From Mesotoga sp. Brook.08.105.5.1 (GTDB lineage Bacteria > Thermotogota > Thermotogae > Petrotogales > Kosmotogaceae), in assembly GCF_002752635.1 (NCBI RefSeq), contig NZ_AYTW01000056.1, positions 1 to 64,000 on the forward strand: 64,000 nucleotides of DNA, written 5' to 3'. The notes under the pieces were generated by a model. It was not told the origin of the DNA, did not search any database, and saw only the letters and a list, made by a program, of their open reading frames with translations. Both the position numbers and the translations under genes were made by a program. This document shows, in pieces, positions 1 to 64,000 of the stretch; within the stretch, counting starts at the first letter, position 1, and each line of letters opens with the position of its first letter.

Positions 1-171
1 TCAAACCCTCCATCCATGACTCATTTTTTTCGAAACTCGCTGGATTGCTATCCATTTTTCAATGACCCTTCTTCCTTCGCTCGCTCTTACCACTAACGCT
101 AACTTCGCGTCAGCAATTCCTATATTACCAGTACCCCTACCCACTGTCAAGTTACAGGTTCGTTTCCTTAG
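1..171 (-). other. Left-edge stretch with a short open frame of unknown status
   Basis: The first 211 bases hold no recognisable gene. On the minus strand one frame is open for 56 codons from base 171 down to a TGA at bases 3-1. A TTG at 150 is the only plausible start inside it and has no clear ribosome site. The reading (RGTGNIGIADAKLALVV in its middle) is not obviously low-complexity but resembles no family I recognise. It may be a fragment, a repeat or chance. Confidence 0.2.
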
Positions 172-211
172 TCACTTCTTTGCGTGAATACATTGGGAGG
201 AGTGCTGAAGA

Positions 212-1219
212 TCAGATATAGTCGGAAAGCTCCGCTTCAATTTCCGTCAGTGTCTTGTTTTCAAGTATTGAAATTCTCATCGCGATCGGAGGATGTGTGC
301 TCCACAAGGATGCGAAGAAGGAGGTCTTATTGTTTATCCTCCTCTTCAAAGGATCTGATATGAATAGATGAGCGGTCGCCACATTTGCTGTCTGGAGTTT
401 CGCAGAAGTCGTTGCAATCTTTCGGAGAGCTCTCGATAGTCCTGCGGGATTTCTAGTCAATTCGACGGCTCTCGCATCAGCAAAGTATTCTCTTGTTCTC
501 GAGACAGCAAGCAACGAGAGTCTTCCAGTAAAGGAGAAGAGTGCGCCAAGCCCTGCAACTGCCGCAAGAAAAGCGATTATAGGCAGAGCAGAGTTGTCGT
601 TCTTCTTTGAGGAGCGTTTTGACCTTGTAGCCGCTCCAATAGCGCCAAACCGCAGGTAAGTGATCAGTGCCCTAAAGGCAAGCAATTGAACAATCACAAC
701 CGCACCAAGAAGCGCAGAGATCAGCGTCATAAGGAGAACGTCCTTATTTAGTATGTGACTAAGTTCGTGGCCGATTACGCCGGAGGTCTCCTCACGATCG
801 AGATTCTTCAAAAGTCCGCTAGTTACGCAAACGACGGAATCATCTTGTCTCCTTCCGGTAGCGAATGCATTGATAACCGAGTCATCATCAATCACAAATA
901 CATCCGGAGGTTTCCCCATTCCAGCTGCAATTGAGAGTTCATCTACGATGTTCTTGAGCTGTCGTTCCTCTGGATCGTTCGTTTTGAGAGGGCGCGCTTT
1001 TACTGATTTTAAGACGATCTCTTTTCCTGAGGAGAGAGAAATAAGAATCTGTATTAGGGCAACGGAGAGGAAAACAAGAGTGAATATAGGTAGAATACCG
1101 AAGATCAAGTCTATTATCATGCCGAATGCAACCATCATGGCAAGAAAGACCATCACGAGAATGATGGTCTTTCTGACATTCTTCCTGCCTTCTTCGTAGA
1201 AATCTACTGTAAAAGACAT
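212..1219 (-). CDS. htpX: HtpX-like membrane zinc protease (M48 family)
   Basis: Membrane-embedded zinc endopeptidase expected to degrade damaged membrane proteins. Of 335 residues, the first ~65 contain two hydrophobic segments (about 18-40 and 42-62). The zinc motif HELSH lies at residues 151-155, followed by two further hydrophobic stretches and the segment SRTREYFADARAVEL, whose glutamate is the usual third zinc ligand. Length and order match the M48B (HtpX) family. It starts 5 bases after the stop of the LemA gene on the same strand, so the two are almost certainly one transcript. LemA-HtpX pairing is a known arrangement in bacteria and supports both calls. Confidence 0.93.
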   Translation of the reverse strand: MSFTVDFYEEGRKNVRKTIILVMVFLAMMVAFGMIIDLIFGILPIFTLVFLSVALIQILISLSSGKEIVLKSVKARPLKTNDPEERQLKNIVDELSIAAGMGKPPDVFVIDDDSVINAFATGRRQDDSVVCVTSGLLKNLDREETSGVIGHELSHILNKDVLLMTLISALLGAVVIVQLLAFRALITYLRFGAIGAATRSKRSSKKNDNSALPIIAFLAAVAGLGALFSFTGRLSLLAVSRTREYFADARAVELTRNPAGLSRALRKIATTSAKLQTANVATAHLFISDPLKRRINNKTSFFASLWSTHPPIAMRISILENKTLTEIEAELSDYI

Positions 1220-1224
1220 AGCTC

Positions 1225-1788
1225 TCAGAAGGAAAGATCTACTTTGGGAGCTTCTTTTTCGGCCTCTGTCACTTCAAAGAGAGGAAACAATTCAAATTTG
1301 CCCCCAAAGAAGCCAACAATGACGTTATTCGGGAAGATCTCGATCTTTGTATTGAACTTGGTAGCAGAATCATTGTAGAACTGTCTTGCGTAAGAGATCT
1401 TGTTCTCGGTAGTGGTCAATTCTTCCATCAGCTGTGATACATTTGTGTTTGCTTTCAGATCAGGGTAGTTTTCGACTACTGCAAGCAGTCTACCGAGCGC
1501 GCCGCCAAGTTCTTGTTCTGCCTTGATCTTGTCTCCCACACCTTGAGCTGAAACAGCTTTTGCTCTCGCTTGCATTACTTTTTCCAGAGTTTCCTGTTCA
1601 AATTTCATGTAACCTTTCACAGAGCTAACAAGGTTCGGGATTAGATCATGTCTTCTCTTGAGCTGAACATCGATCTGCGACCATGCATTTTCGACCCTCT
1701 TTTTTAGGGTGACTAAATTGTTATATACCCCGATGAGCCATAGAGCTAAGACAACAATAATTCCAATTACAACGAAAAGGATGACCAT
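1225..1788 (-). CDS. lemA: LemA family protein
   Basis: LemA-type protein of 187 residues: one N-terminal transmembrane segment (residues 2-24) followed by a long helical domain. The family signature region around NAWSQIDVQLKRRHDLIPNL is clear, as is the later ENYPDLKAN. The ATG at 1788 has a strong GGAGGTGA site seven bases upstream. The family is membrane-anchored with no settled biochemical activity; it often accompanies HtpX or DUF2207 proteins, and both occur here (HtpX immediately downstream, DUF2207 at 2663). Confidence 0.95.
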   Translation of the reverse strand: MVILFVVIGIIVVLALWLIGVYNNLVTLKKRVENAWSQIDVQLKRRHDLIPNLVSSVKGYMKFEQETLEKVMQARAKAVSAQGVGDKIKAEQELGGALGRLLAVVENYPDLKANTNVSQLMEELTTTENKISYARQFYNDSATKFNTKIEIFPNNVIVGFFGGKFELFPLFEVTEAEKEAPKVDLSF

Positions 1789-1812
1789 TCAATCACCTCC
1801 AACTTATGGTAA

Positions 1813-2601
1813 TTATACAGTATTATCTTTGTCAATCATCGCTGCTAGTGATCCGGTGTTCTGCACAACTCTGTAACTATGTGTAACGGGTATCATATCT
1901 TCGGTCGTTTCTCCCGATAGAACAAGGTAGGTGTCAACTCCCGCTCTCAGTCCGCACTCAATATCTGTGTAGAGCCTATCTCCAACCATAACCGTCTCTT
2001 CAGGTGAGCAACCGAAGTCTTTCATGACCATATTGAGTATCGTTGGATCCGGCTTTCCGACTATTTGATCAGGTTTACGACCCGTAGATGTCTCGAAGAG
2101 GCTAATAAGACTTCCAACATCCGGTACAGGGCCTTCTTCGGTAGGGCAGTTAATATCAGGATGACTTGCAATGTATGGAACACCTCTTCTTATGAAGAGA
2201 GCGGCCTTCCTGATCTTTTCGTAAGTAATCTCTGTGTCGTATGTCAGAACGAGAACATCAGGATTACTTTCATCGAGGACTATCCCCTTATCTAAAAACA
2301 TCTTCCGGACTGAATGCGTTGACAACAGATACACCTTCTTGCCAGGAAAGCAGTTCTTGAGGAGACTTACAGTAGCCTCCCCGGATGTGTAGACCTCGAA
2401 TAGTCTCCTTTCGATGCCCATTTTCACCAGTTTTCTGATATATTCTTCAGGAGTACGTGATGAATTGTTGGTTAGAAACACGAGTCTTGAATTGTGTCTG
2501 TAGATGGCCCTGGCGAAATCCAGACTGCCTGGTAAAAGATGCTCGCCCAGGTAGAACGTTCCATCCATATCTGAAACGAAGAGTCTTTTGTGTTTGAGCA
2601 T
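1813..2601 (-). CDS. HAD-superfamily phosphatase, NagD-like (class IIA)
   Basis: Predicted phosphatase acting on a small phosphorylated metabolite. The N-terminal nucleophile motif is VSDMDGTFYLG, motif II is FLTNNSS, and the C-terminal acidic motif is VMVGDRLYTDIECGL, preceded by GKPDP; these are the NagD/4-nitrophenylphosphatase subgroup marks. The frame is open further upstream, but the ATG at 2601 has GGAGG five bases before it and directly precedes the HAD core, giving 262 residues. Upstream codons overlap the promoter of the divergent gene and are probably not translated. Substrate cannot be told from sequence. Confidence 0.9.
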   Translation of the reverse strand: MLKHKRLFVSDMDGTFYLGEHLLPGSLDFARAIYRHNSRLVFLTNNSSRTPEEYIRKLVKMGIERRLFEVYTSGEATVSLLKNCFPGKKVYLLSTHSVRKMFLDKGIVLDESNPDVLVLTYDTEITYEKIRKAALFIRRGVPYIASHPDINCPTEEGPVPDVGSLISLFETSTGRKPDQIVGKPDPTILNMVMKDFGCSPEETVMVGDRLYTDIECGLRAGVDTYLVLSGETTEDMIPVTHSYRVVQNTGSLAAMIDKDNTV

Positions 2602-2662
2602 CTCTTCCTCCATTTTTCCAGCTGTTTTCATATGCAGAGTATAATACAAAGGGTGAGATGAA

Positions 2663-4264
2663 ATGAAAAGGAAATTCGAAAGAAAGTACTTCTTTATCAT
2701 ATTCATGATAGTCAGCGGATTTTTTATGTTCATTGCCTTAGGAAATGGCTTCTGGAGGGAATCAGCTCCCTACAAGATCGATTCGGTTGAAATCAACGCC
2801 AGACTGAATGATCAGGGGGAGCTTCTCGTAGAAGAGCTTTCAGTTTATACGCTATCTCGCAACAACAGGACAGCGACTAAGAAACTCCATTTATCATATC
2901 CCTCGGTTCTCAACTCGTATTCTATTGAGGTTTCCCAGGGAACCGGTGTTGTCAGAGAGATATCGTCATCCCCCGGCGGCTTCGATGCGAGGATCTTTCT
3001 TGAACAAGAAGTCACCCAGTTTCTGATGACAACTGAATACAGTTTATCCGGTGTTGTCGAGATAGGAACGGATATCGCCGTGTTGAGCTATAGATTCTGG
3101 GAACCAAACTCAGATGCCATGACCAGAGACATCTCTCTTTCCATAGAGTTACCCGAGGCCATAATCTCTAGGATAACAAAGGACGATATCTCTGTCAGGC
3201 CCTATAAAGAAGCCAGGGTGGAGATAGAAGGAAACTCCGTGAAGCTTCGAATGAAATCTGTTCTTTCAAATGCATCGGGCGAAATCAAGATCTCGTTTCC
3301 AAAAAACATTGCCAGTACTATGCCAAACGCGGTGAGTACAACCGTAAGCAAAAGTTCGATTCGCAAGGAACACGAGATAGCCATGTTCCAGCAGGCTTTT
3401 CTTTCGGGTTTGATCGGGTTTCAGATAGCAGTGCCTTTTTTCGTCTTATTCTTCACGTTTATCCTTTTTGGAGTCGAGCCTCAGGTTAAGTCGGAAATTG
3501 GTTATAGAATCTACGATGTACCGGGCTATATTCTTAATGCAGTAATAAGGAATCCATTCCAGGAAGTGGATCACAACGGCTTCCTTGCAACGATTCTTGA
3601 GATGCACAACAGCGGAGAGATATTTATCGGTGAGAATTCTATATCCGTGAAGGCAACTCATAATGGAATCCCAACGCAGCAGCAATGGGCGCTTCAGGCC
3701 ATCAAGTCTCTAAAGAGAAATGAAGACGGTTCAATAGAGATTCCTGATGCTGAAAACAACAGCGTTTCGCTCAACGAATTCAGGGAACATTACAGTCTTT
3801 GGCAGAAGAATGCGATGCGCAGCGTGAAGTCAGGAAGATTCTATGAGTACCTCGGTTCTACGGTCATGTCGGTTTTTTCGATCTTCTACTTAATCATCTG
3901 GTCCATGATACTGAAGTTTGTCTTTGGAAACTGGCAGATTTACCTCTCCTTTCCAGATGAATCTCTCGTGCTGTCAATAGTTCTCTATGCAGACTGGTGC
4001 CTGGGATGGCTTCTTCTAGTTGTCCCGAAGAGGATTTTCGCAAGATGGACGCCTTCAGGGAGACTGTTCTATATGGAATGGAAGAAGTCAGAGAAGGATC
4101 TTCTTTCAAAGCCCTCGCTTAACAACGATGATTTGTCAAAGCTTGTAGCTATGGGGCATCTGCAGAATCTGATTGCCAACAGACAGAAGGTTAACGAACA
4201 ACAGCTTTCAGTACTCCGCCAACTGCAGAAACTCGAACTGCTTCTTGATAAAGCGAAATCCTGA
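2663..4264 (+). CDS. DUF2207-family membrane protein
   Basis: Predicted membrane protein of 533 residues. It has an N-terminal hydrophobic segment (residues 8-30), an extracytoplasmic beta-rich DUF2207 domain (about 35-240), a transmembrane segment near 245-270 ending in the family-typical FGVEPQ, a cytoplasmic helical part containing DHNGFLATILEMHNSGEI, and two closely spaced transmembrane segments near 395-450. It ends in a charged coil. The ATG follows a GGGTGAG site, and a TATAAT lies at 2640-2645 in the gap shared with the divergent HAD gene. DUF2207 proteins have unknown function and are often found beside LemA, which is two genes away here. Confidence 0.85.
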   Translation: MKRKFERKYFFIIFMIVSGFFMFIALGNGFWRESAPYKIDSVEINARLNDQGELLVEELSVYTLSRNNRTATKKLHLSYPSVLNSYSIEVSQGTGVVREISSSPGGFDARIFLEQEVTQFLMTTEYSLSGVVEIGTDIAVLSYRFWEPNSDAMTRDISLSIELPEAIISRITKDDISVRPYKEARVEIEGNSVKLRMKSVLSNASGEIKISFPKNIASTMPNAVSTTVSKSSIRKEHEIAMFQQAFLSGLIGFQIAVPFFVLFFTFILFGVEPQVKSEIGYRIYDVPGYILNAVIRNPFQEVDHNGFLATILEMHNSGEIFIGENSISVKATHNGIPTQQQWALQAIKSLKRNEDGSIEIPDAENNSVSLNEFREHYSLWQKNAMRSVKSGRFYEYLGSTVMSVFSIFYLIIWSMILKFVFGNWQIYLSFPDESLVLSIVLYADWCLGWLLLVVPKRIFARWTPSGRLFYMEWKKSEKDLLSKPSLNNDDLSKLVAMGHLQNLIANRQKVNEQQLSVLRQLQKLELLLDKAKS

Positions 4265-4306
4265 TAACTTCTCCCGAATGAATACATGTCTCCCTAAATC
4301 GAGCAG

Positions 4307-4336
4307 TTGACAATTGTAGCAGAAATATTCTATAAT
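4307..4336 (+). promoter_or_regulatory. Sigma-70-type promoter of the glutaredoxin gene
   Basis: TTGACA at 4307-4312 and TATAAT at 4331-4336 are separated by 18 bases; both hexamers are perfect consensus. The start point expected near 4343 lies immediately before the CCCCTAGGGG dyad. Confidence 0.8.
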
Positions 4337-4346
4337 TTACTTACTA

Positions 4347-4363
4347 ATACCCCTAGGGGGTAA
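4347..4363. promoter_or_regulatory. Candidate CsoR/CstR-type operator (AATACCCCTAGGGGGTAAA core)
   Basis: The sequence is a G/C dyad, CCCC-TA-GGGG, flanked by TA on each side, sitting just downstream of the predicted start point and upstream of the ribosome site. DUF156 (CsoR/CstR/RcnR) repressors recognise sites of this design (A/T-flanked runs of C and G around a TA centre). No DUF156 gene lies in the window, so the assignment is by analogy. Repression would be by blocking the promoter or early elongation. Confidence 0.5.
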
Positions 4364-4380
4364 ATGGAGGTGTGAATTTC

Positions 4381-4620
4381 ATGAGCGCAAAGGTAGTTGT
4401 ATATTCTACTCCCACATGTCCCTGGTGCAAGAGAGCAAAGGACTATTTCAGGGCAAACGGAATTGCTTTTAAAGACTATGATGTAAGCAAGGATAAAGCC
4501 AAAGCGGAAGAAATGGTCAAGAAGAGTGGGCAGATGGGTGTTCCGGTGATAACAATAGGAAGCCAGGTTATTGTAGGATTTGACAAGGGAAAGATAGACG
4601 GCCTTCTGGGTATCCATTAA
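4381..4620 (+). CDS. Glutaredoxin-like / NrdH-type thiol oxidoreductase
   Basis: Small thioredoxin-fold protein of 79 residues with the redox motif TCPWCKRAK (Cys13, Cys16), the cis-proline stretch MGVPVI near residue 56, and the C-terminal GFDKGKI typical of glutaredoxin-like YruB-type proteins. The frame can also be read from a GTG at 4372, but the GGAGG at 4366-4370 is ten bases from the ATG at 4381 and only one from the GTG, so the ATG is preferred. It is transcribed alone: a consensus promoter precedes it and a terminator follows. A CsoR-like dyad at the promoter suggests induction by a metal or reactive sulfur species. Confidence 0.9.
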   Translation: MSAKVVVYSTPTCPWCKRAKDYFRANGIAFKDYDVSKDKAKAEEMVKKSGQMGVPVITIGSQVIVGFDKGKIDGLLGIH

Positions 4621-4639
4621 CTGAAGAAGCGATTTCACG

Positions 4640-4666
4640 GCGGGCATTAGCCCGCTTTGTTTTTTT
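4640..4666 (+). terminator. Rho-independent terminator after glutaredoxin
   Basis: Perfect 6-bp stem GCGGGC/GCCCGC with an ATTA loop, followed by TTTGTTTTTTT. Confidence 0.92.
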
Positions 4667-4733
4667 GTCAACGGGGTGCTATTCTCTCAATATAGAGCAA
4701 AAAGCATATATGTACATTGCTGGAGGTGTTGAG

Positions 4734-5834
4734 TTGAAGAGGTACTTTGTTGCGCCTGGTAGGATTAATATCATTGGAGAGCATACTGATTACAACGAAG
4801 GGTTCGTAATGCCAGCCGCGATTGACAAATATGTTCTTCTGTCAATTGAGAAGAATGGTAACGGTCGGATTCACCTGAGCTCCATGGGAAGAAAACCGGT
4901 GTCATTCGAAGAAAGTGTTATTGAAAAGACAGGTGACTGGAGCGATTATCTAAAAGGAATAATCTGGATCTTGAAGAATAAGCTTGACGCCAAGTTCGGG
5001 GGAATGGATATTGATATTCGCTCCAGCCTTCCTGAAGGAGCAGGTCTCTCGAGCTCTGCCGCTTTAGAGGTTGCCTTGATAGTAGCACTGAACTCGGTTT
5101 TTGATCTAAAGCTCAGCGAAACTCAGTTGTACAATTATGCTCAGGAAGCAGAGAACGATTTTGTCGGAGTCAAGTGTGGAATTATGGATCAATTCACGGC
5201 GGTAATGGGACGTAGGAACAAGGCGATATTCCTTGATACTCTCAAGATGCAATATGAGTATGTCCCCCTGGAACTGGGCGACTATACGCTTCTTGTGTTC
5301 GATTCAAAGGTACATCATTCTCTTTCAAGAGGCGCGTATAATTCAAGAAGAGAGGAAGCACGAAAGGCTCTTGAGATTCTTGGCAGGAGTAGCTATCGCG
5401 AAGTTTCAATGGTTGATCTGTTTCCGAACAGAGGAAAAATGGGTGATCTCTATTATAGACGAGCTTTGCATGTTGTTTCAGAGAACATGAGGGTTCTGGA
5501 GTCAATGAAGATTCTATCAAACTCGAATTTTGAAAACCTTGGCAGGCTTCTCATACAATCTCATGAATCTCTGGCTCTTGACTATGAGGTTACTTGTGAA
5601 GAAACTGACTTCATTGTTGATACGCTTAGAGAGATGAAGGGCGTATCGGGTGCAAGAATGATTGGAGCCGGGTTCGGTGGATCGGTACTCGCCCTTTGTG
5701 AGAAAACCGAGGAGAAGAAGATAGTTGAAGTGGTGAAAACGAGATATAAAGAGAAGTTTGCGATAGATATCGATTGTTACGAAGTAAGGCCCTCGGATGG
5801 TGCAAGGGAAGTTGAAGCCTCTTTCCCTTTGTGA
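4734..5834 (+). CDS. galK: Galactokinase
   Basis: GHMP-family kinase converting galactose to galactose-1-phosphate in the Leloir pathway. The galactokinase signature GRINIIGEHTDYNEGFVMP is at the N-terminus, the ATP-binding loop LPEGAGLSSSAALEVAL near residue 100, and the C-terminal GHMP motif GARMIGAGFGGSVLAL near 325. The start is taken as the TTG at 4734 because GGAGG sits seven bases upstream; earlier in-frame starts overlap the preceding terminator. That gives 366 residues, within the family range. It heads a run of genes on the same strand ending in a (broken) alpha-galactosidase, consistent with galactoside use. No galT or galE is in the window. Confidence 0.95.
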   Translation: MKRYFVAPGRINIIGEHTDYNEGFVMPAAIDKYVLLSIEKNGNGRIHLSSMGRKPVSFEESVIEKTGDWSDYLKGIIWILKNKLDAKFGGMDIDIRSSLPEGAGLSSSAALEVALIVALNSVFDLKLSETQLYNYAQEAENDFVGVKCGIMDQFTAVMGRRNKAIFLDTLKMQYEYVPLELGDYTLLVFDSKVHHSLSRGAYNSRREEARKALEILGRSSYREVSMVDLFPNRGKMGDLYYRRALHVVSENMRVLESMKILSNSNFENLGRLLIQSHESLALDYEVTCEETDFIVDTLREMKGVSGARMIGAGFGGSVLALCEKTEEKKIVEVVKTRYKEKFAIDIDCYEVRPSDGAREVEASFPL

Positions 5835-5905
5835 GAAAGAAAGTCTGACTTAAATGGACTTATCCCAGTTCTGTTGCTTTGAACGGTTTTGCGAAGGAGG
5901 ATGAT

Positions 5906-6907
5906 ATGAACATTAGACTAGGCGTTGTAGGAGCGGGAATCGCCTCAAGGGAACTTCATCTTCCCGCCTTAATGGAGCTGAAAGATCTATTCACAATTAC
6001 TGCTGTAAACAGCAGAACAAGAAAGAAGGCTGAGGAGTTCGCCGATCTCGTTGGAGGTAAAATCAAAGTCTTCGATTCTTATGAAGAGATTCTTTATTCC
6101 GATGATGTCGATGCGATTGTCCTTGCAGTGCCAATTGCCCTCAATCCCGAAATGATCGTAGCTGCGAGAACGGCGGAGAAACCAGTTATTTGTGAGAAAC
6201 CTATTGCTGCATCGGTGAAAGAAGGACTTTCTCTGTTGAATCTTCCGGGGAATTCACCTGTCTACATCGCAGAGAATTACAGACACATAGAAGTTTACAC
6301 TAAGGCTTCCGAATTTGTGAGGGAAGGAAGGATCGGCAAACCAATCATATTCAGTTGGCTCAAATGGGTAGATTTCGGACTGGATAACAAGTATGTTCAG
6401 ACTAAGTGGAGGCAAGCCCCGAAACATGTGGGGGGATTCATTTCTGACGGTGGCGTTCATGACATTGCGGCCTTGCGAAAAATCCTTGGGAATGTGAGAG
6501 AAGTTAGCGGATTTTCAGAGAAGAATCTCGATTATCTTGGTGCGGAGAACTCAGTGGTCTTCAATATGACACTGGGAGAAGGAGTGATTGGGAACTACTC
6601 GGTTGTATATGGAGCTCCGGCCACTCTTAACAGACTCGAGATCGTTGGAACAGAAGGCCTGTTGCGTGTTGACAAGGATGAAGCGACAATCGAAATCGAG
6701 GCTCACGGTCGAGAGAAATTCTACGCAAATAACAGTGATGGATTCGTTGAGGAATTTACTGATTTCTACAGAGTCATTAAAGGTCAGAAGAATTCTCTCG
6801 GCTCTATTCGGGAGGCAATCCTTGATCTGGCGACCGTTGAGGCCGGATTGATTTCTGCAAATGAGAAACGAGTAGTGATTGTGGACTCATTGATAGTGGA
6901 GAGTTGA
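5906..6907 (+). CDS. Gfo/Idh/MocA-family oxidoreductase
   Basis: NAD(P)-dependent sugar or polyol dehydrogenase-type protein of 333 residues. The N-terminal Rossmann fold starts RLGVVGAGIASRELHLPAL; the family motif CEKPIAASVKEGL (the EKP lysine) is near residue 93, and the C-terminal domain contains GGFISDGGVHDIAALRKILG with the usual catalytic His/Asp positions. The ATG at 5906 has AAGGAGG five bases upstream. It lies between galactokinase and a PLP enzyme, so a sugar substrate is likely but not identifiable. Confidence 0.88.
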   Translation: MNIRLGVVGAGIASRELHLPALMELKDLFTITAVNSRTRKKAEEFADLVGGKIKVFDSYEEILYSDDVDAIVLAVPIALNPEMIVAARTAEKPVICEKPIAASVKEGLSLLNLPGNSPVYIAENYRHIEVYTKASEFVREGRIGKPIIFSWLKWVDFGLDNKYVQTKWRQAPKHVGGFISDGGVHDIAALRKILGNVREVSGFSEKNLDYLGAENSVVFNMTLGEGVIGNYSVVYGAPATLNRLEIVGTEGLLRVDKDEATIEIEAHGREKFYANNSDGFVEEFTDFYRVIKGQKNSLGSIREAILDLATVEAGLISANEKRVVIVDSLIVES

Positions 6908-6914
6908 TGGGAAG

Positions 6915-8057
6915 ATGAGTGGCTTCAATACTAGAGCTATTCATAGTGGCGAAGAGCAAAAAGTTTGCGACGCCGTAACAACTCCTATTTTCCAGACTTC
7001 GAACTTCCTGGCAAATGACGACAAGTATCTCAGCGAAACCTCAGAGACCTTATATACAAGGGTCGGAAATCCGTCGATAGGAGTTTTAGAAAGGAAGCTG
7101 TCCGATCTTTTCGGAGGAAAAGGCGGAGTGTTCTTTTCATCGGGAATGGGCGCTATCACTACGGTATTTCTCACTTTTCTCAAGTCAGGGATGAACTTGG
7201 TGATTTCGAAAAACGTTTACGGAGGGACTCAGAGTCTTATCGCGGAACTACCCGGCATGGGAGTAGAGGTCAGGAGATTTGACCAGTCAAAGTTAGAAGA
7301 CCTTGAGAATCTTGTCGACCACAATACCGCTATCGTGTATGTTGAGTCAATGGCAAATCCGAACCTGGTCTTATCGGAAATCGAAAACATATCAAAGATA
7401 ACAAAGAAGAGCGGAGCGCTTTTGATAGTCGACAATACATTTCTGTCTCCCTACAATTTTAGGCCGCTTGAACATGGTGCCGACGTAGATATCCAGAGTC
7501 TGTCTAAGTATGTGAATGGCCATTCCGATGTCATTGCGGGCTTTGCCGCCTTCAGCGAAGGCGATTCTGAGAAGCTTGTTAGACAGAAAATGATTAGGTT
7601 GGGCACGAATGGAGCTCCATTTGATGCTTTTCTGGTCAGTCGTGGAGTGAAGACTCTTGGTCCCAGAATGGAACTGCATAATAAGAACGGGGAAGAAGTA
7701 GCGGTTTTTCTCTCGAAAAGTCCAAAAGTGCGTAGAGTCTCTTATCCTTCTTTGATGAACACTAAACCTAGCTGCTTTGCAGATTGCAAAGGCTTTGGGG
7801 GAGTCGTGTATCTTGAGCTGGAGAATCTGGAAAAAGCGAAAAGATTCATAAGAAGCAGCAAGCTCTTTCTAGAAGCAACAAGTCTGGCCGGAGTCGAATC
7901 ACTTGTCACGATACCTGTTCTCACCAGTCACTCTTCATTTACAGATGAACAGCTTAGTGAAGTGGGTCTATCCAAAGGAGGGGTAAGGCTTTCGGTGGGG
8001 ATCGAGGATGTTGAAGATCTTCTGGAAGATCTAGGTGCAGCTCTTGAAGCAATCTAG
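6915..8057 (+). CDS. Cys/Met-metabolism PLP-dependent enzyme (cystathionine gamma-synthase/lyase type)
   Basis: Fold-type I PLP enzyme of 380 residues catalysing a beta- or gamma-elimination or replacement on a sulfur amino acid. Marks of the family are LYTRVGNPSIGVLERKL, the glycine-rich SSGMGAITTVFL, DNTFLSPYNFRPLEHGADV and the lysine motif SLSKYVNGHSDVIAGF, whose Lys binds PLP. These cannot separate cystathionine gamma-synthase, gamma-lyase, methionine gamma-lyase or O-acetylhomoserine sulfhydrylase. It starts 7 bases after the oxidoreductase stop, so it is probably in the same transcript although its role has no obvious tie to galactose. Confidence 0.9.
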   Translation: MSGFNTRAIHSGEEQKVCDAVTTPIFQTSNFLANDDKYLSETSETLYTRVGNPSIGVLERKLSDLFGGKGGVFFSSGMGAITTVFLTFLKSGMNLVISKNVYGGTQSLIAELPGMGVEVRRFDQSKLEDLENLVDHNTAIVYVESMANPNLVLSEIENISKITKKSGALLIVDNTFLSPYNFRPLEHGADVDIQSLSKYVNGHSDVIAGFAAFSEGDSEKLVRQKMIRLGTNGAPFDAFLVSRGVKTLGPRMELHNKNGEEVAVFLSKSPKVRRVSYPSLMNTKPSCFADCKGFGGVVYLELENLEKAKRFIRSSKLFLEATSLAGVESLVTIPVLTSHSSFTDEQLSEVGLSKGGVRLSVGIEDVEDLLEDLGAALEAI

Positions 8058-8260
8058 GAGCAACCAAGAAAATGAATGGTTCTGCTTCTTTGTACCTGTT
8101 CCGAGAAAGAAAGGAACCCGGCGTCTGAAAGAGCAAGAAAAACCGACAACCAGAATTGGAGTCATAAACGTCTTTCCTCTCAGCATCAGTAGTGAAACCG
8201 CGATTCAACTTGTTTTCTTGTTGGCCTATAATAGACAACAAGGTTGTGAGGTGATTTGAA

Positions 8261-10039
8261 GTGTTGAAGACAAGAATCGCGGGAATAGAGGAGCTGTTCC
8301 TTAGCAGCGAGAGAGAGTTCAAGATAGAGAGAGAAAACCTTGTCCTTATCTATGGCTTTTCAAACCTTCCAGACTCATCGGGAGTTTTGCTCAGGGTCTC
8401 AATTCGCAACGAAGATCCCTCTCCTAAGAAAGTTGGCAAGATCGATCTAATCGAAATCCAGGATGTTAGTGAGCCCGTTTACTACAACAACTGGCAGTCA
8501 TGGTTCCCATTCAAGGCTTACTGGGAGCGACCATTAGTGGATTCGTTTGTTCAGTACGCAGATTCTCAAGGAATAAGTCTCTTTGCCGCCTCCCCAATAC
8601 CTGAGCTCCTTAGGAAAGGGCAAAGACCTAGCGATTACTTCATTGCCACCGACGAGCTCCTTGTAGGTTTTGTCTCGAATCAATTCACTCACCAGTATTT
8701 CCTATGAGACGATGAGACCTTGAGCATCATTGGTTCAGTGGATCTCTTCGGTACTGAACTTGCATCGGGCGAGTCAATAGAACTCGAAGAGATGGTTATT
8801 CTTGGTAATAAAAGCCTCTGGACTATGCTTGAAAAGTATGCTGATCTCATAAAGCAGAGTAATGAGGTTGAGTTTAATGAGTTTGAAGGGATAGGTTGGT
8901 GTAGTTGGTACCATTACTTCACCGACATAACTTTCGATGAGTTGTCGAAGAATGTGAAGCTTCTTGCCGAAATTCGAGATCGCGAGAGAATCGATTACAG
9001 ACTGGTTCAGCTTGACGATGGTTACGAAAAGGAAATAGGCGACTGGCTGACGACCAACTCCAAATTTCCGGACTTGAAAGAAATCGCTTCTGAAATTAGG
9101 GGAAAAGGCTTCAAAGCAGGACTGTGGATAGCCCCGTTTTCTGCTTCCGAATCCTCAAGGCTGTTTAACGAGCACAAAGAATGGTTTGTAAAGAACAGTG
9201 ATGGCAATCCCAGAGTAGCATACAGAAATTGGAATAAGCAGGTTTTCGCTCTTGACACGACTAATCCAGAAGTTCTACTTCACCTCGAAAGGCTTATAAA
9301 GACAATAAGGAGTTATGGCTTTGACTATTTGAAAATAGATTTTCTCTTCGCTGGTGCGATTCCTGGAGGGCGCTTCAACGAATTCTTAACACCGGTTGAG
9401 GCGTATAGAAGTGGAATGCAGACAATTAGAGCTGCTGCCGGAGATGATTGCTTCATTCTTGGCTGTGGAGCTCCTCTGCTTCCCTCAGTAGGTTATGTTG
9501 ATGGTATGAGAATCGGGTCCGATACTGCGCCTGAGTGGAATGGGGAAACGATGGATATAGGAGTTCCGAGCGCAAGGTACAGCTTGAGAAATGCCTACAC
9601 AAGGTCCTTCATGCACCGCAGGCTGTGGCTGAATGATCCCGATACGATTGTTTTGAGGAACTGCGGACTTACCGAAGAAGAGAAGCGAGTATTTGCATTA
9701 TCTGTGGGTCTACTTGATGGAATGATGCTTACCAGTGATGACATGTCTCAGGTTGGCCGCGACGGGATTTCTTTGCTCATGGAAGCGATGCAGCTTAGGG
9801 GAGGAGAACCCAGGGTCTTCCTTGACGGCATGAACGGAGTCTTCGCAACCTGTACGAGAAATGCACCCGTCTATGACGTCACCTCTTTCGTGAATCTTAA
9901 CGATACACCTCGGCACTCAATTAAGCTCAAGAAGATGTATCAGGATTGGTCAGGCGTAATTCCTTCCGTTATGGAAGTTGAACTACCTCCCCGAAGCATA
10001 TGGATAGAAAAGCGAGAAGCACGAGAAGGTTTAGAATGA
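8261..10039 (+). pseudogene. Alpha-galactosidase (GH36-like) interrupted by one in-frame TGA
   Basis: Codons 1-148 (GTG start at 8261, GAGGTGA site before it, TATAAT at 8227-8232) encode the beta-sandwich N-terminus with NNWQSWFPFKAYWERP, ending ...TNQFTHQYFL-like residues. A TGA at 8705-8707 follows, and the same frame then runs open to 10039. The distal part carries the catalytic TIM barrel: GIGWCSWYHYFTDI, QLDDGYEKEIGDW, FDYLKIDFLFAGA (nucleophile Asp) and GMRIGSDTAPEWNG (acid/base Asp). Continuous length would be 592 codons, normal for the family. The nearest start after the TGA is a TTG at 8720 without a good ribosome site. Either the gene has been inactivated by a single base change, the stop is read through, or the base is a sequence error. 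Confidence 0.85.
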
Positions 10040-10109
10040 GCCGCCTGAATCAACTACCGACAATAAACTCGGTTATGGATGAATAGTTGACGGGACTTAG
10101 AACTCGATA

Positions 10110-12155
10110 TCAAGAGTTGTCGGCAGAAGCCAGTTCACCGCTCTCGTTCCTAACAAGAATCCAAACTGTTATAGCAGGGATCTCTACTGTGTGCTGATCA
10201 ATTACCAGTATTCTTCCGGAAAGATACTCAAAGAATTCGCCACTTGTCGAAGGACTGAAGGAGACGCTTTCTCTTGATGGATTAACTACCACAATTACTT
10301 CATCCTGATCGTTCCATCTTCTGTAAGAGAGAACGGGGCCACTGGTTGTCATGACTTCATATTCTCCGGTACGAAGAGATTCGTGAGATTCTCTAAGCAC
10401 TGTTAGCTTCTTGTAGAATTCGTAGATTTCCCAGTTCCATCTCTCTTCGTCCCAGATCATGGGAGCTCTGTTCTCCGGATCCTTTCCCCCCTTCATTCCG
10501 ATTTCGTCTCCGTAGTAAATTACAGGGCTGCCGATGAAAGTCATCTGAATTGCCACTGCTATCTTCAGAAGATCAACCTGATTGAAGGCAAGGGTAAGAA
10601 TTCTCTCGGTGTCGTGGCTGTCCAGAATGTTCCAGAGAGAATGCAGAGTCTGAGGCGGATAAGCGTTGAGATACAGATTAGTCATAGCTGCGAACTTTGC
10701 AGCAGAGTTTCCCGCTCTGAAAACATACTCCACAACCGCATCCTTAAAGGGGTAGTTCATAACCGAATCAAAAGACTTGCCTCTAAGCAGTGCTCTGGCG
10801 TCTCCCCAAAATTCCGCGACAAGCAATTTTTCTTTGTCTAACCCCTTCACAAGTGGTCTGAAGAAATCACTCCAGAAAAGAGGGTCAACTTCCGTTGCAA
10901 CATCGAGACGCCAGCCACCGATTCCTTCAAGATCGTACTTGCGTACAAGTTGTTCCACGTAAGCCTGCCAGCCTTCGTTGAGGCTGTTTATCTTAGGCAT
11001 ATATGCGTAGCCGTTCCATCCCACATATGTCATTGCCCTATCCTGGATCTTCCTTATTGGAAAGCGTTTGACAAAATACCAGTCCTTGTAGGGGGAAGTC
11101 TCCTCTCTTTCACGGAGATCTTTGAAGGCGAAGAAGTCGTAGCCGGTATGATTGAAGACTCCATCCAGAATCAATTTGATGCCAGAATCTTCTGCCAGTG
11201 AAATGAGCTCCTCGAAAACATAGTCGTCGCCGAAATTGTCATCTATCTTCAGGTAGTCTTCAGTATCGTACTTGTGACTCGAAGGGCTTTCAAAGATCGG
11301 GTTCAGGTATATCGCATTTACTCCCAGCTCAAGAATGTGATCGAAACGATCGATGATCCCTTTGAGGTCTCCTCCGAAAAAGCCATCGCCGCCGAGGTTG
11401 GCGAAAACAGGATCAGAATTCCACGGCTGAACTCCAACAGGATCGTTTCTGGGATCTCCATTTGCGAATCTCTCAGGAAAAATCTGATAATAAACGGCTC
11501 CCTTTGACCATTCCGGAAGATCAAAATACGTTATGGGAAGCCTATCTTTCTCGAAAATGAATGGAAGACGTAACTCCTGGCACAGTCCGAGAGAATCGAG
11601 GACCACTGAGTTGTCTCCATCCTCTATCTCGAAGTAATACTCCAAGTTTTCAACTTTTATCCTGTCTGTACGATAAAAGCTATCTTTGCCGAAGTCGCGT
11701 AGATACTCTAGATTGTAGCGAGTCCCATCGACAATGAGGCTGAGCTGATAAGTAGTTCCAATAGGAAGTGAAACGGCAAAGTAGAATTCATTTTCGTTTA
11801 CCGGGTTGAAGTAATCTCTGTCGCCAACACTGTGTCTGGCAAAGTCTTGCAGGTCTCCAAGGTTTTCTACTCTTAACACTGATAGTTCTGCTCCATCTTT
11901 GTACGACTTGTCAGGATTCCTTTGGTCAAGAAAAGTCGCATCTTCTGTGGAATAGTAGTAATGATAGAGACCTGGCTCAATATTAACTTCTGCTGACCAC
12001 CAATTGTTATCGAGTCGAGACATATTCAGTTCCAGTGAACTCTCAATGATCACTACTGAGGGTGTTGAATCTGCAGTAGTAAGAAAGGATACTCCTCTGG
12101 CAATTGTCATTGCCAAGATGAAAACCGTAGTAACGACGCTCTTCATTTTCATCAT
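10110..12155 (-). CDS. Secreted GH13 alpha-amylase / neopullulanase-type glycosidase
   Basis: Exported alpha-glucan hydrolase of 681 residues. The N-terminus MMKMKSVVTTVFILAM is a signal peptide; a beta-rich N-terminal domain (about 35-215) precedes the barrel, as in neopullulanase/cyclomaltodextrinase-like enzymes. The four GH13 regions are present: ILDGVFNHTGYD (near 330), GGWRLDVATEVD (nucleophile Asp, near 415), LVAEFWGDAR (acid/base Glu, near 445) and NILDSHDTERIL (near 511). ATGATG at the start lies six bases after AGGAGGG. The ATG overlaps the stop of the upstream transporter gene by four bases (ATGA), so the two are translationally coupled. It probably supplies maltodextrins from outside the cell. 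Confidence 0.92.
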   Translation of the reverse strand: MMKMKSVVTTVFILAMTIARGVSFLTTADSTPSVVIIESSLELNMSRLDNNWWSAEVNIEPGLYHYYYSTEDATFLDQRNPDKSYKDGAELSVLRVENLGDLQDFARHSVGDRDYFNPVNENEFYFAVSLPIGTTYQLSLIVDGTRYNLEYLRDFGKDSFYRTDRIKVENLEYYFEIEDGDNSVVLDSLGLCQELRLPFIFEKDRLPITYFDLPEWSKGAVYYQIFPERFANGDPRNDPVGVQPWNSDPVFANLGGDGFFGGDLKGIIDRFDHILELGVNAIYLNPIFESPSSHKYDTEDYLKIDDNFGDDYVFEELISLAEDSGIKLILDGVFNHTGYDFFAFKDLREREETSPYKDWYFVKRFPIRKIQDRAMTYVGWNGYAYMPKINSLNEGWQAYVEQLVRKYDLEGIGGWRLDVATEVDPLFWSDFFRPLVKGLDKEKLLVAEFWGDARALLRGKSFDSVMNYPFKDAVVEYVFRAGNSAAKFAAMTNLYLNAYPPQTLHSLWNILDSHDTERILTLAFNQVDLLKIAVAIQMTFIGSPVIYYGDEIGMKGGKDPENRAPMIWDEERWNWEIYEFYKKLTVLRESHESLRTGEYEVMTTSGPVLSYRRWNDQDEVIVVVNPSRESVSFSPSTSGEFFEYLSGRILVIDQHTVEIPAITVWILVRNESGELASADNS

Positions 12156-13081
12156 TTCGACCCCTCCTTGATTTTCCTCTTCGACAGAGCGTTGGCCCCC
12201 CATACTCCGAAGAGAATAAGAGCTACTCCAAACATCTGAATTGGTCCGAATCTTTCTCCCCTGAAAATCACGCCGGCGAGAAGAGATACAACTGTTGAAA
12301 GGTAGACAAAGACGGTTGAGCGCGATGCTTCAAGCTTGGAAAGCATGAAGTTGATCAGGAAGAATGCTCCGACCGACGATAATGTACCGAGGTAAAGCGC
12401 AGCAATGGCGACACCAGGCTGAGCAATTCCGCCGATATAGAACAAAAACTCTCCTCTTGACAAAGACAGTATAACTGCAATTACGGTGAAAGAGATGAAG
12501 CCCATCGTCATCATATGATATGTGATCTCCCATGAACTAAACCTGACAGAGGCTTTTCGCGAGAGAATGTTATAGAAGGCTGCCGAGATTGTGCTACCTA
12601 TCAAAATGATCGGCCCCAGTGGACTGCTTCCTGAGGAAATCCCCTTTCCGGCGGTTATCAAAGTTATGCCAAATAGCGCAGTCACAACTGAGATTATCTG
12701 AGGAGCGGCAAGTCTCTCCTTAAGAAATATCCTGGCGAAAATCAGTACGAATATTGGAATTGTCGAAAGGAGTATTCCAGCTTCGGATGAAGTGGACAAA
12801 GAGACCCCAACATTTTCTAAGATGAAGTACATGACCGGTTGAACAAGGCTGAGAAGAAGAAGGTCTTTAAAAACTGCTCTGTAGGGTCTGATTCTGACGA
12901 TACCAAACAATCTAAACAATGAAATAGTCAGAAAGGCAACAGAAAATCTGTACGAAAGAAAGTACATGGGATTTGTATATTCAAGTGCGTTCTTCGTAAA
13001 TAGAAAGGAAAGACCAAAGATAACTGAAGAACCGATTCCTGCAAAATATGCCAAGAGCCTGTCTCTTTCTATCTCTGCCAT
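12152..13081 (-). CDS. EamA/DMT-superfamily transporter
   Basis: Inner-membrane transporter-like protein of about 309 residues with ten hydrophobic segments in two homologous halves, each an EamA repeat. The first half starts LLAYFAGIGSSVIFGLSFLF, the second near SSPLGPIILIGSTISAAFY. The ATG at 13081 has GAGGTG upstream; an upstream in-frame ATG lacks such a site. Substrate is unknown (family members export amino acids, nucleotide sugars or other metabolites). It overlaps the downstream amylase gene by 4 bases. Confidence 0.9.
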   Translation of the reverse strand: MAEIERDRLLAYFAGIGSSVIFGLSFLFTKNALEYTNPMYFLSYRFSVAFLTISLFRLFGIVRIRPYRAVFKDLLLLSLVQPVMYFILENVGVSLSTSSEAGILLSTIPIFVLIFARIFLKERLAAPQIISVVTALFGITLITAGKGISSGSSPLGPIILIGSTISAAFYNILSRKASVRFSSWEITYHMMTMGFISFTVIAVILSLSRGEFLFYIGGIAQPGVAIAALYLGTLSSVGAFFLINFMLSKLEASRSTVFVYLSTVVSLLAGVIFRGERFGPIQMFGVALILFGVWGANALSKRKIKEGSK

Positions 13082-13196
13082 AAAGCACCTCAACCAATAA
13101 TAGCACTGCGACGAAGTAACCGGCAACCTTAGGGCCTTGTCGCCTTTGCATAGTCTATAATAGTAGTGATCTCCTTTTCAAGAAGGCGGTGTTGTT

Positions 13197-15665
13197 TTGT
13201 TCAGAAGATATATTCCGTTTTTTGTTCTGCTGATTTCGGTCATCGTAAGCGGATATTCATTCAGAGATCTGGACTGGTTGAAGCATGAATCAGAGCACTT
13301 TGTTTATATATACCATAACGAAGTGGCCGGTTCGGTTTCCCAAATTGAAGAGATTGCAGAAAATACCTTCCTTGGCTTGAGTGAATTATTCGGGAACCCT
13401 TTCAGAGACAAGATCTCCATATTGATTGGAGGCTATGAGGATCGGTCAAACGGTCTGGCAAATCCAGTCATGGAATCAATCTACATAATGACGATCGGTC
13501 TCGACTATCCCTACAGAAATGACGGCTTCTGGTTGGAAGAAGTGATCACTCACGAACTTAGTCATCTTTTTCAGATTACCGCAACAACTCAAGTTGGAAA
13601 CTTTCTGAGAAACTATTTCTCAAGACTTTACCTTCCTAACGCCCTTCAGCCCATGTGGTTCACCGAAGGCTTTGCGCAGTTAGGGAGCGAACTTATTGGA
13701 GACCTTTATGAGTACGATTACAGACGCTTACCTTTTCTTTGGGATCAACTTGACAGAGAGGACCCCTTTCTCGAGGAGACCGTAGTATCCGGTCACAGCG
13801 GCATCGGGGGAGAGGCCTATTACAATTACGGCTATGCGTTCCTGACATTTCTATATGAGACCTATGGCTTTGAAAGCATTCAGGAATTGGTCAGGATAAA
13901 GTCGGGGATTCTTGGATTTGCAGGAATTGATTTTTCTTTTGAGAGAGTATATGGTAAAAGCTATCAGGAGCTAAAGGCGGAGTTTATCGATTTTGAATCG
14001 GAAAAGTGGAAAGGAGTAGAGACTCCATCGATCCATAGACTCTCTTCGGATATCGGGGAATTTGTCAGTCACTACAGATCAAAGACCTACGCGAATAGAC
14101 TGTATTATATTGGGTTTGATAGAGAGCAAAGATACTACACGCTATATAGGGAAGACACCGAAATTCTCAGAACCAGCATGGAGATCATTGATTTCGCTGT
14201 TTTTGAGAATGAAATTGCATTGTTGCTTTTTGAGAAGGAAGTCTCCGAAACAAGGCTTTACTTCTTCAGGGAAGGAAGGCTTGAGCGAACGAAATACTCC
14301 CACCTTGTCGGAATCGATTTCGCCGGAAAAGATCGTCTAGCAATTCTGAGGAATAGTTTGGGGACTATGTCTGTGGAAATCCTCTCACTTCGAAATGAAA
14401 GGGTGACGACGATTTTCGCGGCAATAGACCCGGAAATGCAGATCACTAGCGTCAGAGCATCTCAAGATGGTGCGCTCGTAGCGTTCAGAGTCAATATGCG
14501 CGGAAACAAGTATATTGCATTCTACTCATCGGGTTTCGATGCCCCTTTAATGTACAAAATCGATAAGGACTTCTCACTTGGAAGCTGGACTTCAGGCGGA
14601 TTTCTTATTTCGGTAGAGAACGGATTTGGCAGCAGTGTTTATCTTGTCACATCTGAAGGCGAGATGACAAGTCTTGCCACCTTTCCCAGGTACGTCAGAG
14701 ATCCTGCCAGAACAAGAGAAGGAATTGTGGCTGTCGGTCAGGTCAAGGGAAACAAGTTGTTGTACTCAGTTGAATCAAAGACCACTGAGTTCAAGCTCAA
14801 AGAAACGACTGTTGAGATGCGAGTTCCTGAGCCATTAGAAGGCGAGAAATACGAAGGTTTCACAAGTTGGAGATTTGTGTCTCCCATTCCTTACAAGGGT
14901 CTGTCTTTGCTTTTTTCCGATCTTACATTTCACAACCATCTGATTGCCGGTGGATCTTTCGACTTTGGAACAATGCTTCCGAGCCTCCACCTCGAACTGT
15001 GTAGTATTGACTACACGCCCGTTGATTTCACCCTTTCGTTCGAGTTTTCGGATCTCAATGTCGAAGCTTCTTTGGAGGCTTATCGTCAGTATGTCATTAA
15101 TCCCAAACTTGCTTTCGGCTGGAAGGCCGAGCTCAATTATCCCCTGCAAGTCTCGGGATCAATTAACGTTGTTCTTCAGGATTCATCTGTGCTTTACGGG
15201 GGTCAGGCATCACTGAAGACGAATATCGCCGTTAGGGATACGCAGACGGCAACTTCAAATCTTGTGGACGTGGGGATAAGAGTCGATTTTGACTGGAAGA
15301 AAAACGGATTTGCATTAGATTCAGCTATCTTTTCTAGGGTAACTTTCGGAGAAGATCCATCTCTAGTACCGGTTGAGCTATGGGATTTCAGGGACGATTC
15401 CAACATAGTCGTTGGCCTTTCAATCTCGTCTGACTACACTATTTCGAGGAGAGGGTTCAATCTTATTAATCTTGTTCACCTTTCTGAGGAAGGAATTGGA
15501 GCGAAGATCGATACGTTGATAGGAAGGAGCTTTTCCTGGAGACTGGCTATATATAAGTTTGAGACGGTCTACCTTTACGCAGCTTACCCAATTGAAATAA
15601 AAGCAGGAATCATGCTTGAAAGCATGAGACTCCTGCCCTACATAGATTTCGCACTACTTTACTAA
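13197..15665 (+). CDS. Secreted HELSH metallopeptidase with C-terminal beta-rich/barrel-like region
   Basis: Exported zinc peptidase-like protein of 822 residues. It begins with a signal peptide (FRRYIPFFVLLISVIVSGYS). The gluzincin motif ITHELSHLFQ is at about 117-126 and the downstream WFTEGFAQLGSEL near 154 supplies the third ligand Glu, as in peptidase MA-like families. Residues ~280-540 are repeats of beta strands resembling a propeller. The last ~270 residues alternate polar and apolar positions in many predicted strands and end ...YIDFALLY, a terminal aromatic as in outer-membrane barrels. The TTG start has AAGGCGG before it. The last bases overlap the convergent GH31 gene by 12. Function is inferred only; a surface or outer-sheath protease is plausible. 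Confidence 0.75.
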   Translation: MFRRYIPFFVLLISVIVSGYSFRDLDWLKHESEHFVYIYHNEVAGSVSQIEEIAENTFLGLSELFGNPFRDKISILIGGYEDRSNGLANPVMESIYIMTIGLDYPYRNDGFWLEEVITHELSHLFQITATTQVGNFLRNYFSRLYLPNALQPMWFTEGFAQLGSELIGDLYEYDYRRLPFLWDQLDREDPFLEETVVSGHSGIGGEAYYNYGYAFLTFLYETYGFESIQELVRIKSGILGFAGIDFSFERVYGKSYQELKAEFIDFESEKWKGVETPSIHRLSSDIGEFVSHYRSKTYANRLYYIGFDREQRYYTLYREDTEILRTSMEIIDFAVFENEIALLLFEKEVSETRLYFFREGRLERTKYSHLVGIDFAGKDRLAILRNSLGTMSVEILSLRNERVTTIFAAIDPEMQITSVRASQDGALVAFRVNMRGNKYIAFYSSGFDAPLMYKIDKDFSLGSWTSGGFLISVENGFGSSVYLVTSEGEMTSLATFPRYVRDPARTREGIVAVGQVKGNKLLYSVESKTTEFKLKETTVEMRVPEPLEGEKYEGFTSWRFVSPIPYKGLSLLFSDLTFHNHLIAGGSFDFGTMLPSLHLELCSIDYTPVDFTLSFEFSDLNVEASLEAYRQYVINPKLAFGWKAELNYPLQVSGSINVVLQDSSVLYGGQASLKTNIAVRDTQTATSNLVDVGIRVDFDWKKNGFALDSAIFSRVTFGEDPSLVPVELWDFRDDSNIVVGLSISSDYTISRRGFNLINLVHLSEEGIGAKIDTLIGRSFSWRLAIYKFETVYLYAAYPIEIKAGIMLESMRLLPYIDFALLY
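15595..15636 (-). terminator. Terminator of the GH31 gene, nested in the convergent peptidase coding end
   Basis: On the minus strand GCAGGA-gtc-TCATGCT/AGCATGA-t-TCCTGC forms a two-part hairpin with a short loop, followed by TTTTATTT. It starts 18 bases after the GH31 stop. Confidence 0.8.
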
Positions 15666-17903
15666 AACTTCACAACCCTCAGGAGAATCCTGCACGCTCA
15701 CAGCGTACAGCCTTTCTCCGTTGTGAACTTCGAATGTCAATGATCTCTCTCTGCATTTGAAGCTACCTGTTTTGGGTAGAACTTCAATTCTAATTCCATC
15801 TGTACAACTGCGCACAACTATTTTCTTCAAAGAATATTCGCCGGTTTCGTGAGCGTTGCTAATTCCGTCGTCTTCATACAGTTCAAACTCCGCATAATTC
15901 TTAACAAAACCTATGATTCGAAGATCTCCCCAGGATCCGCTCTCAACAAATTGAGAGCTGCAGGTGGTAACGACCATGGAGTCCTCCTTCAAGAAATAGG
16001 GAATGGTATCTAAAGGAGCCTCTGTCCAGACATGGCCTGAAGCGAATGCTCTCTTCGTGTTAAGATCTAGCCATTCTCCTTCTGGAAGATAAACGTGCCT
16101 ACCCTTTGAATTCCTCTGGTAAATGGGAGCAACCATGATAGACGGACCTATCATGAACTGATCGTCGGCGTTATAAGTTTCCCTGTCTTTGGGCCAGACA
16201 ATCGGGAGGGGTCTAATCATTGTCATTTTTCCGTCGGCTGACTGCTTATGAATTGTGTAGAAATAGGGAAGCAATGAGTAACGAAGCTCTATTGCCTTCT
16301 TAATAAGCCTCTCCACCTCGCTGTCGAAGGCCCAAGGTTCCTGTCTCCTCGTTCCAATGGCACTGTGATTCCTGAAGAAGGGAAGAAAGGCCCCCAGTTG
16401 AGTCCATCGTACAAGCAGCTCTCCGCTACAATCGCCGCCAAAGCCGCCCACATCGCAACCAACAAAGCTTACTCCTGCAAGCGAAATGGATTGGATTAGC
16501 CTGATTTCGCTTAGCAGCTGTTCCCAACTACTCTCGTTATCGCCCGTCCAAAGGATCGCGTATCTTTGAATGCCGGGATATGACGATCTAGTGATAATGA
16601 AGGGTCTTGAATCGGGCCTGCTTTTCCTTATTCCCTCGAATGCTGCTCGAGCCATATTGAACCCATAGATGTTTCGGACCTTTCTATGCAAGTGAGCGAT
16701 CCCATTATCATCAGTCTGAACAAAATCCTTCCCGTAGTCGTAGTACTTCTTCTTTGAGGCAATCCTCGCAAAAAGGAATTCCGTTTCAATTCCATTGTCA
16801 TCTATTTCGGTTGCAAGCTGTTGTAGCTCTTTGAGCAATTCAGGTGTGTAGAAAATCGAGGGCTCATTCATGTCGTTCCAGAAGCCAGAGACTCCGTCCT
16901 TCAAGAGCCTGTCATAATGTTCTCCCCACCAATTTCTCGTAGCAGAGTTCAGGAAGTCCGGGAGTCTGGATTCTCCAGGCCAGACTGCAGGTCTAAAGGG
17001 AGTACCATCTTCCTTCTTGCAGAAGAAGTCACCCTTGAGGCCATCCTCATAGATGTCGTAGTTTTCAACTGCCTTAACACCCGGATCTACTATTGAAATG
17101 ATCTTAATGCCCATATTAGATAGTCGTTCTATCATTGACGACGGATTGGGGAAGCTATTCTCATCCCAAGTGAATACCTTATAACTGTCCATGTAGTCAA
17201 TATCCAGATGTATTGCGTCGCATGGTATCTTTTTGTTCCTGAGATTTTCCGCGATTTCAATAACGGATTTCTCATCTCCATACGACCATCTTGACTGATG
17301 ATAACCCAAAGCCCAGGCGGGTAAGAACAAAGGGTTCCCGGTTAGTCTGAATAAGTCTCTTATAGTCTCATGTGGGCTCTCAAAGAACATGAAAAGACTA
17401 AAACCATCACCTTCTATATCGATTTTCAGCCTGTCTCGCGTTTCGAAGCCTACGTCGAATCTGGAGTATCCCGGGTGATCTAGAAAGAAGCCGATCTGTC
17501 TCCTGGCTGAAGCTATATAGAATACTGGAAGCGTTGAGTAAAGCCTTTTCTTTGAGGGAGAATGATCAGGTTCATCGGTATTGTACATCTCATAAACTGC
17601 GCCCCTTTTGTTGAGAGGGCCGATCGATTGTCCGAGTCCAAGAACTGCCTGGTCGTCATGTAGTTCGATTTTAATACTGAATCCATCTGTCGTTTCTACA
17701 ATCTCCATCTCGTTGAAGTCCTGCGATGAGGATCCTTCTAGCCCGTGCAGCCTCAACCCTTGGAAGAGATGATTTGCCACGTCGCTGTCCAGTTCTTCTG
17801 CAGGCGCCGTCAACACCGAATCAGTTTCGAACTTCGTCTTTCCCTCTCTTTCAACTTCCATTTTGATTACTGAATCGAAATAGCGAAAGAATCGTTTTCT
17901 CAA
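15654..17903 (-). CDS. GH31 alpha-glucosidase family enzyme
   Basis: Retaining exo-alpha-glycosidase of 749 residues acting on alpha-glucosides (possibly alpha-xylosides). The catalytic nucleophile is in GFWNDMNEPSIF near residue 344 and the acid/base in LWTGDNESSWEQL near 453, followed by the substrate-binding SFVGCDVGGFGGDCSGELLVRW. The N-terminal sandwich and C-terminal beta domains are present and no signal peptide is seen, so it is likely cytoplasmic. The start is placed at the TTG at 17903, seven bases after GGAGG; an ATG 12 codons earlier has no ribosome site. It would finish degradation of the oligosaccharides made by the secreted GH13 enzymes. Confidence 0.92.
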   Translation of the reverse strand: MRKRFFRYFDSVIKMEVEREGKTKFETDSVLTAPAEELDSDVANHLFQGLRLHGLEGSSSQDFNEMEIVETTDGFSIKIELHDDQAVLGLGQSIGPLNKRGAVYEMYNTDEPDHSPSKKRLYSTLPVFYIASARRQIGFFLDHPGYSRFDVGFETRDRLKIDIEGDGFSLFMFFESPHETIRDLFRLTGNPLFLPAWALGYHQSRWSYGDEKSVIEIAENLRNKKIPCDAIHLDIDYMDSYKVFTWDENSFPNPSSMIERLSNMGIKIISIVDPGVKAVENYDIYEDGLKGDFFCKKEDGTPFRPAVWPGESRLPDFLNSATRNWWGEHYDRLLKDGVSGFWNDMNEPSIFYTPELLKELQQLATEIDDNGIETEFLFARIASKKKYYDYGKDFVQTDDNGIAHLHRKVRNIYGFNMARAAFEGIRKSRPDSRPFIITRSSYPGIQRYAILWTGDNESSWEQLLSEIRLIQSISLAGVSFVGCDVGGFGGDCSGELLVRWTQLGAFLPFFRNHSAIGTRRQEPWAFDSEVERLIKKAIELRYSLLPYFYTIHKQSADGKMTMIRPLPIVWPKDRETYNADDQFMIGPSIMVAPIYQRNSKGRHVYLPEGEWLDLNTKRAFASGHVWTEAPLDTIPYFLKEDSMVVTTCSSQFVESGSWGDLRIIGFVKNYAEFELYEDDGISNAHETGEYSLKKIVVRSCTDGIRIEVLPKTGSFKCRERSLTFEVHNGERLYAVSVQDSPEGCEVLVK

Positions 17904-17993
17904 AGCAGCGCCTCCATTTATAGGAAATTTCGATCTCATTGTACAACAAAATGTTAGACTTTGTATGTAAAGCAGAAGCGAGGAGGTAGATTG

Positions 17994-18308
17994 ATGACAG
18001 TCAGGAAAGCTATTGAGAAGATCAAGGGATTGGAAGCTGAGATGCTTTCGGAGATTACTGGAAAATTCTCGTTCTTTATCGAAGGAGGTGATCCACAGAG
18101 ATTCACTGTCGAGATCTGCGATGGCAGGCTAGAGGTTTTTGAAGAAGAACGACCTTCGGATTGCTCAATACGCACAGATTTCGCGACCTTTGAAGGACTG
18201 ATTGAAGGAGTTGTGAATCCTCTGACAGCTTTCATGACTGGAAGTTTAAGGGTATCGGGCGATCTGGCCTTTGCGATGAAGCTTAACAAACTGCTTGGAG
18301 GTGGATGA
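17994..18308 (+). CDS. SCP2 sterol-transfer-like domain protein
   Basis: Small cytoplasmic protein of 104 residues consisting of a single SCP2-like fold: N-terminal helix, central strands (GKFSFFIEGGDPQRFTVEI), and the C-terminal GVVNPLTAFMTGSLRVSGDLAFAMKLN, which is the conserved lipid-pocket region (the G.L...GD...A motif). The ATG has AGGAGG seven bases upstream. Bacterial members bind hydrophobic ligands but have no defined role. Its stop is directly followed by the DsrE-like gene start, indicating an operon. Confidence 0.85.
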   Translation: MTVRKAIEKIKGLEAEMLSEITGKFSFFIEGGDPQRFTVEICDGRLEVFEEERPSDCSIRTDFATFEGLIEGVVNPLTAFMTGSLRVSGDLAFAMKLNKLLGGG

Positions 18309-18659
18309 ATGGCACATGAAGTACTGATATTGGCTTTTGAAGGGAAGAAATCTTGTTTTCTTCATGCTTTGCTGAATGCACTTGACATGTCGGAAAAGGG
18401 ATTTGCCGTATCTGTCGTAATGGAGGGAGAATCTCCCCGTCTCATGAAAGAGATTACACATGAAAAGGATCCTGTTCATGAGATTTACATTGAAGCGAAG
18501 AAAAGGGGCCTTATAAAGGCCGTATGTTATGGTTGTTCGAAAATGATGGGCGTCCTTGACATAGTAGAGAAAGAGGGTCTCCCCCTGAATGGGGACATGA
18601 GGAACCACGTTCCGCTGGCACCATATGTGGAGCGTGGAGCCGAGATCATTACATTCTAG
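18309..18659 (+). CDS. DsrE-like small protein
   Basis: Protein of 116 residues with a DsrE/DsrF-like alpha/beta fold: a first strand VLILAFEGKKSCFLHALLNAL, a second strand FAVSVVMEGESPRLM, and the sequence AVCYGCSKMMGV whose two cysteines occupy the place of the conserved DsrE cysteine. Such proteins are involved in sulfur transfer or are of unknown function. It starts at the base after the SCP2-like stop (no spacer). Confidence 0.7.
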   Translation: MAHEVLILAFEGKKSCFLHALLNALDMSEKGFAVSVVMEGESPRLMKEITHEKDPVHEIYIEAKKRGLIKAVCYGCSKMMGVLDIVEKEGLPLNGDMRNHVPLAPYVERGAEIITF

Positions 18660-18727
18660 AGGAAATTCGAATTATTACTGCGGAGAGCTGACTAAAGGCA
18701 GATTTCTCTCAAAGAAAGGAGTTCGTG

Positions 18728-19369
18728 ATGAGGAACAGTCTTAGACGATGGAAGAATGAAAAACTGGCGCAGAAACTCATAGAAGTCTTTGAAAGCAAAT
18801 CCGTGAGGGTGATTTACCTCCCAGATATAGAAATGGTGGTCGAAGAAGTTCATAAGCTGATTCCCGATGGAGCTACCGTTAGTTCAGGCGGATCGGTGAC
18901 ACTTCAGGAGTCTGGAGTAATGGATTTGTTGAGGTCGGGGAAATATGAATTTCTTGACAGAGACTCGGTTTCCGAAGATAGAGAGAAAAGGGAGATCATG
19001 ATCAAGGCATTTGAGTCCGACTATTATCTATGTAGCGCGAATGCCATAACAGAGAATGGAGAGATTCTACTGCTGGATGGGAGCGGCAACAGGGCCGCTG
19101 CAGTAACGTTCGGCCCCGAGAAGGTGATTTTTGTCGCCGGAATTAATAAAGTCGTGAACGATCTGGATGCAGGCATCAAGAGGATCAAGTCGATAGCACC
19201 GATGAATGCAAAGAGGCTGAACTTGCATACTCCCTGCGTGACAACCGGATTTTGCTCCGACTGCAGCAGCGAAGAAAGAATATGTGAAACGTACTCGATA
19301 ATAATCGATTCGAGAAGAAGACCATGGCGCTACACGATCGTTCTTGTAGGTGAAGAGCTTGGCCTGTAA
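18728..19369 (+). CDS. LUD-domain protein (LutC/YkgG family)
   Basis: LUD-domain protein of 213 residues. Family marks are ATVSSGGSVTLQESGVMDLL, ADYYLCSANAITENGEILLLDGSGNRAAAVTFGP-type residues and VIFVAGINKVV. The C-terminus carries four cysteines in CVTTGFCSDCSSEERIC, as in stand-alone DUF162 proteins of anaerobes. Proteins of this family take part in lactate utilisation with LutA/LutB, but neither is nearby, so the partner is unknown. AAGGAG six bases before the ATG at 18728 favours it over the GTG three bases earlier. Confidence 0.88.
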   Translation: MRNSLRRWKNEKLAQKLIEVFESKSVRVIYLPDIEMVVEEVHKLIPDGATVSSGGSVTLQESGVMDLLRSGKYEFLDRDSVSEDREKREIMIKAFESDYYLCSANAITENGEILLLDGSGNRAAAVTFGPEKVIFVAGINKVVNDLDAGIKRIKSIAPMNAKRLNLHTPCVTTGFCSDCSSEERICETYSIIIDSRRRPWRYTIVLVGEELGL

Positions 19370-19637
19370 GAAAACTCTCAGGATAAGAGTCTTTGGGCGT
19401 GTGCAGGGCGTTGGTTTCAGGTACTTTGCCCTTCACACCGCCACGTCTCTTGGGGTGACGGGTTTTGTGAGGAACGAGCCCGATGGAAGTGTGGAGATCG
19501 TTTGTTCCGGATGTGATGAGGAAATCGATGCTTTCGTTGAAAGAATAGATAGGGGTCCATCCTATGCCAGCATTACAAAGACAGAAATTGAAGAGCTCCC
19601 ATTCAAGCCGTTCAATAACTTCGAAATTAGGTACTGA
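19359..19637 (+). CDS. acyP: Acylphosphatase
   Basis: Hydrolyses carboxyl-phosphate bonds such as acetyl phosphate. The 92-residue product shows both signatures: GRVQGVGFRYFALHTA with the catalytic Arg, and GFVRNEPDGSVEIVCSG with the catalytic Asn. It overlaps the end of the LUD gene by 11 bases. The TTG at 19359 is preferred because AGGTGA lies five bases before it; the GTG at 19350, inside that site, is the alternative. Confidence 0.93.
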   Translation: MACKKTLRIRVFGRVQGVGFRYFALHTATSLGVTGFVRNEPDGSVEIVCSGCDEEIDAFVERIDRGPSYASITKTEIEELPFKPFNNFEIRY

Positions 19638-19640
19638 GGT

Positions 19641-20300
19641 TTAGATTTGTCCCCATTCTGCTAGGAACCTCTTCACAAACTCCACAACGAAACTGTAGCG
19701 GTCCTCAGCCATTTTTCTTGCAGTTCCCGTCCAGAAAGTTTCCGGTCTTATCTTAAGTATCTTCTCGTGAAAATGATTGATAGAACTACGCGAATTGCCG
19801 CTATAAGAGTTGCACGGACCGAATTGGAGAGAGTGAAGAGGAGTTCCGACCTTTCCGGAATAGGCAAAGACCCTTGCTATGGCCACTGCACCTATAGCGT
19901 CTAGTCTGTCCGCATCCTGGAGGATCTTTCCCGTCACACTGGTAGGTGTTAAACCGCCGGAGTATCTGTGCGATCTAATCGCCTGCGAGACTTCCGAGAT
20001 AAACGAAAAGTTGAATTCCATGGTCGGTAGAAGTCCTAAAGCATATTCCGCGCCGGATTCTGCATGATCGATGCCGGTTAGAGCTTCTTGAGGCCGCTTA
20101 ATGTCATGAAGGAGTGCGGCGATGACTGCCTTTTGAAGGTCACACCTCTCCCGAGAAGCAATTTCGCTCGCATTCTCCGTTACCCTGAAAGTGTGGGAAA
20201 TATCATGAGCAGGGTCATCGTAGTCTTCAAAGGCTTCCCTAACGATGTGGAGGATTTCTCGCAAGTGTGGAATGCAGTCCATCAGCTCTGTAAGATTCAT
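19641..20300 (-). CDS. HD-domain phosphohydrolase
   Basis: Predicted metal-dependent phosphohydrolase of 219 residues. The HD-domain ligands appear in order: H in DPAHDISHTFRV, HD in AALLHDIKRP, the SHRYSGG histidine, and D in KILQDADRLDAIGA. The YedJ/YpgQ-like arrangement suggests a nucleotide or small phosphorylated substrate. The start is the ATG at 20300 with AAGGAGAG just upstream; the longer open frame beyond it lacks coding character. It is divergent from surE and convergent with acylphosphatase (3-base gap). Confidence 0.85.
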   Translation of the reverse strand: MNLTELMDCIPHLREILHIVREAFEDYDDPAHDISHTFRVTENASEIASRERCDLQKAVIAALLHDIKRPQEALTGIDHAESGAEYALGLLPTMEFNFSFISEVSQAIRSHRYSGGLTPTSVTGKILQDADRLDAIGAVAIARVFAYSGKVGTPLHSLQFGPCNSYSGNSRSSINHFHEKILKIRPETFWTGTARKMAEDRYSFVVEFVKRFLAEWGQI

Positions 20301-20396
20301 ATTTCTCTCCTTGAGTAAAAAAGAAAAGTCTAGATGCATAATGTAAAATAAGTATACAAGATGATTTGTATGAATAGGTGAAAGGAGGCACGAATA

Positions 20397-21161
20397 TTGA
20401 ATATCCTCGTTACAAACGATGATGGAATCATGTCGCCCGGGATTATTTTGCTTGCCGAAACGCTTTCTGAAGAGCATGAAGTCCTTGTAGTTGCACCCGA
20501 TGTCGAAAGAAGCGCGACTGGACACGCAATAACAATCAGAACTCCGCTGTGGGCCAAGGAAGTCAAAGTCGGTAATAAGAACATCGGCTATGCAATTAAT
20601 GGTACTCCGGCTGATTGCGTTAAGCTCGGATTACTTGCGATTTCGGATAGGAAGATAGATCTTGTGATAAGCGGGGTGAACAAAGGGCAGAATATGGGAA
20701 TAGATGTTCTTTATTCTGGAACAGTCTCAGGTGCTCTAGAGGGCGCAGTGACTGATACCCCATCGATTGCGGTCTCAAGCAGTGACTGGAGTAATCCCGA
20801 GTATGAAACCGCAGCCAGATTCATGGTCAATTTTCTCAAAATCTACGATGTCAGTAAGATGCCGGACTTCACGGCTCTAAATATAAATGTTCCTTCAGTC
20901 AAGTACGAGGAACTGAAGGGTTGGAAAGTGACCAGACAGAGCAGAAGAAGATACAAGGATTATTTCGAAAAGAGAAAGGATCCTTATGGGAACAACTACT
21001 ACTGGATATTCGGAGAGGTAGTCGAAGATGAATGTTCTACTGATTGTGATTTCAACGCAGTTAAATCCAACTTCGTATCGATAACCCCTCTCCATGCCAT
21101 TATGACCGATAAAGAGTATTTTGAGGAACTGAAGGAGATTTCGGAAGGGTGGTCGGAATGA
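20397..21161 (+). CDS. surE: 5'/3'-nucleotidase SurE
   Basis: Metal-dependent survival protein phosphatase acting on nucleoside monophosphates, 254 residues. Diagnostic segments are ILVTNDDGIMSPGI (metal-binding Asp-Asp), APDVERSATGHAIT, NGTPADCVKLGL and VISGVNKGQNMGIDVLYSGTVSGALEG. The TTG start has GGAGG eight bases upstream. Its stop overlaps the def start (ATGA), so surE, def, fmt and the small HMA-like gene form one operon. Confidence 0.96.
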   Translation: MNILVTNDDGIMSPGIILLAETLSEEHEVLVVAPDVERSATGHAITIRTPLWAKEVKVGNKNIGYAINGTPADCVKLGLLAISDRKIDLVISGVNKGQNMGIDVLYSGTVSGALEGAVTDTPSIAVSSSDWSNPEYETAARFMVNFLKIYDVSKMPDFTALNINVPSVKYEELKGWKVTRQSRRRYKDYFEKRKDPYGNNYYWIFGEVVEDECSTDCDFNAVKSNFVSITPLHAIMTDKEYFEELKEISEGWSE

Positions 21162-21649
21162 AAGTGATTTATATAGGAAACCCCATACTTCGAAATGTTT
21201 CCGAGAGTGTCGAAGTTTTCGACGATGATCTCAAAGCGTTCGTGAAAGAGTTGAGCAAGACGATGTACGTTGAGGACGGCGTGGGCCTCGCAGCACCGCA
21301 AGTGGCTGTGTCCCGGAGGATTTTTGTTTACGACCCCGGAGACGGGTTGAGGGTAGTAATTAATCCAGAGATTATTTCCAAGAGTGATGAGACAGTAAGG
21401 ATGGAAGAGGGTTGCCTCAGCATACCCGGAATTTACGCCGATATCATCAGGCCGTCTGCAGTTCGAATACATTATCAGGATGAATATGGCCGGCACCACG
21501 AAGAGGATTTGACGGACTATCCTGCGAGAATAGTGCAGCACGAGAGCGATCATCTTGAAGGAGTGCTATTCGTCGATTATCTTTCCTCATCAAAAAGAGC
21601 GGTGCTGAAACCAAAATTGAATCAGATAATTAAGGAAAGCATAAGATAA
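21158..21649 (+). CDS. def: Peptide deformylase
   Basis: Removes the formyl group from nascent N-terminal methionine. The three motifs are GVGLAAPQV, EEGCLSIPG (metal Cys) and QHESDHLEGVLF (HExxH), with Ser at the position usually held by another small residue. Length 163 residues is normal. The ATG at 21158 overlaps the surE stop by four bases. It is followed by fmt with a one-base gap, the classical def-fmt pair. Confidence 0.96.
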   Translation: MKVIYIGNPILRNVSESVEVFDDDLKAFVKELSKTMYVEDGVGLAAPQVAVSRRIFVYDPGDGLRVVINPEIISKSDETVRMEEGCLSIPGIYADIIRPSAVRIHYQDEYGRHHEEDLTDYPARIVQHESDHLEGVLFVDYLSSSKRAVLKPKLNQIIKESIR

Positions 21650-21650
21650 A

Positions 21651-22583
21651 ATGAAGATCGTATTCATGGGAACTCCCGAATTTGCGGCTGCTCATCTCAA
21701 GGCGATTGTAGAATCGGGGAACAACGTGGCAGGAGTCTTTTCACAGCCTGACAGGCCTAAGGGGAGAGGGCGGAGAGTAGAACCCACCCCGGTGAAGACA
21801 GTCGCCACTAGCTACGGAATACCAGTTTTTCAGCCTGAAAAGATCAATTCTGATGAAGGGTTCGAAAAACTTTTGGAGCTATCTCCAGATATTATCGTTG
21901 TTGTGGCATTTGGAAAACTTCTTAAGTCGGGTGTTATAAACCTTCCAACCATCGGTTGTTTCAACGTTCATGCTTCTCTTCTGCCCAAATATAGAGGTGC
22001 AGCCCCGATTCAGCGAGCAATAGAAAGTGGAGAGACAAAGACGGGAATAACGATATTCAAGATTGATGAAGGAATGGATACTGGTGAGATTGCTCTCAAA
22101 AGAGAAATCGAAATAGAATCGTCGGACACTTTAGGAACGCTTTACACGAAGCTTGAAAAGCTTGGTACAGAAACATTGCTGGACTTTTTGAGAATCGTAA
22201 ACGAGGGAAAGCTGAAGCTTTCTCCACAGCAAGGAGAGTTTTCGAACGCACCTAAAATCCAATCTTCGGATCTCGTCATCACAGATTTCTCTGATCCTGT
22301 GAGGGTAGTGAATAAGATAAGAGCTTACGACCCCCGTCCGGGAGCAAGAGCAGAGCTTGAAGGTAAACCGATAAAGTTGTATGGGGCTTCAGTAATTGAC
22401 TTCTATGGGAAAGGCCGTAGAATCGGCGAAATTGTGGAAATTGATGACCGCGGAATGGTTATTAGCTGTGGCACTGGAAATGTTATTATATCGTTAGTGC
22501 AGTTACCCGGGAAGAAACCGATGAGACCCAAGGATGCTGTAAGTGGTCGGTTAATTCACGAAGGGATGATTTTGGGGGGATAA
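21651..22583 (+). CDS. fmt: Methionyl-tRNA formyltransferase
   Basis: Formylates initiator Met-tRNA using 10-formyltetrahydrofolate. The 310-residue product begins IVFMGTPEFAAAHL, contains the catalytic region FNVHASLLPKYRGAAPIQ and GITIFKIDEGMDTGEI, and has the C-terminal OB-like domain (RVVNKIRAYDPRPGA). It lies directly after def. Confidence 0.97.
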   Translation: MKIVFMGTPEFAAAHLKAIVESGNNVAGVFSQPDRPKGRGRRVEPTPVKTVATSYGIPVFQPEKINSDEGFEKLLELSPDIIVVVAFGKLLKSGVINLPTIGCFNVHASLLPKYRGAAPIQRAIESGETKTGITIFKIDEGMDTGEIALKREIEIESSDTLGTLYTKLEKLGTETLLDFLRIVNEGKLKLSPQQGEFSNAPKIQSSDLVITDFSDPVRVVNKIRAYDPRPGARAELEGKPIKLYGASVIDFYGKGRRIGEIVEIDDRGMVISCGTGNVIISLVQLPGKKPMRPKDAVSGRLIHEGMILGG

Positions 22584-22585
22584 AA

Positions 22586-22801
22586 ATGCCCAGGGTAATG
22601 AGGTTATTTCAGATCAGAAACGAGATCACTGAAGATGGTGCTGCTAGAATAGTTGCGAGACTAAGGTCGCTCGACGGCATAGTTAAGGCTCAGGCAGATG
22701 TTGCCAGCGGAGTGGTAGAAGTTGAATACGAGAATGCAATCGTTGACAGATATATAATTCAGGAAGAACTGTCCAAACTCGGTTTTGATATGCTTATATA
22801 A
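22586..22801 (+). CDS. Small HMA-like (ferredoxin-fold) protein lacking the CxxC motif
   Basis: Protein of 71 residues two bases after fmt. The pattern (strand, helix with ITEDGAARIVARLRSLDGI, strand VKAQADVASGVVEVEYE, helix IIQEELSKLGFD) is that of a heavy-metal-associated domain, but the metal-binding CxxC is absent. It may be a structural or regulatory relic. The function is unknown; the position suggests co-expression with def and fmt. Confidence 0.6.
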   Translation: MPRVMRLFQIRNEITEDGAARIVARLRSLDGIVKAQADVASGVVEVEYENAIVDRYIIQEELSKLGFDMLI

Positions 22802-22822
22802 ACCATTCTCGCACTTTGCTTC

Positions 22823-22851
22823 TTGACAAAGGAATCCGGTCAAGTTATAAT
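22823..22851 (+). promoter_or_regulatory. Promoter of tRNA-Leu
   Basis: TTGACA at 22823-22828, 17-base spacer, TATAAT at 22846-22851; fully consensus. Confidence 0.88.
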
Positions 22852-22868
22852 TTCTGACGTGTGACGTT

Positions 22869-22957
22869 GCCGAGGTGGTGGAATTGGCAGACACGCATGG
22901 TTGAGGTCCATGTGGGCAGTTTAGCCTATGCGGGTTCAAGTCCCGCCCTCGGCACCA
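22869..22957 (+). tRNA. tRNA-Leu(GAG)
   Basis: GCCGAGG/CCTCGGC acceptor stem, long variable arm as expected for a class II tRNA, TTCAAGTCC T-loop, anticodon GAG in the loop TTGAGGT, discriminator A and encoded CCA. Confidence 0.96.
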
Positions 22958-22960
22958 CTG

Positions 22961-22988
22961 AACCGGGTTCATAGCCCGGTTTTTTCTT
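22961..22988 (+). terminator. Terminator after tRNA-Leu
   Basis: AACCGGG/CCCGGTT stem with a seven-base loop followed by TTTTTCTTTT. The helicase start is only ~12 bases further, so the helicase may depend on read-through or an internal start. Confidence 0.88.
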
Positions 22989-23000
22989 TTGAGGTGCTTC

Positions 23001-25553
23001 TTGGGAGAGATTCTGCTAGGTAATATTTTCAAACGGAACGCAAAAACAAGAATTAGCTTGAGACGGATTTCTCAGAACTCTCCATTCGTCTCAATGAATA
23101 TCGAAGATCTTCCTTCGTTCTTTTCGGAGAGAGGTGAAGACTGTCTTTTTGTGGATGGGTCGTTGGACAGTGAGTATCTCCAGAAGATAGCTATCGATGA
23201 AGGATATCTGAGAAGCTTTCTTTTTCAGTCGGAGTCTAAGGATCTCGGGACTCGGATTCTTCAGTACAGAAAGACTCTTGAGAAAATGCCAGCAGGGCTC
23301 TCATCGATAGTTGAGAAGACCGTAGAGAACGGTGGGCTGAGGAACTTCCTTCTTCTTGCACTTAGGGAAAGCGAGTTTCTAGATCCGTGGGAGGATTATG
23401 TGCTTTCCGCTCTCAAGAGGAATGAAAGAAGAGAAAGGGGCAATCCCAGGATCAATCTTCAGAAGACCGTAAAACTGGTTTTCAGTGAGGGTGGGCTCCT
23501 ACAGGATTCAATGAAGGGATACGAATTCAGACAAGAGCAGTTCATGACGGCTCTTGAAATCGCAGAGTCAATTGAAAGAGACGGCAATCTTATGATCGAG
23601 GTCGGTACTGGAACCGGAAAGAGTATAGCATACCTGGCACCGATTGCATACGCCTGTATCTCGACTATGAATCAGGCAGTTGTCTCTACAAGAACAAGAA
23701 TCCTTCAAGATCAGCTCTTTAAGAAAGATGTGGAGGTGCTGAGGACCTTTCCTAACCTTGATGATCTGCGTGTTTCGGTAATGAAGGGGAGAGAAAGATA
23801 TCTTTGTGTCAGAAAGCTTTTTGAGGTCGTGACCCTCGCTCTCAACAAGATGTTGGATGAAGAGATGTCAAAGGAACTTTCAGGAATACTCATCTGGTCT
23901 ATGATAACTTGCGAGGGAGATCTCGACACGCTTCCGTTGAAAGAAGAGATGAGAAGAATGATTTCTGGAAACAGATTCGACTGCACGAGACGACTCTGCC
24001 CTTTCTTCGAGATCTGTCCTTATTACGTCCAGAGAGAAAACGCGAAATGCTCCGACATAGTTATCACGAATCACTCCTTCCTCTTTAGCGAAGCAAACAT
24101 AAGACTTTCCGACGGAGACGCCGAAGAGCGAGAAGATATCGGAACTCTTCTCCCGGGATTCAAATATCTCGTTGTGGATGAGGCACATGAGCTCGAGGCT
24201 TCATTGACACAGGCCATGAGCTACCGCTTTCAGCCGTACGAGCTGGCCGGTACTGTGAGAAGACTCATAAAGGCAGTTAGGAATTCCTTTGGATTTCTGA
24301 AGAGGCACTTTGACGAGGATTTTTTGAGAAGACTGTGGACAAAGCTCAAAGAGGCAACCGCTAGTCTGGACAAACAGATCACAGAGCTTGTCAAGGTTAC
24401 AGGCAGTTCTGAATCCGAAAACCGAACTACATTCACAGGAAGAGAACTCGAAGCGATAATATCTATGCTCGCAGCAATTTCCGATACTCTTCAGACACAC
24501 GTATATATTGGTACCCAGACGATGCAGATGCTGGATGATGTAGAGGAAAGAAATGAAAAGATAGATGGTTTAGAAGCTGAAGTAAGCAGGATTCTCACTG
24601 AAACAAGGGAATGGATGAAACAGATAGCGGGAATCACTTCTTCTCAGGAGTCGAGGGTTGTTTATGTAAGCCGATTTGAAAGGCGCCTCGATAGCCTCAG
24701 CATAATTTCCTCACCTGTGGAAAACGATACCTTGATGGCATCGATCTTCCCCGATGTAAGCGTCAAGATTTTCATCTCTGCGACTCTGTGGGTTTACAGC
24801 AGGGGTAGCGATGGCTTCAATTACGCCAGGAGAATACTTGGAACAAGCAGTAACAATGAAGCGGTTAGGCTCGGAACTTCATTTGATTATACGCAGCAGC
24901 TGAAGTTCTTCGTCCCGGCCGATCTGCCCGACTATCTTCCGAATTCGCTAATCTATCTCGAAAGTGCGGCGGATATAACGCTCAAAGCCTTGAAGATAGT
25001 AGGTGGTGGTTCAATGGTGCTTTTCACTTCTTACGAAGACATGAAAGGGACTCTTTCCAGAATCTCCGGCGGACTTGGAGATATGGTGATTCACATTCAA
25101 GATAGGGAGGACAGTCCGACAACCATTCTTGCAGACCACGTAAATTCAGAGAAGTCCGTGATATTCGGAGCCAGAGCATTCTGGGAGGGTGTAGATCTTC
25201 CTGGTGAACAGCTCAAACTCCTGATTGTATACAAGCTCCCCTTTGAAAGACCGGATGAACCGCTAATTGAGGCTAGAATAAAACATTACGGGAAGAGGAG
25301 TTTCGTAGAAGGTATGAACAAGTATTATTATCCAAAGATGATAACGGCCTTCCGACAGGGACTCGGCAGACTTATAAGAACCAGGGGTGACCATGGGGTT
25401 GTGATTGTGCTGGACAAAAGGATAATCGATTCTAGAAGAGCTTACTCTAGGAAATTGCAGGCTTCTCTTCCTCCCGGAGTAGACATTCAGGCTGAAAGCA
25501 GCAGCAAGATCTTAAGAGAACTAAGAAAGCTTAAGAGGGAGAGATGGATCTAA
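23001..25553 (+). CDS. DinG/XPD-like superfamily 2 DNA helicase with Fe-S cysteines
   Basis: ATP-dependent DNA helicase of about 850 residues. Walker A is IEVGTGTGKSIAYLAP (near 200) and Walker B is VVDEAHELEA (near 392). Between them is a cysteine set, RYLCVRK, FDCTRRLCPFFEICPYY and AKCSD, typical of the 4Fe-4S cluster of XPD/DinG enzymes. C-terminal helicase motifs include ARAFWEGVDLPGEQL and FRQGLGRLIRTRGDHG (motif VI). Residues ~440-560 form a coiled insert. The TTG at 23001 has GAGGTG four bases upstream; an ATG at 23094 has no site. No exonuclease domain is fused. It overlaps comF by 10 bases. Confidence 0.88.
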   Translation: MGEILLGNIFKRNAKTRISLRRISQNSPFVSMNIEDLPSFFSERGEDCLFVDGSLDSEYLQKIAIDEGYLRSFLFQSESKDLGTRILQYRKTLEKMPAGLSSIVEKTVENGGLRNFLLLALRESEFLDPWEDYVLSALKRNERRERGNPRINLQKTVKLVFSEGGLLQDSMKGYEFRQEQFMTALEIAESIERDGNLMIEVGTGTGKSIAYLAPIAYACISTMNQAVVSTRTRILQDQLFKKDVEVLRTFPNLDDLRVSVMKGRERYLCVRKLFEVVTLALNKMLDEEMSKELSGILIWSMITCEGDLDTLPLKEEMRRMISGNRFDCTRRLCPFFEICPYYVQRENAKCSDIVITNHSFLFSEANIRLSDGDAEEREDIGTLLPGFKYLVVDEAHELEASLTQAMSYRFQPYELAGTVRRLIKAVRNSFGFLKRHFDEDFLRRLWTKLKEATASLDKQITELVKVTGSSESENRTTFTGRELEAIISMLAAISDTLQTHVYIGTQTMQMLDDVEERNEKIDGLEAEVSRILTETREWMKQIAGITSSQESRVVYVSRFERRLDSLSIISSPVENDTLMASIFPDVSVKIFISATLWVYSRGSDGFNYARRILGTSSNNEAVRLGTSFDYTQQLKFFVPADLPDYLPNSLIYLESAADITLKALKIVGGGSMVLFTSYEDMKGTLSRISGGLGDMVIHIQDREDSPTTILADHVNSEKSVIFGARAFWEGVDLPGEQLKLLIVYKLPFERPDEPLIEARIKHYGKRSFVEGMNKYYYPKMITAFRQGLGRLIRTRGDHGVVIVLDKRIIDSRRAYSRKLQASLPPGVDIQAESSSKILRELRKLKRERWI

Positions 25554-26182
25554 TGATCAGGTCTATCATCTCTCACTTCTTTCCCAACTCTTGTCTCGCC
25601 TGCGAGAAGGAAATAGATCCAGGTCATTACCTTTGCTTCGAGTGCTTAAACTCGATGGATGGTCCGATTATGGCCCCACTTGAACTTCCATACATTGATT
25701 CAGCCTTCTCTTACTGGAAGTACGAAAGCCCGATGAGGGAGCTGATTCACGCTTACAAGTTCGAAGACAGACCGGGTATAGCCCATCTCTTTTCAAATAT
25801 GACCTTCGAGATGATGAATACGTTTCTCCCGGCAACGAACGTTGTTGTTCCGGTACCAACATCGCTTCAAGCTTTCGTAAAGAGAGGTTATGACACAAAC
25901 TTGGGAATACTGCGATTTCTCTCCCGAAAGGTGGAAATAAGGATTGAGAACATACTCTCAATATCGGGAAAGACTGTACCTCAATCTACTCTCAAAATGA
26001 AGGATAGAATTGATAATGTGAAGGACAAGTTCCGTCTCAAGAAGAAGCCGTCATGCGATTCGGTGATTCTTTTCGATGACGTTGTTACTTCTGGCGCAAC
26101 TGCCAGCCAATGTGCTAGAGTTCTTAGAGAAGGGGGAGTAAAAGATATTGTTTTCTTTGCAGTTGCCAGTGCAAAAAAATAG
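25544..26182 (+). CDS. comF: ComF-family phosphoribosyltransferase-like protein
   Basis: ComF-type protein of 212 residues. The N-terminus has the four-cysteine zinc site (SCLACEK...LCFECLN) and the C-terminus the PRPP-binding loop VILFDDVVTSGATASQC. The family is linked to DNA uptake and processing; here it overlaps the helicase gene, consistent with a DNA-handling role. Its stop codon lies inside the terminator of the convergent tRNA-Gln. Confidence 0.9.
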   Translation: MDLMIRSIISHFFPNSCLACEKEIDPGHYLCFECLNSMDGPIMAPLELPYIDSAFSYWKYESPMRELIHAYKFEDRPGIAHLFSNMTFEMMNTFLPATNVVVPVPTSLQAFVKRGYDTNLGILRFLSRKVEIRIENILSISGKTVPQSTLKMKDRIDNVKDKFRLKKKPSCDSVILFDDVVTSGATASQCARVLREGGVKDIVFFAVASAKK

Positions 26183-26196
26183 GGCCTCACGGCCCC
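26173..26196 (-). terminator. Terminator of tRNA-Gln
   Basis: On the minus strand GGGCC-GTGA-GGCCC followed by TATTTTTTT, directly after the tRNA 3' end and overlapping the last codons of comF. Confidence 0.85.
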
Positions 26197-26271
26197 TGGC
26201 TGGGAGAGGAGGACTCGAACCTCCATCGGCGGATCCAGAGTCCGCTGTCCTACCAATTGGACGATCTCCCA
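26197..26271 (-). tRNA. tRNA-Gln(CTG)
   Basis: TGGGAGA/TCTCCCA acceptor stem, anticodon loop CTCTGGA giving CUG, T-loop GGTTCGAGTCC, encoded CCA. Confidence 0.95.
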
Positions 26272-26282
26272 AGACAGTAAAG

Positions 26283-26311
26283 ATTATAAAGCAGAAGGCA
26301 ACTGGTGTCAA
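26283..26311 (-). promoter_or_regulatory. Promoter of tRNA-Gln
   Basis: On the minus strand TTGACA (26311-26306), 17-base spacer, TATAAT (26288-26283). It lies inside the leader of the divergent glycosyltransferase gene at 26330. Confidence 0.87.
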
Positions 26312-26329
26312 GACGTTTGGAGGCATATG

Positions 26330-27487
26330 ATGAACATAGCGATGTTCAGTGATACTTATTCTCCTCAGGTTAACGGAGTGGTAACCATGATCAGAATGCT
26401 TGAGGAAAATCTTCAGAAAAGAGGACACAATGTCTACATTTTCACAGTGGATCACCCCGAGGCCGGCATTCAGGAGAACGTTTACCGTGTCCCTTCACTG
26501 AGATTTCCATGGGAGAAGCAACATAGAATTGGCCTTCCAACTAACTTCAAAGAACTCATTCAGATTGTGAAGAGCCTCGACATAGACATCGTCCACTCTC
26601 ATACGTCTCTCATAGTAGGATATCTGTCTGGTATGGTGATTTCCAATCTTCACATTCCTGCTGTCACGACCTATCACACGATGATGGAAGAGTATGTCCA
26701 CTATATCCCTTTTATGGAGCCTATTCTGAGAGTATATATAAGAGGTCAGGATAGAAGGTTTTGCGACAAGAACAGAGCCGTCATCGCACCTTCGATCAAG
26801 ATAAAGAAGCTGCTGCTCTCTTACGGCGTTTCGTCTCATATAGAGGTAATTCCAAATGGCGTTGACCTGGCTCCTTTCATGAAAGAAGTCGATATTGATG
26901 AAATCAGATCGTTTAGGAACAAGTACAAGATCGGCGAGAACGAGAAGGTTCTGATCTTCGTCGGCAGACTGGGAGAAGAAAAGAGTATAGACAAACTCAT
27001 CGAGAACTTCACCAGGATCAACACAGCTCTGCCGGATTCCCATCTACTGCTAGTTGGAGACGGACCTCTAAAGGGCAAACTGAAGGAACTTGCAGGAAAC
27101 TTGGGTGTTGGCAAGAGGGTTCACTTCACAGGTTTCTTGAAGTGGCCGGATGAGATTACGTTAGCCTACAAGAGCAGTGATGCGTTCATGATTGCCTCTC
27201 ACACGGAGACCTTTGGCTTGGTTACGCTTGAAGCAATGGCATCCGGCCTGCCGGTAGTGGCCTTCAAGGATGACAGCATTGCAAATATGGTTCTAGATGG
27301 AGAGAACGGGTTTATGTGCCCCTCAAAAGAAGAGTTGTCTACTGCGGCGATTGAGCTGCTTACAGATAGAGACCTCATGGAGAGAATGTCGAAGCGCTCT
27401 GTTGAGATTTCTAAAGACTTCTCAGCGGAAGCGAATGTCGAGAGAACGCTGAATCTTTACCAGAGAGTGATTAGAAACGAGATTTAG
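26330..27487 (+). CDS. GT4-family glycosyltransferase (diacylglycerol glucosyltransferase-like)
   Basis: Retaining GT4 glycosyltransferase of 385 residues. The N-terminus NIAMFSDTYSPQVNGVVTMI is typical of bacterial alpha-monoglucosyl-diacylglycerol synthases and PimB-like enzymes; HSHTSLIVGYLSG and the C-terminal donor site SHTETFGLVTLEAMASGLPVVA (E-x7-E) follow. There is no transmembrane segment, so peripheral membrane association is likely. The second ATG at 26330 is six bases from GGAGG and is preferred over the first at 26327. It is convergent with the flippase-like gene (17-base overlap). Together with that gene and the next glycosyltransferase it suggests membrane glycolipid synthesis; the acceptor is inferred. 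Confidence 0.85.
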   Translation: MNIAMFSDTYSPQVNGVVTMIRMLEENLQKRGHNVYIFTVDHPEAGIQENVYRVPSLRFPWEKQHRIGLPTNFKELIQIVKSLDIDIVHSHTSLIVGYLSGMVISNLHIPAVTTYHTMMEEYVHYIPFMEPILRVYIRGQDRRFCDKNRAVIAPSIKIKKLLLSYGVSSHIEVIPNGVDLAPFMKEVDIDEIRSFRNKYKIGENEKVLIFVGRLGEEKSIDKLIENFTRINTALPDSHLLLVGDGPLKGKLKELAGNLGVGKRVHFTGFLKWPDEITLAYKSSDAFMIASHTETFGLVTLEAMASGLPVVAFKDDSIANMVLDGENGFMCPSKEELSTAAIELLTDRDLMERMSKRSVEISKDFSAEANVERTLNLYQRVIRNEI

Positions 27488-28481
27488 ATTTGAACCCAAT
27501 TTCGTGTGCCGAAAGCATTCCACCGAAAATGATGTTGGCGTAGTAGCTGAAGAATCTCCAAATAAGCAGTGCGGCTCCTATCCCATCGCCAAAGAAGGAT
27601 TTGAAGAAGAGAACATAACCGCCTTCAGAAACACCGCTTGCTCCCGGGGTAGGAATAAGCGAGACAACAAGAAAGAGTATCAGTTGGACGGAAGTGATCT
27701 CAAGGTAGTTGACGGGAGTACCGATCGAAAGTGAAACAAAAAACGGAATTGATATCATGCAGATCAGCTGAGCCAGCGTACTCAATGATGCCATGACAAG
27801 TGTAACAGGTCTTTCTATAAGACACTTCATTGAAGAGTGGAAGAAACGCAGTTCTCTAAGAGCCTTCTCTATCATCGAATCTCTATCCTTTATGATCCTT
27901 ATTCTGCTCAGCAAGTTGATCATCAAGCGAATTAGCTTTTCCGTGAACCCTGGGTTTAAGGAGAATAGAATCAAGAATGCAAAAACAAAGCTGTTGAGTA
28001 CGAAACCGAAAATCGACAGAACGGCCAAGTTGGAAATCCTTCCCACAACTATGGGATAAGCCTTAATGATTGCAGCAGCTCCAAGAACAGTAATTACTGA
28101 CTGGTAAATCAGAAACCTTGAGACCAACATTGCTGTTGACTCGCCAACAGATATTCCCTTTCTTTGCATAAAAACTATCTGTGCGGGCTGTCCTCCCGAG
28201 GAGAAGGGCGTGATCCCATTGAAGAAGGTTCCAATAACCGTGATCTTGAAAAGATAAGTCAAAGGGATTGTCAGGCTCCTCATCAAAGCAAAAGTCTTAA
28301 GGGTTACTGCTTCAAAGAACCAAGTGCCAACTGTCAGACAAAAAGTAAGAAAGAGCCATCCGGGATTGGCACTTGCAAGATAAGAGATCGATTTGTTGAA
28401 GTCGGTAGCAAGTAGGACAATTACTATAATCAGAACGCTCAACGAGATAGCGATCAAAAAGTTCCTTGTGGTTCTCTTCAT
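27471..28481 (-). CDS. Lysylphosphatidylglycerol-synthase-TM-like / UPF0104 membrane protein
   Basis: Polytopic membrane protein of 336 residues with about eight hydrophobic segments and the family's internal motifs FNGITPFSSGGQPAQIVFMQRKG and LIPTPGASGVSEGGYVLFF. Members of this AglD/YbhN group are thought to flip or move lipids and often sit with lipid glycosyltransferases, as here. Its ATG overlaps the stop of the upstream glycosyltransferase (ATGA). Confidence 0.88.
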   Translation of the reverse strand: MKRTTRNFLIAISLSVLIIVIVLLATDFNKSISYLASANPGWLFLTFCLTVGTWFFEAVTLKTFALMRSLTIPLTYLFKITVIGTFFNGITPFSSGGQPAQIVFMQRKGISVGESTAMLVSRFLIYQSVITVLGAAAIIKAYPIVVGRISNLAVLSIFGFVLNSFVFAFLILFSLNPGFTEKLIRLMINLLSRIRIIKDRDSMIEKALRELRFFHSSMKCLIERPVTLVMASLSTLAQLICMISIPFFVSLSIGTPVNYLEITSVQLILFLVVSLIPTPGASGVSEGGYVLFFKSFFGDGIGAALLIWRFFSYYANIIFGGMLSAHEIGFKSKSRF

Positions 28482-29485
28482 GGTCTCTTGTCAAGTACCT
28501 CAAGATAGATACTCTTCAGTTTCTGGCCGATAATCGAAAGATCCCTCTCAAGAGCGGTCTCCTTCCCACAAGATGTAATCTTCTTCCTAACACTATTGCT
28601 CTCAAGCAATATATCGATCTGCCGCATGAATTCTTCATTGCTCTTGGCTTTCAGACAGTTCTCACTGTGCTTCATCCAGTCGCTGTAGACCGGGATGTCT
28701 CTAAGTACTATCGGTGCTTCAGTTGAGAGCGCTTCGAGGACTACGATGCCTTCAGTTTCCTCGTAGCTTGGAAATAGAAACACGTCACAGGCCGAGTAAG
28801 GGCCAATAATCATCTCTTGAGGAACAAAACCAGGGAACTTCACATTGTCCGGGGGATTTCTCAGAAGCCGTCTTATCTTTGCGGGTAATAGACTGCTGAT
28901 CTTAGCTCCAAACCAGAAGAAGGTAAGGTCTTTCCTTGCCTCCGCGATCTGACAGAAATCTATGACGCCCTTTCTCTCGAAGGGAAGGCCCACCGACACA
29001 ACCAATGGTTTTCGAATTTCATTGTCTGACAGGAATTTCTCGGCCAAAGCCTTGTTTCTGCTGAACTTCTTGTTGTCAACACCGTTGGACACGGCTTTAA
29101 TCGGCAGATTTATGCCGTAGTTCATTATGAGTTTCTTAGCATACTCAGTTGGGGAAATAAGAAAATCCGCCGATGAGTAAAGCTTTATCAACCTCTTTTT
29201 AAGCCAGGGAGCAATGACATTTGAAAGAGTGAACGAGTTTCTGAAATCCTCATAAGTCGTGTGAGTATGATAAATGACGGGAATATGAGCTTTCTTTGCT
29301 TTCTTGAGAACTCTCTCTGCTCCCGGTCCGATCGTGTTGATGTGAACGACATCAAAACGGTCTTCCTCATTCGTTGTGTACTCAACGCCAACCTTGTCAA
29401 GAGCAGACATCTGGTGTTTGAGAGCCATTCCCACGCCCGACTTGCTGAATAGCTTTTTGCCTTCGGAATAAAGCAGAACCTTCAT
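28478..29485 (-). CDS. GT4-family glycosyltransferase (glycolipid-type)
   Basis: Glycosyltransferase of 335 residues. Recognisable parts are the N-terminal KVLLYSEGKKLFSKSGVGMALKH, the acceptor-side VIYHTHTTYEDFRN, and the C-terminal donor motif FPSYEETEGIVVLEALSTEAPIV with E-x7-E. This resembles the second-step diglucosyl-diacylglycerol synthases of low-GC bacteria. The ATG at 29485 has GGAGG five bases before it; the extra 49 codons of open frame upstream are unlikely to be translated. It is coupled to the flippase-like gene by a 4-base overlap. Confidence 0.85.
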   Translation of the reverse strand: MKVLLYSEGKKLFSKSGVGMALKHQMSALDKVGVEYTTNEEDRFDVVHINTIGPGAERVLKKAKKAHIPVIYHTHTTYEDFRNSFTLSNVIAPWLKKRLIKLYSSADFLISPTEYAKKLIMNYGINLPIKAVSNGVDNKKFSRNKALAEKFLSDNEIRKPLVVSVGLPFERKGVIDFCQIAEARKDLTFFWFGAKISSLLPAKIRRLLRNPPDNVKFPGFVPQEMIIGPYSACDVFLFPSYEETEGIVVLEALSTEAPIVLRDIPVYSDWMKHSENCLKAKSNEEFMRQIDILLESNSVRKKITSCGKETALERDLSIIGQKLKSIYLEVLDKRP

Positions 29486-29612
29486 CTCTACCTCCAGGAG
29501 AACTCCATGTTGATCGTTAGTGTAGCTTCGCCAAAGATGCTCATCTGCTAGAAGTGATTCTGTTACAGAAAGTAGTTTCGAAACCTGAATCGAAGAGATT
29601 TCTTTCCTATTC

Positions 29613-29762
29613 TCAGCCACTAAGAACCGCACATTGAGAAACTACTTCCAGAACGGCGAGACGCTCTTCAACGACTATTTTACCCCATCTTGATGCATTT
29701 AGCATATCCTTTGCATTCAGTACGGATAGGGTTTCCCTAACAGAACTGGCGTGTCTCCTCAT
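29613..29762 (-). pseudogene. Possible glycosyltransferase C-terminal remnant in a 490-base gene-free gap
   Basis: Bases 29486-29978 contain no intact gene. On the minus strand a 49-codon open frame (ATG 29762, no ribosome site) reads ...SSVRETLSVLNAKDMLNASRWGK and then IVVEERLAVLEVV. Its pattern is like the final helices of GT4 enzymes (sWekivee-l-vyE). It is too short to assign firmly. A TATACT at 29882-29887 may belong to a promoter for the next gene. Confidence 0.25.
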
Positions 29763-29978
29763 TCGTCTTAACTATCCATATTTGTTTCTCGATTGAAGAA
29801 GCGAACCACACTTCACAAATAAGACACAGAAGATCTTCTGAAGCTTATTAGGCATGGAGTTTATGAACCTAGTCATTAAGGTATACTAATGCGTGTTGGA
29901 GACAGAGTATTATGGAGGCATAAGTTGTAGCAGTTGATGCCTTCGTAAGTCTTCGTTGATAATGTTGGGGGAATTCCT

Positions 29979-30497
29979 ATGAAGTTTTTCATAACAGGAG
30001 AGAGAAATTCAGGAAAGAGTTATCTTGTAGAAAGAGTTAAGGCCTTGGCCAAGTTCACAGGGTTTGAGACACGCTTTGACGAGGATCTTGTTGACCTTTC
30101 CATTAGTTTTTTCAATGGCAATTCATTTCTCATAGGTTCTCGAGATAACGGGCGATTAAAGATGGTGGACGAAGGGTTCTCATCTGCTGTAAAACTTCTT
30201 GGAGCTATTGAGATTCCATCCGATCATCTCCTGATAATGGATGAGATAGGTTTTCTTGAGGAAGACTCCCCCGAGTTTCAGCAAGCGGTTGTCTCTGCCC
30301 TCAGAAGAGCGAGGCATTGCTTGTGTGTTCTTAGAAAGGGCGACTTCTCATTTATCGGTCACCTTAAGTCATCTATGGGAATAAGAAGTATAGAGCTAAC
30401 TCCTGAGAATAGAGAGCAAGTATTCGGGAGAATCGCTAGAGAAATAGAAAGAGAGAGGGCGTTGCTGCCCTCTCCTGGAGGCGACGAAGGGATTTGA
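29979..30497 (+). CDS. THEP1-like nucleoside-triphosphatase (NTPase_1 family)
   Basis: Small P-loop NTPase of 172 residues. Walker A is FFITGERNSGKSYLV at the N-terminus; the Walker B-like LLIMDEIGFLEEDSPEFQQAV near residue 88 matches the DEIG-M-E motif of THEP1. The family hydrolyses NTPs slowly in vitro; its cellular role is unclear. The last 22 bases of the gene lie inside the convergent tRNA-Cys gene, and the hairpin terminating tRNA-Cys is within its final codons, so the C-terminal ~20 residues are constrained by RNA structure. Confidence 0.85.
   Translation: MKFFITGERNSGKSYLVERVKALAKFTGFETRFDEDLVDLSISFFNGNSFLIGSRDNGRLKMVDEGFSSAVKLLGAIEIPSDHLLIMDEIGFLEEDSPEFQQAVVSALRRARHCLCVLRKGDFSFIGHLKSSMGIRSIELTPENREQVFGRIAREIERERALLPSPGGDEGI
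30441..30474 (-). terminator. Terminator of tRNA-Cys inside the NTPase coding end
   Basis: GAGAGGGC/GCCCTCTC perfect 8-bp stem with a six-base loop (30453-30474); on the minus strand followed by a pyrimidine-rich TCTTTCTATTTC. Confidence 0.7.
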
Positions 30498-30552
30498 ACC
30501 CTTGAGTAGAGATTTTGCAGACCTCCGCCTTTGACCCCTTGGCTACGTCGCC
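30476..30552 (-). tRNA. tRNA-Cys(GCA)
   Basis: GGCGACG/CGTCGCC acceptor stem, anticodon loop CTGCAAA giving GCA, T-loop GGTTCAAATCC, discriminator U, encoded CCA. Confidence 0.95.
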
Positions 30553-30563
30553 CAACGAGAATT

Positions 30564-30592
30564 ATTCTAGCATGTAAATAGGATCATTTCAA
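30564..30592 (-). promoter_or_regulatory. Promoter of tRNA-Cys
   Basis: On the minus strand TTGAAA (30592-30587), 17-base spacer, TAGAAT (30569-30564). The -35 directly abuts the upstream terminator. Confidence 0.8.
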
Positions 30593-30616
30593 CAAAAGGG
30601 CCGCTATCGGCGGCCC
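30592..30616 (-). terminator. Terminator facing tRNA-Cys, end of the transcript from the redoxin gene or a small RNA
   Basis: On the minus strand GGGCCGC-CGATA-GCGGCCC, a 7-bp perfect stem, then TTTTGTT. Confidence 0.85.
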
Positions 30617-30911
30617 TCGGGGTGGAAAATTCTTCAGGAGGGAGGTTGGCTCCCTGTTACTCGGGTCTGGAACCAACTTGCAACAGGACGCGGGGACATC
30701 CTTTGCAAATCAATGATATATCGTTGCTTACCCAAAACCAAATGCGAATTCATCCGACCTGAAACGAGCAAAGTGATTTAGCACTCTTTATCTACACTAT
30801 GAACACCAATTTGAAAGTATGCTCTTTGCTCTTGCATCCGTAACATCCAAAAAAACTAGTAAGGGAGACAGAGTTCTTTCGAACATTCTCTGCTGAATGA
30901 ACAGGCATGAA
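30617..30911 (-). ncRNA. Gene-free 295 bases with a candidate structured RNA before a terminator
   Basis: No coding frame is credible here. Within 30641-30690 two complementary pairs are interleaved: GTTGG (30645-30649) with CCAAC (30673-30677), extended by TCC/GGA after one mismatch, and CCTGTT (30653-30658) with AACAGG (30682-30687). The order A-B-A'-B' permits an H-type pseudoknot or two mutually exclusive hairpins. On the minus strand this lies just before the strong terminator at 30592-30616. It could be the 3' end of the redoxin mRNA or a separate small RNA. It does not match SRP, tmRNA or RNase P signatures I know. Confidence 0.35.
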
Positions 30912-32198
30912 TCACTTGCCGAAAACGAATTCTCTGAACCAAACGTAACTGGAAATACCGAAAGTGGGAATTCTGAACACCGGATATATGGGAATCGAAC
31001 CATCGCCCGCCTGAAGGACATAATCGTCAAGATACTCGATCGTACCGTCCTTCGAGATCAGGTACATGCCGTTCGACAACGGGGTGCTGTAAAGCTCCAC
31101 CGCCGATTTATCGGCTATCAGGTGCAACCAGGAGTATTCGTCAGGAGAGTCTGCAGAAGTGATTTCGTCGCCGGAATAAAGCCATATGAGCTCAACTTCC
31201 GGTTTTGCGGAGTATTCGTTCCATGCGACAAGTTCACTCAAAAGGCTTCTAAGTCTCTTCTCTTCTCTGCCGGTATCTTCGCAATCACCTGTAGCGCATG
31301 GAAATCCGCCGGTGAAGACTTCAAGCGGTGTCTTCGAAGTCACGACTACAATGATGGGATTTCCGAGATAATCGCTCATAGAGAAGGTCTCTCCAAATAC
31401 GTCTCTGGCTTCGAACAGAGGTGCGATCGAACCCTTTTTCAACAGAGGCCTGTTCTGGGCATCTTCATCGACCTGCTCGAATGTGACTTTTCTGCCATCC
31501 CTGCTGATCTCGCTTACTCTGTAGTTCTTGTCGTTGATTCTTATGACGCTGGTCGCTTCGAAAAGCTCGTGATTCTTATGAACCATGTCTATGGTTCCAT
31601 CTCTGTTCAGATCTATTCCGATGAAGACTTCGTCTATCTTATCGGCCAGGCCATCGGGCGCGGTAGGAAACAGGGCGATTTCGATCAGCTCTCCGTCGAC
31701 TTCCAGCAAACCTTCTCTTCTACTCATGAGCAAGTAGTCGACTTCGACGCCTTCCTTTTTTGGAAGGATCGCGTGAATTTCAAGATCCTGGGTCATGTAA
31801 GATGAATTCCCGTTGGAAAGATATTCTACCCTTAACTGTTGACTGAATTTATAGGCGCGGCTTTCATTTATAACGGTCCCTCTATATTGTCCCTTTATAG
31901 GAATGTTGTTTAGGAAACAGCCGTCGTAATCGCTGTCGATCCAGAGGATCGGAGGCTCGACGTTCATGATTGCTATGTTGACAGTTGAATCCCCGATTCT
32001 GATCTGTCCATAGAAAATACGCTCATCTGCGAGTGCGCTGACTCCTTCCGGTGGATAAATACTCATTTCGACATCGCTTCCGCTCGCGATGTATGTCCAG
32101 CCCATCCGTTCCGTGAGGTAACCGGACAGAGTCCCGGCAAGAAGCATCGCCGACGAAATCAACGAAACGACAAGCAATATCGCTACCTTTTTAGCCAT
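30912..32198 (-). CDS. Secreted protein with divergent C-terminal redoxin (TlpA/AhpC-like) domain
   Basis: Exported protein of 428 residues: signal peptide (KKVAILLVVSLISSAMLLAG), an N-terminal beta-rich region of unknown family (about 25-255) with a calcium-like loop DLNRDGTIDMV near 205, then a redoxin fold starting KKGSIAPLFEARDVFGETFSM. The normal CxxC is missing; the nearest cysteines are Cys-Ala-Thr-Gly-Asp-Cys (FPCATGDCED). The ATG at 32198 is eight bases after GGAGG. A decayed cysteine-containing gene ends 26 bases upstream on the same strand, so the two were probably once one operon. A role in extracytoplasmic disulfide chemistry is a guess. Confidence 0.7.
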   Translation of the reverse strand: MAKKVAILLVVSLISSAMLLAGTLSGYLTERMGWTYIASGSDVEMSIYPPEGVSALADERIFYGQIRIGDSTVNIAIMNVEPPILWIDSDYDGCFLNNIPIKGQYRGTVINESRAYKFSQQLRVEYLSNGNSSYMTQDLEIHAILPKKEGVEVDYLLMSRREGLLEVDGELIEIALFPTAPDGLADKIDEVFIGIDLNRDGTIDMVHKNHELFEATSVIRINDKNYRVSEISRDGRKVTFEQVDEDAQNRPLLKKGSIAPLFEARDVFGETFSMSDYLGNPIIVVVTSKTPLEVFTGGFPCATGDCEDTGREEKRLRSLLSELVAWNEYSAKPEVELIWLYSGDEITSADSPDEYSWLHLIADKSAVELYSTPLSNGMYLISKDGTIEYLDDYVLQAGDGSIPIYPVFRIPTFGISSYVWFREFVFGK

Positions 32199-32223
32199 AC
32201 GAATCACCTCCTCAATTCATATG

Positions 32224-32683
32224 TCAAAGATCGGAGCAAAAACAACTTTCACTCACAGCTTCGGCTTCAAAGTCATCTTCGATTTGGAAGAAATAGAACA
32301 TTATTGTGCATTTGTTGCAGCTGGCTACGCCAAATCCTTCGCAGTCAACATCCACGTACTCCCAGCTCCACGGACTTGCGTCAATCGAGTATCTCATTCT
32401 CCGTAAGCGCTTGCATATACACTCAAAGGGTTGTTGTTTGCGTCGTAATGACGTGCTTCTGTAGAAATACAGCAATATACTGCGTAGGGTACAAGTCTCG
32501 TATTAATTATCAACTCTTTGCTGTAGGAAAACTCTGAATACCAGAAACAATCGCATTCATACAAATAGCAACCTGGGTCCTCTACTCCTGTAATCGCACG
32601 CCAGTTAGTCCAAATGTCAAAACCGACAGGAATACGAAAGAAGAATCAAAAAACACCACTTCAACATCGGAGTTCCCTACTTT
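32224..32683 (-). pseudogene. Decayed cysteine-containing gene with two frameshifts
   Basis: Reading the minus strand from 32683, a frame gives VEVVFFDSSF and then shifts near 32635 into RIPVGFDIWTNWRAITG. This second frame stays open for 84 codons, including DPGCYLYECDCFWYSE and CCISTEARHYDANNNPLSVY, and ends at a TGA (32396-32394). There another shift leads into MRYSIDASPWSWEYVDVD, continuing to a natural-looking end CFCSDL at 32224. Each shift is repaired by restoring one base. The sequence is rich in Cys, Trp and Tyr, typical of a secreted protein. I recognise no family. No clean start or signal peptide survives. It lies just upstream of the redoxin-domain gene. Confidence 0.6.
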
Positions 32684-33070
32684 CTATGTAGTTACGATAC
32701 TGAAATAATATCATTATATATGTCATATAGAAAAATAGTAATTAAGTAAATTAGATATGATAAGCACTAAGTATTCGCGAATAGCCCTCCTGTGTTACCT
32801 AAATCGCAGATTGTCACAGTAATATGCAAAATTATTACGATAATTACGCGATAGAATGTATCTTACGTGGTATGTGTACGAATGGAGTCATAAAAAACAT
32901 ATTAAACGATTCGTAGTCTTTCCAGGATTTGGTGAACAATTCCCGACGATAATTTTCTCTTCCATATCCCGATTTGCTTGCGGGTGTTTCATATCGAATC
33001 GCTTCATTTCCCCGTAGTTATTGCTTGGCCTTCTCAATTAACAGCAATATCATCACGGCATATCGGGCTA
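32684..33070. other. AT-rich gene-free island
   Basis: This stretch is distinctly richer in A and T than its surroundings, especially 32695-32760, and contains the perfect 12-base palindrome TATTCGCGAATA at 32772-32783. No intact gene is visible on either strand; a possible regulator remnant is listed separately. Confidence 0.6.
32757..32916 (+). pseudogene. Possible remnant of an Rrf2-type helix-turn-helix regulator
   Basis: Two short frames follow each other. The first, from ATG 32757, reads MISTKYSRIALLCYL, close to the conserved start of Rrf2 proteins (M-iSTK-rYAL-ALl-LA). The second, one frame over, reads NYAIECILRGMCTNGVIKN, in the place and pattern of the recognition-helix region (kYLe-IL--L--aGLvkS). 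Everything after is unrecognisable. The similarity is short and could be chance. Confidence 0.2.
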
Positions 33071-33099
33071 TTGACAGAAAGATGCGAGTAATGTAAAAT
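33071..33099 (+). promoter_or_regulatory. Promoter of tRNA-Asp
   Basis: TTGACA at 33071-33076, 17-base spacer, TAAAAT at 33094-33099. Confidence 0.87.
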
Positions 33100-33110
33100 C
33101 TTATCTGTTC

Positions 33111-33188
33111 GGGGACGTGGTGAAGTTTGGTTATCATGCCGGTCTGTCACACCGGTGGCCGCGAGTTCAAGTCTCGTCGTCCCCGCCA
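33111..33188 (+). tRNA. tRNA-Asp(GTC)
   Basis: GGGGACG/CGTCCCC acceptor stem, anticodon loop CTGTCAC giving GUC, T-loop GAGTTCAAGTCTC, encoded CCA. Confidence 0.96.
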
Positions 33189-33190
33189 GT

Positions 33191-33219
33191 GAGAGTCCTT
33201 AGGGGCTCTCTTCTTTTTT
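33191..33219 (+). terminator. Terminator after tRNA-Asp
   Basis: GAGAGTCC/GGGCTCTC stem (one G-U pair), loop TTAG, then TTCTTTTTT. The ~295 bases from here to ruvC show no gene; a TATAAT at 33478-33483 is the likely -10 of the ruvC-polC operon, with only a weak -35. Confidence 0.87.
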
Positions 33220-33514
33220 AGGGTGTATCTCTCAAGATGCATGTTTCATAATAGTCCAGCAACCCGCAAGATCTTCCAATCAATATCTGCTTAACTTCTT
33301 TCAGGCTGCGTGCGGTTAGAATATATTCAGGGCAGTAACTTCAAGACTATCACCGGATTTTTGGTCAAACTGATCTTAGCACGCGATGCCGGTTTCGCAT
33401 TTGAAATTTCGGGAAGCCGATGAGAGAATGAACTTGCGATTCTAATCTGAGGGGACTTGTACTCAATTCTGTTTTTCTATAATGATGGTTTGATTTTTTT
33501 GGAGGTGCTGGTAA

Positions 33515-34021
33515 TTGCCGGCTTGTGTGAGGGTTCTGGGAATTGATCCGGGTTTTGGTACTGTTGGATACGGTATTGTCGAGATGAGATCTTCAAGGAT
33601 CGAGCTTGTATCTTATGGGGCGATCAGGACCGAGCCTAATGAACCTATCCCTGACAGACTACTGAAGATCCACGATCAACTGGAAGTCCTGCTTCAGGAA
33701 TACGGACCCGATGAATCTGCAGTCGAGGAGCTATTCTTCTTCAGGAATGTCACGACTGCAATACAGGTTAGTGAAGCGAGAGGCGTTATTCTCCTCGCTA
33801 TGAGAAGACATGAAGTTCCCATATTCGAATACACTCCTCACCAGGTGAAACTTGCTGTCACAGGTTATGGCAGAGCGGAAAAGGGACAGGTACAAAGAAC
33901 TCTGAAGGCCTTTTTGCGGATGAAGGAAAACCCAAAGCCCGACGACGCCGCTGACGCCTTAGCTGTTGCATGGTGCCACCTTGCGGCGAGGAAGTTTCCC
34001 GGAGGTGTTCGAAAGGCATGA
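33515..34021 (+). CDS. ruvC: Holliday-junction resolvase RuvC
   Basis: Endonuclease that resolves Holliday junctions with RuvAB, 168 residues. The catalytic acidic residues lie in VLGIDPGFGTVGYGIVE, AVEELFFFRNVTTAIQVSEARG and the C-terminal DDAADALAVAWCH. The TTG start at 33515 is nine bases from GGAGG. Its stop overlaps the polC start (ATGA), so resolvase and polymerase are translationally coupled. Confidence 0.96.
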   Translation: MPACVRVLGIDPGFGTVGYGIVEMRSSRIELVSYGAIRTEPNEPIPDRLLKIHDQLEVLLQEYGPDESAVEELFFFRNVTTAIQVSEARGVILLAMRRHEVPIFEYTPHQVKLAVTGYGRAEKGQVQRTLKAFLRMKENPKPDDAADALAVAWCHLAARKFPGGVRKA

Positions 34022-37000
34022 AACTTTGTATGAAGAATCTTAAGCTCCCTATTTCGAGACTTCTTTCAAGAGTGTTGAAGTCCGATCCAGCCTTTGACTG
34101 TGGGGGTATTGAAATATCTGGAATAACTATTGACTGTGCATCAAGAGAGGTCTCGATCGATTTCTCTTGCGAGGTAAACGAAGACGTGAGACATTATCTA
34201 GAATCTACCTTTCGTGAAGAAGCGATGCGACTTCTCGGTTCTTCTGTTAGGCTTTCATTTGAACCTGGAGATTTTGAGACCGCAGGTGCAGAGAAAGAAG
34301 TTTCGAGGATAACTGAAGAGCAGTTCAGAGAGATACTCAAACTCACCAACGGCGCATCTTCATACCTTGCTTCTTCCGAAATGGTGTTCGAGAAGAATAG
34401 AATTCTGATCACTGTTCACGATCAGTTTTCATTTCAGAGAATCAGTTCAAAAAAGCACGATTTAAGAAAAGCGATCGAAAAGGTATGCGAGAGAACCATA
34501 CCATTTGATATAGTTCTAGATATCCGTGAGGACGAGGAGCTGACCGTTGACGAAGATTCCTCATATCCCGAAGTTGAAAGAGAGAGCAAGGTCTCTTCCG
34601 GTGAGGCTGATTTGGTTCTGATAGGAAGAGAAATAAGAGCTGTCTCAAAGAAAATGAAAGAGGTTCTTGGAAACGAGACCGATGTAGTGGTCAGTGGTAA
34701 GACCTTTGGACTGGAGTCGAGAAACGGAAAGCTCTTCATTCTTACGTTCAACATAACTGATTACACGGATTCTCTTACTGTAAAACTTATCGGTGAAAAT
34801 GCTCGTTCCCTCTCCGAAAAGCTCCGCGAAGGCGATGAGCTTACCATAAGAGGGAAGATGGAAACCGATACGTGGATTAAAGACGAGGTTCTGATTCCCA
34901 GAGATATCAACAGAACGACTCTTTCAAGGCGTGTTGACAATGCTCCCGAAAAGCGTGTGGAATTGCATCTGCATACCAAGATGAGTGCTTTGGACTCAGT
35001 TGTTGACGTCAAAGAGCTAGTGAACACTTTCAGAGAGTGGGGACATGACGCGGCTGCCGTGACTGATCATGGGGTAGTTCAGTCAGTGCCGGAGTTCTAC
35101 TTTGCAGCTAAGAAGAATGGAATCAAGCCTATTTTCGGTATGGAAGGTTACATGATAAACGATTCAGAGCAAATAACGATGAACATAGACGAAGACACCT
35201 CATCTCTAGATGAAGCTTTGTTCGTTGTCTTTGATCTCGAGACGACGGGTCTCAACCCAAAGGAAGATGAGATAATTGAGATCGGTGCGGTAAAGATGAG
35301 AGGCGGCGAAGTCATTGAGACATACTCATCTTTTATTAAGCCTGAAAGAGAACTCTCGTCTCTGATCTCTAGTTTGACGGGAATAACTGAAGACATGCTT
35401 TCCGATGCTCGTTCGATCAAAGAAGTGCTCCCCGAATTTGTAAAGTTCACTGAGGGAAGCATACTTGTTGCTCACAACTCCTCCTTTGACTACGGCTTCG
35501 TCCGCAACTCTGTTAAGAAACATTTCGGAGGAGATTGGGAGATGCCATGCGTCGATACGCTTGCCCTTGCAAAAAGCTTATTCAAATCCAAGAGCTATTC
35601 ACTAGATAACGTTGTGAAGCGCCTCAAACTTGGACATTTTGATCATCACAGGGCTTACGAGGACGCAAAGGTTACCGCCGAAGTCCTGAAGAAGTTCATT
35701 CAGCTGGCGGAAAAGAGAGGGATTCAGAGCGTTGGCGAGCTTGAAAAACTGAGAAAGAACCAAAATCTCGACTCTCTTAAGCCGGTTCATGTAAGTATGT
35801 TGGCCAAGAACAAGAAGGGTCTCGAAAATCTATACAGGTTGGTAACAGCCTCTCACACGAAGTACTTCTATATGAAGCCGAGGATTCCCAAGAGCCTATT
35901 AACTGATTTCAGAGATGGGCTTCTGATAGGTAGCGCTTGTGTCTCGGGTGAACTATCCAAAGCATTTATCGGTGGCGCTAGTACCGAAGAGCTGGAGGAA
36001 ATTGCGAAATTCTACGACTATATTGAGGTTATGCCACTAGACAATATTGACACTAGCGAGGGCGAGACCAATATGTCGAGAGACACATTGACCAAGATGT
36101 ACCGTGAGTTCTACAGAGTTGGCAAGAGACTGAACATTCCTGTAGTTATGACTGGGGATGTGCACTTTATAAATCCACATGATGACATTTATAGAGCCGC
36201 AATAAATGCTGCTCAGGATTACGATAACTTTCAGAACCAACCATCGTTGTATCTCCATACAACGGAGGAGATGATGAACAAAGCAGTCGATATTTTCGAA
36301 GACAAGGCTATTGCAAAGGAAGTGGTTATCGATAATTCAAGGTATATTTCCTCAATGATCGAGGAGGTGACTCCGATTGAGGGGAAGCTACACCCTCCAG
36401 TAATAGAAGGCGCAGAAGAAGAAGTAAGGAGAATGGCTCTTGAGAATGCCGAACGGTTGTATGGAAATCCTCTGCCGGAAATCGTCGAAAAGAGGCTCAG
36501 TCGTGAGCTTGACGCAATAATCGGTCATGGCTACGCGGTCTTGTATCTCATCGCTCAGAAAATGGTCGCAAAGTCCAATGAGGAAGGTTACGTGGTCGGT
36601 TCAAGGGGTTCAGTAGGAAGCTCCCTGGTGGCCAATGTAATCGGAATAACTGAGGTAAATCCGCTTCCACCACATTATCTCTGTTCCGAATGTGGCAAGT
36701 CGATCTTTCCTGAAACCGATCTCGAATCCGGTTATGATCTTCCTAGAATGGAATGCCCGGGTTGCGGGAATGAGATGGCAAAGAATGGCCAGAGCATTCC
36801 TTTTGAGACCTTCCTGGGATTTGAGGGGGACAAAGTGCCAGATATAGACCTGAACTTCTCTGGAGAGTACCAGGAACGGGCCCACGCCTTTATAGAAGAA
36901 CTGTTTGGCAGAGACCATGTATTCAGAGCAGGAACGATCTCTACTCTAGCTGAAAGAACGGCCTTTGGGTTCGTAAGGGCCTATTCTGAAAAGAGCGGTA

Positions 37001-38256
37001 GAACGCTTAGAAGGGCTGAACAGGAGCGAATTGCGCGTGGCATCGTAGGAGTAAAAAGAACAACTGGTCAGCATCCCGGTGGTCTTATGATCGTGCCGAA
37101 AGACATGGACGTTCATACTTTCACACCGGTTCAGCACCCCGCAAACGATACAAAGAGTTCAACGCTGACAACTCACTTCGCATATGAGGTAATTCATGAT
37201 GATCTGGTTAAGATAGACGCTCTAGGCCATGACGATCCTACGTTTATCAGGATGCTGAAGGACATAACTGGAGTTGATCCAGAAAGCATTCCAATGGATG
37301 ATACTGAGACTCTGGCGATCTTCTCTTCACTAAAACCTCTGGGAGTGAAATACCACGAGCTTGGAACCGACATGGGCACCCTGGGAATCCCCGAGTTCGG
37401 CACGACTTTTGTTCGGAGCATGCTTGCAGATACAAGACCCTCAAGTTTCGGCGAACTGGTAAGAATATCGGGTCTTTCCCATGGAACTGATGTGTGGTTG
37501 AATAACGCTAAGGACATCATTACTTCGAAACAAGCCTCACTTTCTCATGTTATAGCCTGTCGCGACGATATAATGAACTACCTGATTGCTAAGGGAATGG
37601 ATCCAAAGGAGGCCTTCAAGATCATGGAAAAGGTCAGAAAGGGAAAGGGTCTCAACAGGGACGATGAAGATAAAGTGAGATCAAGTGGCGCTCCCGAATG
37701 GTTCATCAACTCATGCAAGAAGATCAAGTATCTCTTTCCAAGAGCCCATGCCGCTGCATATGTTAGCATGGGATACAGAGTGGCGTATTTCAAAGTACAC
37801 TATCCCCTCGCCTTCTACAGCACCTATTTTTCAATTAAGGGTGGAGAGTTCGACATAGATATTTGTACATCGGACGTCAATACGATCAAGAAAGAGATTA
37901 TCAGACTTAGAGGTGATCAAGAAAGGAACGTCAAAGACAGGGCAAAAGAGACTCTCCTGGAGGTAGTGATGGAAATGTTACTCAGGGGATTTGGCTTCTT
38001 GAACGTCGACTTGATGAAATCGCATCCAACGAGATTCTTGATTGAAGGGAGATCGCTCAGAATACCTTTCAATAGGCTCCAAAACATGGGAGACAAGGCG
38101 GCGAGGTCTATTGAGCAGGAGAGAGAAAAAAGAGTATTCTCTTCAGTGGAGGATCTGATAAGAAGAACTGCTCTGAACAAGACCAGCGTTGAAATGCTCA
38201 GAAAGCACGGCGCTCTGAAGGGTCTTGCCGAGAAAGAACAGATCAGGCTGTTCTGA
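34018..38256 (+). CDS. polC: DNA polymerase III alpha subunit, PolC type
   Basis: Replicative DNA polymerase of 1412 residues. Order: N-terminal domain and OB fold (residues ~215-310), PHP domain start VELHLHTKMSALDS (near 317), inserted DEDDh proofreading exonuclease starting VVFDLETTGLNP (near 403), the rest of PHP, then the polymerase core with GSRGSVGSSLVAN, a four-cysteine zinc site (CSECGK...CPGCGN near 890-918) and the catalytic PDIDLNFSGEYQ (near 941). An internal exonuclease is the PolC hallmark. The C-terminus ends QIRLF, a match to the beta-clamp-binding motif QLxLF seen at PolC ends. The start ATG overlaps the ruvC stop. A clamp-like gene follows 8 bases downstream. Confidence 0.97.
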   Translation: MKLCMKNLKLPISRLLSRVLKSDPAFDCGGIEISGITIDCASREVSIDFSCEVNEDVRHYLESTFREEAMRLLGSSVRLSFEPGDFETAGAEKEVSRITEEQFREILKLTNGASSYLASSEMVFEKNRILITVHDQFSFQRISSKKHDLRKAIEKVCERTIPFDIVLDIREDEELTVDEDSSYPEVERESKVSSGEADLVLIGREIRAVSKKMKEVLGNETDVVVSGKTFGLESRNGKLFILTFNITDYTDSLTVKLIGENARSLSEKLREGDELTIRGKMETDTWIKDEVLIPRDINRTTLSRRVDNAPEKRVELHLHTKMSALDSVVDVKELVNTFREWGHDAAAVTDHGVVQSVPEFYFAAKKNGIKPIFGMEGYMINDSEQITMNIDEDTSSLDEALFVVFDLETTGLNPKEDEIIEIGAVKMRGGEVIETYSSFIKPERELSSLISSLTGITEDMLSDARSIKEVLPEFVKFTEGSILVAHNSSFDYGFVRNSVKKHFGGDWEMPCVDTLALAKSLFKSKSYSLDNVVKRLKLGHFDHHRAYEDAKVTAEVLKKFIQLAEKRGIQSVGELEKLRKNQNLDSLKPVHVSMLAKNKKGLENLYRLVTASHTKYFYMKPRIPKSLLTDFRDGLLIGSACVSGELSKAFIGGASTEELEEIAKFYDYIEVMPLDNIDTSEGETNMSRDTLTKMYREFYRVGKRLNIPVVMTGDVHFINPHDDIYRAAINAAQDYDNFQNQPSLYLHTTEEMMNKAVDIFEDKAIAKEVVIDNSRYISSMIEEVTPIEGKLHPPVIEGAEEEVRRMALENAERLYGNPLPEIVEKRLSRELDAIIGHGYAVLYLIAQKMVAKSNEEGYVVGSRGSVGSSLVANVIGITEVNPLPPHYLCSECGKSIFPETDLESGYDLPRMECPGCGNEMAKNGQSIPFETFLGFEGDKVPDIDLNFSGEYQERAHAFIEELFGRDHVFRAGTISTLAERTAFGFVRAYSEKSGRTLRRAEQERIARGIVGVKRTTGQHPGGLMIVPKDMDVHTFTPVQHPANDTKSSTLTTHFAYEVIHDDLVKIDALGHDDPTFIRMLKDITGVDPESIPMDDTETLAIFSSLKPLGVKYHELGTDMGTLGIPEFGTTFVRSMLADTRPSSFGELVRISGLSHGTDVWLNNAKDIITSKQASLSHVIACRDDIMNYLIAKGMDPKEAFKIMEKVRKGKGLNRDDEDKVRSSGAPEWFINSCKKIKYLFPRAHAAAYVSMGYRVAYFKVHYPLAFYSTYFSIKGGEFDIDICTSDVNTIKKEIIRLRGDQERNVKDRAKETLLEVVMEMLLRGFGFLNVDLMKSHPTRFLIEGRSLRIPFNRLQNMGDKAARSIEQEREKRVFSSVEDLIRRTALNKTSVEMLRKHGALKGLAEKEQIRLF

Positions 38257-38264
38257 GGGAAGAA

Positions 38265-39311
38265 ATGAATTTCCAGTTGGCTTCTTCCGATTTTGCAAAG
38301 TTGATCGATCTCTTTGGAAGAGTTTCGGGGTCCGTTGAGCCTTCTTTCCGCTATTTCCAGATCTATTACAGGAGGGGATTGAAGTTCTTCGCGACCGATG
38401 GTTGTATGAAGCTTGAGTTTTCTTCCGGGCTTCCAATCACGCCTTTCACCGGAGTATTCTCGATACCGATTGACTACGCCAGGGTTCTCAAGAGCTCTGA
38501 CGAGGAGTCAAACATAATCTTCTCCTCAGACGGAGACAACATTGAAATCAGAACAGATTCAGAAGTGCTCACATTGCAGAAGGCTCGAGGCGAGAACATT
38601 CCTTCGATGGAGAGGAAGTTCGAGTACTCCTCTCGCTTTCTTTTGAAGGAATTCAACGAATCTCTGGATTTCATATCTGCAGCTTCACAGGAAGGAGATA
38701 CTATCGAGATTTTTTCCAAAGGAAGTGAAACTGTACTCGCTGCTTCTGCAGGTAGAGCAATCCTTCTCTCAATGCTTAGAAACGAACCAAGAACAGACTT
38801 TCATTTTTCTTTACAGTACGTGACCACAAGGCATCTTGTTAAGTCTTTGGAGTTGTTGTCGACGAAAGAGCTCGATGCGGGTACAGGTATTTCCGAGCTC
38901 GGATTAAAGGCGGGACCTCTGCTTTTCTCCATATGCACCGACGAGACTGGTTTTCCCGTACCGCCTGCGTTTCTTTTCAAAGAAGTCGAAGGAGGAGTCG
39001 GGGTACAGAAGAGGGCTCTTCTGTCGGCTTTGAGAAAGATTGTCAGACTTTCCAAACAAGGCTTCTCCATTCTGATGATCTCAGATAAGAAAAGGATCAG
39101 ATTCTTTCTGAAAGCAGGAAGTCTTCGATATGAGTGTGAGATCGGGAAATTTGACGGTGAGGAGTTTGCCGTTCAAGTCGACCCCAGGAAGCTCCAGTCT
39201 GTTCTTTCGAGAATGAGTAACTCTACGATTTACCTTTTGATAAGAGACGATTACCTTCTAATGGTTGACAAGAAGAGCAGGATGCATCTGTTTGTTCCCG
39301 TCATAAAGTGA
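38265..39311 (+). CDS. Divergent DNA sliding-clamp-like (DnaN-fold) protein
   Basis: Protein of 348 residues directly after polC, ATG with GAGGGA before it. Three successive domains can be followed with the pattern of the beta clamp. Domain 1 starts MNFQLASSDFAKLIDLFGRV, has KFFATDGCMKLEFS (the DnaN ATDL-like spot) and ends GENIPSM. Domain 2 starts FLLKEFNESLDFISAAS. Domain 3 starts GVQKRALLSALRKIVRLS and ends with DPRKLQSVLSRM (DnaN NPkYLlD-L) and YLLMVDKKSRMHLFVPVIK (DnaN y-lMPvr). Overall length is near that of DnaN (about 366). Identity to ordinary clamps is clearly low, so a paralogue with a special role is more likely than the housekeeping clamp. Confidence 0.65.
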   Translation: MNFQLASSDFAKLIDLFGRVSGSVEPSFRYFQIYYRRGLKFFATDGCMKLEFSSGLPITPFTGVFSIPIDYARVLKSSDEESNIIFSSDGDNIEIRTDSEVLTLQKARGENIPSMERKFEYSSRFLLKEFNESLDFISAASQEGDTIEIFSKGSETVLAASAGRAILLSMLRNEPRTDFHFSLQYVTTRHLVKSLELLSTKELDAGTGISELGLKAGPLLFSICTDETGFPVPPAFLFKEVEGGVGVQKRALLSALRKIVRLSKQGFSILMISDKKRIRFFLKAGSLRYECEIGKFDGEEFAVQVDPRKLQSVLSRMSNSTIYLLIRDDYLLMVDKKSRMHLFVPVIK

Positions 39312-39410
39312 TGAGCAGAGTTCTCATCTGGTAGTATATAACTGTGCAATAATCTTCGAGGGTCTTGGAAGAAGTGGGCGGAGAAGATTTCTAGTTGGAG
39401 CTGAAGTCCT

Positions 39411-40757
39411 ATGAGAGTTATCGAGGCGAGAGGGATAGAAAAGTCATACGGAGGAAAGAAAGTTCTTAAAGCCGTCGATTTAGATCTAGATAGTGGTCAG
39501 CTTACAGTTTTAGGCGGACTGAACGGTTCTGGGAAGTCGACGATCATTAAGATTCTTAGTGGTGACATAAGCCCGGATAATGGTGAGATTGTTTTCGATG
39601 GGAAGCGGGTTGAGCTGCGGTCTATAGTCGATGCCAGACACATCGGTATTAGTGCAGTATATCAGGAATACATGCTTGTTCCAGACCTCACGATTGCAGA
39701 GAACATCTTCCTCGGAAGTGGAAAGTTTTCAATCAGCAGAAAGAAAATGAATCAAGAGAGTTCTAGACTACTTAAGGAAGTCGGCCTGGAGTATGAACCT
39801 TCTGCAAAAGTCTCATCACTTTCAGCAGATGACCAATCCTTGCTTGAGTTTGCGATTGCAGCTTTCTCAGAACCAAGGGTCTTATTGATTGACGATCTCT
39901 TCTCCGTGCTGAACAGCCCGTACAAGGAAAGACTGCTCAAAATGATAAACGATGTCAAGAATAGGGGAGCATCGGTCCTTGTTGCAACCCCAGATCCCGA
40001 AATAATGCAGAAGGCGGATAGACTGTTTTTCATAGAGAATTCGACAGTTGTAGATCTCCCGGTTCCGCTCGACAGAGGGGAGATACTTCGGAGAATCGGG
40101 GCTTCAAACGATCGCTCGATTCCTCCTTTTGAAGGAGAACCCCTGATCGAAATCGGGAATGTCGCTGGTACTGGTAAGGATCTGGAAATCAGTAGGGGCG
40201 AGCTCATCCATGTTTTTTGTGGTAGCTCTGAGATTATTAGGGAACTCACCCGGGCAATTACGCGGCAGGATCCGTTTTCTGAAAATGCGGTTCCGATATT
40301 CAGGGAGGCCAAGAGCTTCTTTGAAAGATTTGGTTCCAGAGGACCTTCTTCAGATGCAGAGAAGTATTTCTCAGCAACCTTGAAGAACAGCGGACTCGTT
40401 TCTCAAGTAATGCTGAAGAAAGCACGCAGCTTCATATCGACCAAAAAGCTTAGAAGAAGCTACATTCTAAACAAAGAGAGTGTAGTGTCCGTGAAGAGCT
40501 TTCTTGCAGGTCTTGAAGAGATAGACGGCTTTGCCGGAATCGTAAGTGATGAGGACGTTAAGCTCTCCCATTTGAGGTTTGAGGCCTGTGATCTCTACGT
40601 ATTTGTCAGACCTCTGCTTGGCCTGGATCCGGTTTCAATTGATGCTCTTGTCAGAGTTCTGCGGGACATTTCCGTGAATTCTAAAGCGGCGCTTGTGCTA
40701 ACCGATGAGATGGAAAGCCTGAGTTTCTGTACTAGGGGTATGATAGTATGCAGATGA
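39411..40757 (+). CDS. Degenerate RbsA-like (sugar or nucleoside type) double ABC ATPase
   Basis: Protein of 448 residues resembling the two-domain ATPases of sugar or nucleoside importers. Domain 1 has an intact Walker A (GGLNGSGKSTIIKIL) and a clear Q-loop region SAVYQEYMLVPDLTIAENIFLG. However, the signature is LSADD instead of LSGGQ, Walker B is VLLIDDLFSVLN with Asp in place of the catalytic Glu, and the switch His is replaced (VATPDPEIM). Domain 2 has no P-loop at all and only the D-loop-like FVRPLLGLDPVS survives. No permease or binding-protein gene is nearby. ATP binding without hydrolysis is likely. It overlaps the hydrolase gene by 10 bases. Confidence 0.75.
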   Translation: MRVIEARGIEKSYGGKKVLKAVDLDLDSGQLTVLGGLNGSGKSTIIKILSGDISPDNGEIVFDGKRVELRSIVDARHIGISAVYQEYMLVPDLTIAENIFLGSGKFSISRKKMNQESSRLLKEVGLEYEPSAKVSSLSADDQSLLEFAIAAFSEPRVLLIDDLFSVLNSPYKERLLKMINDVKNRGASVLVATPDPEIMQKADRLFFIENSTVVDLPVPLDRGEILRRIGASNDRSIPPFEGEPLIEIGNVAGTGKDLEISRGELIHVFCGSSEIIRELTRAITRQDPFSENAVPIFREAKSFFERFGSRGPSSDAEKYFSATLKNSGLVSQVMLKKARSFISTKKLRRSYILNKESVVSVKSFLAGLEEIDGFAGIVSDEDVKLSHLRFEACDLYVFVRPLLGLDPVSIDALVRVLRDISVNSKAALVLTDEMESLSFCTRGMIVCR

Positions 40758-41749
40758 ACCCCGATTTCTCATACGAGAAGAAGAAGATAGAGTTTTCCAG
40801 TGGTTATATATTCAAAGGCAAACACTATCGTTGTTCTATCATAAAGTATCCTTCTCTGTACAAGAACTGCACGAAGGGAACCGAAAACGTCGAGGTATAT
40901 CATTTTTCCCCAAGAGAACGTGCCGTTGGCTCGATACTGATACTTCACGGCTTGGGCACTGTCAATATCCCATTCCTCTTCTGGATGGGAAGCCATTTGG
41001 CAAGTGCCGGTCTGCAAGCCTCCGTGATGATACTTCCGGGAAATTATACGAGAACGGCAAGTGGTTCTACCAGCGGAAAGGACTTCTTTTCGCCAGATCT
41101 AAGAAGGTTGACGCTATTCTGGGAACAGGCCGTCGTGGATACTATGACAACCATCGACTTGCTCCAGCAAGAAAATATCTGGTGGGACAACAACTGTCTA
41201 TTTGGATATTGTCTTGGAGGTATGGTCTCCACAATAGTAAGTGCAATTGACAAAAGAATTAACAACTTGATTCTAATGACTGTCGGCGGCAACATCGCCA
41301 GGATTATGTGGCAGTCCCCCGTGCTGAAATCTGTTCGCCGGTCGCTGAGAAGCGGTTCGGGTGAAGAAGGGTATTTGAACGATGAGAAGAGACTGAACGC
41401 GAGATTCGAAGAAGACTCTCTGGCAGTCAAGAAAATGAAGAGTGCCTCCGAGCTGCTAGAATCCGACCTCCACCCCCTGTTCAAGATAGATCCTATTGCA
41501 TATGCTCGGTTCAACGACAGCAATAAGGTGACCATGATCGAGGCGCTTTTTGACAAGACTCTTCCGATACAGACGAGAAAACAGTTGTGGGAGGCCTTCG
41601 ACCGACCGAAAAGATATATAGTGCCTACTGGGCATGTTTCCTGGTTCCCTCTTGAGTACGCTTTGGGTAAGTACATTCTTAAGAAACTGGGGATAAAAGA
41701 GGCAAGAAGAAAGCTGAGACTTCTGGAGAGCACAAAACCTACTGAATGA
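40748..41749 (+). CDS. Alpha/beta hydrolase with cysteine nucleophile (PhaC-like elbow)
   Basis: Alpha/beta-hydrolase-fold protein of 333 residues. The oxyanion region is SILILHGLGTVN and the nucleophile elbow is LFGYCLGGMVST, with Cys155 in place of serine, as in polyhydroxyalkanoate synthases and dienelactone hydrolases. Candidate Asp is in EALFDKTLPI and His in VPTGHVSWFP. There is no signal peptide. It is shorter than PhaC and I see no PhaC N-terminal domain, so a different acyl-transfer or hydrolysis reaction is likely. It overlaps the degenerate ABC ATPase gene, suggesting linked function. The 290 bases after it contain no gene. Confidence 0.75.
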   Translation: MQMNPDFSYEKKKIEFSSGYIFKGKHYRCSIIKYPSLYKNCTKGTENVEVYHFSPRERAVGSILILHGLGTVNIPFLFWMGSHLASAGLQASVMILPGNYTRTASGSTSGKDFFSPDLRRLTLFWEQAVVDTMTTIDLLQQENIWWDNNCLFGYCLGGMVSTIVSAIDKRINNLILMTVGGNIARIMWQSPVLKSVRRSLRSGSGEEGYLNDEKRLNARFEEDSLAVKKMKSASELLESDLHPLFKIDPIAYARFNDSNKVTMIEALFDKTLPIQTRKQLWEAFDRPKRYIVPTGHVSWFPLEYALGKYILKKLGIKEARRKLRLLESTKPTE

Positions 41750-42039
41750 TCGCGAGCCGCAGAAAGTGCTTTCAACTGTTTTATAGCCGATCCATATACA
41801 GAGTAGAAAGCCGACGTAGTGGTTAGGGCGGAGGAGACAAGAAGATCCTTTAGCGCTGGGCCCGCTTCAGATGAAAGCTCTTGGTTGTTCAGAAAATTGA
41901 ATGATCTGTCACCTTGTCTAGGAACGAAGAAAAGATTCTCGCTCCAAAACGAAGAATCTCTTTTCTTACTGCACACCCGTACCCGCGACCTCGAGCCTAC
42001 GAGGCTTATCGAGAACTAACCTCGCTCAAATGAACGACG

Positions 42040-44811
42040 TTATACGTTCAAGAAACTGACGAAGGAATCAACCAGCCCTGGATCGAACTGCTTCCCAGCA
42101 CATCTGCGCAGCTCTTCTATTGCCTCTTCAGAGGATACCGGGTGCTTGTACGGCCTTCCGCTTGTCATAACGTCGTAAGCGTCTATTATTGACATCATTC
42201 TTGCCAGAAGCGGAATTGATTCGCCAACCAGTCCTCGGGGATACCCTGAGCCGTCCCACCATTCATGATGACTTAAGATCTCATCCGCGATTCCCACCAG
42301 CTCTGGCGAAGAGAGGGCTATTCTAAATCCGGCTTCGGGATGGGACTTGATTTTCTTCCATTCTTCAGAGGTCAGACTGCCCGCTTTAGTTAGTATCTCC
42401 TCAGGAACTGCTATCTTTCCAATATCGTGCAGAGCACCAAGGAGCAGAAGATTATCGAGTTCGGCTTCAGACAATCCGATGAACTTCCCGAAATCCCTGC
42501 TGAGAGTCTTGACCCTTTCCGTATGTTCTTCCGTCTCATAACTCTTGTTAAGCAAACTCTTCTCTAGCACCTGGACCGTTCTGCTTCTCATGGATATGTT
42601 GTTCAGGAGTTTGTCTCTATACATTCTTTCTTCAGCGGAGATAAGAGCTTCGCGAAAATCCTGATCAGCATCGAATTTCGTTCCGATTCCAAAGGAGACG
42701 CTTATAGGAAGACTGAAGCCCGTTATCCGATTCAAGGCTTTCCTGATTCTGCCAACAAGAGATTCTGCAGACTGCGTATCTGTTTGAGGAAGCAGCATTA
42801 TAAACTCATCTCCTCCCCATCTGGCGATTATGTCGTCGGATCTCATGGAGGATTTCAGGCAGTCTGCAACAGTCTTCAGTAGTCTATCACCTTCTAGATG
42901 ACCGAAGGCATCGTTTACGATTTTCAGTCCGTTCACATCTCCCATCACGATGCTTATAGGCATTTGCCGTTGTACATTGAGTCTCTCGACCTCCTCTTCG
43001 AAGAATGATCTGTTGTATAAGGAGGTAAGTGGGTCATGGAAGGTGACATAGTGAATCTCCTTATCTGAACGAATTCTATAGATCGCTTCAACTGCATGAG
43101 CCATAAGAATCTCGACTAGCTTTACCTCTTCCTGTTTCATTGGAGAGTCATGGTACGAGACGAGAACTCCTATACTCTTCATCGGGACCGCCAAGATCGA
43201 TTGCTCGCAGTCGGTTATGACTTTGCAGAGTGAACTGTTACTTATAAAGGTAGTATTCCCGTTTTCTATAGAGTCTCTCAAAATGCCGCTCCTGAATAGG
43301 TAGCCCTGCATCGATGCCACCTCGCCCTTCGTCTCAAGGGTGACGATTTCCTGATTGTAGAGGAGATAGAGACCGAACATTTCCATCCCGAGGATATTGG
43401 CCGACGCATCAATGATCGAGTGGAAGATCGTGTCCTCTTCGTTTGATTTCTCCATCTTCAAAGCGATATCGTGAAGCTTAGAGACCTTCTCCTTTGTTCT
43501 TTCCAGCTCGTCTTTCACAAGTTTTTCATCGGTGATATCTCTTACCGCTCCTCGGATGCCTCTTACTCTGGAGGAATCTTTCGAGTAACTTGGCTTCGAG
43601 TACTCGCTCACCCATCTAAGCGCGCCGTCTTTCCTTACAATACGATATTCAATTCTCTCTTCATTTCCAGATCTCACGCTTTCAAAATGCCCTTTGTAGC
43701 AATCAAGGTCCTCAGGATGAATAACTGATTCCCAGTCCAGTTCTTGAAGGTCGGGTGAATCAAGACTGTGCCCGCTTATCCTTTCAAAGGCTTCGCTTCT
43801 CCAGACTTCGTGGTCTTCCCCGTCATTTGAGAAGTCAATTTCGTAGTAGTAATCTGAGATAGTCTCTGACATTGATTTATATCTCTGTACAGATAGGGAG
43901 AGCTGAGTCTCAACTGATTTTTCTTCCGCGAGTTTCGCGCTCAAAAATGCCGTCTTCTCTCTTACCTCTTTCCTCAAAGTCCTGTTCCACAGATACTTTC
44001 CGCCCAACACCAAGAGCATGATCAGAGCAGCGGGAAGGGCGAATAAAAGGAAACTCTGCCACGGACTGTTACTTGCATTTGCATCAATGGCTCCAAACCA
44101 TTTGTTGTAAATCTGTCGGTATTCTCCTGTCGAAGAAATTATCGCCAAACCTTCGTTAAGTAAAGACAATAACTCTACATCTCCTTCTTTCACTGCGAAG
44201 CAGTATTCTAGCCTTACAAAAGGATCCTCTGACACCAAGATATTCTTTAGAGAAAGTTCCTTAATCAAATACAAACCCTGTATCTTACCGAGTAGTACTG
44301 CATCGACCTGTCCCTCATTGAGCATCCGGAGTGCAATTTCGGGATACTCGACTCTCACGATCTCACTTCCAGCTACCTCACTAGAGACAAGCTCGTCCAT
44401 TAAGTCGCCCTTCTGAACGGCAACTCTCAGTTCTCTAAGATCATTGAGAGAAGAATATCTGCCAGTCTTCCTATTAGAGAAAATAGAGCCATGAAGTATT
44501 ATGTGCGGATTAGAGAAATCGACAAGTATATCTCTCTCTTCCGAGTAGCACATTCCAAGCAGACCGTCAATTTTGCCGTCCTCCAGAGCGGCTCTTGCGC
44601 TCGTCCAGACTCTTAGCTCTATCTCAACGTCAAAATCGAGAGCACTAGATATTGCCCTAAGGACATCGATGTTGAATCCCACCGGAGCTCCGCGGTCATT
44701 AGCATATTCAAAAGGTGGATAATCGGTGTCTCCACCAAATTTGTACCTTACTTCAGCAAAGAGGGTAAGAAACAAAAGAATGAAAAAGACGGTTGACAAT
44801 GATCTTCTCAT
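42040..44811 (-). CDS. Sensor with periplasmic-binding, PAS, GAF, GGDEF and HD-GYP domains
   Basis: Membrane signalling protein of 923 residues. Order: signal peptide (1-18); SBP_bac_3-type ligand-binding domain (about 20-245, YKFGGDTDYPPFEYAND at its start); transmembrane segment (about 262-282); PAS with PAC (~325-435); GAF (~460-590); GGDEF with intact active site ARWGGDEFIMLL near 664 and the RxxD inhibitory site (RSDD) before it; and HD-GYP with GALHDIGKIAVPEEIL near 792, HHEWWDGSGYP near 850. Both synthesis and breakdown of cyclic di-GMP look possible. The external domain suggests control by an amino acid or similar solute. ATG at 44811 follows GGGGGAG. Confidence 0.93.
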   Translation of the reverse strand: MRRSLSTVFFILLFLTLFAEVRYKFGGDTDYPPFEYANDRGAPVGFNIDVLRAISSALDFDVEIELRVWTSARAALEDGKIDGLLGMCYSEERDILVDFSNPHIILHGSIFSNRKTGRYSSLNDLRELRVAVQKGDLMDELVSSEVAGSEIVRVEYPEIALRMLNEGQVDAVLLGKIQGLYLIKELSLKNILVSEDPFVRLEYCFAVKEGDVELLSLLNEGLAIISSTGEYRQIYNKWFGAIDANASNSPWQSFLLFALPAALIMLLVLGGKYLWNRTLRKEVREKTAFLSAKLAEEKSVETQLSLSVQRYKSMSETISDYYYEIDFSNDGEDHEVWRSEAFERISGHSLDSPDLQELDWESVIHPEDLDCYKGHFESVRSGNEERIEYRIVRKDGALRWVSEYSKPSYSKDSSRVRGIRGAVRDITDEKLVKDELERTKEKVSKLHDIALKMEKSNEEDTIFHSIIDASANILGMEMFGLYLLYNQEIVTLETKGEVASMQGYLFRSGILRDSIENGNTTFISNSSLCKVITDCEQSILAVPMKSIGVLVSYHDSPMKQEEVKLVEILMAHAVEAIYRIRSDKEIHYVTFHDPLTSLYNRSFFEEEVERLNVQRQMPISIVMGDVNGLKIVNDAFGHLEGDRLLKTVADCLKSSMRSDDIIARWGGDEFIMLLPQTDTQSAESLVGRIRKALNRITGFSLPISVSFGIGTKFDADQDFREALISAEERMYRDKLLNNISMRSRTVQVLEKSLLNKSYETEEHTERVKTLSRDFGKFIGLSEAELDNLLLLGALHDIGKIAVPEEILTKAGSLTSEEWKKIKSHPEAGFRIALSSPELVGIADEILSHHEWWDGSGYPRGLVGESIPLLARMMSIIDAYDVMTSGRPYKHPVSSEEAIEELRRCAGKQFDPGLVDSFVSFLNV

Positions 44812-44969
44812 AGTACTCCCCCGGAAGAAAATAGCCTTCCTCAAGACCAACTATAACATTGCAAAACTGAAAACAAACTCAGATTACAGATAGTTTCTTG
44901 AAGGTAGTCGATCATTCGAGCGCACGATATTCCGATCAATTTTGTATATAATTGGGTAGAGGTGATATC

Positions 44970-46166
44970 ATGAGTAGAACTCGTGGAACCATAGATATAG
45001 CGCTGATTATTGGAGCAATCGCTATTACTGCAATCGGAATTCTCGCTTATTTATTTCCTACAACCAAAGTACCCGACCCTGGTGGAAAGTACGAAGTCGG
45101 ACTTAAGATAATTGAGTTGAGCGATGAAACAAGACTCGATCCATTCTCGGATGCAAAAATGTCCAGAAGATTGATAATAGACATCTGGTATCCCTCCGAC
45201 GATACCTCGGGAAGCAGAAGAAGCCCGTGGTTCAGGAATCACTCGGTTTTTGTGAACAGCCTTGCTGAAAATTACGATCTTCCTCCCATATTGTTTCAAC
45301 ACTTGCGTGCCGTTAAGACCAATTCCTTCTTAGATGCCGTACCTTCTGCTGATGCCAGGAATCTACCAGCGGTGATTCTCTCGCCGGGAACTCCGGCTAT
45401 CGTACCGCTGTATTTTGCTTTTGCTGAGTATTTGGCGAGCAGAGGTATAGTCGTGATTGGGATTGAGCATCCATACGGAGCATCCGTTGTTGAATTTTCC
45501 GATGGTACCCAGTTCCATTTCAATAGAGACAGAGTCATGGAACTCCCCGGAGCCGAGACATTTGAGGAGGGAGTAAGACTTTCGATGAAACTTATGGCAG
45601 AGGACTTATCGTTTGTTATCGATAAGCTCGTCGAACTGAACAAAAGCAACCATGTTCTGGCCGGCGTCTTTGATACCGAAAGAGTGATTGCTTTTGGTCA
45701 TTCAGGTGGGGGAGGAGTTGTTCATTTTGCTTCTCTTTACGATGAAAGAATAAAAGCTCTGTTGACTTTTGATCCCGCACTTTTTGTTATGAACGAGCGG
45801 GAGATAAGCAAAGGTATAAAAATACCAGCGTTGATCATGGAGACCGATAAGTGGAAGGAACGCGAGGAATCAGGAAGAATAGCCGATTTGATTAACTCAA
45901 GCAGCGTTCCGCCTTATCATATAATAATCCCTGATGCTAAGCATCCCGATTTTGCGATGCTTGATCAAATCTCACCCCTTGCTAACTTCTTGGATTTTAC
46001 GGGTGTCTTCATGAAGGATGGCGGAGAGTACTATCTATACAGTGTGATACATGGCTTCATTGATTATGTGTTTGGAAATAGAAGTAAAGAGGAGTTCTAT
46101 TCTGATCTTCTGCAAAGGGAAGATGTTGAATTGTTCGAGGGTGTAGATGAAATCCTCAAGCGCTAG
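44970..46166 (+). CDS. PAF-acetylhydrolase-like alpha/beta hydrolase, membrane-anchored
   Basis: Predicted esterase of 398 residues. An N-terminal transmembrane/signal-anchor segment (IDIALIIGAIAITAIGILAY) is followed by the catalytic domain: LPAVILSPGTPAIVPLYF, the nucleophile elbow VIAFGHSGGGGVVHFA (Ser245), an Asp in LLTFDPALFV and a His in PDAKHPDFAM. These are features of the platelet-activating-factor acetylhydrolase/dienelactone hydrolase group. The ATG at 44970 has GAGGTGA upstream. It is divergent from the cyclic-di-GMP sensor gene; substrate unknown. Confidence 0.82.
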   Translation: MSRTRGTIDIALIIGAIAITAIGILAYLFPTTKVPDPGGKYEVGLKIIELSDETRLDPFSDAKMSRRLIIDIWYPSDDTSGSRRSPWFRNHSVFVNSLAENYDLPPILFQHLRAVKTNSFLDAVPSADARNLPAVILSPGTPAIVPLYFAFAEYLASRGIVVIGIEHPYGASVVEFSDGTQFHFNRDRVMELPGAETFEEGVRLSMKLMAEDLSFVIDKLVELNKSNHVLAGVFDTERVIAFGHSGGGGVVHFASLYDERIKALLTFDPALFVMNEREISKGIKIPALIMETDKWKEREESGRIADLINSSSVPPYHIIIPDAKHPDFAMLDQISPLANFLDFTGVFMKDGGEYYLYSVIHGFIDYVFGNRSKEEFYSDLLQREDVELFEGVDEILKR

Positions 46167-46332
46167 ACTTGTCTTAGGCATTTAGAAATCGACGTATGAA
46201 ATCATACAGAGTCGGTGAGCACTAACGGCGACGGTAATTTGCTCAAGCCCAAAAATAACTGACGGGTGCTAAGACTTCTTCTGACAGGATTTGGTTAGGC
46301 GACGATAATTCTGCAATAAATGAACTGTCGCA

Positions 46333-47169
46333 TTATATGTCTAGCAGTAGTCCGTCGTGTGCTACTACAACCTTATAGCGGTTGTAGAACTCTTCAAGTT
46401 CCTTCTTGGGCGGGTTTGGATAGTGTGAAAAGTGATGGGCGACTACCAGAGTGTTGTCATCTATAATTCTAAACTCCCTCATTCTGTTCTTTGTGGAGAT
46501 TACTTGCTCAGCAGTATGGTGATATGGAAAGAGCACTTCTTTCATGAATCCCAAAGTCGAATCAACAACTGCAATATCTATCGGACTATCAATTAGGTCT
46601 TTAAGACGGCCGAATGAAGAGTCTTCGATTGGGCCGGTATCGGTCGCATAAAGGAATGATTTCCCACCTTTCTTGAGCAGAAATATAAACGGTTGCTCGT
46701 CTTCTTTAACTTTGTGTACTGCAGGCACAGGGATTACGGTACAATCGTTAACCTCGATTTCTTCATAAGGTTCCGCCTGGAGAAGGACGGTTTTCTCCGG
46801 GTCAAAGTAGACTGAATTGGAAATGAGAGAGAGGACGGTAGAATTGGCGAGAACGCTCATTCGAGGAAGTCTGTCATAAGAGGCATTGTATCTGTTCATT
46901 CTATAGCCGAAGTTTGGAAGGTACAGATGATCTGAGTGGGAGTGGGTTATTAAGAGAGTTTTTACATCAAAAAGAGAAACCTCTGCCTTCTGAGCCCCAG
47001 ACATGATATTCGGCCCGAAATCGATGAGCAGATCGTCGTCAACATATACGGAAGCCGTAAGCCTGAAGCTTTCATTTCCTGCCAGCCTCGCCTTTCTGCA
47101 GTTTTCACAGTCGCAGAAGACATTTGGATGGCCCTCGTAAGCTGCGGTGCCAAGAAACAGGACTCTCAT
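46333..47169 (-). CDS. PhnP-like metallo-beta-lactamase-fold hydrolase
   Basis: Metallohydrolase of 278 residues. It begins VLFLGTAAYEGHPNVFCDCENCRKAR, with the Cys-x-Cys-x2-Cys structural zinc site of PhnP-type phosphodiesterases, followed by the catalytic motif LLITHSHSDHLYLP, YATDTGPIEDS and the final VVAHHFSHYP and VVAHDG. The ATG has GAGGAGG upstream. No phosphonate genes are nearby, so a cyclic phosphodiester or related substrate is only suggested. Confidence 0.88.
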   Translation of the reverse strand: MRVLFLGTAAYEGHPNVFCDCENCRKARLAGNESFRLTASVYVDDDLLIDFGPNIMSGAQKAEVSLFDVKTLLITHSHSDHLYLPNFGYRMNRYNASYDRLPRMSVLANSTVLSLISNSVYFDPEKTVLLQAEPYEEIEVNDCTVIPVPAVHKVKEDEQPFIFLLKKGGKSFLYATDTGPIEDSSFGRLKDLIDSPIDIAVVDSTLGFMKEVLFPYHHTAEQVISTKNRMREFRIIDDNTLVVAHHFSHYPNPPKKELEEFYNRYKVVVAHDGLLLDI

Positions 47170-47312
47170 TTCTCCTCCTCTACAGCGGTACTTTGTGTCC
47201 TAAGATGGGATTGCTTTACTACGACAGATAATGAAGCTCAATCTATTCACTTTCTTCCCGAGTCTGTTGAGGATTATCCCCCAATTCTTCATTAATATGG
47301 ATGCAGATAACT

Positions 47313-47532
47313 AGTTTTCCTTTGCCAGTGAGTATTGGATAGCTCTGTCAGTGTATTCTATTCTCTTATCGAGCTCATCCACGTAGATGCGGTCGCTTCA
47401 CTGTTTCCAATCACATCGTTAGCATCGTCAGGATAGGCCCAGTTCCGTGTAGAGGTTCATCGCCTTCAAAGAGCATTCCATAGAAACTCTGTACTCTCTA
47501 AGAATCCCATCGACCGATCTTTCGTCTTTCAT
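47313..47532 (-). pseudogene. Decayed remnant of a TPR-type helical-repeat gene
   Basis: In the 385-base gap before the MBL gene, a short frame starts at ATG 47532 (GGGAGATG before it) reading DGILREYRVSMECSLKAMNLYTELG and stops at 47428. A second frame further on reads RIYVDELDKRIEYTDRAIQYSLAKEN and stops at 47313. Both have the spacing of TPR helices in the two neighbouring TPR-GGDEF proteins. This is best read as the eroded rest of a related gene. Confidence 0.45.
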
Positions 47533-47555
47533 TGTGCATCTCCCGGATGCAAGCC

Positions 47556-49121
47556 TTACTGATATTGGATTTTGTTCTTGCCCATTCTCTTTGCCTCGTA
47601 CATCAATCTGTCTGTCTTCAGCAATAACTCACGAGAGCGTTCCTGGTTCCACTCGGCAACACCGGCACTAAAGGTTATCTTCAATTCTTCTGATGTGTTC
47701 ACTGACTCAAGTATTCTGGTTGCCGTAGATAAGGCCCCTTCGAGACCGGTTGAAGGCAGCAAGATGACAAATTCCTCTCCGCCGTATCTGAAAACATAGT
47801 CGACACTCCTTGTTTTGGAAGCGATAAGTGAAGAAAAGGCCTCAAGTATCTCGTCTCCCTTCTGATGCCCGAAAGTGTCATTGAATTGCTTGAAATCGTC
47901 AATGTCAATCATTATTACGGAGAGACTCCCGCCGTACATTTTTGCTCTATTGATTTCGTATTCAAGTACTTCAAACATCTTCTTCTGGTTCATAAGACCG
48001 GTCAACGGATCTGTCTCGGTTCTCTCCTTCAAAAGTCGATTTGCCAATTCCGGTTGGTTTTGCACCTCTACTAGTTCTTTGTTCTTCGCAATCATTAACC
48101 TGTTAGCTTCGTCAATTTCATGGTTCTTCTCCGTCATCTCCTCTATTTCCTTGAGCTTCTGTACGGTAGCAAAGGTCGCTCCCAGCTTTGCAATCACTCT
48201 GGCTTCTTCTTCCCTGAATACCTCGGAATTTAGTCTTGCTATCTCCCTGTATTTTTCCAAAGCTCCATCAACATCTCCCTTTGCCTCCTGGATTTTGGAG
48301 ATGGCCTTTAGCCTGTGAAGGATGTCCGATTTGTTTCCCTTCGATCTGTGATATTCGAGTGAATGTTCAAGGGCTTCCAGAGCAGAGTCTAGATCTCCCG
48401 TCGCCTCGTAATACTCTGCTTCGTAGCGGCATATATCTGCAAGAGAGTAATCATCGCAGTTTTCACTTGCTATCTTACGGGCCTTCCTTAGGAGATCAAT
48501 TGCTTCGCTCTTTCTTCCGGTATAAAGGAAGATGTCGGCAAGATTCATATAGCTGGAGGGGAGATCTCCCTTAAGAGAGTTCTTCTCCTTGATTTCAATT
48601 GCCTTTTGGATAAACGGCACACCTGAACCGTCCTCCGTGATGTTTTCAATAGCAATTCCCTTGTTATTTAGATACTTGGCAAGTGATAGCTCGTCGTTAT
48701 TCTTTTTGGCAAGGCAAACCGCCTTCTCAGAATATTCTACTGATGTCTCGAAATCTCCCATTTTCAAGTAGACACCGGAGATGTTGTTGTAGACCATCGA
48801 CAGTAACTTTTCTTCTCCCAATTCATTGAAGATAGCAATTGCATCGGAAGCATATTCAAGAGCCTTTGAAAACTCACCTGATTGACAACTGATTCTAATC
48901 ATACCATTGTATGCAAGACCCATCTCGCGACTGGTTACTCCTCTAAATTTCTCCAGTTCCCTGCTTACGGTCTCAAAGGCGATGAGAGTCTCTCCCGAGC
49001 TTGTCAAAGCTTGCTGGAACTTCCTGAGAAGCGCCAGTCTTTCCTCAACGGCTAACTCATTTCTCGAAAGATACTCCTCGTAATAATCAGTGTAGCTCTT
49101 CTCGTGATCTTTCTGACTCAT
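47556..49121 (-). CDS. TPR-repeat diguanylate cyclase (first of a tandem pair)
   Basis: Cytoplasmic protein of 521 residues. About eight TPR-like helix pairs fill residues 20-310 (for example FSKALEYASDAIAIFNELGEEKLL), then a coiled coil (~320-360) and a GGDEF domain with active site FRYGGEEFVILLP near 444 and the RxxD inhibitory site (RSVD). It should make cyclic di-GMP in response to a partner bound by the TPRs. The ATG at 49121 is preferred to an overlapping TTG because of the AAAGGTGG before it. It lies 14 bases after its paralogue's stop and is clearly its duplicate. Confidence 0.92.
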   Translation of the reverse strand: MSQKDHEKSYTDYYEEYLSRNELAVEERLALLRKFQQALTSSGETLIAFETVSRELEKFRGVTSREMGLAYNGMIRISCQSGEFSKALEYASDAIAIFNELGEEKLLSMVYNNISGVYLKMGDFETSVEYSEKAVCLAKKNNDELSLAKYLNNKGIAIENITEDGSGVPFIQKAIEIKEKNSLKGDLPSSYMNLADIFLYTGRKSEAIDLLRKARKIASENCDDYSLADICRYEAEYYEATGDLDSALEALEHSLEYHRSKGNKSDILHRLKAISKIQEAKGDVDGALEKYREIARLNSEVFREEEARVIAKLGATFATVQKLKEIEEMTEKNHEIDEANRLMIAKNKELVEVQNQPELANRLLKERTETDPLTGLMNQKKMFEVLEYEINRAKMYGGSLSVIMIDIDDFKQFNDTFGHQKGDEILEAFSSLIASKTRSVDYVFRYGGEEFVILLPSTGLEGALSTATRILESVNTSEELKITFSAGVAEWNQERSRELLLKTDRLMYEAKRMGKNKIQYQ

Positions 49122-49135
49122 TTCATCCACCTTTC

Positions 49136-50707
49136 TCAAATAGCTGCTTCACTTATCTCAAGCCTGTCTTTTCCTTTTGCTTTTGCCTCATAGAGCAATT
49201 TGTCCACAATGGAAATGAATTCGTCCGAGGACTCCCCTTTCCACTGCCTTGCACCCGCACTGAAATAGACCTCAATATCAAGCTTCTCCTGAAGGGATCT
49301 CTTCATTCTCGAGTAGAATTCCGATGCCTTTTCCACATCTGCGCAAGGTAGGAGGATTAGGAACTCTTCGCCTCCGTATCTGAAGGCAAAGTCGTTCTTT
49401 CTGATAGATGACCTTATAGATTCTCCGATGTCGGCAAGAAGTTCATCGCCTTTCAAATGGCCGAAAGAATCATTAACGGACTTGAAATCATCTAGATCAA
49501 GCATTATCATAGTCAGGGGAGTTTCGTATCTCTCTGCTCTCGAAATCTCACTGTCCAGCACTGATTTCATCTTCCTGTGATTCAACAGCCCGGTCAATGG
49601 GTCGGTTTCCGCCTGCTTTTCCAGAAGCTTATTAATTTCCTCCAGCTTGGCTTTCATTTCCTGGAGTTCGTTGTTTTTCTCCGATATCTCTTCATTGACC
49701 GTTCTAAGTCTCTTGTTTTGCTCTGCCAGGTCGTTGATTTCCCTGAGTTTTTCCCTCGCCTCGAATGATGATTCCAGCTGGGCTATCGACCTTGCCTGTT
49801 CTTCCTTGAAAATACTCCGGCTCAATTCCGTTATCTGTTTGAACATGTTCAAGGCCTCTTTTGAGTTTCCCATCAACTCATACACTGAAGAGATATCGTT
49901 CAATACTCCAAGCAATTCAGTCTTGTTTCCATTTTCTTGATGGTATTCCCTGACTTCCTCAAGCAGGCTCATTGCCGAGGTGAAATCTCCCTCGCCTTTC
50001 AAGAAACGGGCTTCGTATTTCATCGTCTCTGCAATAACGTGTTGGTCTTCGTTTTCTTCACCCAATGATTTCGCTCTGGACAAAAGCTCTCTGGCATCGG
50101 TCTTTCTCCCCGATTCGTAGTACAGCTCGGCAAGATTGAGATAACTATTCAGTAGCTCAGTCTTCATATTGAGCCTTTCCTTTATCTCTATTGCCTCTTC
50201 AAAGTTTGGAATCCCCGATTCTTCATACTCTCCATTTTCCGTGATAAATGCGATATTGTCTAAACAGCATGCAACGTTAATCTCGTCCCCATTCTCTCTT
50301 GCTATCTCCAAAGCTCTGTTCACATTGGCCAGAGCTTTGCCAAAATCATTCATCTTCAAGTAAAGTCCGGACGTGTTTATGAGAACTCTCGCATACAATT
50401 CCTTTTCGCCTTTTTCAGCACAGATAGCCTGTGCTCTACGCGAATATTCAACTGCCTGTGAAAATTTACCGACAAGCGCGCTCAGTTTCACCATTGTGTT
50501 CAGCAAACCTGCCATTTCCAGAGAATCGAAGTGATCGAACTTCTTGATTTCTCTATCGATTATTTCGTGGGCAGCAAGGGTCTTCCCCTGATCACTGAGG
50601 ATCGAAACTGCTTCCTTCAAGAAGACCAGCCTCTTGGGGACTTCCTCCTCGGGCAAAGACATGTATTCTCTTAACAATTCAACAACTCTATCTTTCTTTT
50701 CTTCCAT
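49136..50707 (-). CDS. TPR-repeat diguanylate cyclase (second of a tandem pair)
   Basis: Paralogue of the downstream gene, 523 residues, same order: TPR repeats (~25-315, e.g. FSQAVEYSRRAQAICAEKGEKEL), coiled coil (~320-365, KNNELQEMKAKLEEINKLLEKQ) and GGDEF with FRYGGEEFLILLP near 442 and the inhibitory RKND. It is the first gene of the pair to be transcribed; its ATG is preceded by GCGGGG. No membrane segment. Confidence 0.92.
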   Translation of the reverse strand: MEEKKDRVVELLREYMSLPEEEVPKRLVFLKEAVSILSDQGKTLAAHEIIDREIKKFDHFDSLEMAGLLNTMVKLSALVGKFSQAVEYSRRAQAICAEKGEKELYARVLINTSGLYLKMNDFGKALANVNRALEIARENGDEINVACCLDNIAFITENGEYEESGIPNFEEAIEIKERLNMKTELLNSYLNLAELYYESGRKTDARELLSRAKSLGEENEDQHVIAETMKYEARFLKGEGDFTSAMSLLEEVREYHQENGNKTELLGVLNDISSVYELMGNSKEALNMFKQITELSRSIFKEEQARSIAQLESSFEAREKLREINDLAEQNKRLRTVNEEISEKNNELQEMKAKLEEINKLLEKQAETDPLTGLLNHRKMKSVLDSEISRAERYETPLTMIMLDLDDFKSVNDSFGHLKGDELLADIGESIRSSIRKNDFAFRYGGEEFLILLPCADVEKASEFYSRMKRSLQEKLDIEVYFSAGARQWKGESSDEFISIVDKLLYEAKAKGKDRLEISEAAI

Positions 50708-50801
50708 CTTATCCCCGCTTTCTGAGAGGGTCTTAGGCTATAAGATATCTTCATAAGAAACCTGAACATATGGCTCGGTTAATGAATCACGAATCTCTTT
50801 G

Positions 50802-51143
50802 TCAATCATCTAGTAGCGATTCCTCACGCTCGCCACTATTCCAATATACCGTGACAACTTCGAAGTTAGCGAGTCTCTTTTCGAGTATCACGGTGATTTC
50901 GTCGTCCGTTACTTTCAGTCTGTTGTAATTGGCAATTTCCACCCTGCGACCCTCTTCGAGAATGCGCTTTATTCTCTCCGGTTCAATTCCTCTTTCATCC
51001 ATTCTTGAAACGGCATGCTGACTAAATGATATCTCGGTGCTCTCTTGTATGTCCTCTCCATTATCTTCATCTTCCTGACTCATCGACCTTATTAGAGAAG
51101 CAGCGACTATCACGGCCAGAATCACAATCAGCAAAAAAAGCAT
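50802..51143 (-). CDS. DUF4258 protein with N-terminal membrane anchor
   Basis: Small protein of 113 residues with one hydrophobic N-terminal segment (LFLLIVILAVIVAASLI), an acidic linker, and a DUF4258 domain: SFSQHAVSRMDERGIEPERIKRILEEG followed by strands VTVILEKRLANFEVVTVYW. DUF4258 is RelE/BrnT-like in fold and sometimes part of toxin systems, but the membrane anchor and the lack of an antitoxin gene argue against that here. GGAGGAG precedes the ATG. Confidence 0.8.
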   Translation of the reverse strand: MLFLLIVILAVIVAASLIRSMSQEDEDNGEDIQESTEISFSQHAVSRMDERGIEPERIKRILEEGRRVEIANYNRLKVTDDEITVILEKRLANFEVVTVYWNSGEREESLLDD

Positions 51144-51184
51144 AATCTCCTCCCGAAGCTGTATCTAGGCCTCTCTCTATCCTC

Positions 51185-53686
51185 CTATTCTATCCTTATA
51201 AGGATGTCATCCATAATATAAGGGTCTTCTTTGCTTCCGCCTCCAAAATGGTAGCTCTTTGGTTCAGGATAGATGTCTCGATATACCGCTTCGATTCCAT
51301 CGAAGTCCCAAGTAGTTACGTAGATGTTGAACCCTTCAAAACTCTCTGGTCTTCCGACCGTCTCGCCGGGAATCCTGAGAATTACTTCGTTATTCATTCT
51401 ATTCGTTTGTACCAGTGGAGTGAGGGATATGGGAGTTCCAAACGACTTCGGGCCACTACCTTCAGAAGAATACGCAACTATTGACCAGCCATTTGCGAAG
51501 ATAAAGTAATCCCAGTCCAGTCCGTCAGGCATAGTCGCGTTTAGGAACGGCAGGTCGGTTGATCCCTTTCTGTTGGGATCATCTACGAATATTTGGAAGG
51601 TAACATGGTCAAATCCGTTCTGTGGTCCCCATGAGTCGGTTAGATCTTTGATTCTAATCCCCAGAACCATCGAAGCTCCTATCTGCTTGACTTCAACCTC
51701 TAGCAGGTCCATCTGGTTCTTGAAAGTGATGTCTGTAGGATATTTGTACCTGCATTCCGGACCGCAGTCATCTCCTTCGGGATCTGGAATCGAAGCTAGA
51801 AGCAATTCCGGAATATCGAGAATCACTCGGTAATCTTCGCTGTAGATCGATTCTCTTCTTGTATCACCGTAGACTTTGAATAGAATTGAATGGATTCCCG
51901 GGTCAAACTTCGAAATGTCCCATTCGTAAGACCACTCTCCGCTGACTATTTCGATGTCTTCTGCCTCTTCAATTCTCATGTCGAATATTATCCGCGCGGA
52001 GGAGGCTCCCGAAGCTGTTCCTGTCACAGTATAAGTTGAGTCGATCCTCTGAAAATCCTCGAGGTTCGCGTTAAACTTGATTTCAGGTGTCTCAACTTCA
52101 CGAGTTTCTTCGGAAGCGATTCCCACGTAGACGGAGCGTGGGTTCATGGTCATCACGAGTTTCCCGCCTTGTTCGACAGGATAGCTTTTGGAGAGCGAAT
52201 TGAAAGTGTAAATCGGCTTGATTAACTGACCCACTCCAAGGCCGGTATCCAAATTAGCTAGAATCCTACGTTCTCCCGAAGTATTCATTAAAACAAAGAT
52301 CTTCTCTTCGTTATGTTCAATGCTGTAGACAAAGATCCCAGGCCCATTGGGGTCGGTTTTTAGCACTTTGACCTCCCCATACCTCAGCGCAGGGTATTCC
52401 TGTCGCAGCATTGCGAGTTCGCTTATATATCTGTAGAGCTCAGATTGAGAATCGAAGTGGTCGATTTCACCAGACTCAAAACCTCCGGCGAACATCGCTG
52501 CCCTAGTTTCTACAAAGCCTTGCTCAGTGCCGTAATAGATCACCGGGATGCCGGGAATCGTGAAAATGAAGGCCAGAGCCTGTTTAAGATTTGCCAATCC
52601 TGACCCTTTCAAGAATCGTTCCATGTCGTGATTATCGATGAAAGTCAGTAGCCTGGTTTGATCGAAGTGGCTCTGCCGCGCCTCAAGTCTGTATCCGATA
52701 TTCGCTGTTGGTTTCCCTTCTTTGAATACACTTCTCAATTCAATGTTCAGCGGAAAATCCAGCATGGAATTCATTCCTGCTTCGAAAAACTCTTTTATAA
52801 CCATTTCCCCAGCATCGTCGAAGGGGTCGCTTCTAACCCAGGCCTCGCCAAATGCTATGAATTCAGGTTTGCCGTTCTTCGCGGCAGCTTCATAGATACC
52901 TTCTTCACCATTCAGAAACTCGTCCCAGAATTCTAGAGGAACGTAGATTACTGTATCGATCCTCAATCCATCAATATCGGCCTCTTCGATCCAGAAAGTG
53001 AAAGAATCCTTGAGTGCTGAGATTACCACAGGATTTTCCGTGTTGAGATCGTCCAGACCGGACATCTGGTAGTTCAGCTTCTGATAAGGGTCATTGAAGT
53101 CATAGATATCGGGAGTCCAGTGATAAATGCTCTCATCCTTATGATTATTGAAATCGTTTAGTGAGAAGGGGTGCTGTTCGGGAGAAGAGGTCGGGACGCT
53201 TTCGGAGTTGAGTTCGAACTGTCCATCTACGAAACGAAAATAGTCACCCACATGATTGGGAACGATATCCTGTATTACCAGCAAGCCCTTATCGTGGGCG
53301 GCTTCAACGAGTCTCTTGTAGAGTGCAACGTCACCGAAATGCTCATCAATCATCCTGAAATCTCTGGCCCAGTATCCATGATAACCACCGTAATTCACCC
53401 ATGGATTCCACCATTGATTGGCCACCGGTGGGGTTATCCAAATTGCCGTTGCGCCCAATCCCTTTATGTAGTCTAGCCTCTCGATTATCCCGGCGAGATC
53501 TCCGCCGTTGTATCGCGAGTTGTCGGTACCGGCTTCTCCATATCCCATGTCGTCATTGGATAGATCTCCGTTTGAAAAACGGTCGATCATGATGAAGTAA
53601 ATGACTTGATCTTCCCATGTTGTTGCTGTAAAGAGGCTTCCAGTTAAGAAGACTGAAAGAAGAAGAGCAAGAAGTATCTTTTTCAA
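51185..53686 (-). CDS. Secreted GH13 alpha-amylase with C-terminal binding-type domains
   Basis: Exported alpha-glucan hydrolase of 833 residues. Signal peptide KKILLALLLSVFLTGSLFTA; catalytic barrel with QDIVPNHVGDYFR (near 140), DGLRIDTVIYVPLEF (nucleophile Asp, near 240), AFGEAWVRSD (acid/base, near 280) and FIDNHDMERFL (near 350). After an amylase beta domain, residues ~500-610 hold an Ig-like domain and ~610-833 a glucodextranase-C-like domain (NGFDHVTFQIFVDDPN, GFNIYVTTWDFDG), typical of surface-attached enzymes. The TTG at 53686 is eight bases from GGAGG. It is the second secreted amylase in the window. Confidence 0.92.
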   Translation of the reverse strand: MKKILLALLLSVFLTGSLFTATTWEDQVIYFIMIDRFSNGDLSNDDMGYGEAGTDNSRYNGGDLAGIIERLDYIKGLGATAIWITPPVANQWWNPWVNYGGYHGYWARDFRMIDEHFGDVALYKRLVEAAHDKGLLVIQDIVPNHVGDYFRFVDGQFELNSESVPTSSPEQHPFSLNDFNNHKDESIYHWTPDIYDFNDPYQKLNYQMSGLDDLNTENPVVISALKDSFTFWIEEADIDGLRIDTVIYVPLEFWDEFLNGEEGIYEAAAKNGKPEFIAFGEAWVRSDPFDDAGEMVIKEFFEAGMNSMLDFPLNIELRSVFKEGKPTANIGYRLEARQSHFDQTRLLTFIDNHDMERFLKGSGLANLKQALAFIFTIPGIPVIYYGTEQGFVETRAAMFAGGFESGEIDHFDSQSELYRYISELAMLRQEYPALRYGEVKVLKTDPNGPGIFVYSIEHNEEKIFVLMNTSGERRILANLDTGLGVGQLIKPIYTFNSLSKSYPVEQGGKLVMTMNPRSVYVGIASEETREVETPEIKFNANLEDFQRIDSTYTVTGTASGASSARIIFDMRIEEAEDIEIVSGEWSYEWDISKFDPGIHSILFKVYGDTRRESIYSEDYRVILDIPELLLASIPDPEGDDCGPECRYKYPTDITFKNQMDLLEVEVKQIGASMVLGIRIKDLTDSWGPQNGFDHVTFQIFVDDPNRKGSTDLPFLNATMPDGLDWDYFIFANGWSIVAYSSEGSGPKSFGTPISLTPLVQTNRMNNEVILRIPGETVGRPESFEGFNIYVTTWDFDGIEAVYRDIYPEPKSYHFGGGSKEDPYIMDDILIRIE

Positions 53687-53708
53687 ACCTCTCACCTCCG
53701 GTTTTCTA

Positions 53709-54278
53709 CTAGACCAAAACACTGTCCAGAAACTCTCCCAGGTTCTTCACCCTGAGTCTGTGATCGATGTGTCTGTTGTAAGGCCAATCCATTATGTATG
53801 TATTGATTCCGTGATCGAGCAGATTCTCTACGTGATGAGGTGCATCGTCTACTGCATAATCGATGCCAAGAACCTTGCAAAGCTCGCCCTTTCGGGAGCT
53901 GACGATAACCGATACCGGTTCGCCGATTTTCTTCTGAATCCATCTCTGAGACTGCAGCTGAACACTTCTTCCTTTTGTAGGAAAACGCGAAGTTATGAAG
54001 TAGAATTCGTGGCAGCCCTGGGCGACAAGACTACCCAGCCGCTTCAGTTCCTTGGGACTTGCATATGGAGGAAGAAACTCGTAGAAGTTCGGAGTATTTC
54101 TAATTCTCTCCCACACCCTTTCTTCCATATCGAGAGTGAGATTGGGCACGCTTTTCCAAAAGTCCCATACCTTGACCTCAACATCCATTGGCACTTCTTC
54201 AAACATTTCATTCGCGATCTTCAGGAATGCAAGATTGAAGTTCGATAGGATGTCATCAATATCTATCATTATCTTCAC
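53709..54278 (-). CDS. HAD-like 5'-nucleotidase (NT5C-type)
   Basis: Predicted deoxyribonucleotidase-like HAD protein of 189 residues. The nucleophile motif is MIDIDDILSNFN and the cap region WDFWKSVPNL fits NT5C proteins. Motif II is FYFITSRFPTKG and the C-terminal acidic motif is IDYAVDDAPHHVENLL. The GTG at 54278 with GGAGG six bases before it is chosen over an ATG three codons later. It is upstream of the secreted amylase gene with a 22-base gap. Confidence 0.8.
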   Translation of the reverse strand: MKIMIDIDDILSNFNLAFLKIANEMFEEVPMDVEVKVWDFWKSVPNLTLDMEERVWERIRNTPNFYEFLPPYASPKELKRLGSLVAQGCHEFYFITSRFPTKGRSVQLQSQRWIQKKIGEPVSVIVSSRKGELCKVLGIDYAVDDAPHHVENLLDHGINTYIMDWPYNRHIDHRLRVKNLGEFLDSVLV

Positions 54279-54424
54279 GGTTCACCTCCGTATAGAAGAG
54301 TATATATCATATTTATTATCTCTTTTTTGTCGAGGAGGTATCTCGGTTTTCGGGTGAACGATTATCCAATCAGGAAGACTCAGAAATCTTTTCGCTCTAG
54401 TGAAAAGATCAATCCGCCTTGTCT

Positions 54425-54453
54425 TTGTCACTAGACATGGTTTATGGGATAAT
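54425..54453 (+). promoter_or_regulatory. Promoter of the LolD/FtsX-type ABC operon
   Basis: TTGTCA at 54425-54430, 17-base spacer, GATAAT at 54448-54453. It supports the downstream ATG at 54484 as the true start. Confidence 0.7.
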
Positions 54454-54483
54454 CTCAGTAGGTTTTTTGAGGGAGGAAGTAGA

Positions 54484-55152
54484 ATGTTCGAATTGAAAGA
54501 AGTCGCATTGATATATGAGACGAAGAAGCAGGCTCTGGCGGCGCTCAAATCGACTGACCTCAAGATAGAGAAGGGAGAAGAAGTTGGGATATTCGGCCCT
54601 TCGGGTTCTGGGAAGTCATCGCTTCTCTTCATTATGAGCACACTAAAGGAGCCAAGTCGCGGAGAAGTCAAATACGAAGGCAAGGAGCTTACGGCTCTTA
54701 CTCCTTCCGCAAAAGCCGAACTTCGGCGCAAAGAGTTCGGCTTTGTGTTTCAAGAACACTTCTTGATAAACCATCTGACTGTCAGGGAGAATATTCTGCT
54801 CCCCCTGAAAGAAAAGCGAGGAGCAAAAAAGAGGCTCGAAGAAATCACTACTGCGCTTGGATTGAACCAACTTCTCAAGCGATTCCCGTATGAGCTCTCG
54901 CTTGGGCAGAGTCAGAGGGTAGCAGTGGCAAGAGCATTGATAGCCGGTCCGAAGGTTGTTTTCGCCGATGAACCGACCGCTTCCCTGGATAACGAAAATG
55001 GTAGCAGGGTAATAGAGCTCTTGAAGTCTTATTGCTCGAAGTCTGGTGCGACTCTGATACTTGTTTCTCATTCGTCTGAGATTATAGGTGATTTCAGAAG
55101 AAAACTCAAAGTGGAGAATGGCCAGGTCTATGAGGTTGGTGTGAATGCTTAA
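54484..55152 (+). CDS. LolD/MacB-type ABC transporter ATP-binding protein
   Basis: ATPase of 222 residues with all motifs intact: Walker A IFGPSGSGKSSLL, Q-loop FVFQEHFLINHLTV, signature LSLGQSQRVAVARAL, Walker B VVFADEPTASLD and switch VSHSSE. The LolD/MacB/FtsE group drives mechanotransmission by FtsX-like permeases; the permease gene overlaps by 8 bases downstream. The ATG at 54484 has a GGAGGAAG site. Confidence 0.94.
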   Translation: MFELKEVALIYETKKQALAALKSTDLKIEKGEEVGIFGPSGSGKSSLLFIMSTLKEPSRGEVKYEGKELTALTPSAKAELRRKEFGFVFQEHFLINHLTVRENILLPLKEKRGAKKRLEEITTALGLNQLLKRFPYELSLGQSQRVAVARALIAGPKVVFADEPTASLDNENGSRVIELLKSYCSKSGATLILVSHSSEIIGDFRRKLKVENGQVYEVGVNA

Positions 55153-57319
55153 GTACATGTGGCTATATCTCAGAAGAAGACCGGGCAGAATACTGGTCTT
55201 CATATTCGTTGTCGCTCTTGGTTTATCAATGAGCCTTGTGATTAGCTCAATCTTTCTTTCCTTCGGAGAGACGAGAAGCAGGATAGCAAAGATCAATGAG
55301 AGCTGGATTACGGTACAGTATCTCTCTGAAAGTGGAAGAGATGAATCGATTGACAATAGTCTTACCGAGATTTTCGAAGACGTATTTGGTCTTTCAGATG
55401 TTATCCCGGTAGATATCGCCTATCTCGGCTACAACCTTTTCGGAAGTGCAAGAGCCAATTTCCCTGTTTATGGAATCAAGCAGACGGAGATATCTCGAAT
55501 GTTGCGGGAGAGCAATGCCTACATCTCAGAAGGGACGGTATTTTCCCCAGGGACAAATGAGATTATTGTCTCCGATTCATTTCTAAGAGCCTCAGGAGTA
55601 GATCTGAAAAATGTCTATGAGGAGATCTCCGAAATGTCGAGCGTAGGTCTATATACAGTGGTCGCATCTCTGGAAGGACCATCGGTGTTTGGACTGGGGC
55701 CGTCGGGGATTTCGAGGGGCAAGGGATCATTTGGCTTCCTGGTATTCGCTGAGGATGGTTTCCTAATGGCAGTTGAAAACGAGCTGAGATCAAGGATCAT
55801 CGGAGAAGAGCTTTCAGTTTCGATCAGAGGACCTGTTTCTTCCCGGGAGGCCCTTGAAAGGCAGTACGCAAGCTACTATTTGGGAGTCTTCTTGACAAAT
55901 CTCTTTGTCTCTCTGGTCTTCATAATAGCTCTTACAATGCTTAATTCGGTAAGCATTCGTGAAAGAAGGAAGGAGTATGCTATCCTTACTGCCATAGGTC
56001 ATTCTCCCGCGAGTTTGAAGGTAAGACTCTTTCTGGAGTCGCTTTATCAGGGAATCGCTGGTTGGATCCTTGGCCTCCTTGCAGGTGGAGCCGTTCTTTC
56101 ACTATTCGAAGATCGCTTTTTCACGCCCAATGGACTTTATATAGGCGACAGCGCCGTCTCATCTATTTGCACGTTATTTATACCGTTCACTACGATTGTT
56201 CTATCTCAGATACTGATAGGAAGACATCTGAGAAGAGATCTCGTCGGTCTTCTGAAGAGTTCTGAAGAAAGAGTCGGTCTGCTCAAGAACAGATTCAGGA
56301 ATGTCGGTTTGCCCTGGCTCCAATTTCCTCTGAGAAGCGATGGTTACAGATCTCTTTTTGTTAACATCACCGCGCTTGCCGTGCTAGTGACCGTTTTTGG
56401 TTTGCTTCTATCTTCATTGACGGATACTGTTCGAGACAGCGGCTGGTTGTTCGATCAATGTTCTTATATTCAGACCTCGGCATTGGAGGAGATCCGGCTT
56501 CCTGAAGAAATCTCATCGAAATCGACGGCTGTTCTTCCTGCCGATCTTCTCGAGCTGGATGTAAAGCTTATGTTCGGCACCTCGAAACTCTTCATTCCTG
56601 TTGTATCTACTGAGCATTCGAGACTTCTCTCAATATTCGACGAAGATCCGTCGGCCGGTACGCTGTATGTTAGCAGGAGTCTTTTCGACTTAATTGTCAA
56701 TGGTTCTGTCAGGGGGTTGGATTACTCTTCGATGGAGGTTCTACCGAATCTAGAAAGTCTCGCTGGTGTCTTAGTGCAAGACAGAATAGAATCTGCCGGT
56801 CTCCTGGTATTATACGATGACCGTGATCTTGCAGGTGAAATGAGAAGTTTCGCCTCCGAGGCCGGTCAGGTGGAATTGGTCGACAAGAAGACTTTCGAGT
56901 TGAAGATCCGTGCCGAGACGCAGTTCATGGGGTTGATTTCCTCGATTATCATCTATCTTCAGTACATCGTCGTCATAATAATCGGTCTGGTTACTGTTAC
57001 AAGGGTGACCTTGGCGAGACGGAGCGAGATATCAATCAGGAACATTTTGGGACAGAGTAGAGATGAGATTGGTCTTCTCTTTTTCGGAGAACTGTCATTA
57101 GTGCTTTTCCTAGGCGCAGCAATTGGATATCTTCTGACTACGATCTGCTGGCAGATTTTTAGATCGGTCTTTCTTCGGGGACTTTACATTTCCTCGATCG
57201 TAGTTCCTGAGACGCTTTTCAGAATCTCTGTAATGACCGTTATTGTTATGTTGGCCGGAGTAATCACGGCAAGATTCTTGATTTCGAAACAAGATCCAAT
57301 ATCAATTATCGAAAGATAG
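55145..57319 (+). CDS. FtsX-like (MacB-type) ABC permease
   Basis: Membrane protein of 724 residues with an N-terminal transmembrane helix (RILVFIFVVALGLSMSLVISSIF), a large extracytoplasmic region, a three-helix FtsX core near residues 250-370 (FLTNLFVSLVFIIALTMLNSVSIRERRKEYAIL), a second extracytoplasmic region and a second FtsX core at the C-terminus (TRVTLARRSEISIRNILGQSRDEIGLLF). Ten transmembrane segments are suggested. It forms a transporter with the ATPase just upstream; export of a lipoprotein, peptide or drug is possible. Confidence 0.92.
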   Translation: MLKYMWLYLRRRPGRILVFIFVVALGLSMSLVISSIFLSFGETRSRIAKINESWITVQYLSESGRDESIDNSLTEIFEDVFGLSDVIPVDIAYLGYNLFGSARANFPVYGIKQTEISRMLRESNAYISEGTVFSPGTNEIIVSDSFLRASGVDLKNVYEEISEMSSVGLYTVVASLEGPSVFGLGPSGISRGKGSFGFLVFAEDGFLMAVENELRSRIIGEELSVSIRGPVSSREALERQYASYYLGVFLTNLFVSLVFIIALTMLNSVSIRERRKEYAILTAIGHSPASLKVRLFLESLYQGIAGWILGLLAGGAVLSLFEDRFFTPNGLYIGDSAVSSICTLFIPFTTIVLSQILIGRHLRRDLVGLLKSSEERVGLLKNRFRNVGLPWLQFPLRSDGYRSLFVNITALAVLVTVFGLLLSSLTDTVRDSGWLFDQCSYIQTSALEEIRLPEEISSKSTAVLPADLLELDVKLMFGTSKLFIPVVSTEHSRLLSIFDEDPSAGTLYVSRSLFDLIVNGSVRGLDYSSMEVLPNLESLAGVLVQDRIESAGLLVLYDDRDLAGEMRSFASEAGQVELVDKKTFELKIRAETQFMGLISSIIIYLQYIVVIIIGLVTVTRVTLARRSEISIRNILGQSRDEIGLLFFGELSLVLFLGAAIGYLLTTICWQIFRSVFLRGLYISSIVVPETLFRISVMTVIVMLAGVITARFLISKQDPISIIER

Positions 57320-57327
57320 GTGAAGAG

Positions 57328-58323
57328 ATGAGATATAGAGAGCTCGCTTACCCGGGAGACGGTTACGAAACGGGGCCTTTGAACAAGATCACCGATCTTG
57401 AGGGAATACGAGTCGGGCATTACACTTTGACTGAGGATTCACCGAGATATCTTCGAACGGGAATAAGCGTCATAAGGATTCCTTACGTATATGAAAGGCC
57501 CGTCCCGGCAGCTTCCAGCGTCTTCAACGGTTATGGAAAGTCGATGGGTCTTATTCAGATAGAAGAACTCGGGACGATCGAAAGCGATATCTTTCTGACC
57601 AACACACTTTCAATTGGAGCCGTACATCAAGGTGCGGTAAGGCTCGCCCTCCAGAGTAATCCTGAATTGTCGTCGCTTAACGTAGTCGTCATGGAGTGCA
57701 ACGATGGCTTTCTAAATGAAATTCGAGCTCTGGCGATAAAAGAAGAGATGGTTACCGATGCGGTCGGGGACGCGAAAAAGGATTTCCAGCTCGGCAGCTG
57801 TGGCGCGGGGACCGGGATGGTTTGCTTTGGTTATAAGGGCGGGATCGGTTCGTCTTCAAGAATCGTCGAGTTCGGAGGCAGGAAATACACCTTAGGGGTT
57901 TTCGTTCTTTCGAATTTCGGCAGATCGTCCGACCTTAGAATTCCGTCTCTCGAATTGCGTCCCAAACTACAGGATTCCGATCGGGAGAAAGGATCGCTCA
58001 TCATGATCCTGGGAACAGACCTGCCTTTGATGCCCCATCAGTTGAAGAGAGTAACGCGGCACATGAATCTTGCTATTGGGCTGCTGGGAGCTCCAGGGTA
58101 CCATGGAAGTGGAGACATTTCACTTGCTTTCACTACATCCATAGAGTACAGACAGTCCGAGCAAAGCTTAATGAACGAAGGGAACACGCAGAGTGAAATA
58201 TTCAGGGCAGCCGTCTGGGCGTGCGCAGAAGCCATAGTCGATTCGATGCTCTGCTCGGGTGCTATGACCGGATTCAAAGGGTCTGTAGACTCTTTAAGAA
58301 GCGCAATACAATCAGACCTCTGA
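57328..58323 (+). CDS. P1-family aminopeptidase (DmpA-like, self-processing)
   Basis: Ntn-type hydrolase of 331 residues related to L-aminopeptidase D-Ala-esterase DmpA. Recognised segments are NKITDLEGIRVGHYTL, VFNGYGKSMGLIQIEELG, LTNTLSIGAVHQGAV, GSCGAGTGMVCFGYKGGIG and LGVFVLSNFGRSSDLRI. The autoprocessing Gly-Ser is expected at 222-223 (REKGSLIMILGTDLPL), making Ser223 the nucleophile. It begins 8 bases after the FtsX-like gene and may be in that operon. Confidence 0.9.
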   Translation: MRYRELAYPGDGYETGPLNKITDLEGIRVGHYTLTEDSPRYLRTGISVIRIPYVYERPVPAASSVFNGYGKSMGLIQIEELGTIESDIFLTNTLSIGAVHQGAVRLALQSNPELSSLNVVVMECNDGFLNEIRALAIKEEMVTDAVGDAKKDFQLGSCGAGTGMVCFGYKGGIGSSSRIVEFGGRKYTLGVFVLSNFGRSSDLRIPSLELRPKLQDSDREKGSLIMILGTDLPLMPHQLKRVTRHMNLAIGLLGAPGYHGSGDISLAFTTSIEYRQSEQSLMNEGNTQSEIFRAAVWACAEAIVDSMLCSGAMTGFKGSVDSLRSAIQSDL

Positions 58324-58402
58324 TCGAATAGAGTTCTGTCGGTGATTTTGTAGACACTCTAAGAACCATATGATCGGAGCATCTACTAATTTGGAGATGA
58401 AA

Positions 58403-59830
58403 ATGAGAGATTCGAATTCTAGACAGGATTTAGAGGAAGACTCCCGGTCATGTCTTGACCGCAGTTCCGGTATCGATGCTGCCAGCTACCGTGATCTCTT
58501 TTCTCTGGCAAGAAACGGCATTCTGCTCTGCGGTGTATCGAAAGGAGGGAGCTGCACCATCCTCAATGCGAATCCTGCCGCGCTAAGAATAGAGCGTCTT
58601 TCAAGAGATGAGCTCGTCGGAGAGGAGTTCGAGCGGGCTATTCTTGGTGCCGCTGATTTCGGAATCATGGATTTGATAAGGGAAGTCAATAGTTCCGGTG
58701 TTCCCCTTCACATTAGTCCGAAGCGCCACTCGGATTCGAGAACAGATATCTTGAGAGACATGTCGGTTCACAGACTTAACGAAGGTGTCGTTGCAATCGT
58801 TTATGATGACGTCAGCGATTCAGTCGATGCTTGCACGAAGCTGGGAGAGAGCAAACCCGAGCTTGACAGATTGGTTTCCAATCTTCCCGGCATCGCTTTC
58901 AGATGTAAGAACGACAGAGAGTGGACCATGGAAGTAGTCAGTAGAGGGATCATAGAGCTCACCGGCTACCGGCCAGAGGAGATTATTGGAAACAAGGAAC
59001 TATCTTACTCGGATCTGATATACGCCGAGGATAGGGAGATGGTGTGGGGCCTAATCCAGGAGTCCTTTGCAGTAGGCGATCGCTACGAGATAGAGTACAG
59101 AATAGTGACCAGGTCGGGTCAGGTGAAGTACGTTCTTGAAAGGGGAAAGGTAGTTGCCGGCGAAAGTGGGGGCGAAGTGTTTGTCGAAGGCTTCATCTCA
59201 GACGTTACAGATCTTAGGGTAGCGAGAAGAGAGGCCGAGGTGAATAAGGAAAAACTCGAGGCTACCTTAACAAGCACAATTAATGCGCTTTCCAGAATTG
59301 TGGAGATAAGAGATCCCTACACTTCGGGGCATCAGAGAAAAGTGGGGCTTCTGGCAGTCTCGATTTCCAGGAGAATGGGACTTGAAGATAGACTTTCCGA
59401 GAACATAAGGATAAGTGGCCTTCTTCACGATATTGGGAAACTCTGGATCCCGTCCGAGATTCTAAGCAAGCCTGGGAGACTCAATTACATAGAGTTTGAG
59501 ATGATTAAGGAGCACTCTAAGCTTGGCTATGAAGTTCTAAAGGAAATCAAGTTTGATTTTCCGATCGCCGACTACGTGATTCAGCACCATGAGAGGCTAA
59601 ACGGTTCTGGATACCCTAACGGGCTAAAGGGAGAGGAGATACTTCTGCCGGCAAGAATAATCGCTGTGGCAGATGTTGTCGAAGCTATATCATCGCACAG
59701 ACCCTACAGACCGGCGCTTGGAATAGAAGTGGCAATAGAAGAGATCACTTCCGGAGCAGGTACCCTTTACGATCGTTCGGTTACGAGGGCTTGTGTCGAT
59801 TTGCTGGAAGATGGATTCACTTTCGAGTAG
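58403..59830 (+). CDS. PAS and HD-GYP cyclic-di-GMP phosphodiesterase
   Basis: Cytoplasmic protein of 475 residues. A first PAS-like region lies at ~25-135 (NGILLCGVSKGGSCTILNAN), a second PAS with PAC at ~150-275 (IIELTGYRPEEIIGN), then a coil and HD-GYP with SGLLHDIGKLWIPSEIL near 340, QHHERLNGSGYPNGLKGE near 400 and the final ADVVEAISSHRPYRPALG. All HD-GYP metal ligands appear present. The ATG at 58403 has TTGGAG seven bases before it; an ATG 11 codons earlier lacks a site. Confidence 0.9.
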   Translation: MRDSNSRQDLEEDSRSCLDRSSGIDAASYRDLFSLARNGILLCGVSKGGSCTILNANPAALRIERLSRDELVGEEFERAILGAADFGIMDLIREVNSSGVPLHISPKRHSDSRTDILRDMSVHRLNEGVVAIVYDDVSDSVDACTKLGESKPELDRLVSNLPGIAFRCKNDREWTMEVVSRGIIELTGYRPEEIIGNKELSYSDLIYAEDREMVWGLIQESFAVGDRYEIEYRIVTRSGQVKYVLERGKVVAGESGGEVFVEGFISDVTDLRVARREAEVNKEKLEATLTSTINALSRIVEIRDPYTSGHQRKVGLLAVSISRRMGLEDRLSENIRISGLLHDIGKLWIPSEILSKPGRLNYIEFEMIKEHSKLGYEVLKEIKFDFPIADYVIQHHERLNGSGYPNGLKGEEILLPARIIAVADVVEAISSHRPYRPALGIEVAIEEITSGAGTLYDRSVTRACVDLLEDGFTFE

Positions 59831-59831
59831 A

Positions 59832-60197
59832 TCATGGAGAGGGTATCGCCTCGATGATATTTCTCTTCATGCCAAGAATGGGTATTCTTCTTCCAGTTAC
59901 AAGCGCCTGATAGGTTCTTCCGACTTCAAGCATCTTGAAGACCTTTGAAGCACCATAGAATCCCTGGCTTTCGGCGTTTTGGATCACGAATTCCTCTCCG
60001 GTATCTGCCGTCACTCTATAATCGGATTTTCCGGCTTCGGAATTGTCGACTTTCTCGACCACGGTTATTTCGATCATCGTCACGGCCCTGTCGCCCCAGG
60101 TAAAGACGAGGTAGAAAGCCAGTGCAACGATAACCGTTCCCAGTAGGACGAATATCTCTCCCGAAAGATTCTTGAGTCTTTTTTTCAAACTAGCCAC
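59832..60197 (-). CDS. Single-pass membrane protein of unknown family
   Basis: Protein of 121 residues: basic N-terminus, one transmembrane segment (EIFVLLGTVIVALAFYLVF) and an extracytoplasmic beta-rich domain (YRVTADTGEEFVIQNAES and later YQALVTGRR). The pattern suggests a small secreted-side domain around a short strand set. The GTG start at 60197 overlaps its weak ribosome site; a TTG three codons later is possible. It ends one base from the HD-GYP gene stop and follows Sua5 on the same strand. Confidence 0.65.
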   Translation of the reverse strand: MASLKKRLKNLSGEIFVLLGTVIVALAFYLVFTWGDRAVTMIEITVVEKVDNSEAGKSDYRVTADTGEEFVIQNAESQGFYGASKVFKMLEVGRTYQALVTGRRIPILGMKRNIIEAIPSP

Positions 60198-60215
60198 TCT
60201 CCCCGAGTCTGAATT

Positions 60216-61253
60216 CTAAGTCCTTTCAATTTTCCAGGCCGCCTTCCTCAGCCTGTTCATGATTGCAAGTCCCACACCTGTTTCAGGGAAGGGCTCGGCA
60301 ATGATCTGAGAGTATTCCATGTTCTCTTTATTTCTCAGTTCTTTGAAGAGGTTCGAGGCAACCTCAATGAGGTTGTCTCTCGAACCGAGAACGACCTTCT
60401 TGACCTGAACGGGATAATAGTCCTTCATTTCTTCAGAACAAAGAACGAGAGACTTCTTTCTTCCAGCCACTATTCCCACCTTTGCGACAACCATTTCGGT
60501 CTCTCCTTCGACGAGTATTAATGGAATGTCTGGAGAATAATGTCTGTATTTCAAACCCGGTGACATTGGATCACCAAGATACTCTTTTCTGCCCGAAACA
60601 AAATCCGGGACAAGAAGATCTGGAAGGACTCCCTTCAGTTGATCCGGGTCGATAGGGCCCGGTCTCAATAGGGAGGGTCTTCCTCTTGAGAGATCAATAA
60701 TCGTAGATTCCAGTCCGAAAACCGTCGAACCCGAAAGGATTGTGCAGCTTGCTCTTTCGTCCATGTCTTCGATCACGTGTTCTTCCATTGTGGGACTTGG
60801 TCTGCCTGAGAGGTTTGCACTGGGCGCTGCGATAGGAACACCCGAGAGTCGTATCAGTTCTTGGGCCACCCGGTGGGAAGGAAATCTGACGGCCACACTC
60901 TTCAGCCCCGCAGTAACGGAGTCAGGTATTTCCTTGCTTTTTTCGAAGATCAACGACACTGGCCCTGGCCAGACAAGATCCATTAGAGCCGAAAAACTTT
61001 CGACATCTTGTGATACGATTTGTTTCAACATTTCCATGGTAGAAATGTGAACTATCAGTGGATTGTCCTGGGGCCTGCCTTTTGCCTCAAAAATCTTCAT
61101 GATGGCCGTCTCATCAAAGGTATTCGCGCCCAATCCATAAACAGTCTCCGTAGGAAAAACGACAACTTCGCCTTTCCTGATTAGTTCAGCAGCCTTCTTC
61201 AGAATTGCTTCATCGGGGTTCTCGGAATTCACCCGTAAATATACAGTACCCAT
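60216..61253 (-). CDS. sua5: Threonylcarbamoyl-AMP synthase (Sua5/YwlC type)
   Basis: Makes threonylcarbamoyl-AMP for the t6A37 modification of ANN-decoding tRNAs. The YrdC domain fills the first ~200 residues: GEVVVFPTETVYGLGANTFD, KGRPQDNPLIVHIS, and SVAVRFPSHRVAQELI then PIAAPSANLSGRPSPT. The C-terminal Sua5 domain (GMKYRHYSP-like segment SPGLKYRHYSPDIPLILVEG) distinguishes it from short TsaC. GGAGGAAGA precedes the ATG at 61253. 345 residues is typical of Sua5. Confidence 0.94.
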   Translation of the reverse strand: MGTVYLRVNSENPDEAILKKAAELIRKGEVVVFPTETVYGLGANTFDETAIMKIFEAKGRPQDNPLIVHISTMEMLKQIVSQDVESFSALMDLVWPGPVSLIFEKSKEIPDSVTAGLKSVAVRFPSHRVAQELIRLSGVPIAAPSANLSGRPSPTMEEHVIEDMDERASCTILSGSTVFGLESTIIDLSRGRPSLLRPGPIDPDQLKGVLPDLLVPDFVSGRKEYLGDPMSPGLKYRHYSPDIPLILVEGETEMVVAKVGIVAGRKKSLVLCSEEMKDYYPVQVKKVVLGSRDNLIEVASNLFKELRNKENMEYSQIIAEPFPETGVGLAIMNRLRKAAWKIERT

Positions 61254-61267
61254 TCTTCCTCCGTCGG

Positions 61268-61507
61268 TTAAAGAAACCTTCTAATTACTCTCCAGAGCCA
61301 AAGGGCTCCCGTAATTATAACACTCACTATTAGCCCAGAAGTGATCGGGAGCCACAATTCGAAATTGCTTCTGCTTATGTGAATATCTCCCGGAAGTCTT
61401 CCAAAATTCAGACCGACTTTTCGCAGCAGAAATAGAACAAGCGCGACCGTTATACAGACAAGCCCAATTCTGATCAACAGTTTCTCAAGATACTCCAGAA
61501 GAATCAC
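61268..61507 (-). CDS. DUF2905 membrane protein
   Basis: Two-helix membrane protein of about 79 residues with the family motif LGRLPGDIHI-like segment GLNFGRLPGDIHISRSNFE between hydrophobic helices. GTG at 61507 has GGAAGG seven bases upstream. It is 14 bases from sua5 and likely cotranscribed. No function is known for the family. The ~266 bases upstream, to the GNAT gene, contain nothing I can support. Confidence 0.82.
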   Translation of the reverse strand: MILLEYLEKLLIRIGLVCITVALVLFLLRKVGLNFGRLPGDIHISRSNFELWLPITSGLIVSVIITGALWLWRVIRRFL

Positions 61508-61773
61508 CTCTTTGCCTTCCAGATAAATTATAGACCCTTTTCCGGCTCGGCAAATTGAGCGTCCGTGAAGTTGATACCATCCCATAACACGAAAGATGTT
61601 GTAGGGTTTTCAAAAAGCCAGACAGTGAAAATACTCCGCAGGCCATCCCGGCAGACCGCACATGAGCGCTCTGCGGTGGGAAGATGAGCGTAAGCTCTAG
61701 AAAACCAAATGAGATCCAGAGTTATTGAAAGCCTAAGCGATTCGACTCTAGAGCAGCAACCTGTTTGCACAGT

Positions 61774-62250
61774 TCATTCCGATTCGTTCAATCTGAACAT
61801 GAAGTCGGCCGCATCGGTTCTTTCTTGCCAATTCGGCTTTGAGTAGAATCCTCGACGATAGGACTCTTTTGACCTTATGTTTATCAGCCTTATCCTGCAG
61901 CAGCCTCTCTTCTTGGATTCATTTACCGCCCTTCTCAGCAGCTCTCCTCCGATGCCCTTTCCCCGCCAGGGTGTTTTCACAAACAACTCTCCAACATAAC
62001 CTTCGGCGCCTCCCATGAATAGATAAGGCATGAAATGCACGCTGGCGTATCCTGTCAACTCGTCTCCCTCTTCTGCAACGAGAATGAGGTGATCGTCCTT
62101 CTCCACACTCCACTGAACCATCTTTTCAATGCTCTTCAAGTATGTTTCCTCTTCAAAACCCTTGTTCTTGAACCATCCGATATCGACGACTATATCCTTG
62201 AGTCCAGCAGCATCTCTTAGTTCAACTTCTCTTATCCTCAGTCCGTTCAC
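61774..62250 (-). CDS. GNAT-family N-acetyltransferase
   Basis: Acetyl-CoA-dependent acetyltransferase of 158 residues. Motif A, the acetyl-CoA pyrophosphate loop, is VKTPWRGKGIGGELLRRAV, preceded by the strand GYVGELFV, and the C-terminus has SKESYRRGFYSK. Start choice is uncertain because AAGGAG is only one base from the GTG at 62250. Substrate unknown. Confidence 0.88.
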   Translation of the reverse strand: MNGLRIREVELRDAAGLKDIVVDIGWFKNKGFEEETYLKSIEKMVQWSVEKDDHLILVAEEGDELTGYASVHFMPYLFMGGAEGYVGELFVKTPWRGKGIGGELLRRAVNESKKRGCCRIRLINIRSKESYRRGFYSKPNWQERTDAADFMFRLNESE

Positions 62251-62441
62251 ACTCCTTCGTCATTTTTAGCTCAAGGCGATTATTGCATTGAACATTGATC
62301 AATAGCAATCACTTTACTCCAAATTACGAATTCCACTTAAGTCAAGGTACAGAAAGCAGCCCTCCTTAATGATAACCGGTCGCTGCGAATAGAGACATCA
62401 CAGACTCATCAGGCGAAAAAGCTCATTGGATAAAACTCCTG

Positions 62442-62561
62442 CTATGATTGTGCCTTTACATTGAAAGATGCGATTACATATTCGCCAGCTTTTTTCTGAA
62501 CCGAAGCTGGCCCGATCCCTTCAAGCAAATGATCCTCGGGCGGAAAAAGAGAACCGCTCAT
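62442..62561 (-). pseudogene. Protein-like fragment in a 445-base gene-free gap
   Basis: Between the GNAT gene and tRNA-Ser (62251-62695) there is no intact gene. On the minus strand a 39-codon frame, from an ATG at 62561 without a ribosome site, reads MSGSLFPPEDHLLEGIGPAS then VQKKAGEYVIASFNVKAQS and stops. Its composition and regularity look like a piece of a conserved enzyme, but I cannot name the family. Upstream and downstream sequence is not coding. Confidence 0.3.
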
Positions 62562-62652
62562 TTCAGTAATTCAAACTCAAAGAAATGAGATAGGAGAGTT
62601 GGGAAACGCTTAACCAGTGTCCTTTGAAGAGGTTTTCAAGACTTGCGTTGCA

Positions 62653-62681
62653 TTGACACCACAACCTCACCGTGATAGAAT
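62653..62681 (+). promoter_or_regulatory. Promoter of tRNA-Ser and tRNA-Arg
   Basis: TTGACA at 62653-62658, 17-base spacer, TAGAAT at 62676-62681. Confidence 0.87.
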
Positions 62682-62695
62682 GAACTCTGTAGGGT

Positions 62696-62785
62696 GGAGA
62701 GATGGCCGAGAGGCCGAAGGCGCGTGCCTGCTAAGCACGTGAGGGTTTATACCCTCCGAGGGTTCGAATCCCTCTCTCTCCGCCA
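62696..62785 (+). tRNA. tRNA-Ser(GCT)
   Basis: GGAGAGA/TCTCTCC acceptor stem, long variable arm, anticodon loop CTGCTAA giving GCU, T-loop GGTTCGAATCC, encoded CCA. Confidence 0.96.
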
Positions 62786-62800
62786 TTATATTGTTTATGG

Positions 62801-62877
62801 GTGCCCGTAGCTCAGCTGGATAGAGCGCTAGACTGCGGATCTGGAGGCCGGGCGTTCAAATCGCCCCGGGCACGCCA
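62801..62877 (+). tRNA. tRNA-Arg(GCG)
   Basis: GTGCCCG/CGGGCAC acceptor stem, D-arm AGCTCAGCTGGATAGAGC, anticodon loop CTGCGGA giving GCG, T-loop CGTTCAAATCG, encoded CCA. Only 15 bases separate it from tRNA-Ser, so they share a transcript. An unmodified G34 for Arg CGC codons, rather than the usual A/I34, is notable. Confidence 0.94.
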
Positions 62878-62888
62878 TTAATCTTTCT

Positions 62889-63611
62889 TTATAAAACCAT
62901 TTTCTTTAATTTTTCCATCACATCTTTCGGTTTCGATATGCCATATATGCAGTTTGCTGGGTTTGCAACAAACTCTTTCTCAGTGCTGACGCTTCCCACA
63001 AAGGCTCCCCCACGAAGGCTCTGAGTTCCTGCATCGGTCGTAAAGCCTCCCATTACCCCTCTATCTCCCGAACCCATTCCAGAAGAGGTTACAGGAATCA
63101 CGTGACCAACTCCCATTATGAGTTCGAAGAAGTTTCTCTTTAGCATGACGTTTGTAATGTGTCTGGCGACAATCATATGAGAGTTTGAGCTGAACATTCC
63201 GTGGGTAATCTCCACTCCGGCATCGCTGAACTCGTACTTGAAAGATTTCCTGTAAATCTCCACGAAGATGACACCGAGCAGCCCCGCTACGGTGAAAAGA
63301 AGTACCGGCCCATTGTCGAACAACGGTTTGAGATCATTGTAGGTCTTCTCGGGGAAAACGTACCTTATCAACCAGCCGGCAGCATTCAAGAGCGCCGGCC
63401 AGAAGAACCAGCCGAATCTCCTTCGGGAGAACGCCAGTAGAATTCCTGGAACTACTGTCAAGGCTATCCAGACTGCTATAAGAAAAAGGCGATTGTTTCC
63501 GTCTATGCCCGACAGGTCAAAGTTCAGATAGAATATGATTCCTAGAAAGAAATAGTAAGGATAGATGAAGTACCTGATCATAAAAGAGCGACGTGTTGGT
63601 TTAAGGTTCAT
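62889..63611 (-). CDS. Membrane protein with bacterial PH domain
   Basis: Protein of 240 residues: four hydrophobic segments in the first ~120 residues, then a PH-like domain (YKSFKYEFSDAGVEITHGMF-type start, KYEFSDAGVEITHGMFSSN, ending KPKDVMEKLKKM). The YdbS/YdbT-like domain usually supports membrane attachment. GGAGG is eight bases before the ATG. It overlaps the upstream nuclease gene by 11 bases. Its product is unknown functionally. Confidence 0.8.
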   Translation of the reverse strand: MNLKPTRRSFMIRYFIYPYYFFLGIIFYLNFDLSGIDGNNRLFLIAVWIALTVVPGILLAFSRRRFGWFFWPALLNAAGWLIRYVFPEKTYNDLKPLFDNGPVLLFTVAGLLGVIFVEIYRKSFKYEFSDAGVEITHGMFSSNSHMIVARHITNVMLKRNFFELIMGVGHVIPVTSSGMGSGDRGVMGGFTTDAGTQSLRGGAFVGSVSTEKEFVANPANCIYGISKPKDVMEKLKKMVL

Positions 63612-64000
63612 TCGTATCGCCTCCAGCTCTTGAGATCATTTGAAGGAGTTCCGCCTCGAAGCTCACTTGATCTTCAAGTACAATCTTCTCTGCCTTTCCG
63701 TCTTTAAGAAAGAGCAGTGTAGCTTCAACGGGGGACAAGAGATCTCTGAGAATGTAGAGGTAGAACCGCATCTGGAATCGGTACTTGTCGATGAATCCGG
63801 GACTCCAGTTCGCGTATTTGAAATCTACAATCCTCCACTTTCCGTCCTTCAAGTATAGTTTATCAACAATTCCGATCAAAACATACTTCCCGAACCCATG
63901 TTGAAAGTGGAATTCGCTTAACACTCTTTCAGAATCTTCAACTTCCTTGATGATTTGATGTTGGACTAGTCCGGAGAGAACTTTCTTCACTTCAATCAGA
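63601..64000 (-). CDS. C-terminal part of a RecB/AddA-type PD-(D/E)XK nuclease (runs off the window)
   Basis: The frame is open to the right edge, so only the last ~132 codons are seen. They form a Cas4/RecB-like nuclease domain: VLIGIVDKLYLKDGKWRIVD contains the GxxD and D-x(n)-DFK elements (IVDFKYA with the catalytic Lys), and YRFQMRFYLYILRDL is the following QxxxY helix. Such a domain ends UvrD/RecB/AddA helicase-nucleases, which would extend beyond the window. Confidence 0.75.
   Translation of the reverse strand, partial: LIEVKKVLSGLVQHQIIKEVEDSERVLSEFHFQHGFGKYVLIGIVDKLYLKDGKWRIVDFKYANWSPGFIDKYRFQMRFYLYILRDLLSPVEATLLFLKDGKAEKIVLEDQVSFEAELLQMISRAGGDTNEP

Follow-up and report, generated by a model that had tools for sequence, protein, structure and literature searches.

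Beside its ordinary DnaN sliding clamp, Mesotoga sp. Brook.08.105.5.1 encodes a second protein, here called clampB, which on the evidence of family-level comparisons genuinely belongs to the bacterial beta-clamp superfamily, though it is very divergent, and is homologous to DnaN across three domains. Its gene lies in the window, by which we mean the whole 64,000-nucleotide stretch of DNA that was analysed, in a cluster with ruvC and polC (Table 1). The source genome comprises 2.99 Mb in 61 contigs; among named relatives the nearest, at 75% identity, is Mesotoga sp. WOFB36.

Clamp homology of clampB and its genomic setting

The first-pass annotation had described a 348-residue protein, 8 bases after polC, with three domains in beta-clamp order. 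That open reading frame is confirmed, as is its spacing: the polC stop codon (38254-38256) is followed by 8 bases and then the clampB ATG. The sequence elements singled out at the same time are also present, namely an ATDG element in domain 1 (residues 43-46), the DPRKLQSVLSRM helix (residues 306-317), a VPVIK C-terminal end of clampB and a QIRLF end of polC. The spacer sequence makes co-translation of polC and clampB likely. Further upstream, the earliest possible polC start (33970) overlaps ruvC by 52 bases, and the true start is probably a methionine 48 or 60 bases downstream of it. Homologues of clampB share the start methionine of the window protein, and between two close genomes of the genus (G028 and G029) omega is about 0.07 for clampB and 0.02 for DnaN. 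From the shared start and the low omega it follows that the clampB gene is real and under purifying selection.

Taken alone, the window protein gives no significant match to the PDB (phmmer) or to Pfam and NCBIfam (hmmscan), and none to a Pfam clamp model. Members of the family fall below the Pfam and NCBIfam DnaN cut-offs, with TIGR00663 reaching E <= 0.01 in only 2 of 44 (best 9.8e-6). A profile of the 44 members has the T. maritima beta clamp as its best PDB match (1VPK, E 8.9e-8, 1-326 on 13-352); the significant matches in that search are beta clamps only, and unrelated proteins appear only below significance. When a 60-member HMM was run against 2050 ORFs from the fetched loci, canonical DnaN proteins were the sole matches outside the family, down to E 6e-17, and in the reciprocal search a DnaN HMM recovered clampB members (best E 7e-8). 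The two families align over their full length in hhalign (1-347 on 1-365, probability 98.5, E 1.5e-15). The internal repeat is visible in a second hhalign alignment (E 4.7e-7), in which 21-208 pairs with 145-341, an offset of one domain. Given these family-profile, HMM and hhalign matches to DnaN, the clamp-like domain order is not due to chance. An AlphaFold prediction with two-sequence input only (the window protein and the homologue at L032) was poor, with a pLDDT of 38, and does not enter the interpretation.

An ordinary dnaN lies elsewhere in the source genome (G000, C5:192300-192656, E 6e-24). clampB is thus a paralogue and not the housekeeping clamp, as the first-pass annotation had proposed in calling it a paralogous or specialised clamp, and the genome-wide search establishes that it is not the only dnaN. 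Across the phylum, dnaN was found in 99 of 103 Thermotogota genomes. Within one genome clampB and DnaN are about 21% identical; between the Mesotoga genome and T. maritima, clampB is 22% identical and DnaN 44%.

Two further observations concern the clamp machinery. One genome (G083) carries, besides its normal DnaN and clampB, an extra, more divergent and recognisable DnaN (C23:20568-21593; L039:751-1845). The Pfam clamp-loader delta model PF06144 matches nothing in the source genome, though it matches T. maritima, a silence probably due to divergence.

Table 1. Coordinates and features of the clampB locus, with the second PolC loci of other genomes
Feature	Position	Strand	Remarks
ruvC, first gene of the ruvC-polC-clampB cluster	33515..34021	+	PF02075 E 5.8e-50
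polC	33970..38256	+	NF001688 1701 bits; C-terminal ...EKEQIRLF
polC stop and 8-base spacer	38254..38264	+	GAGGGA Shine-Dalgarno-like stretch, overlaps polC stop
clampB gene, divergent beta-clamp-fold paralogue	38265..39311	+	ATG start, 348 aa, pI 8.3
Domain 1, residues 1-117	38265..38615	+	hhalign mapping on E. coli DnaN, approximate boundary
Loop G22-x-x-E25-P26-x-x-R29, after first inner helix of domain 1	38328..38351	+	P 47/60, R 49/60
D45-G46-C47, clampB domain-1 signature	38397..38405	+	
Domain 2, residues 118-242	38616..38990	+	hhalign mapping on E. coli DnaN, approximate
(P)Y-x-x-x-R189-H190-L-V-K193, basic inner helix of domain 2	38814..38843	+	
C224, last strand of domain 2	38934..38936	+	C 57/60
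Domain 3, residues 243-348	38991..39308	+	hhalign mapping on E. coli DnaN, approximate
DPRKLQSVLSRM, inner helix of domain 3	39180..39215	+	contains R316
Second PolC	L106:3982-7050	-	
Second PolC	L107:3656-6730	+	
Second PolC	L108:3936-6830	-	

Conserved residues, charge and the peptide cleft

We mapped 60 clampB and 31 DnaN sequences on E. coli DnaN, a comparison at low identity in which single positions are approximate. The clampB family has a near-invariant set of its own: G22 (60/60), E25 (59/60), D45 (58/60), G46 and C47 (56/60 each), E143 (57/60), R189 (60/60), H190 (57/60), K193 (60/60), C224 (57/60) and R316 (57/60). Residue 184, at the start of the basic helix of domain 2, is Q in the window protein and P in 54 of the 60.

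The canonical QxxLF-binding cleft was examined as E. coli loop 152-155, T172-L177, P242 and M362-R365. D173, R176, P242, M362 and R365, all invariant in the 31 DnaN, are variable or replaced among the 60 clampB, and the equivalent of loop 152-155 is a gap in the clampB alignment. As judged from these alignments, the canonical cleft is not preserved in clampB. Under the one-domain shift, ATDGC in domain 1 of clampB pairs with ATDGH in domain 2 of E. coli DnaN (T172-D173-G174-H175); the TDG motif belongs to domain 2 and the peptide cleft in DnaN, whereas in clampB it sits in domain 1. By the pseudo-symmetry of the clamp fold, C224 would lie opposite C47 at the domain 1/2 junction. In the three sequences of family f11, which form one clade, both cysteines are replaced, perhaps in a single event.

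The two families also differ in charge, with a median pI of 8.90 for clampB and 4.79 for DnaN. clampB is basic chiefly through two inner helices of domain 3, whose mean net charges are +2.85 and, in the DPRKLQSVLSRM helix, +3.0 across the family, against +1.29 and 0.0 in DnaN. At the dimer edges, the DnaN charges (K/R103 and R105 in domain 1; D298, E301 and E304 in domain 3) are lost, and the salt-bridge pattern is partly reversed: position 100 of clampB is acidic in 67% of sequences (E100) and position 288 basic in 42% (R/K288). Hydrophobic edge positions are kept, with L102 (54/60) in place of DnaN F106.

Distribution, descent and linkage to polC

The family profile detects clampB in 98 of 103 Thermotogota genomes, and single-sequence search in 96. 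The five without a profile match are G003 and G004, the sole genomes of their genus; G086 and G087, likewise the sole genomes of theirs; and G064, where the absence may be a gap, as genus-mates have the gene. Being undetectable in two two-genome genera and one further genome, clampB is not strictly essential in the phylum. It was not found in 287 sampled genomes outside Thermotogota, and phages, plasmids and viral contigs gave no match in single-sequence searches (tblastn for phages and plasmids), which are insensitive. In one genome (G058, L098:5053-6601) clampB is broken into two ORFs that overlap, likely through a frameshift or sequencing error.

The clampB tree follows taxonomy: of the eight taxonomic families represented by several rows, seven form single clades and one, f10, is split in two. 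This topology fits an old gene passed down vertically from an ancestor early in the history of Thermotogota. When Thermotogota DnaN and 14 other DnaN are included in the tree, clampB forms a separate long-branch clade (support 100/100) outside all sampled DnaN, and the length of that branch, as reconstructed, is too great to separate a pre-phylum origin from fast divergence. Between the window gene and its close relatives, dN is 0.17 for clampB and 0.05 for DnaN, about a threefold difference.

Among the sampled genomes, the ruvC-polC-clampB order is confined to Petrotogales. There, 30 of 38 genomes have clampB immediately after polC; no genome of another family does. In the window's family 16 of 17 genomes show the linkage, the remaining one being split over contigs; in the sister family 14 of 21 show it, and the exceptions make up genus g9. 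In those 30 genomes clampB stands third in the cluster, in the same direction and at a distance of about 7-14 bases. The ruvC-polC pair is also present in several families without the polC-clampB linkage, which is a Petrotogales trait. The neighbours of clampB vary by family and include alaS and hslO (T. maritima), ddl and topA, ychF, tsaD, ispG and dprA; a comparison of neighbour genes between families found no conserved neighbour across the phylum that points to a pathway.

The DNA polymerases of the phylum offered two side observations. Several genomes of family f2 (genera g7, g8, g11 and g13) encode a second PolC of about 965-1025 residues (Table 1), which has lost its N-terminal region and, from the PHP domain, the DEDDh exonuclease insert, and keeps the PDIDxNFS polymerase motif; among the three examined, the QxxLF tail occurs in L107 only. 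By its sequence, this could be an exonuclease-less, error-prone PolC. At L103, the open frame that holds the genome's sole DnaE is only 908 aa long. A replicative DnaE would be expected to be longer, which fits PolC as the main replicase.

Possible roles of clampB and comparison with known clamps

The best overall explanation, to which we give an even chance, is that clampB may act beside DnaN as an accessory clamp that encircles DNA and has partners of its own. From the alignments we infer ring formation, DNA encirclement, a relocated pocket and orthogonal homodimerisation. The protein would fold into a three-domain half-ring, probably a homodimer insulated from DnaN, and would surround or cradle duplex DNA through its basic inner helices (R189, H190 and K193 in domain 2; R316 and the domain 3 helices). 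QxxLF-type peptides would not dock in the usual domain 2/3 pocket. D45-G46-C47 and C224 would probably line a pseudo-equivalent domain 1/2 pocket, where a different partner would dock. Such a protein could work alongside the general DnaN as an accessory clamp dedicated to repair, to recombination or to one task within the replisome, and in Petrotogales it is probably produced together with PolC. Sequence alignment at about 21% identity is the basis for the proposed ring, dimer and domain 1/2 pocket. We put forward tentatively, and with well under an even chance, the wider reading that two non-interchangeable clamps have existed since the Thermotogota common ancestor: DnaN for QxxLF partners, and a basic clampB ring with a domain 1/2 docking pocket for separate partners.

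The location of the gene suggests another role, as a clamp or clamp-like subunit used by PolC itself while DnaN serves DnaE and repair; a PolC processivity partner was also one of the options offered by the first-pass annotation. The co-directional cluster in 30 Petrotogales genomes speaks for this role, as does the clamp-binding-like motif that terminates every PolC tail. However, clampB is unlinked in all sampled genomes outside Petrotogales and in genus g9, its canonical, tail-binding cleft is not conserved, and a DnaN with an intact cleft is present. The QxxLF-type PolC tail is kept across the phylum, including the five genomes in which clampB was not found, and so cannot be used as evidence for a clampB partnership. 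We consider the role unlikely; for Petrotogales a PolC partnership is possible and not favoured.

It is also improbable, in our estimate, that clampB is a clamp-derived, non-ring DNA-binding or structural factor, monomeric or otherwise assembled. Its high pI would be compatible with a static DNA-binding protein too, and the basic domain 3 helices, the loss of canonical dimer-edge charges and cleft, and protein evolution about three times faster than that of DnaN all agree with such a factor. Yet the three domains and their order are retained phylum-wide, and L102 and the alternate charged edge positions remain, as expected for a kept interface. That clampB and DnaN coexist in nearly all genomes and have a common fold by homology would suit a modulator of DnaN, the other option of the first-pass annotation, which would regulate loading or unloading either as the partner of a single DnaN subunit or by taking up the clamp loader. 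If the alignment is right, however, E100 and R288 of clampB would repel the DnaN edge charges, and we regard this role as very unlikely.

In T. maritima, clampB (C1:1409401-1410438 of G090, which we take to be strain MSB8) is flanked by alaS and hslO and is presumably TM1395. In the literature searched, subscription papers being outside its coverage, we found no paper on a second clamp in Thermotoga and no mention of TM1395. With clampB, a standard organism of structural biology gains an uncharacterised candidate replication or repair factor that is directly expressible and open to testing.

Among known systems, clampB is closest to DnaN (TIGR00663; PF00712/PF02767/PF02768; for example 1VPK), with which it shares three tandem domains end to end and basic inner helices. 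It differs from DnaN in its low identity, its basic rather than acidic character, the loss of cleft and interface charges, and invariant residues of its own. Bacillus likewise has a second beta clamp, DnaN-2, which shares about 40% similarity with DnaN-1 and is able to take part in replication (review, PMC3290774). clampB, in contrast, is far more divergent, is without the canonical cleft and occurs phylum-wide. Descent from a phage clamp was considered and rejected: 18 of 44 clampB members match phrog_947, a phage DNA polymerase processivity factor (best E 4.7e-8), but the matches of Thermotogota DnaN to it are much stronger (1e-66 to 1e-78), so the clampB match reflects general clamp homology.

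The textbook bacterium has a single clamp, whose one pocket is promiscuous. That nearly all members of a phylum have a second clamp-fold protein, its pocket dismantled and with conserved residues of its own, suggests a possible division of clamp duties in bacteria as well. PCNA and the 9-1-1 subunits have two domains and form trimers, unlike clampB, which by alignment has three domains; an archaeal PCNA profile gave one weak, non-significant match to the window protein (E 0.016). The likeness lies in the arrangement, in which the replicative clamp is accompanied by a specialised one that has other partners, and if the two-clamp reading is true, Thermotogota would hold a bacterial counterpart to PCNA and 9-1-1.
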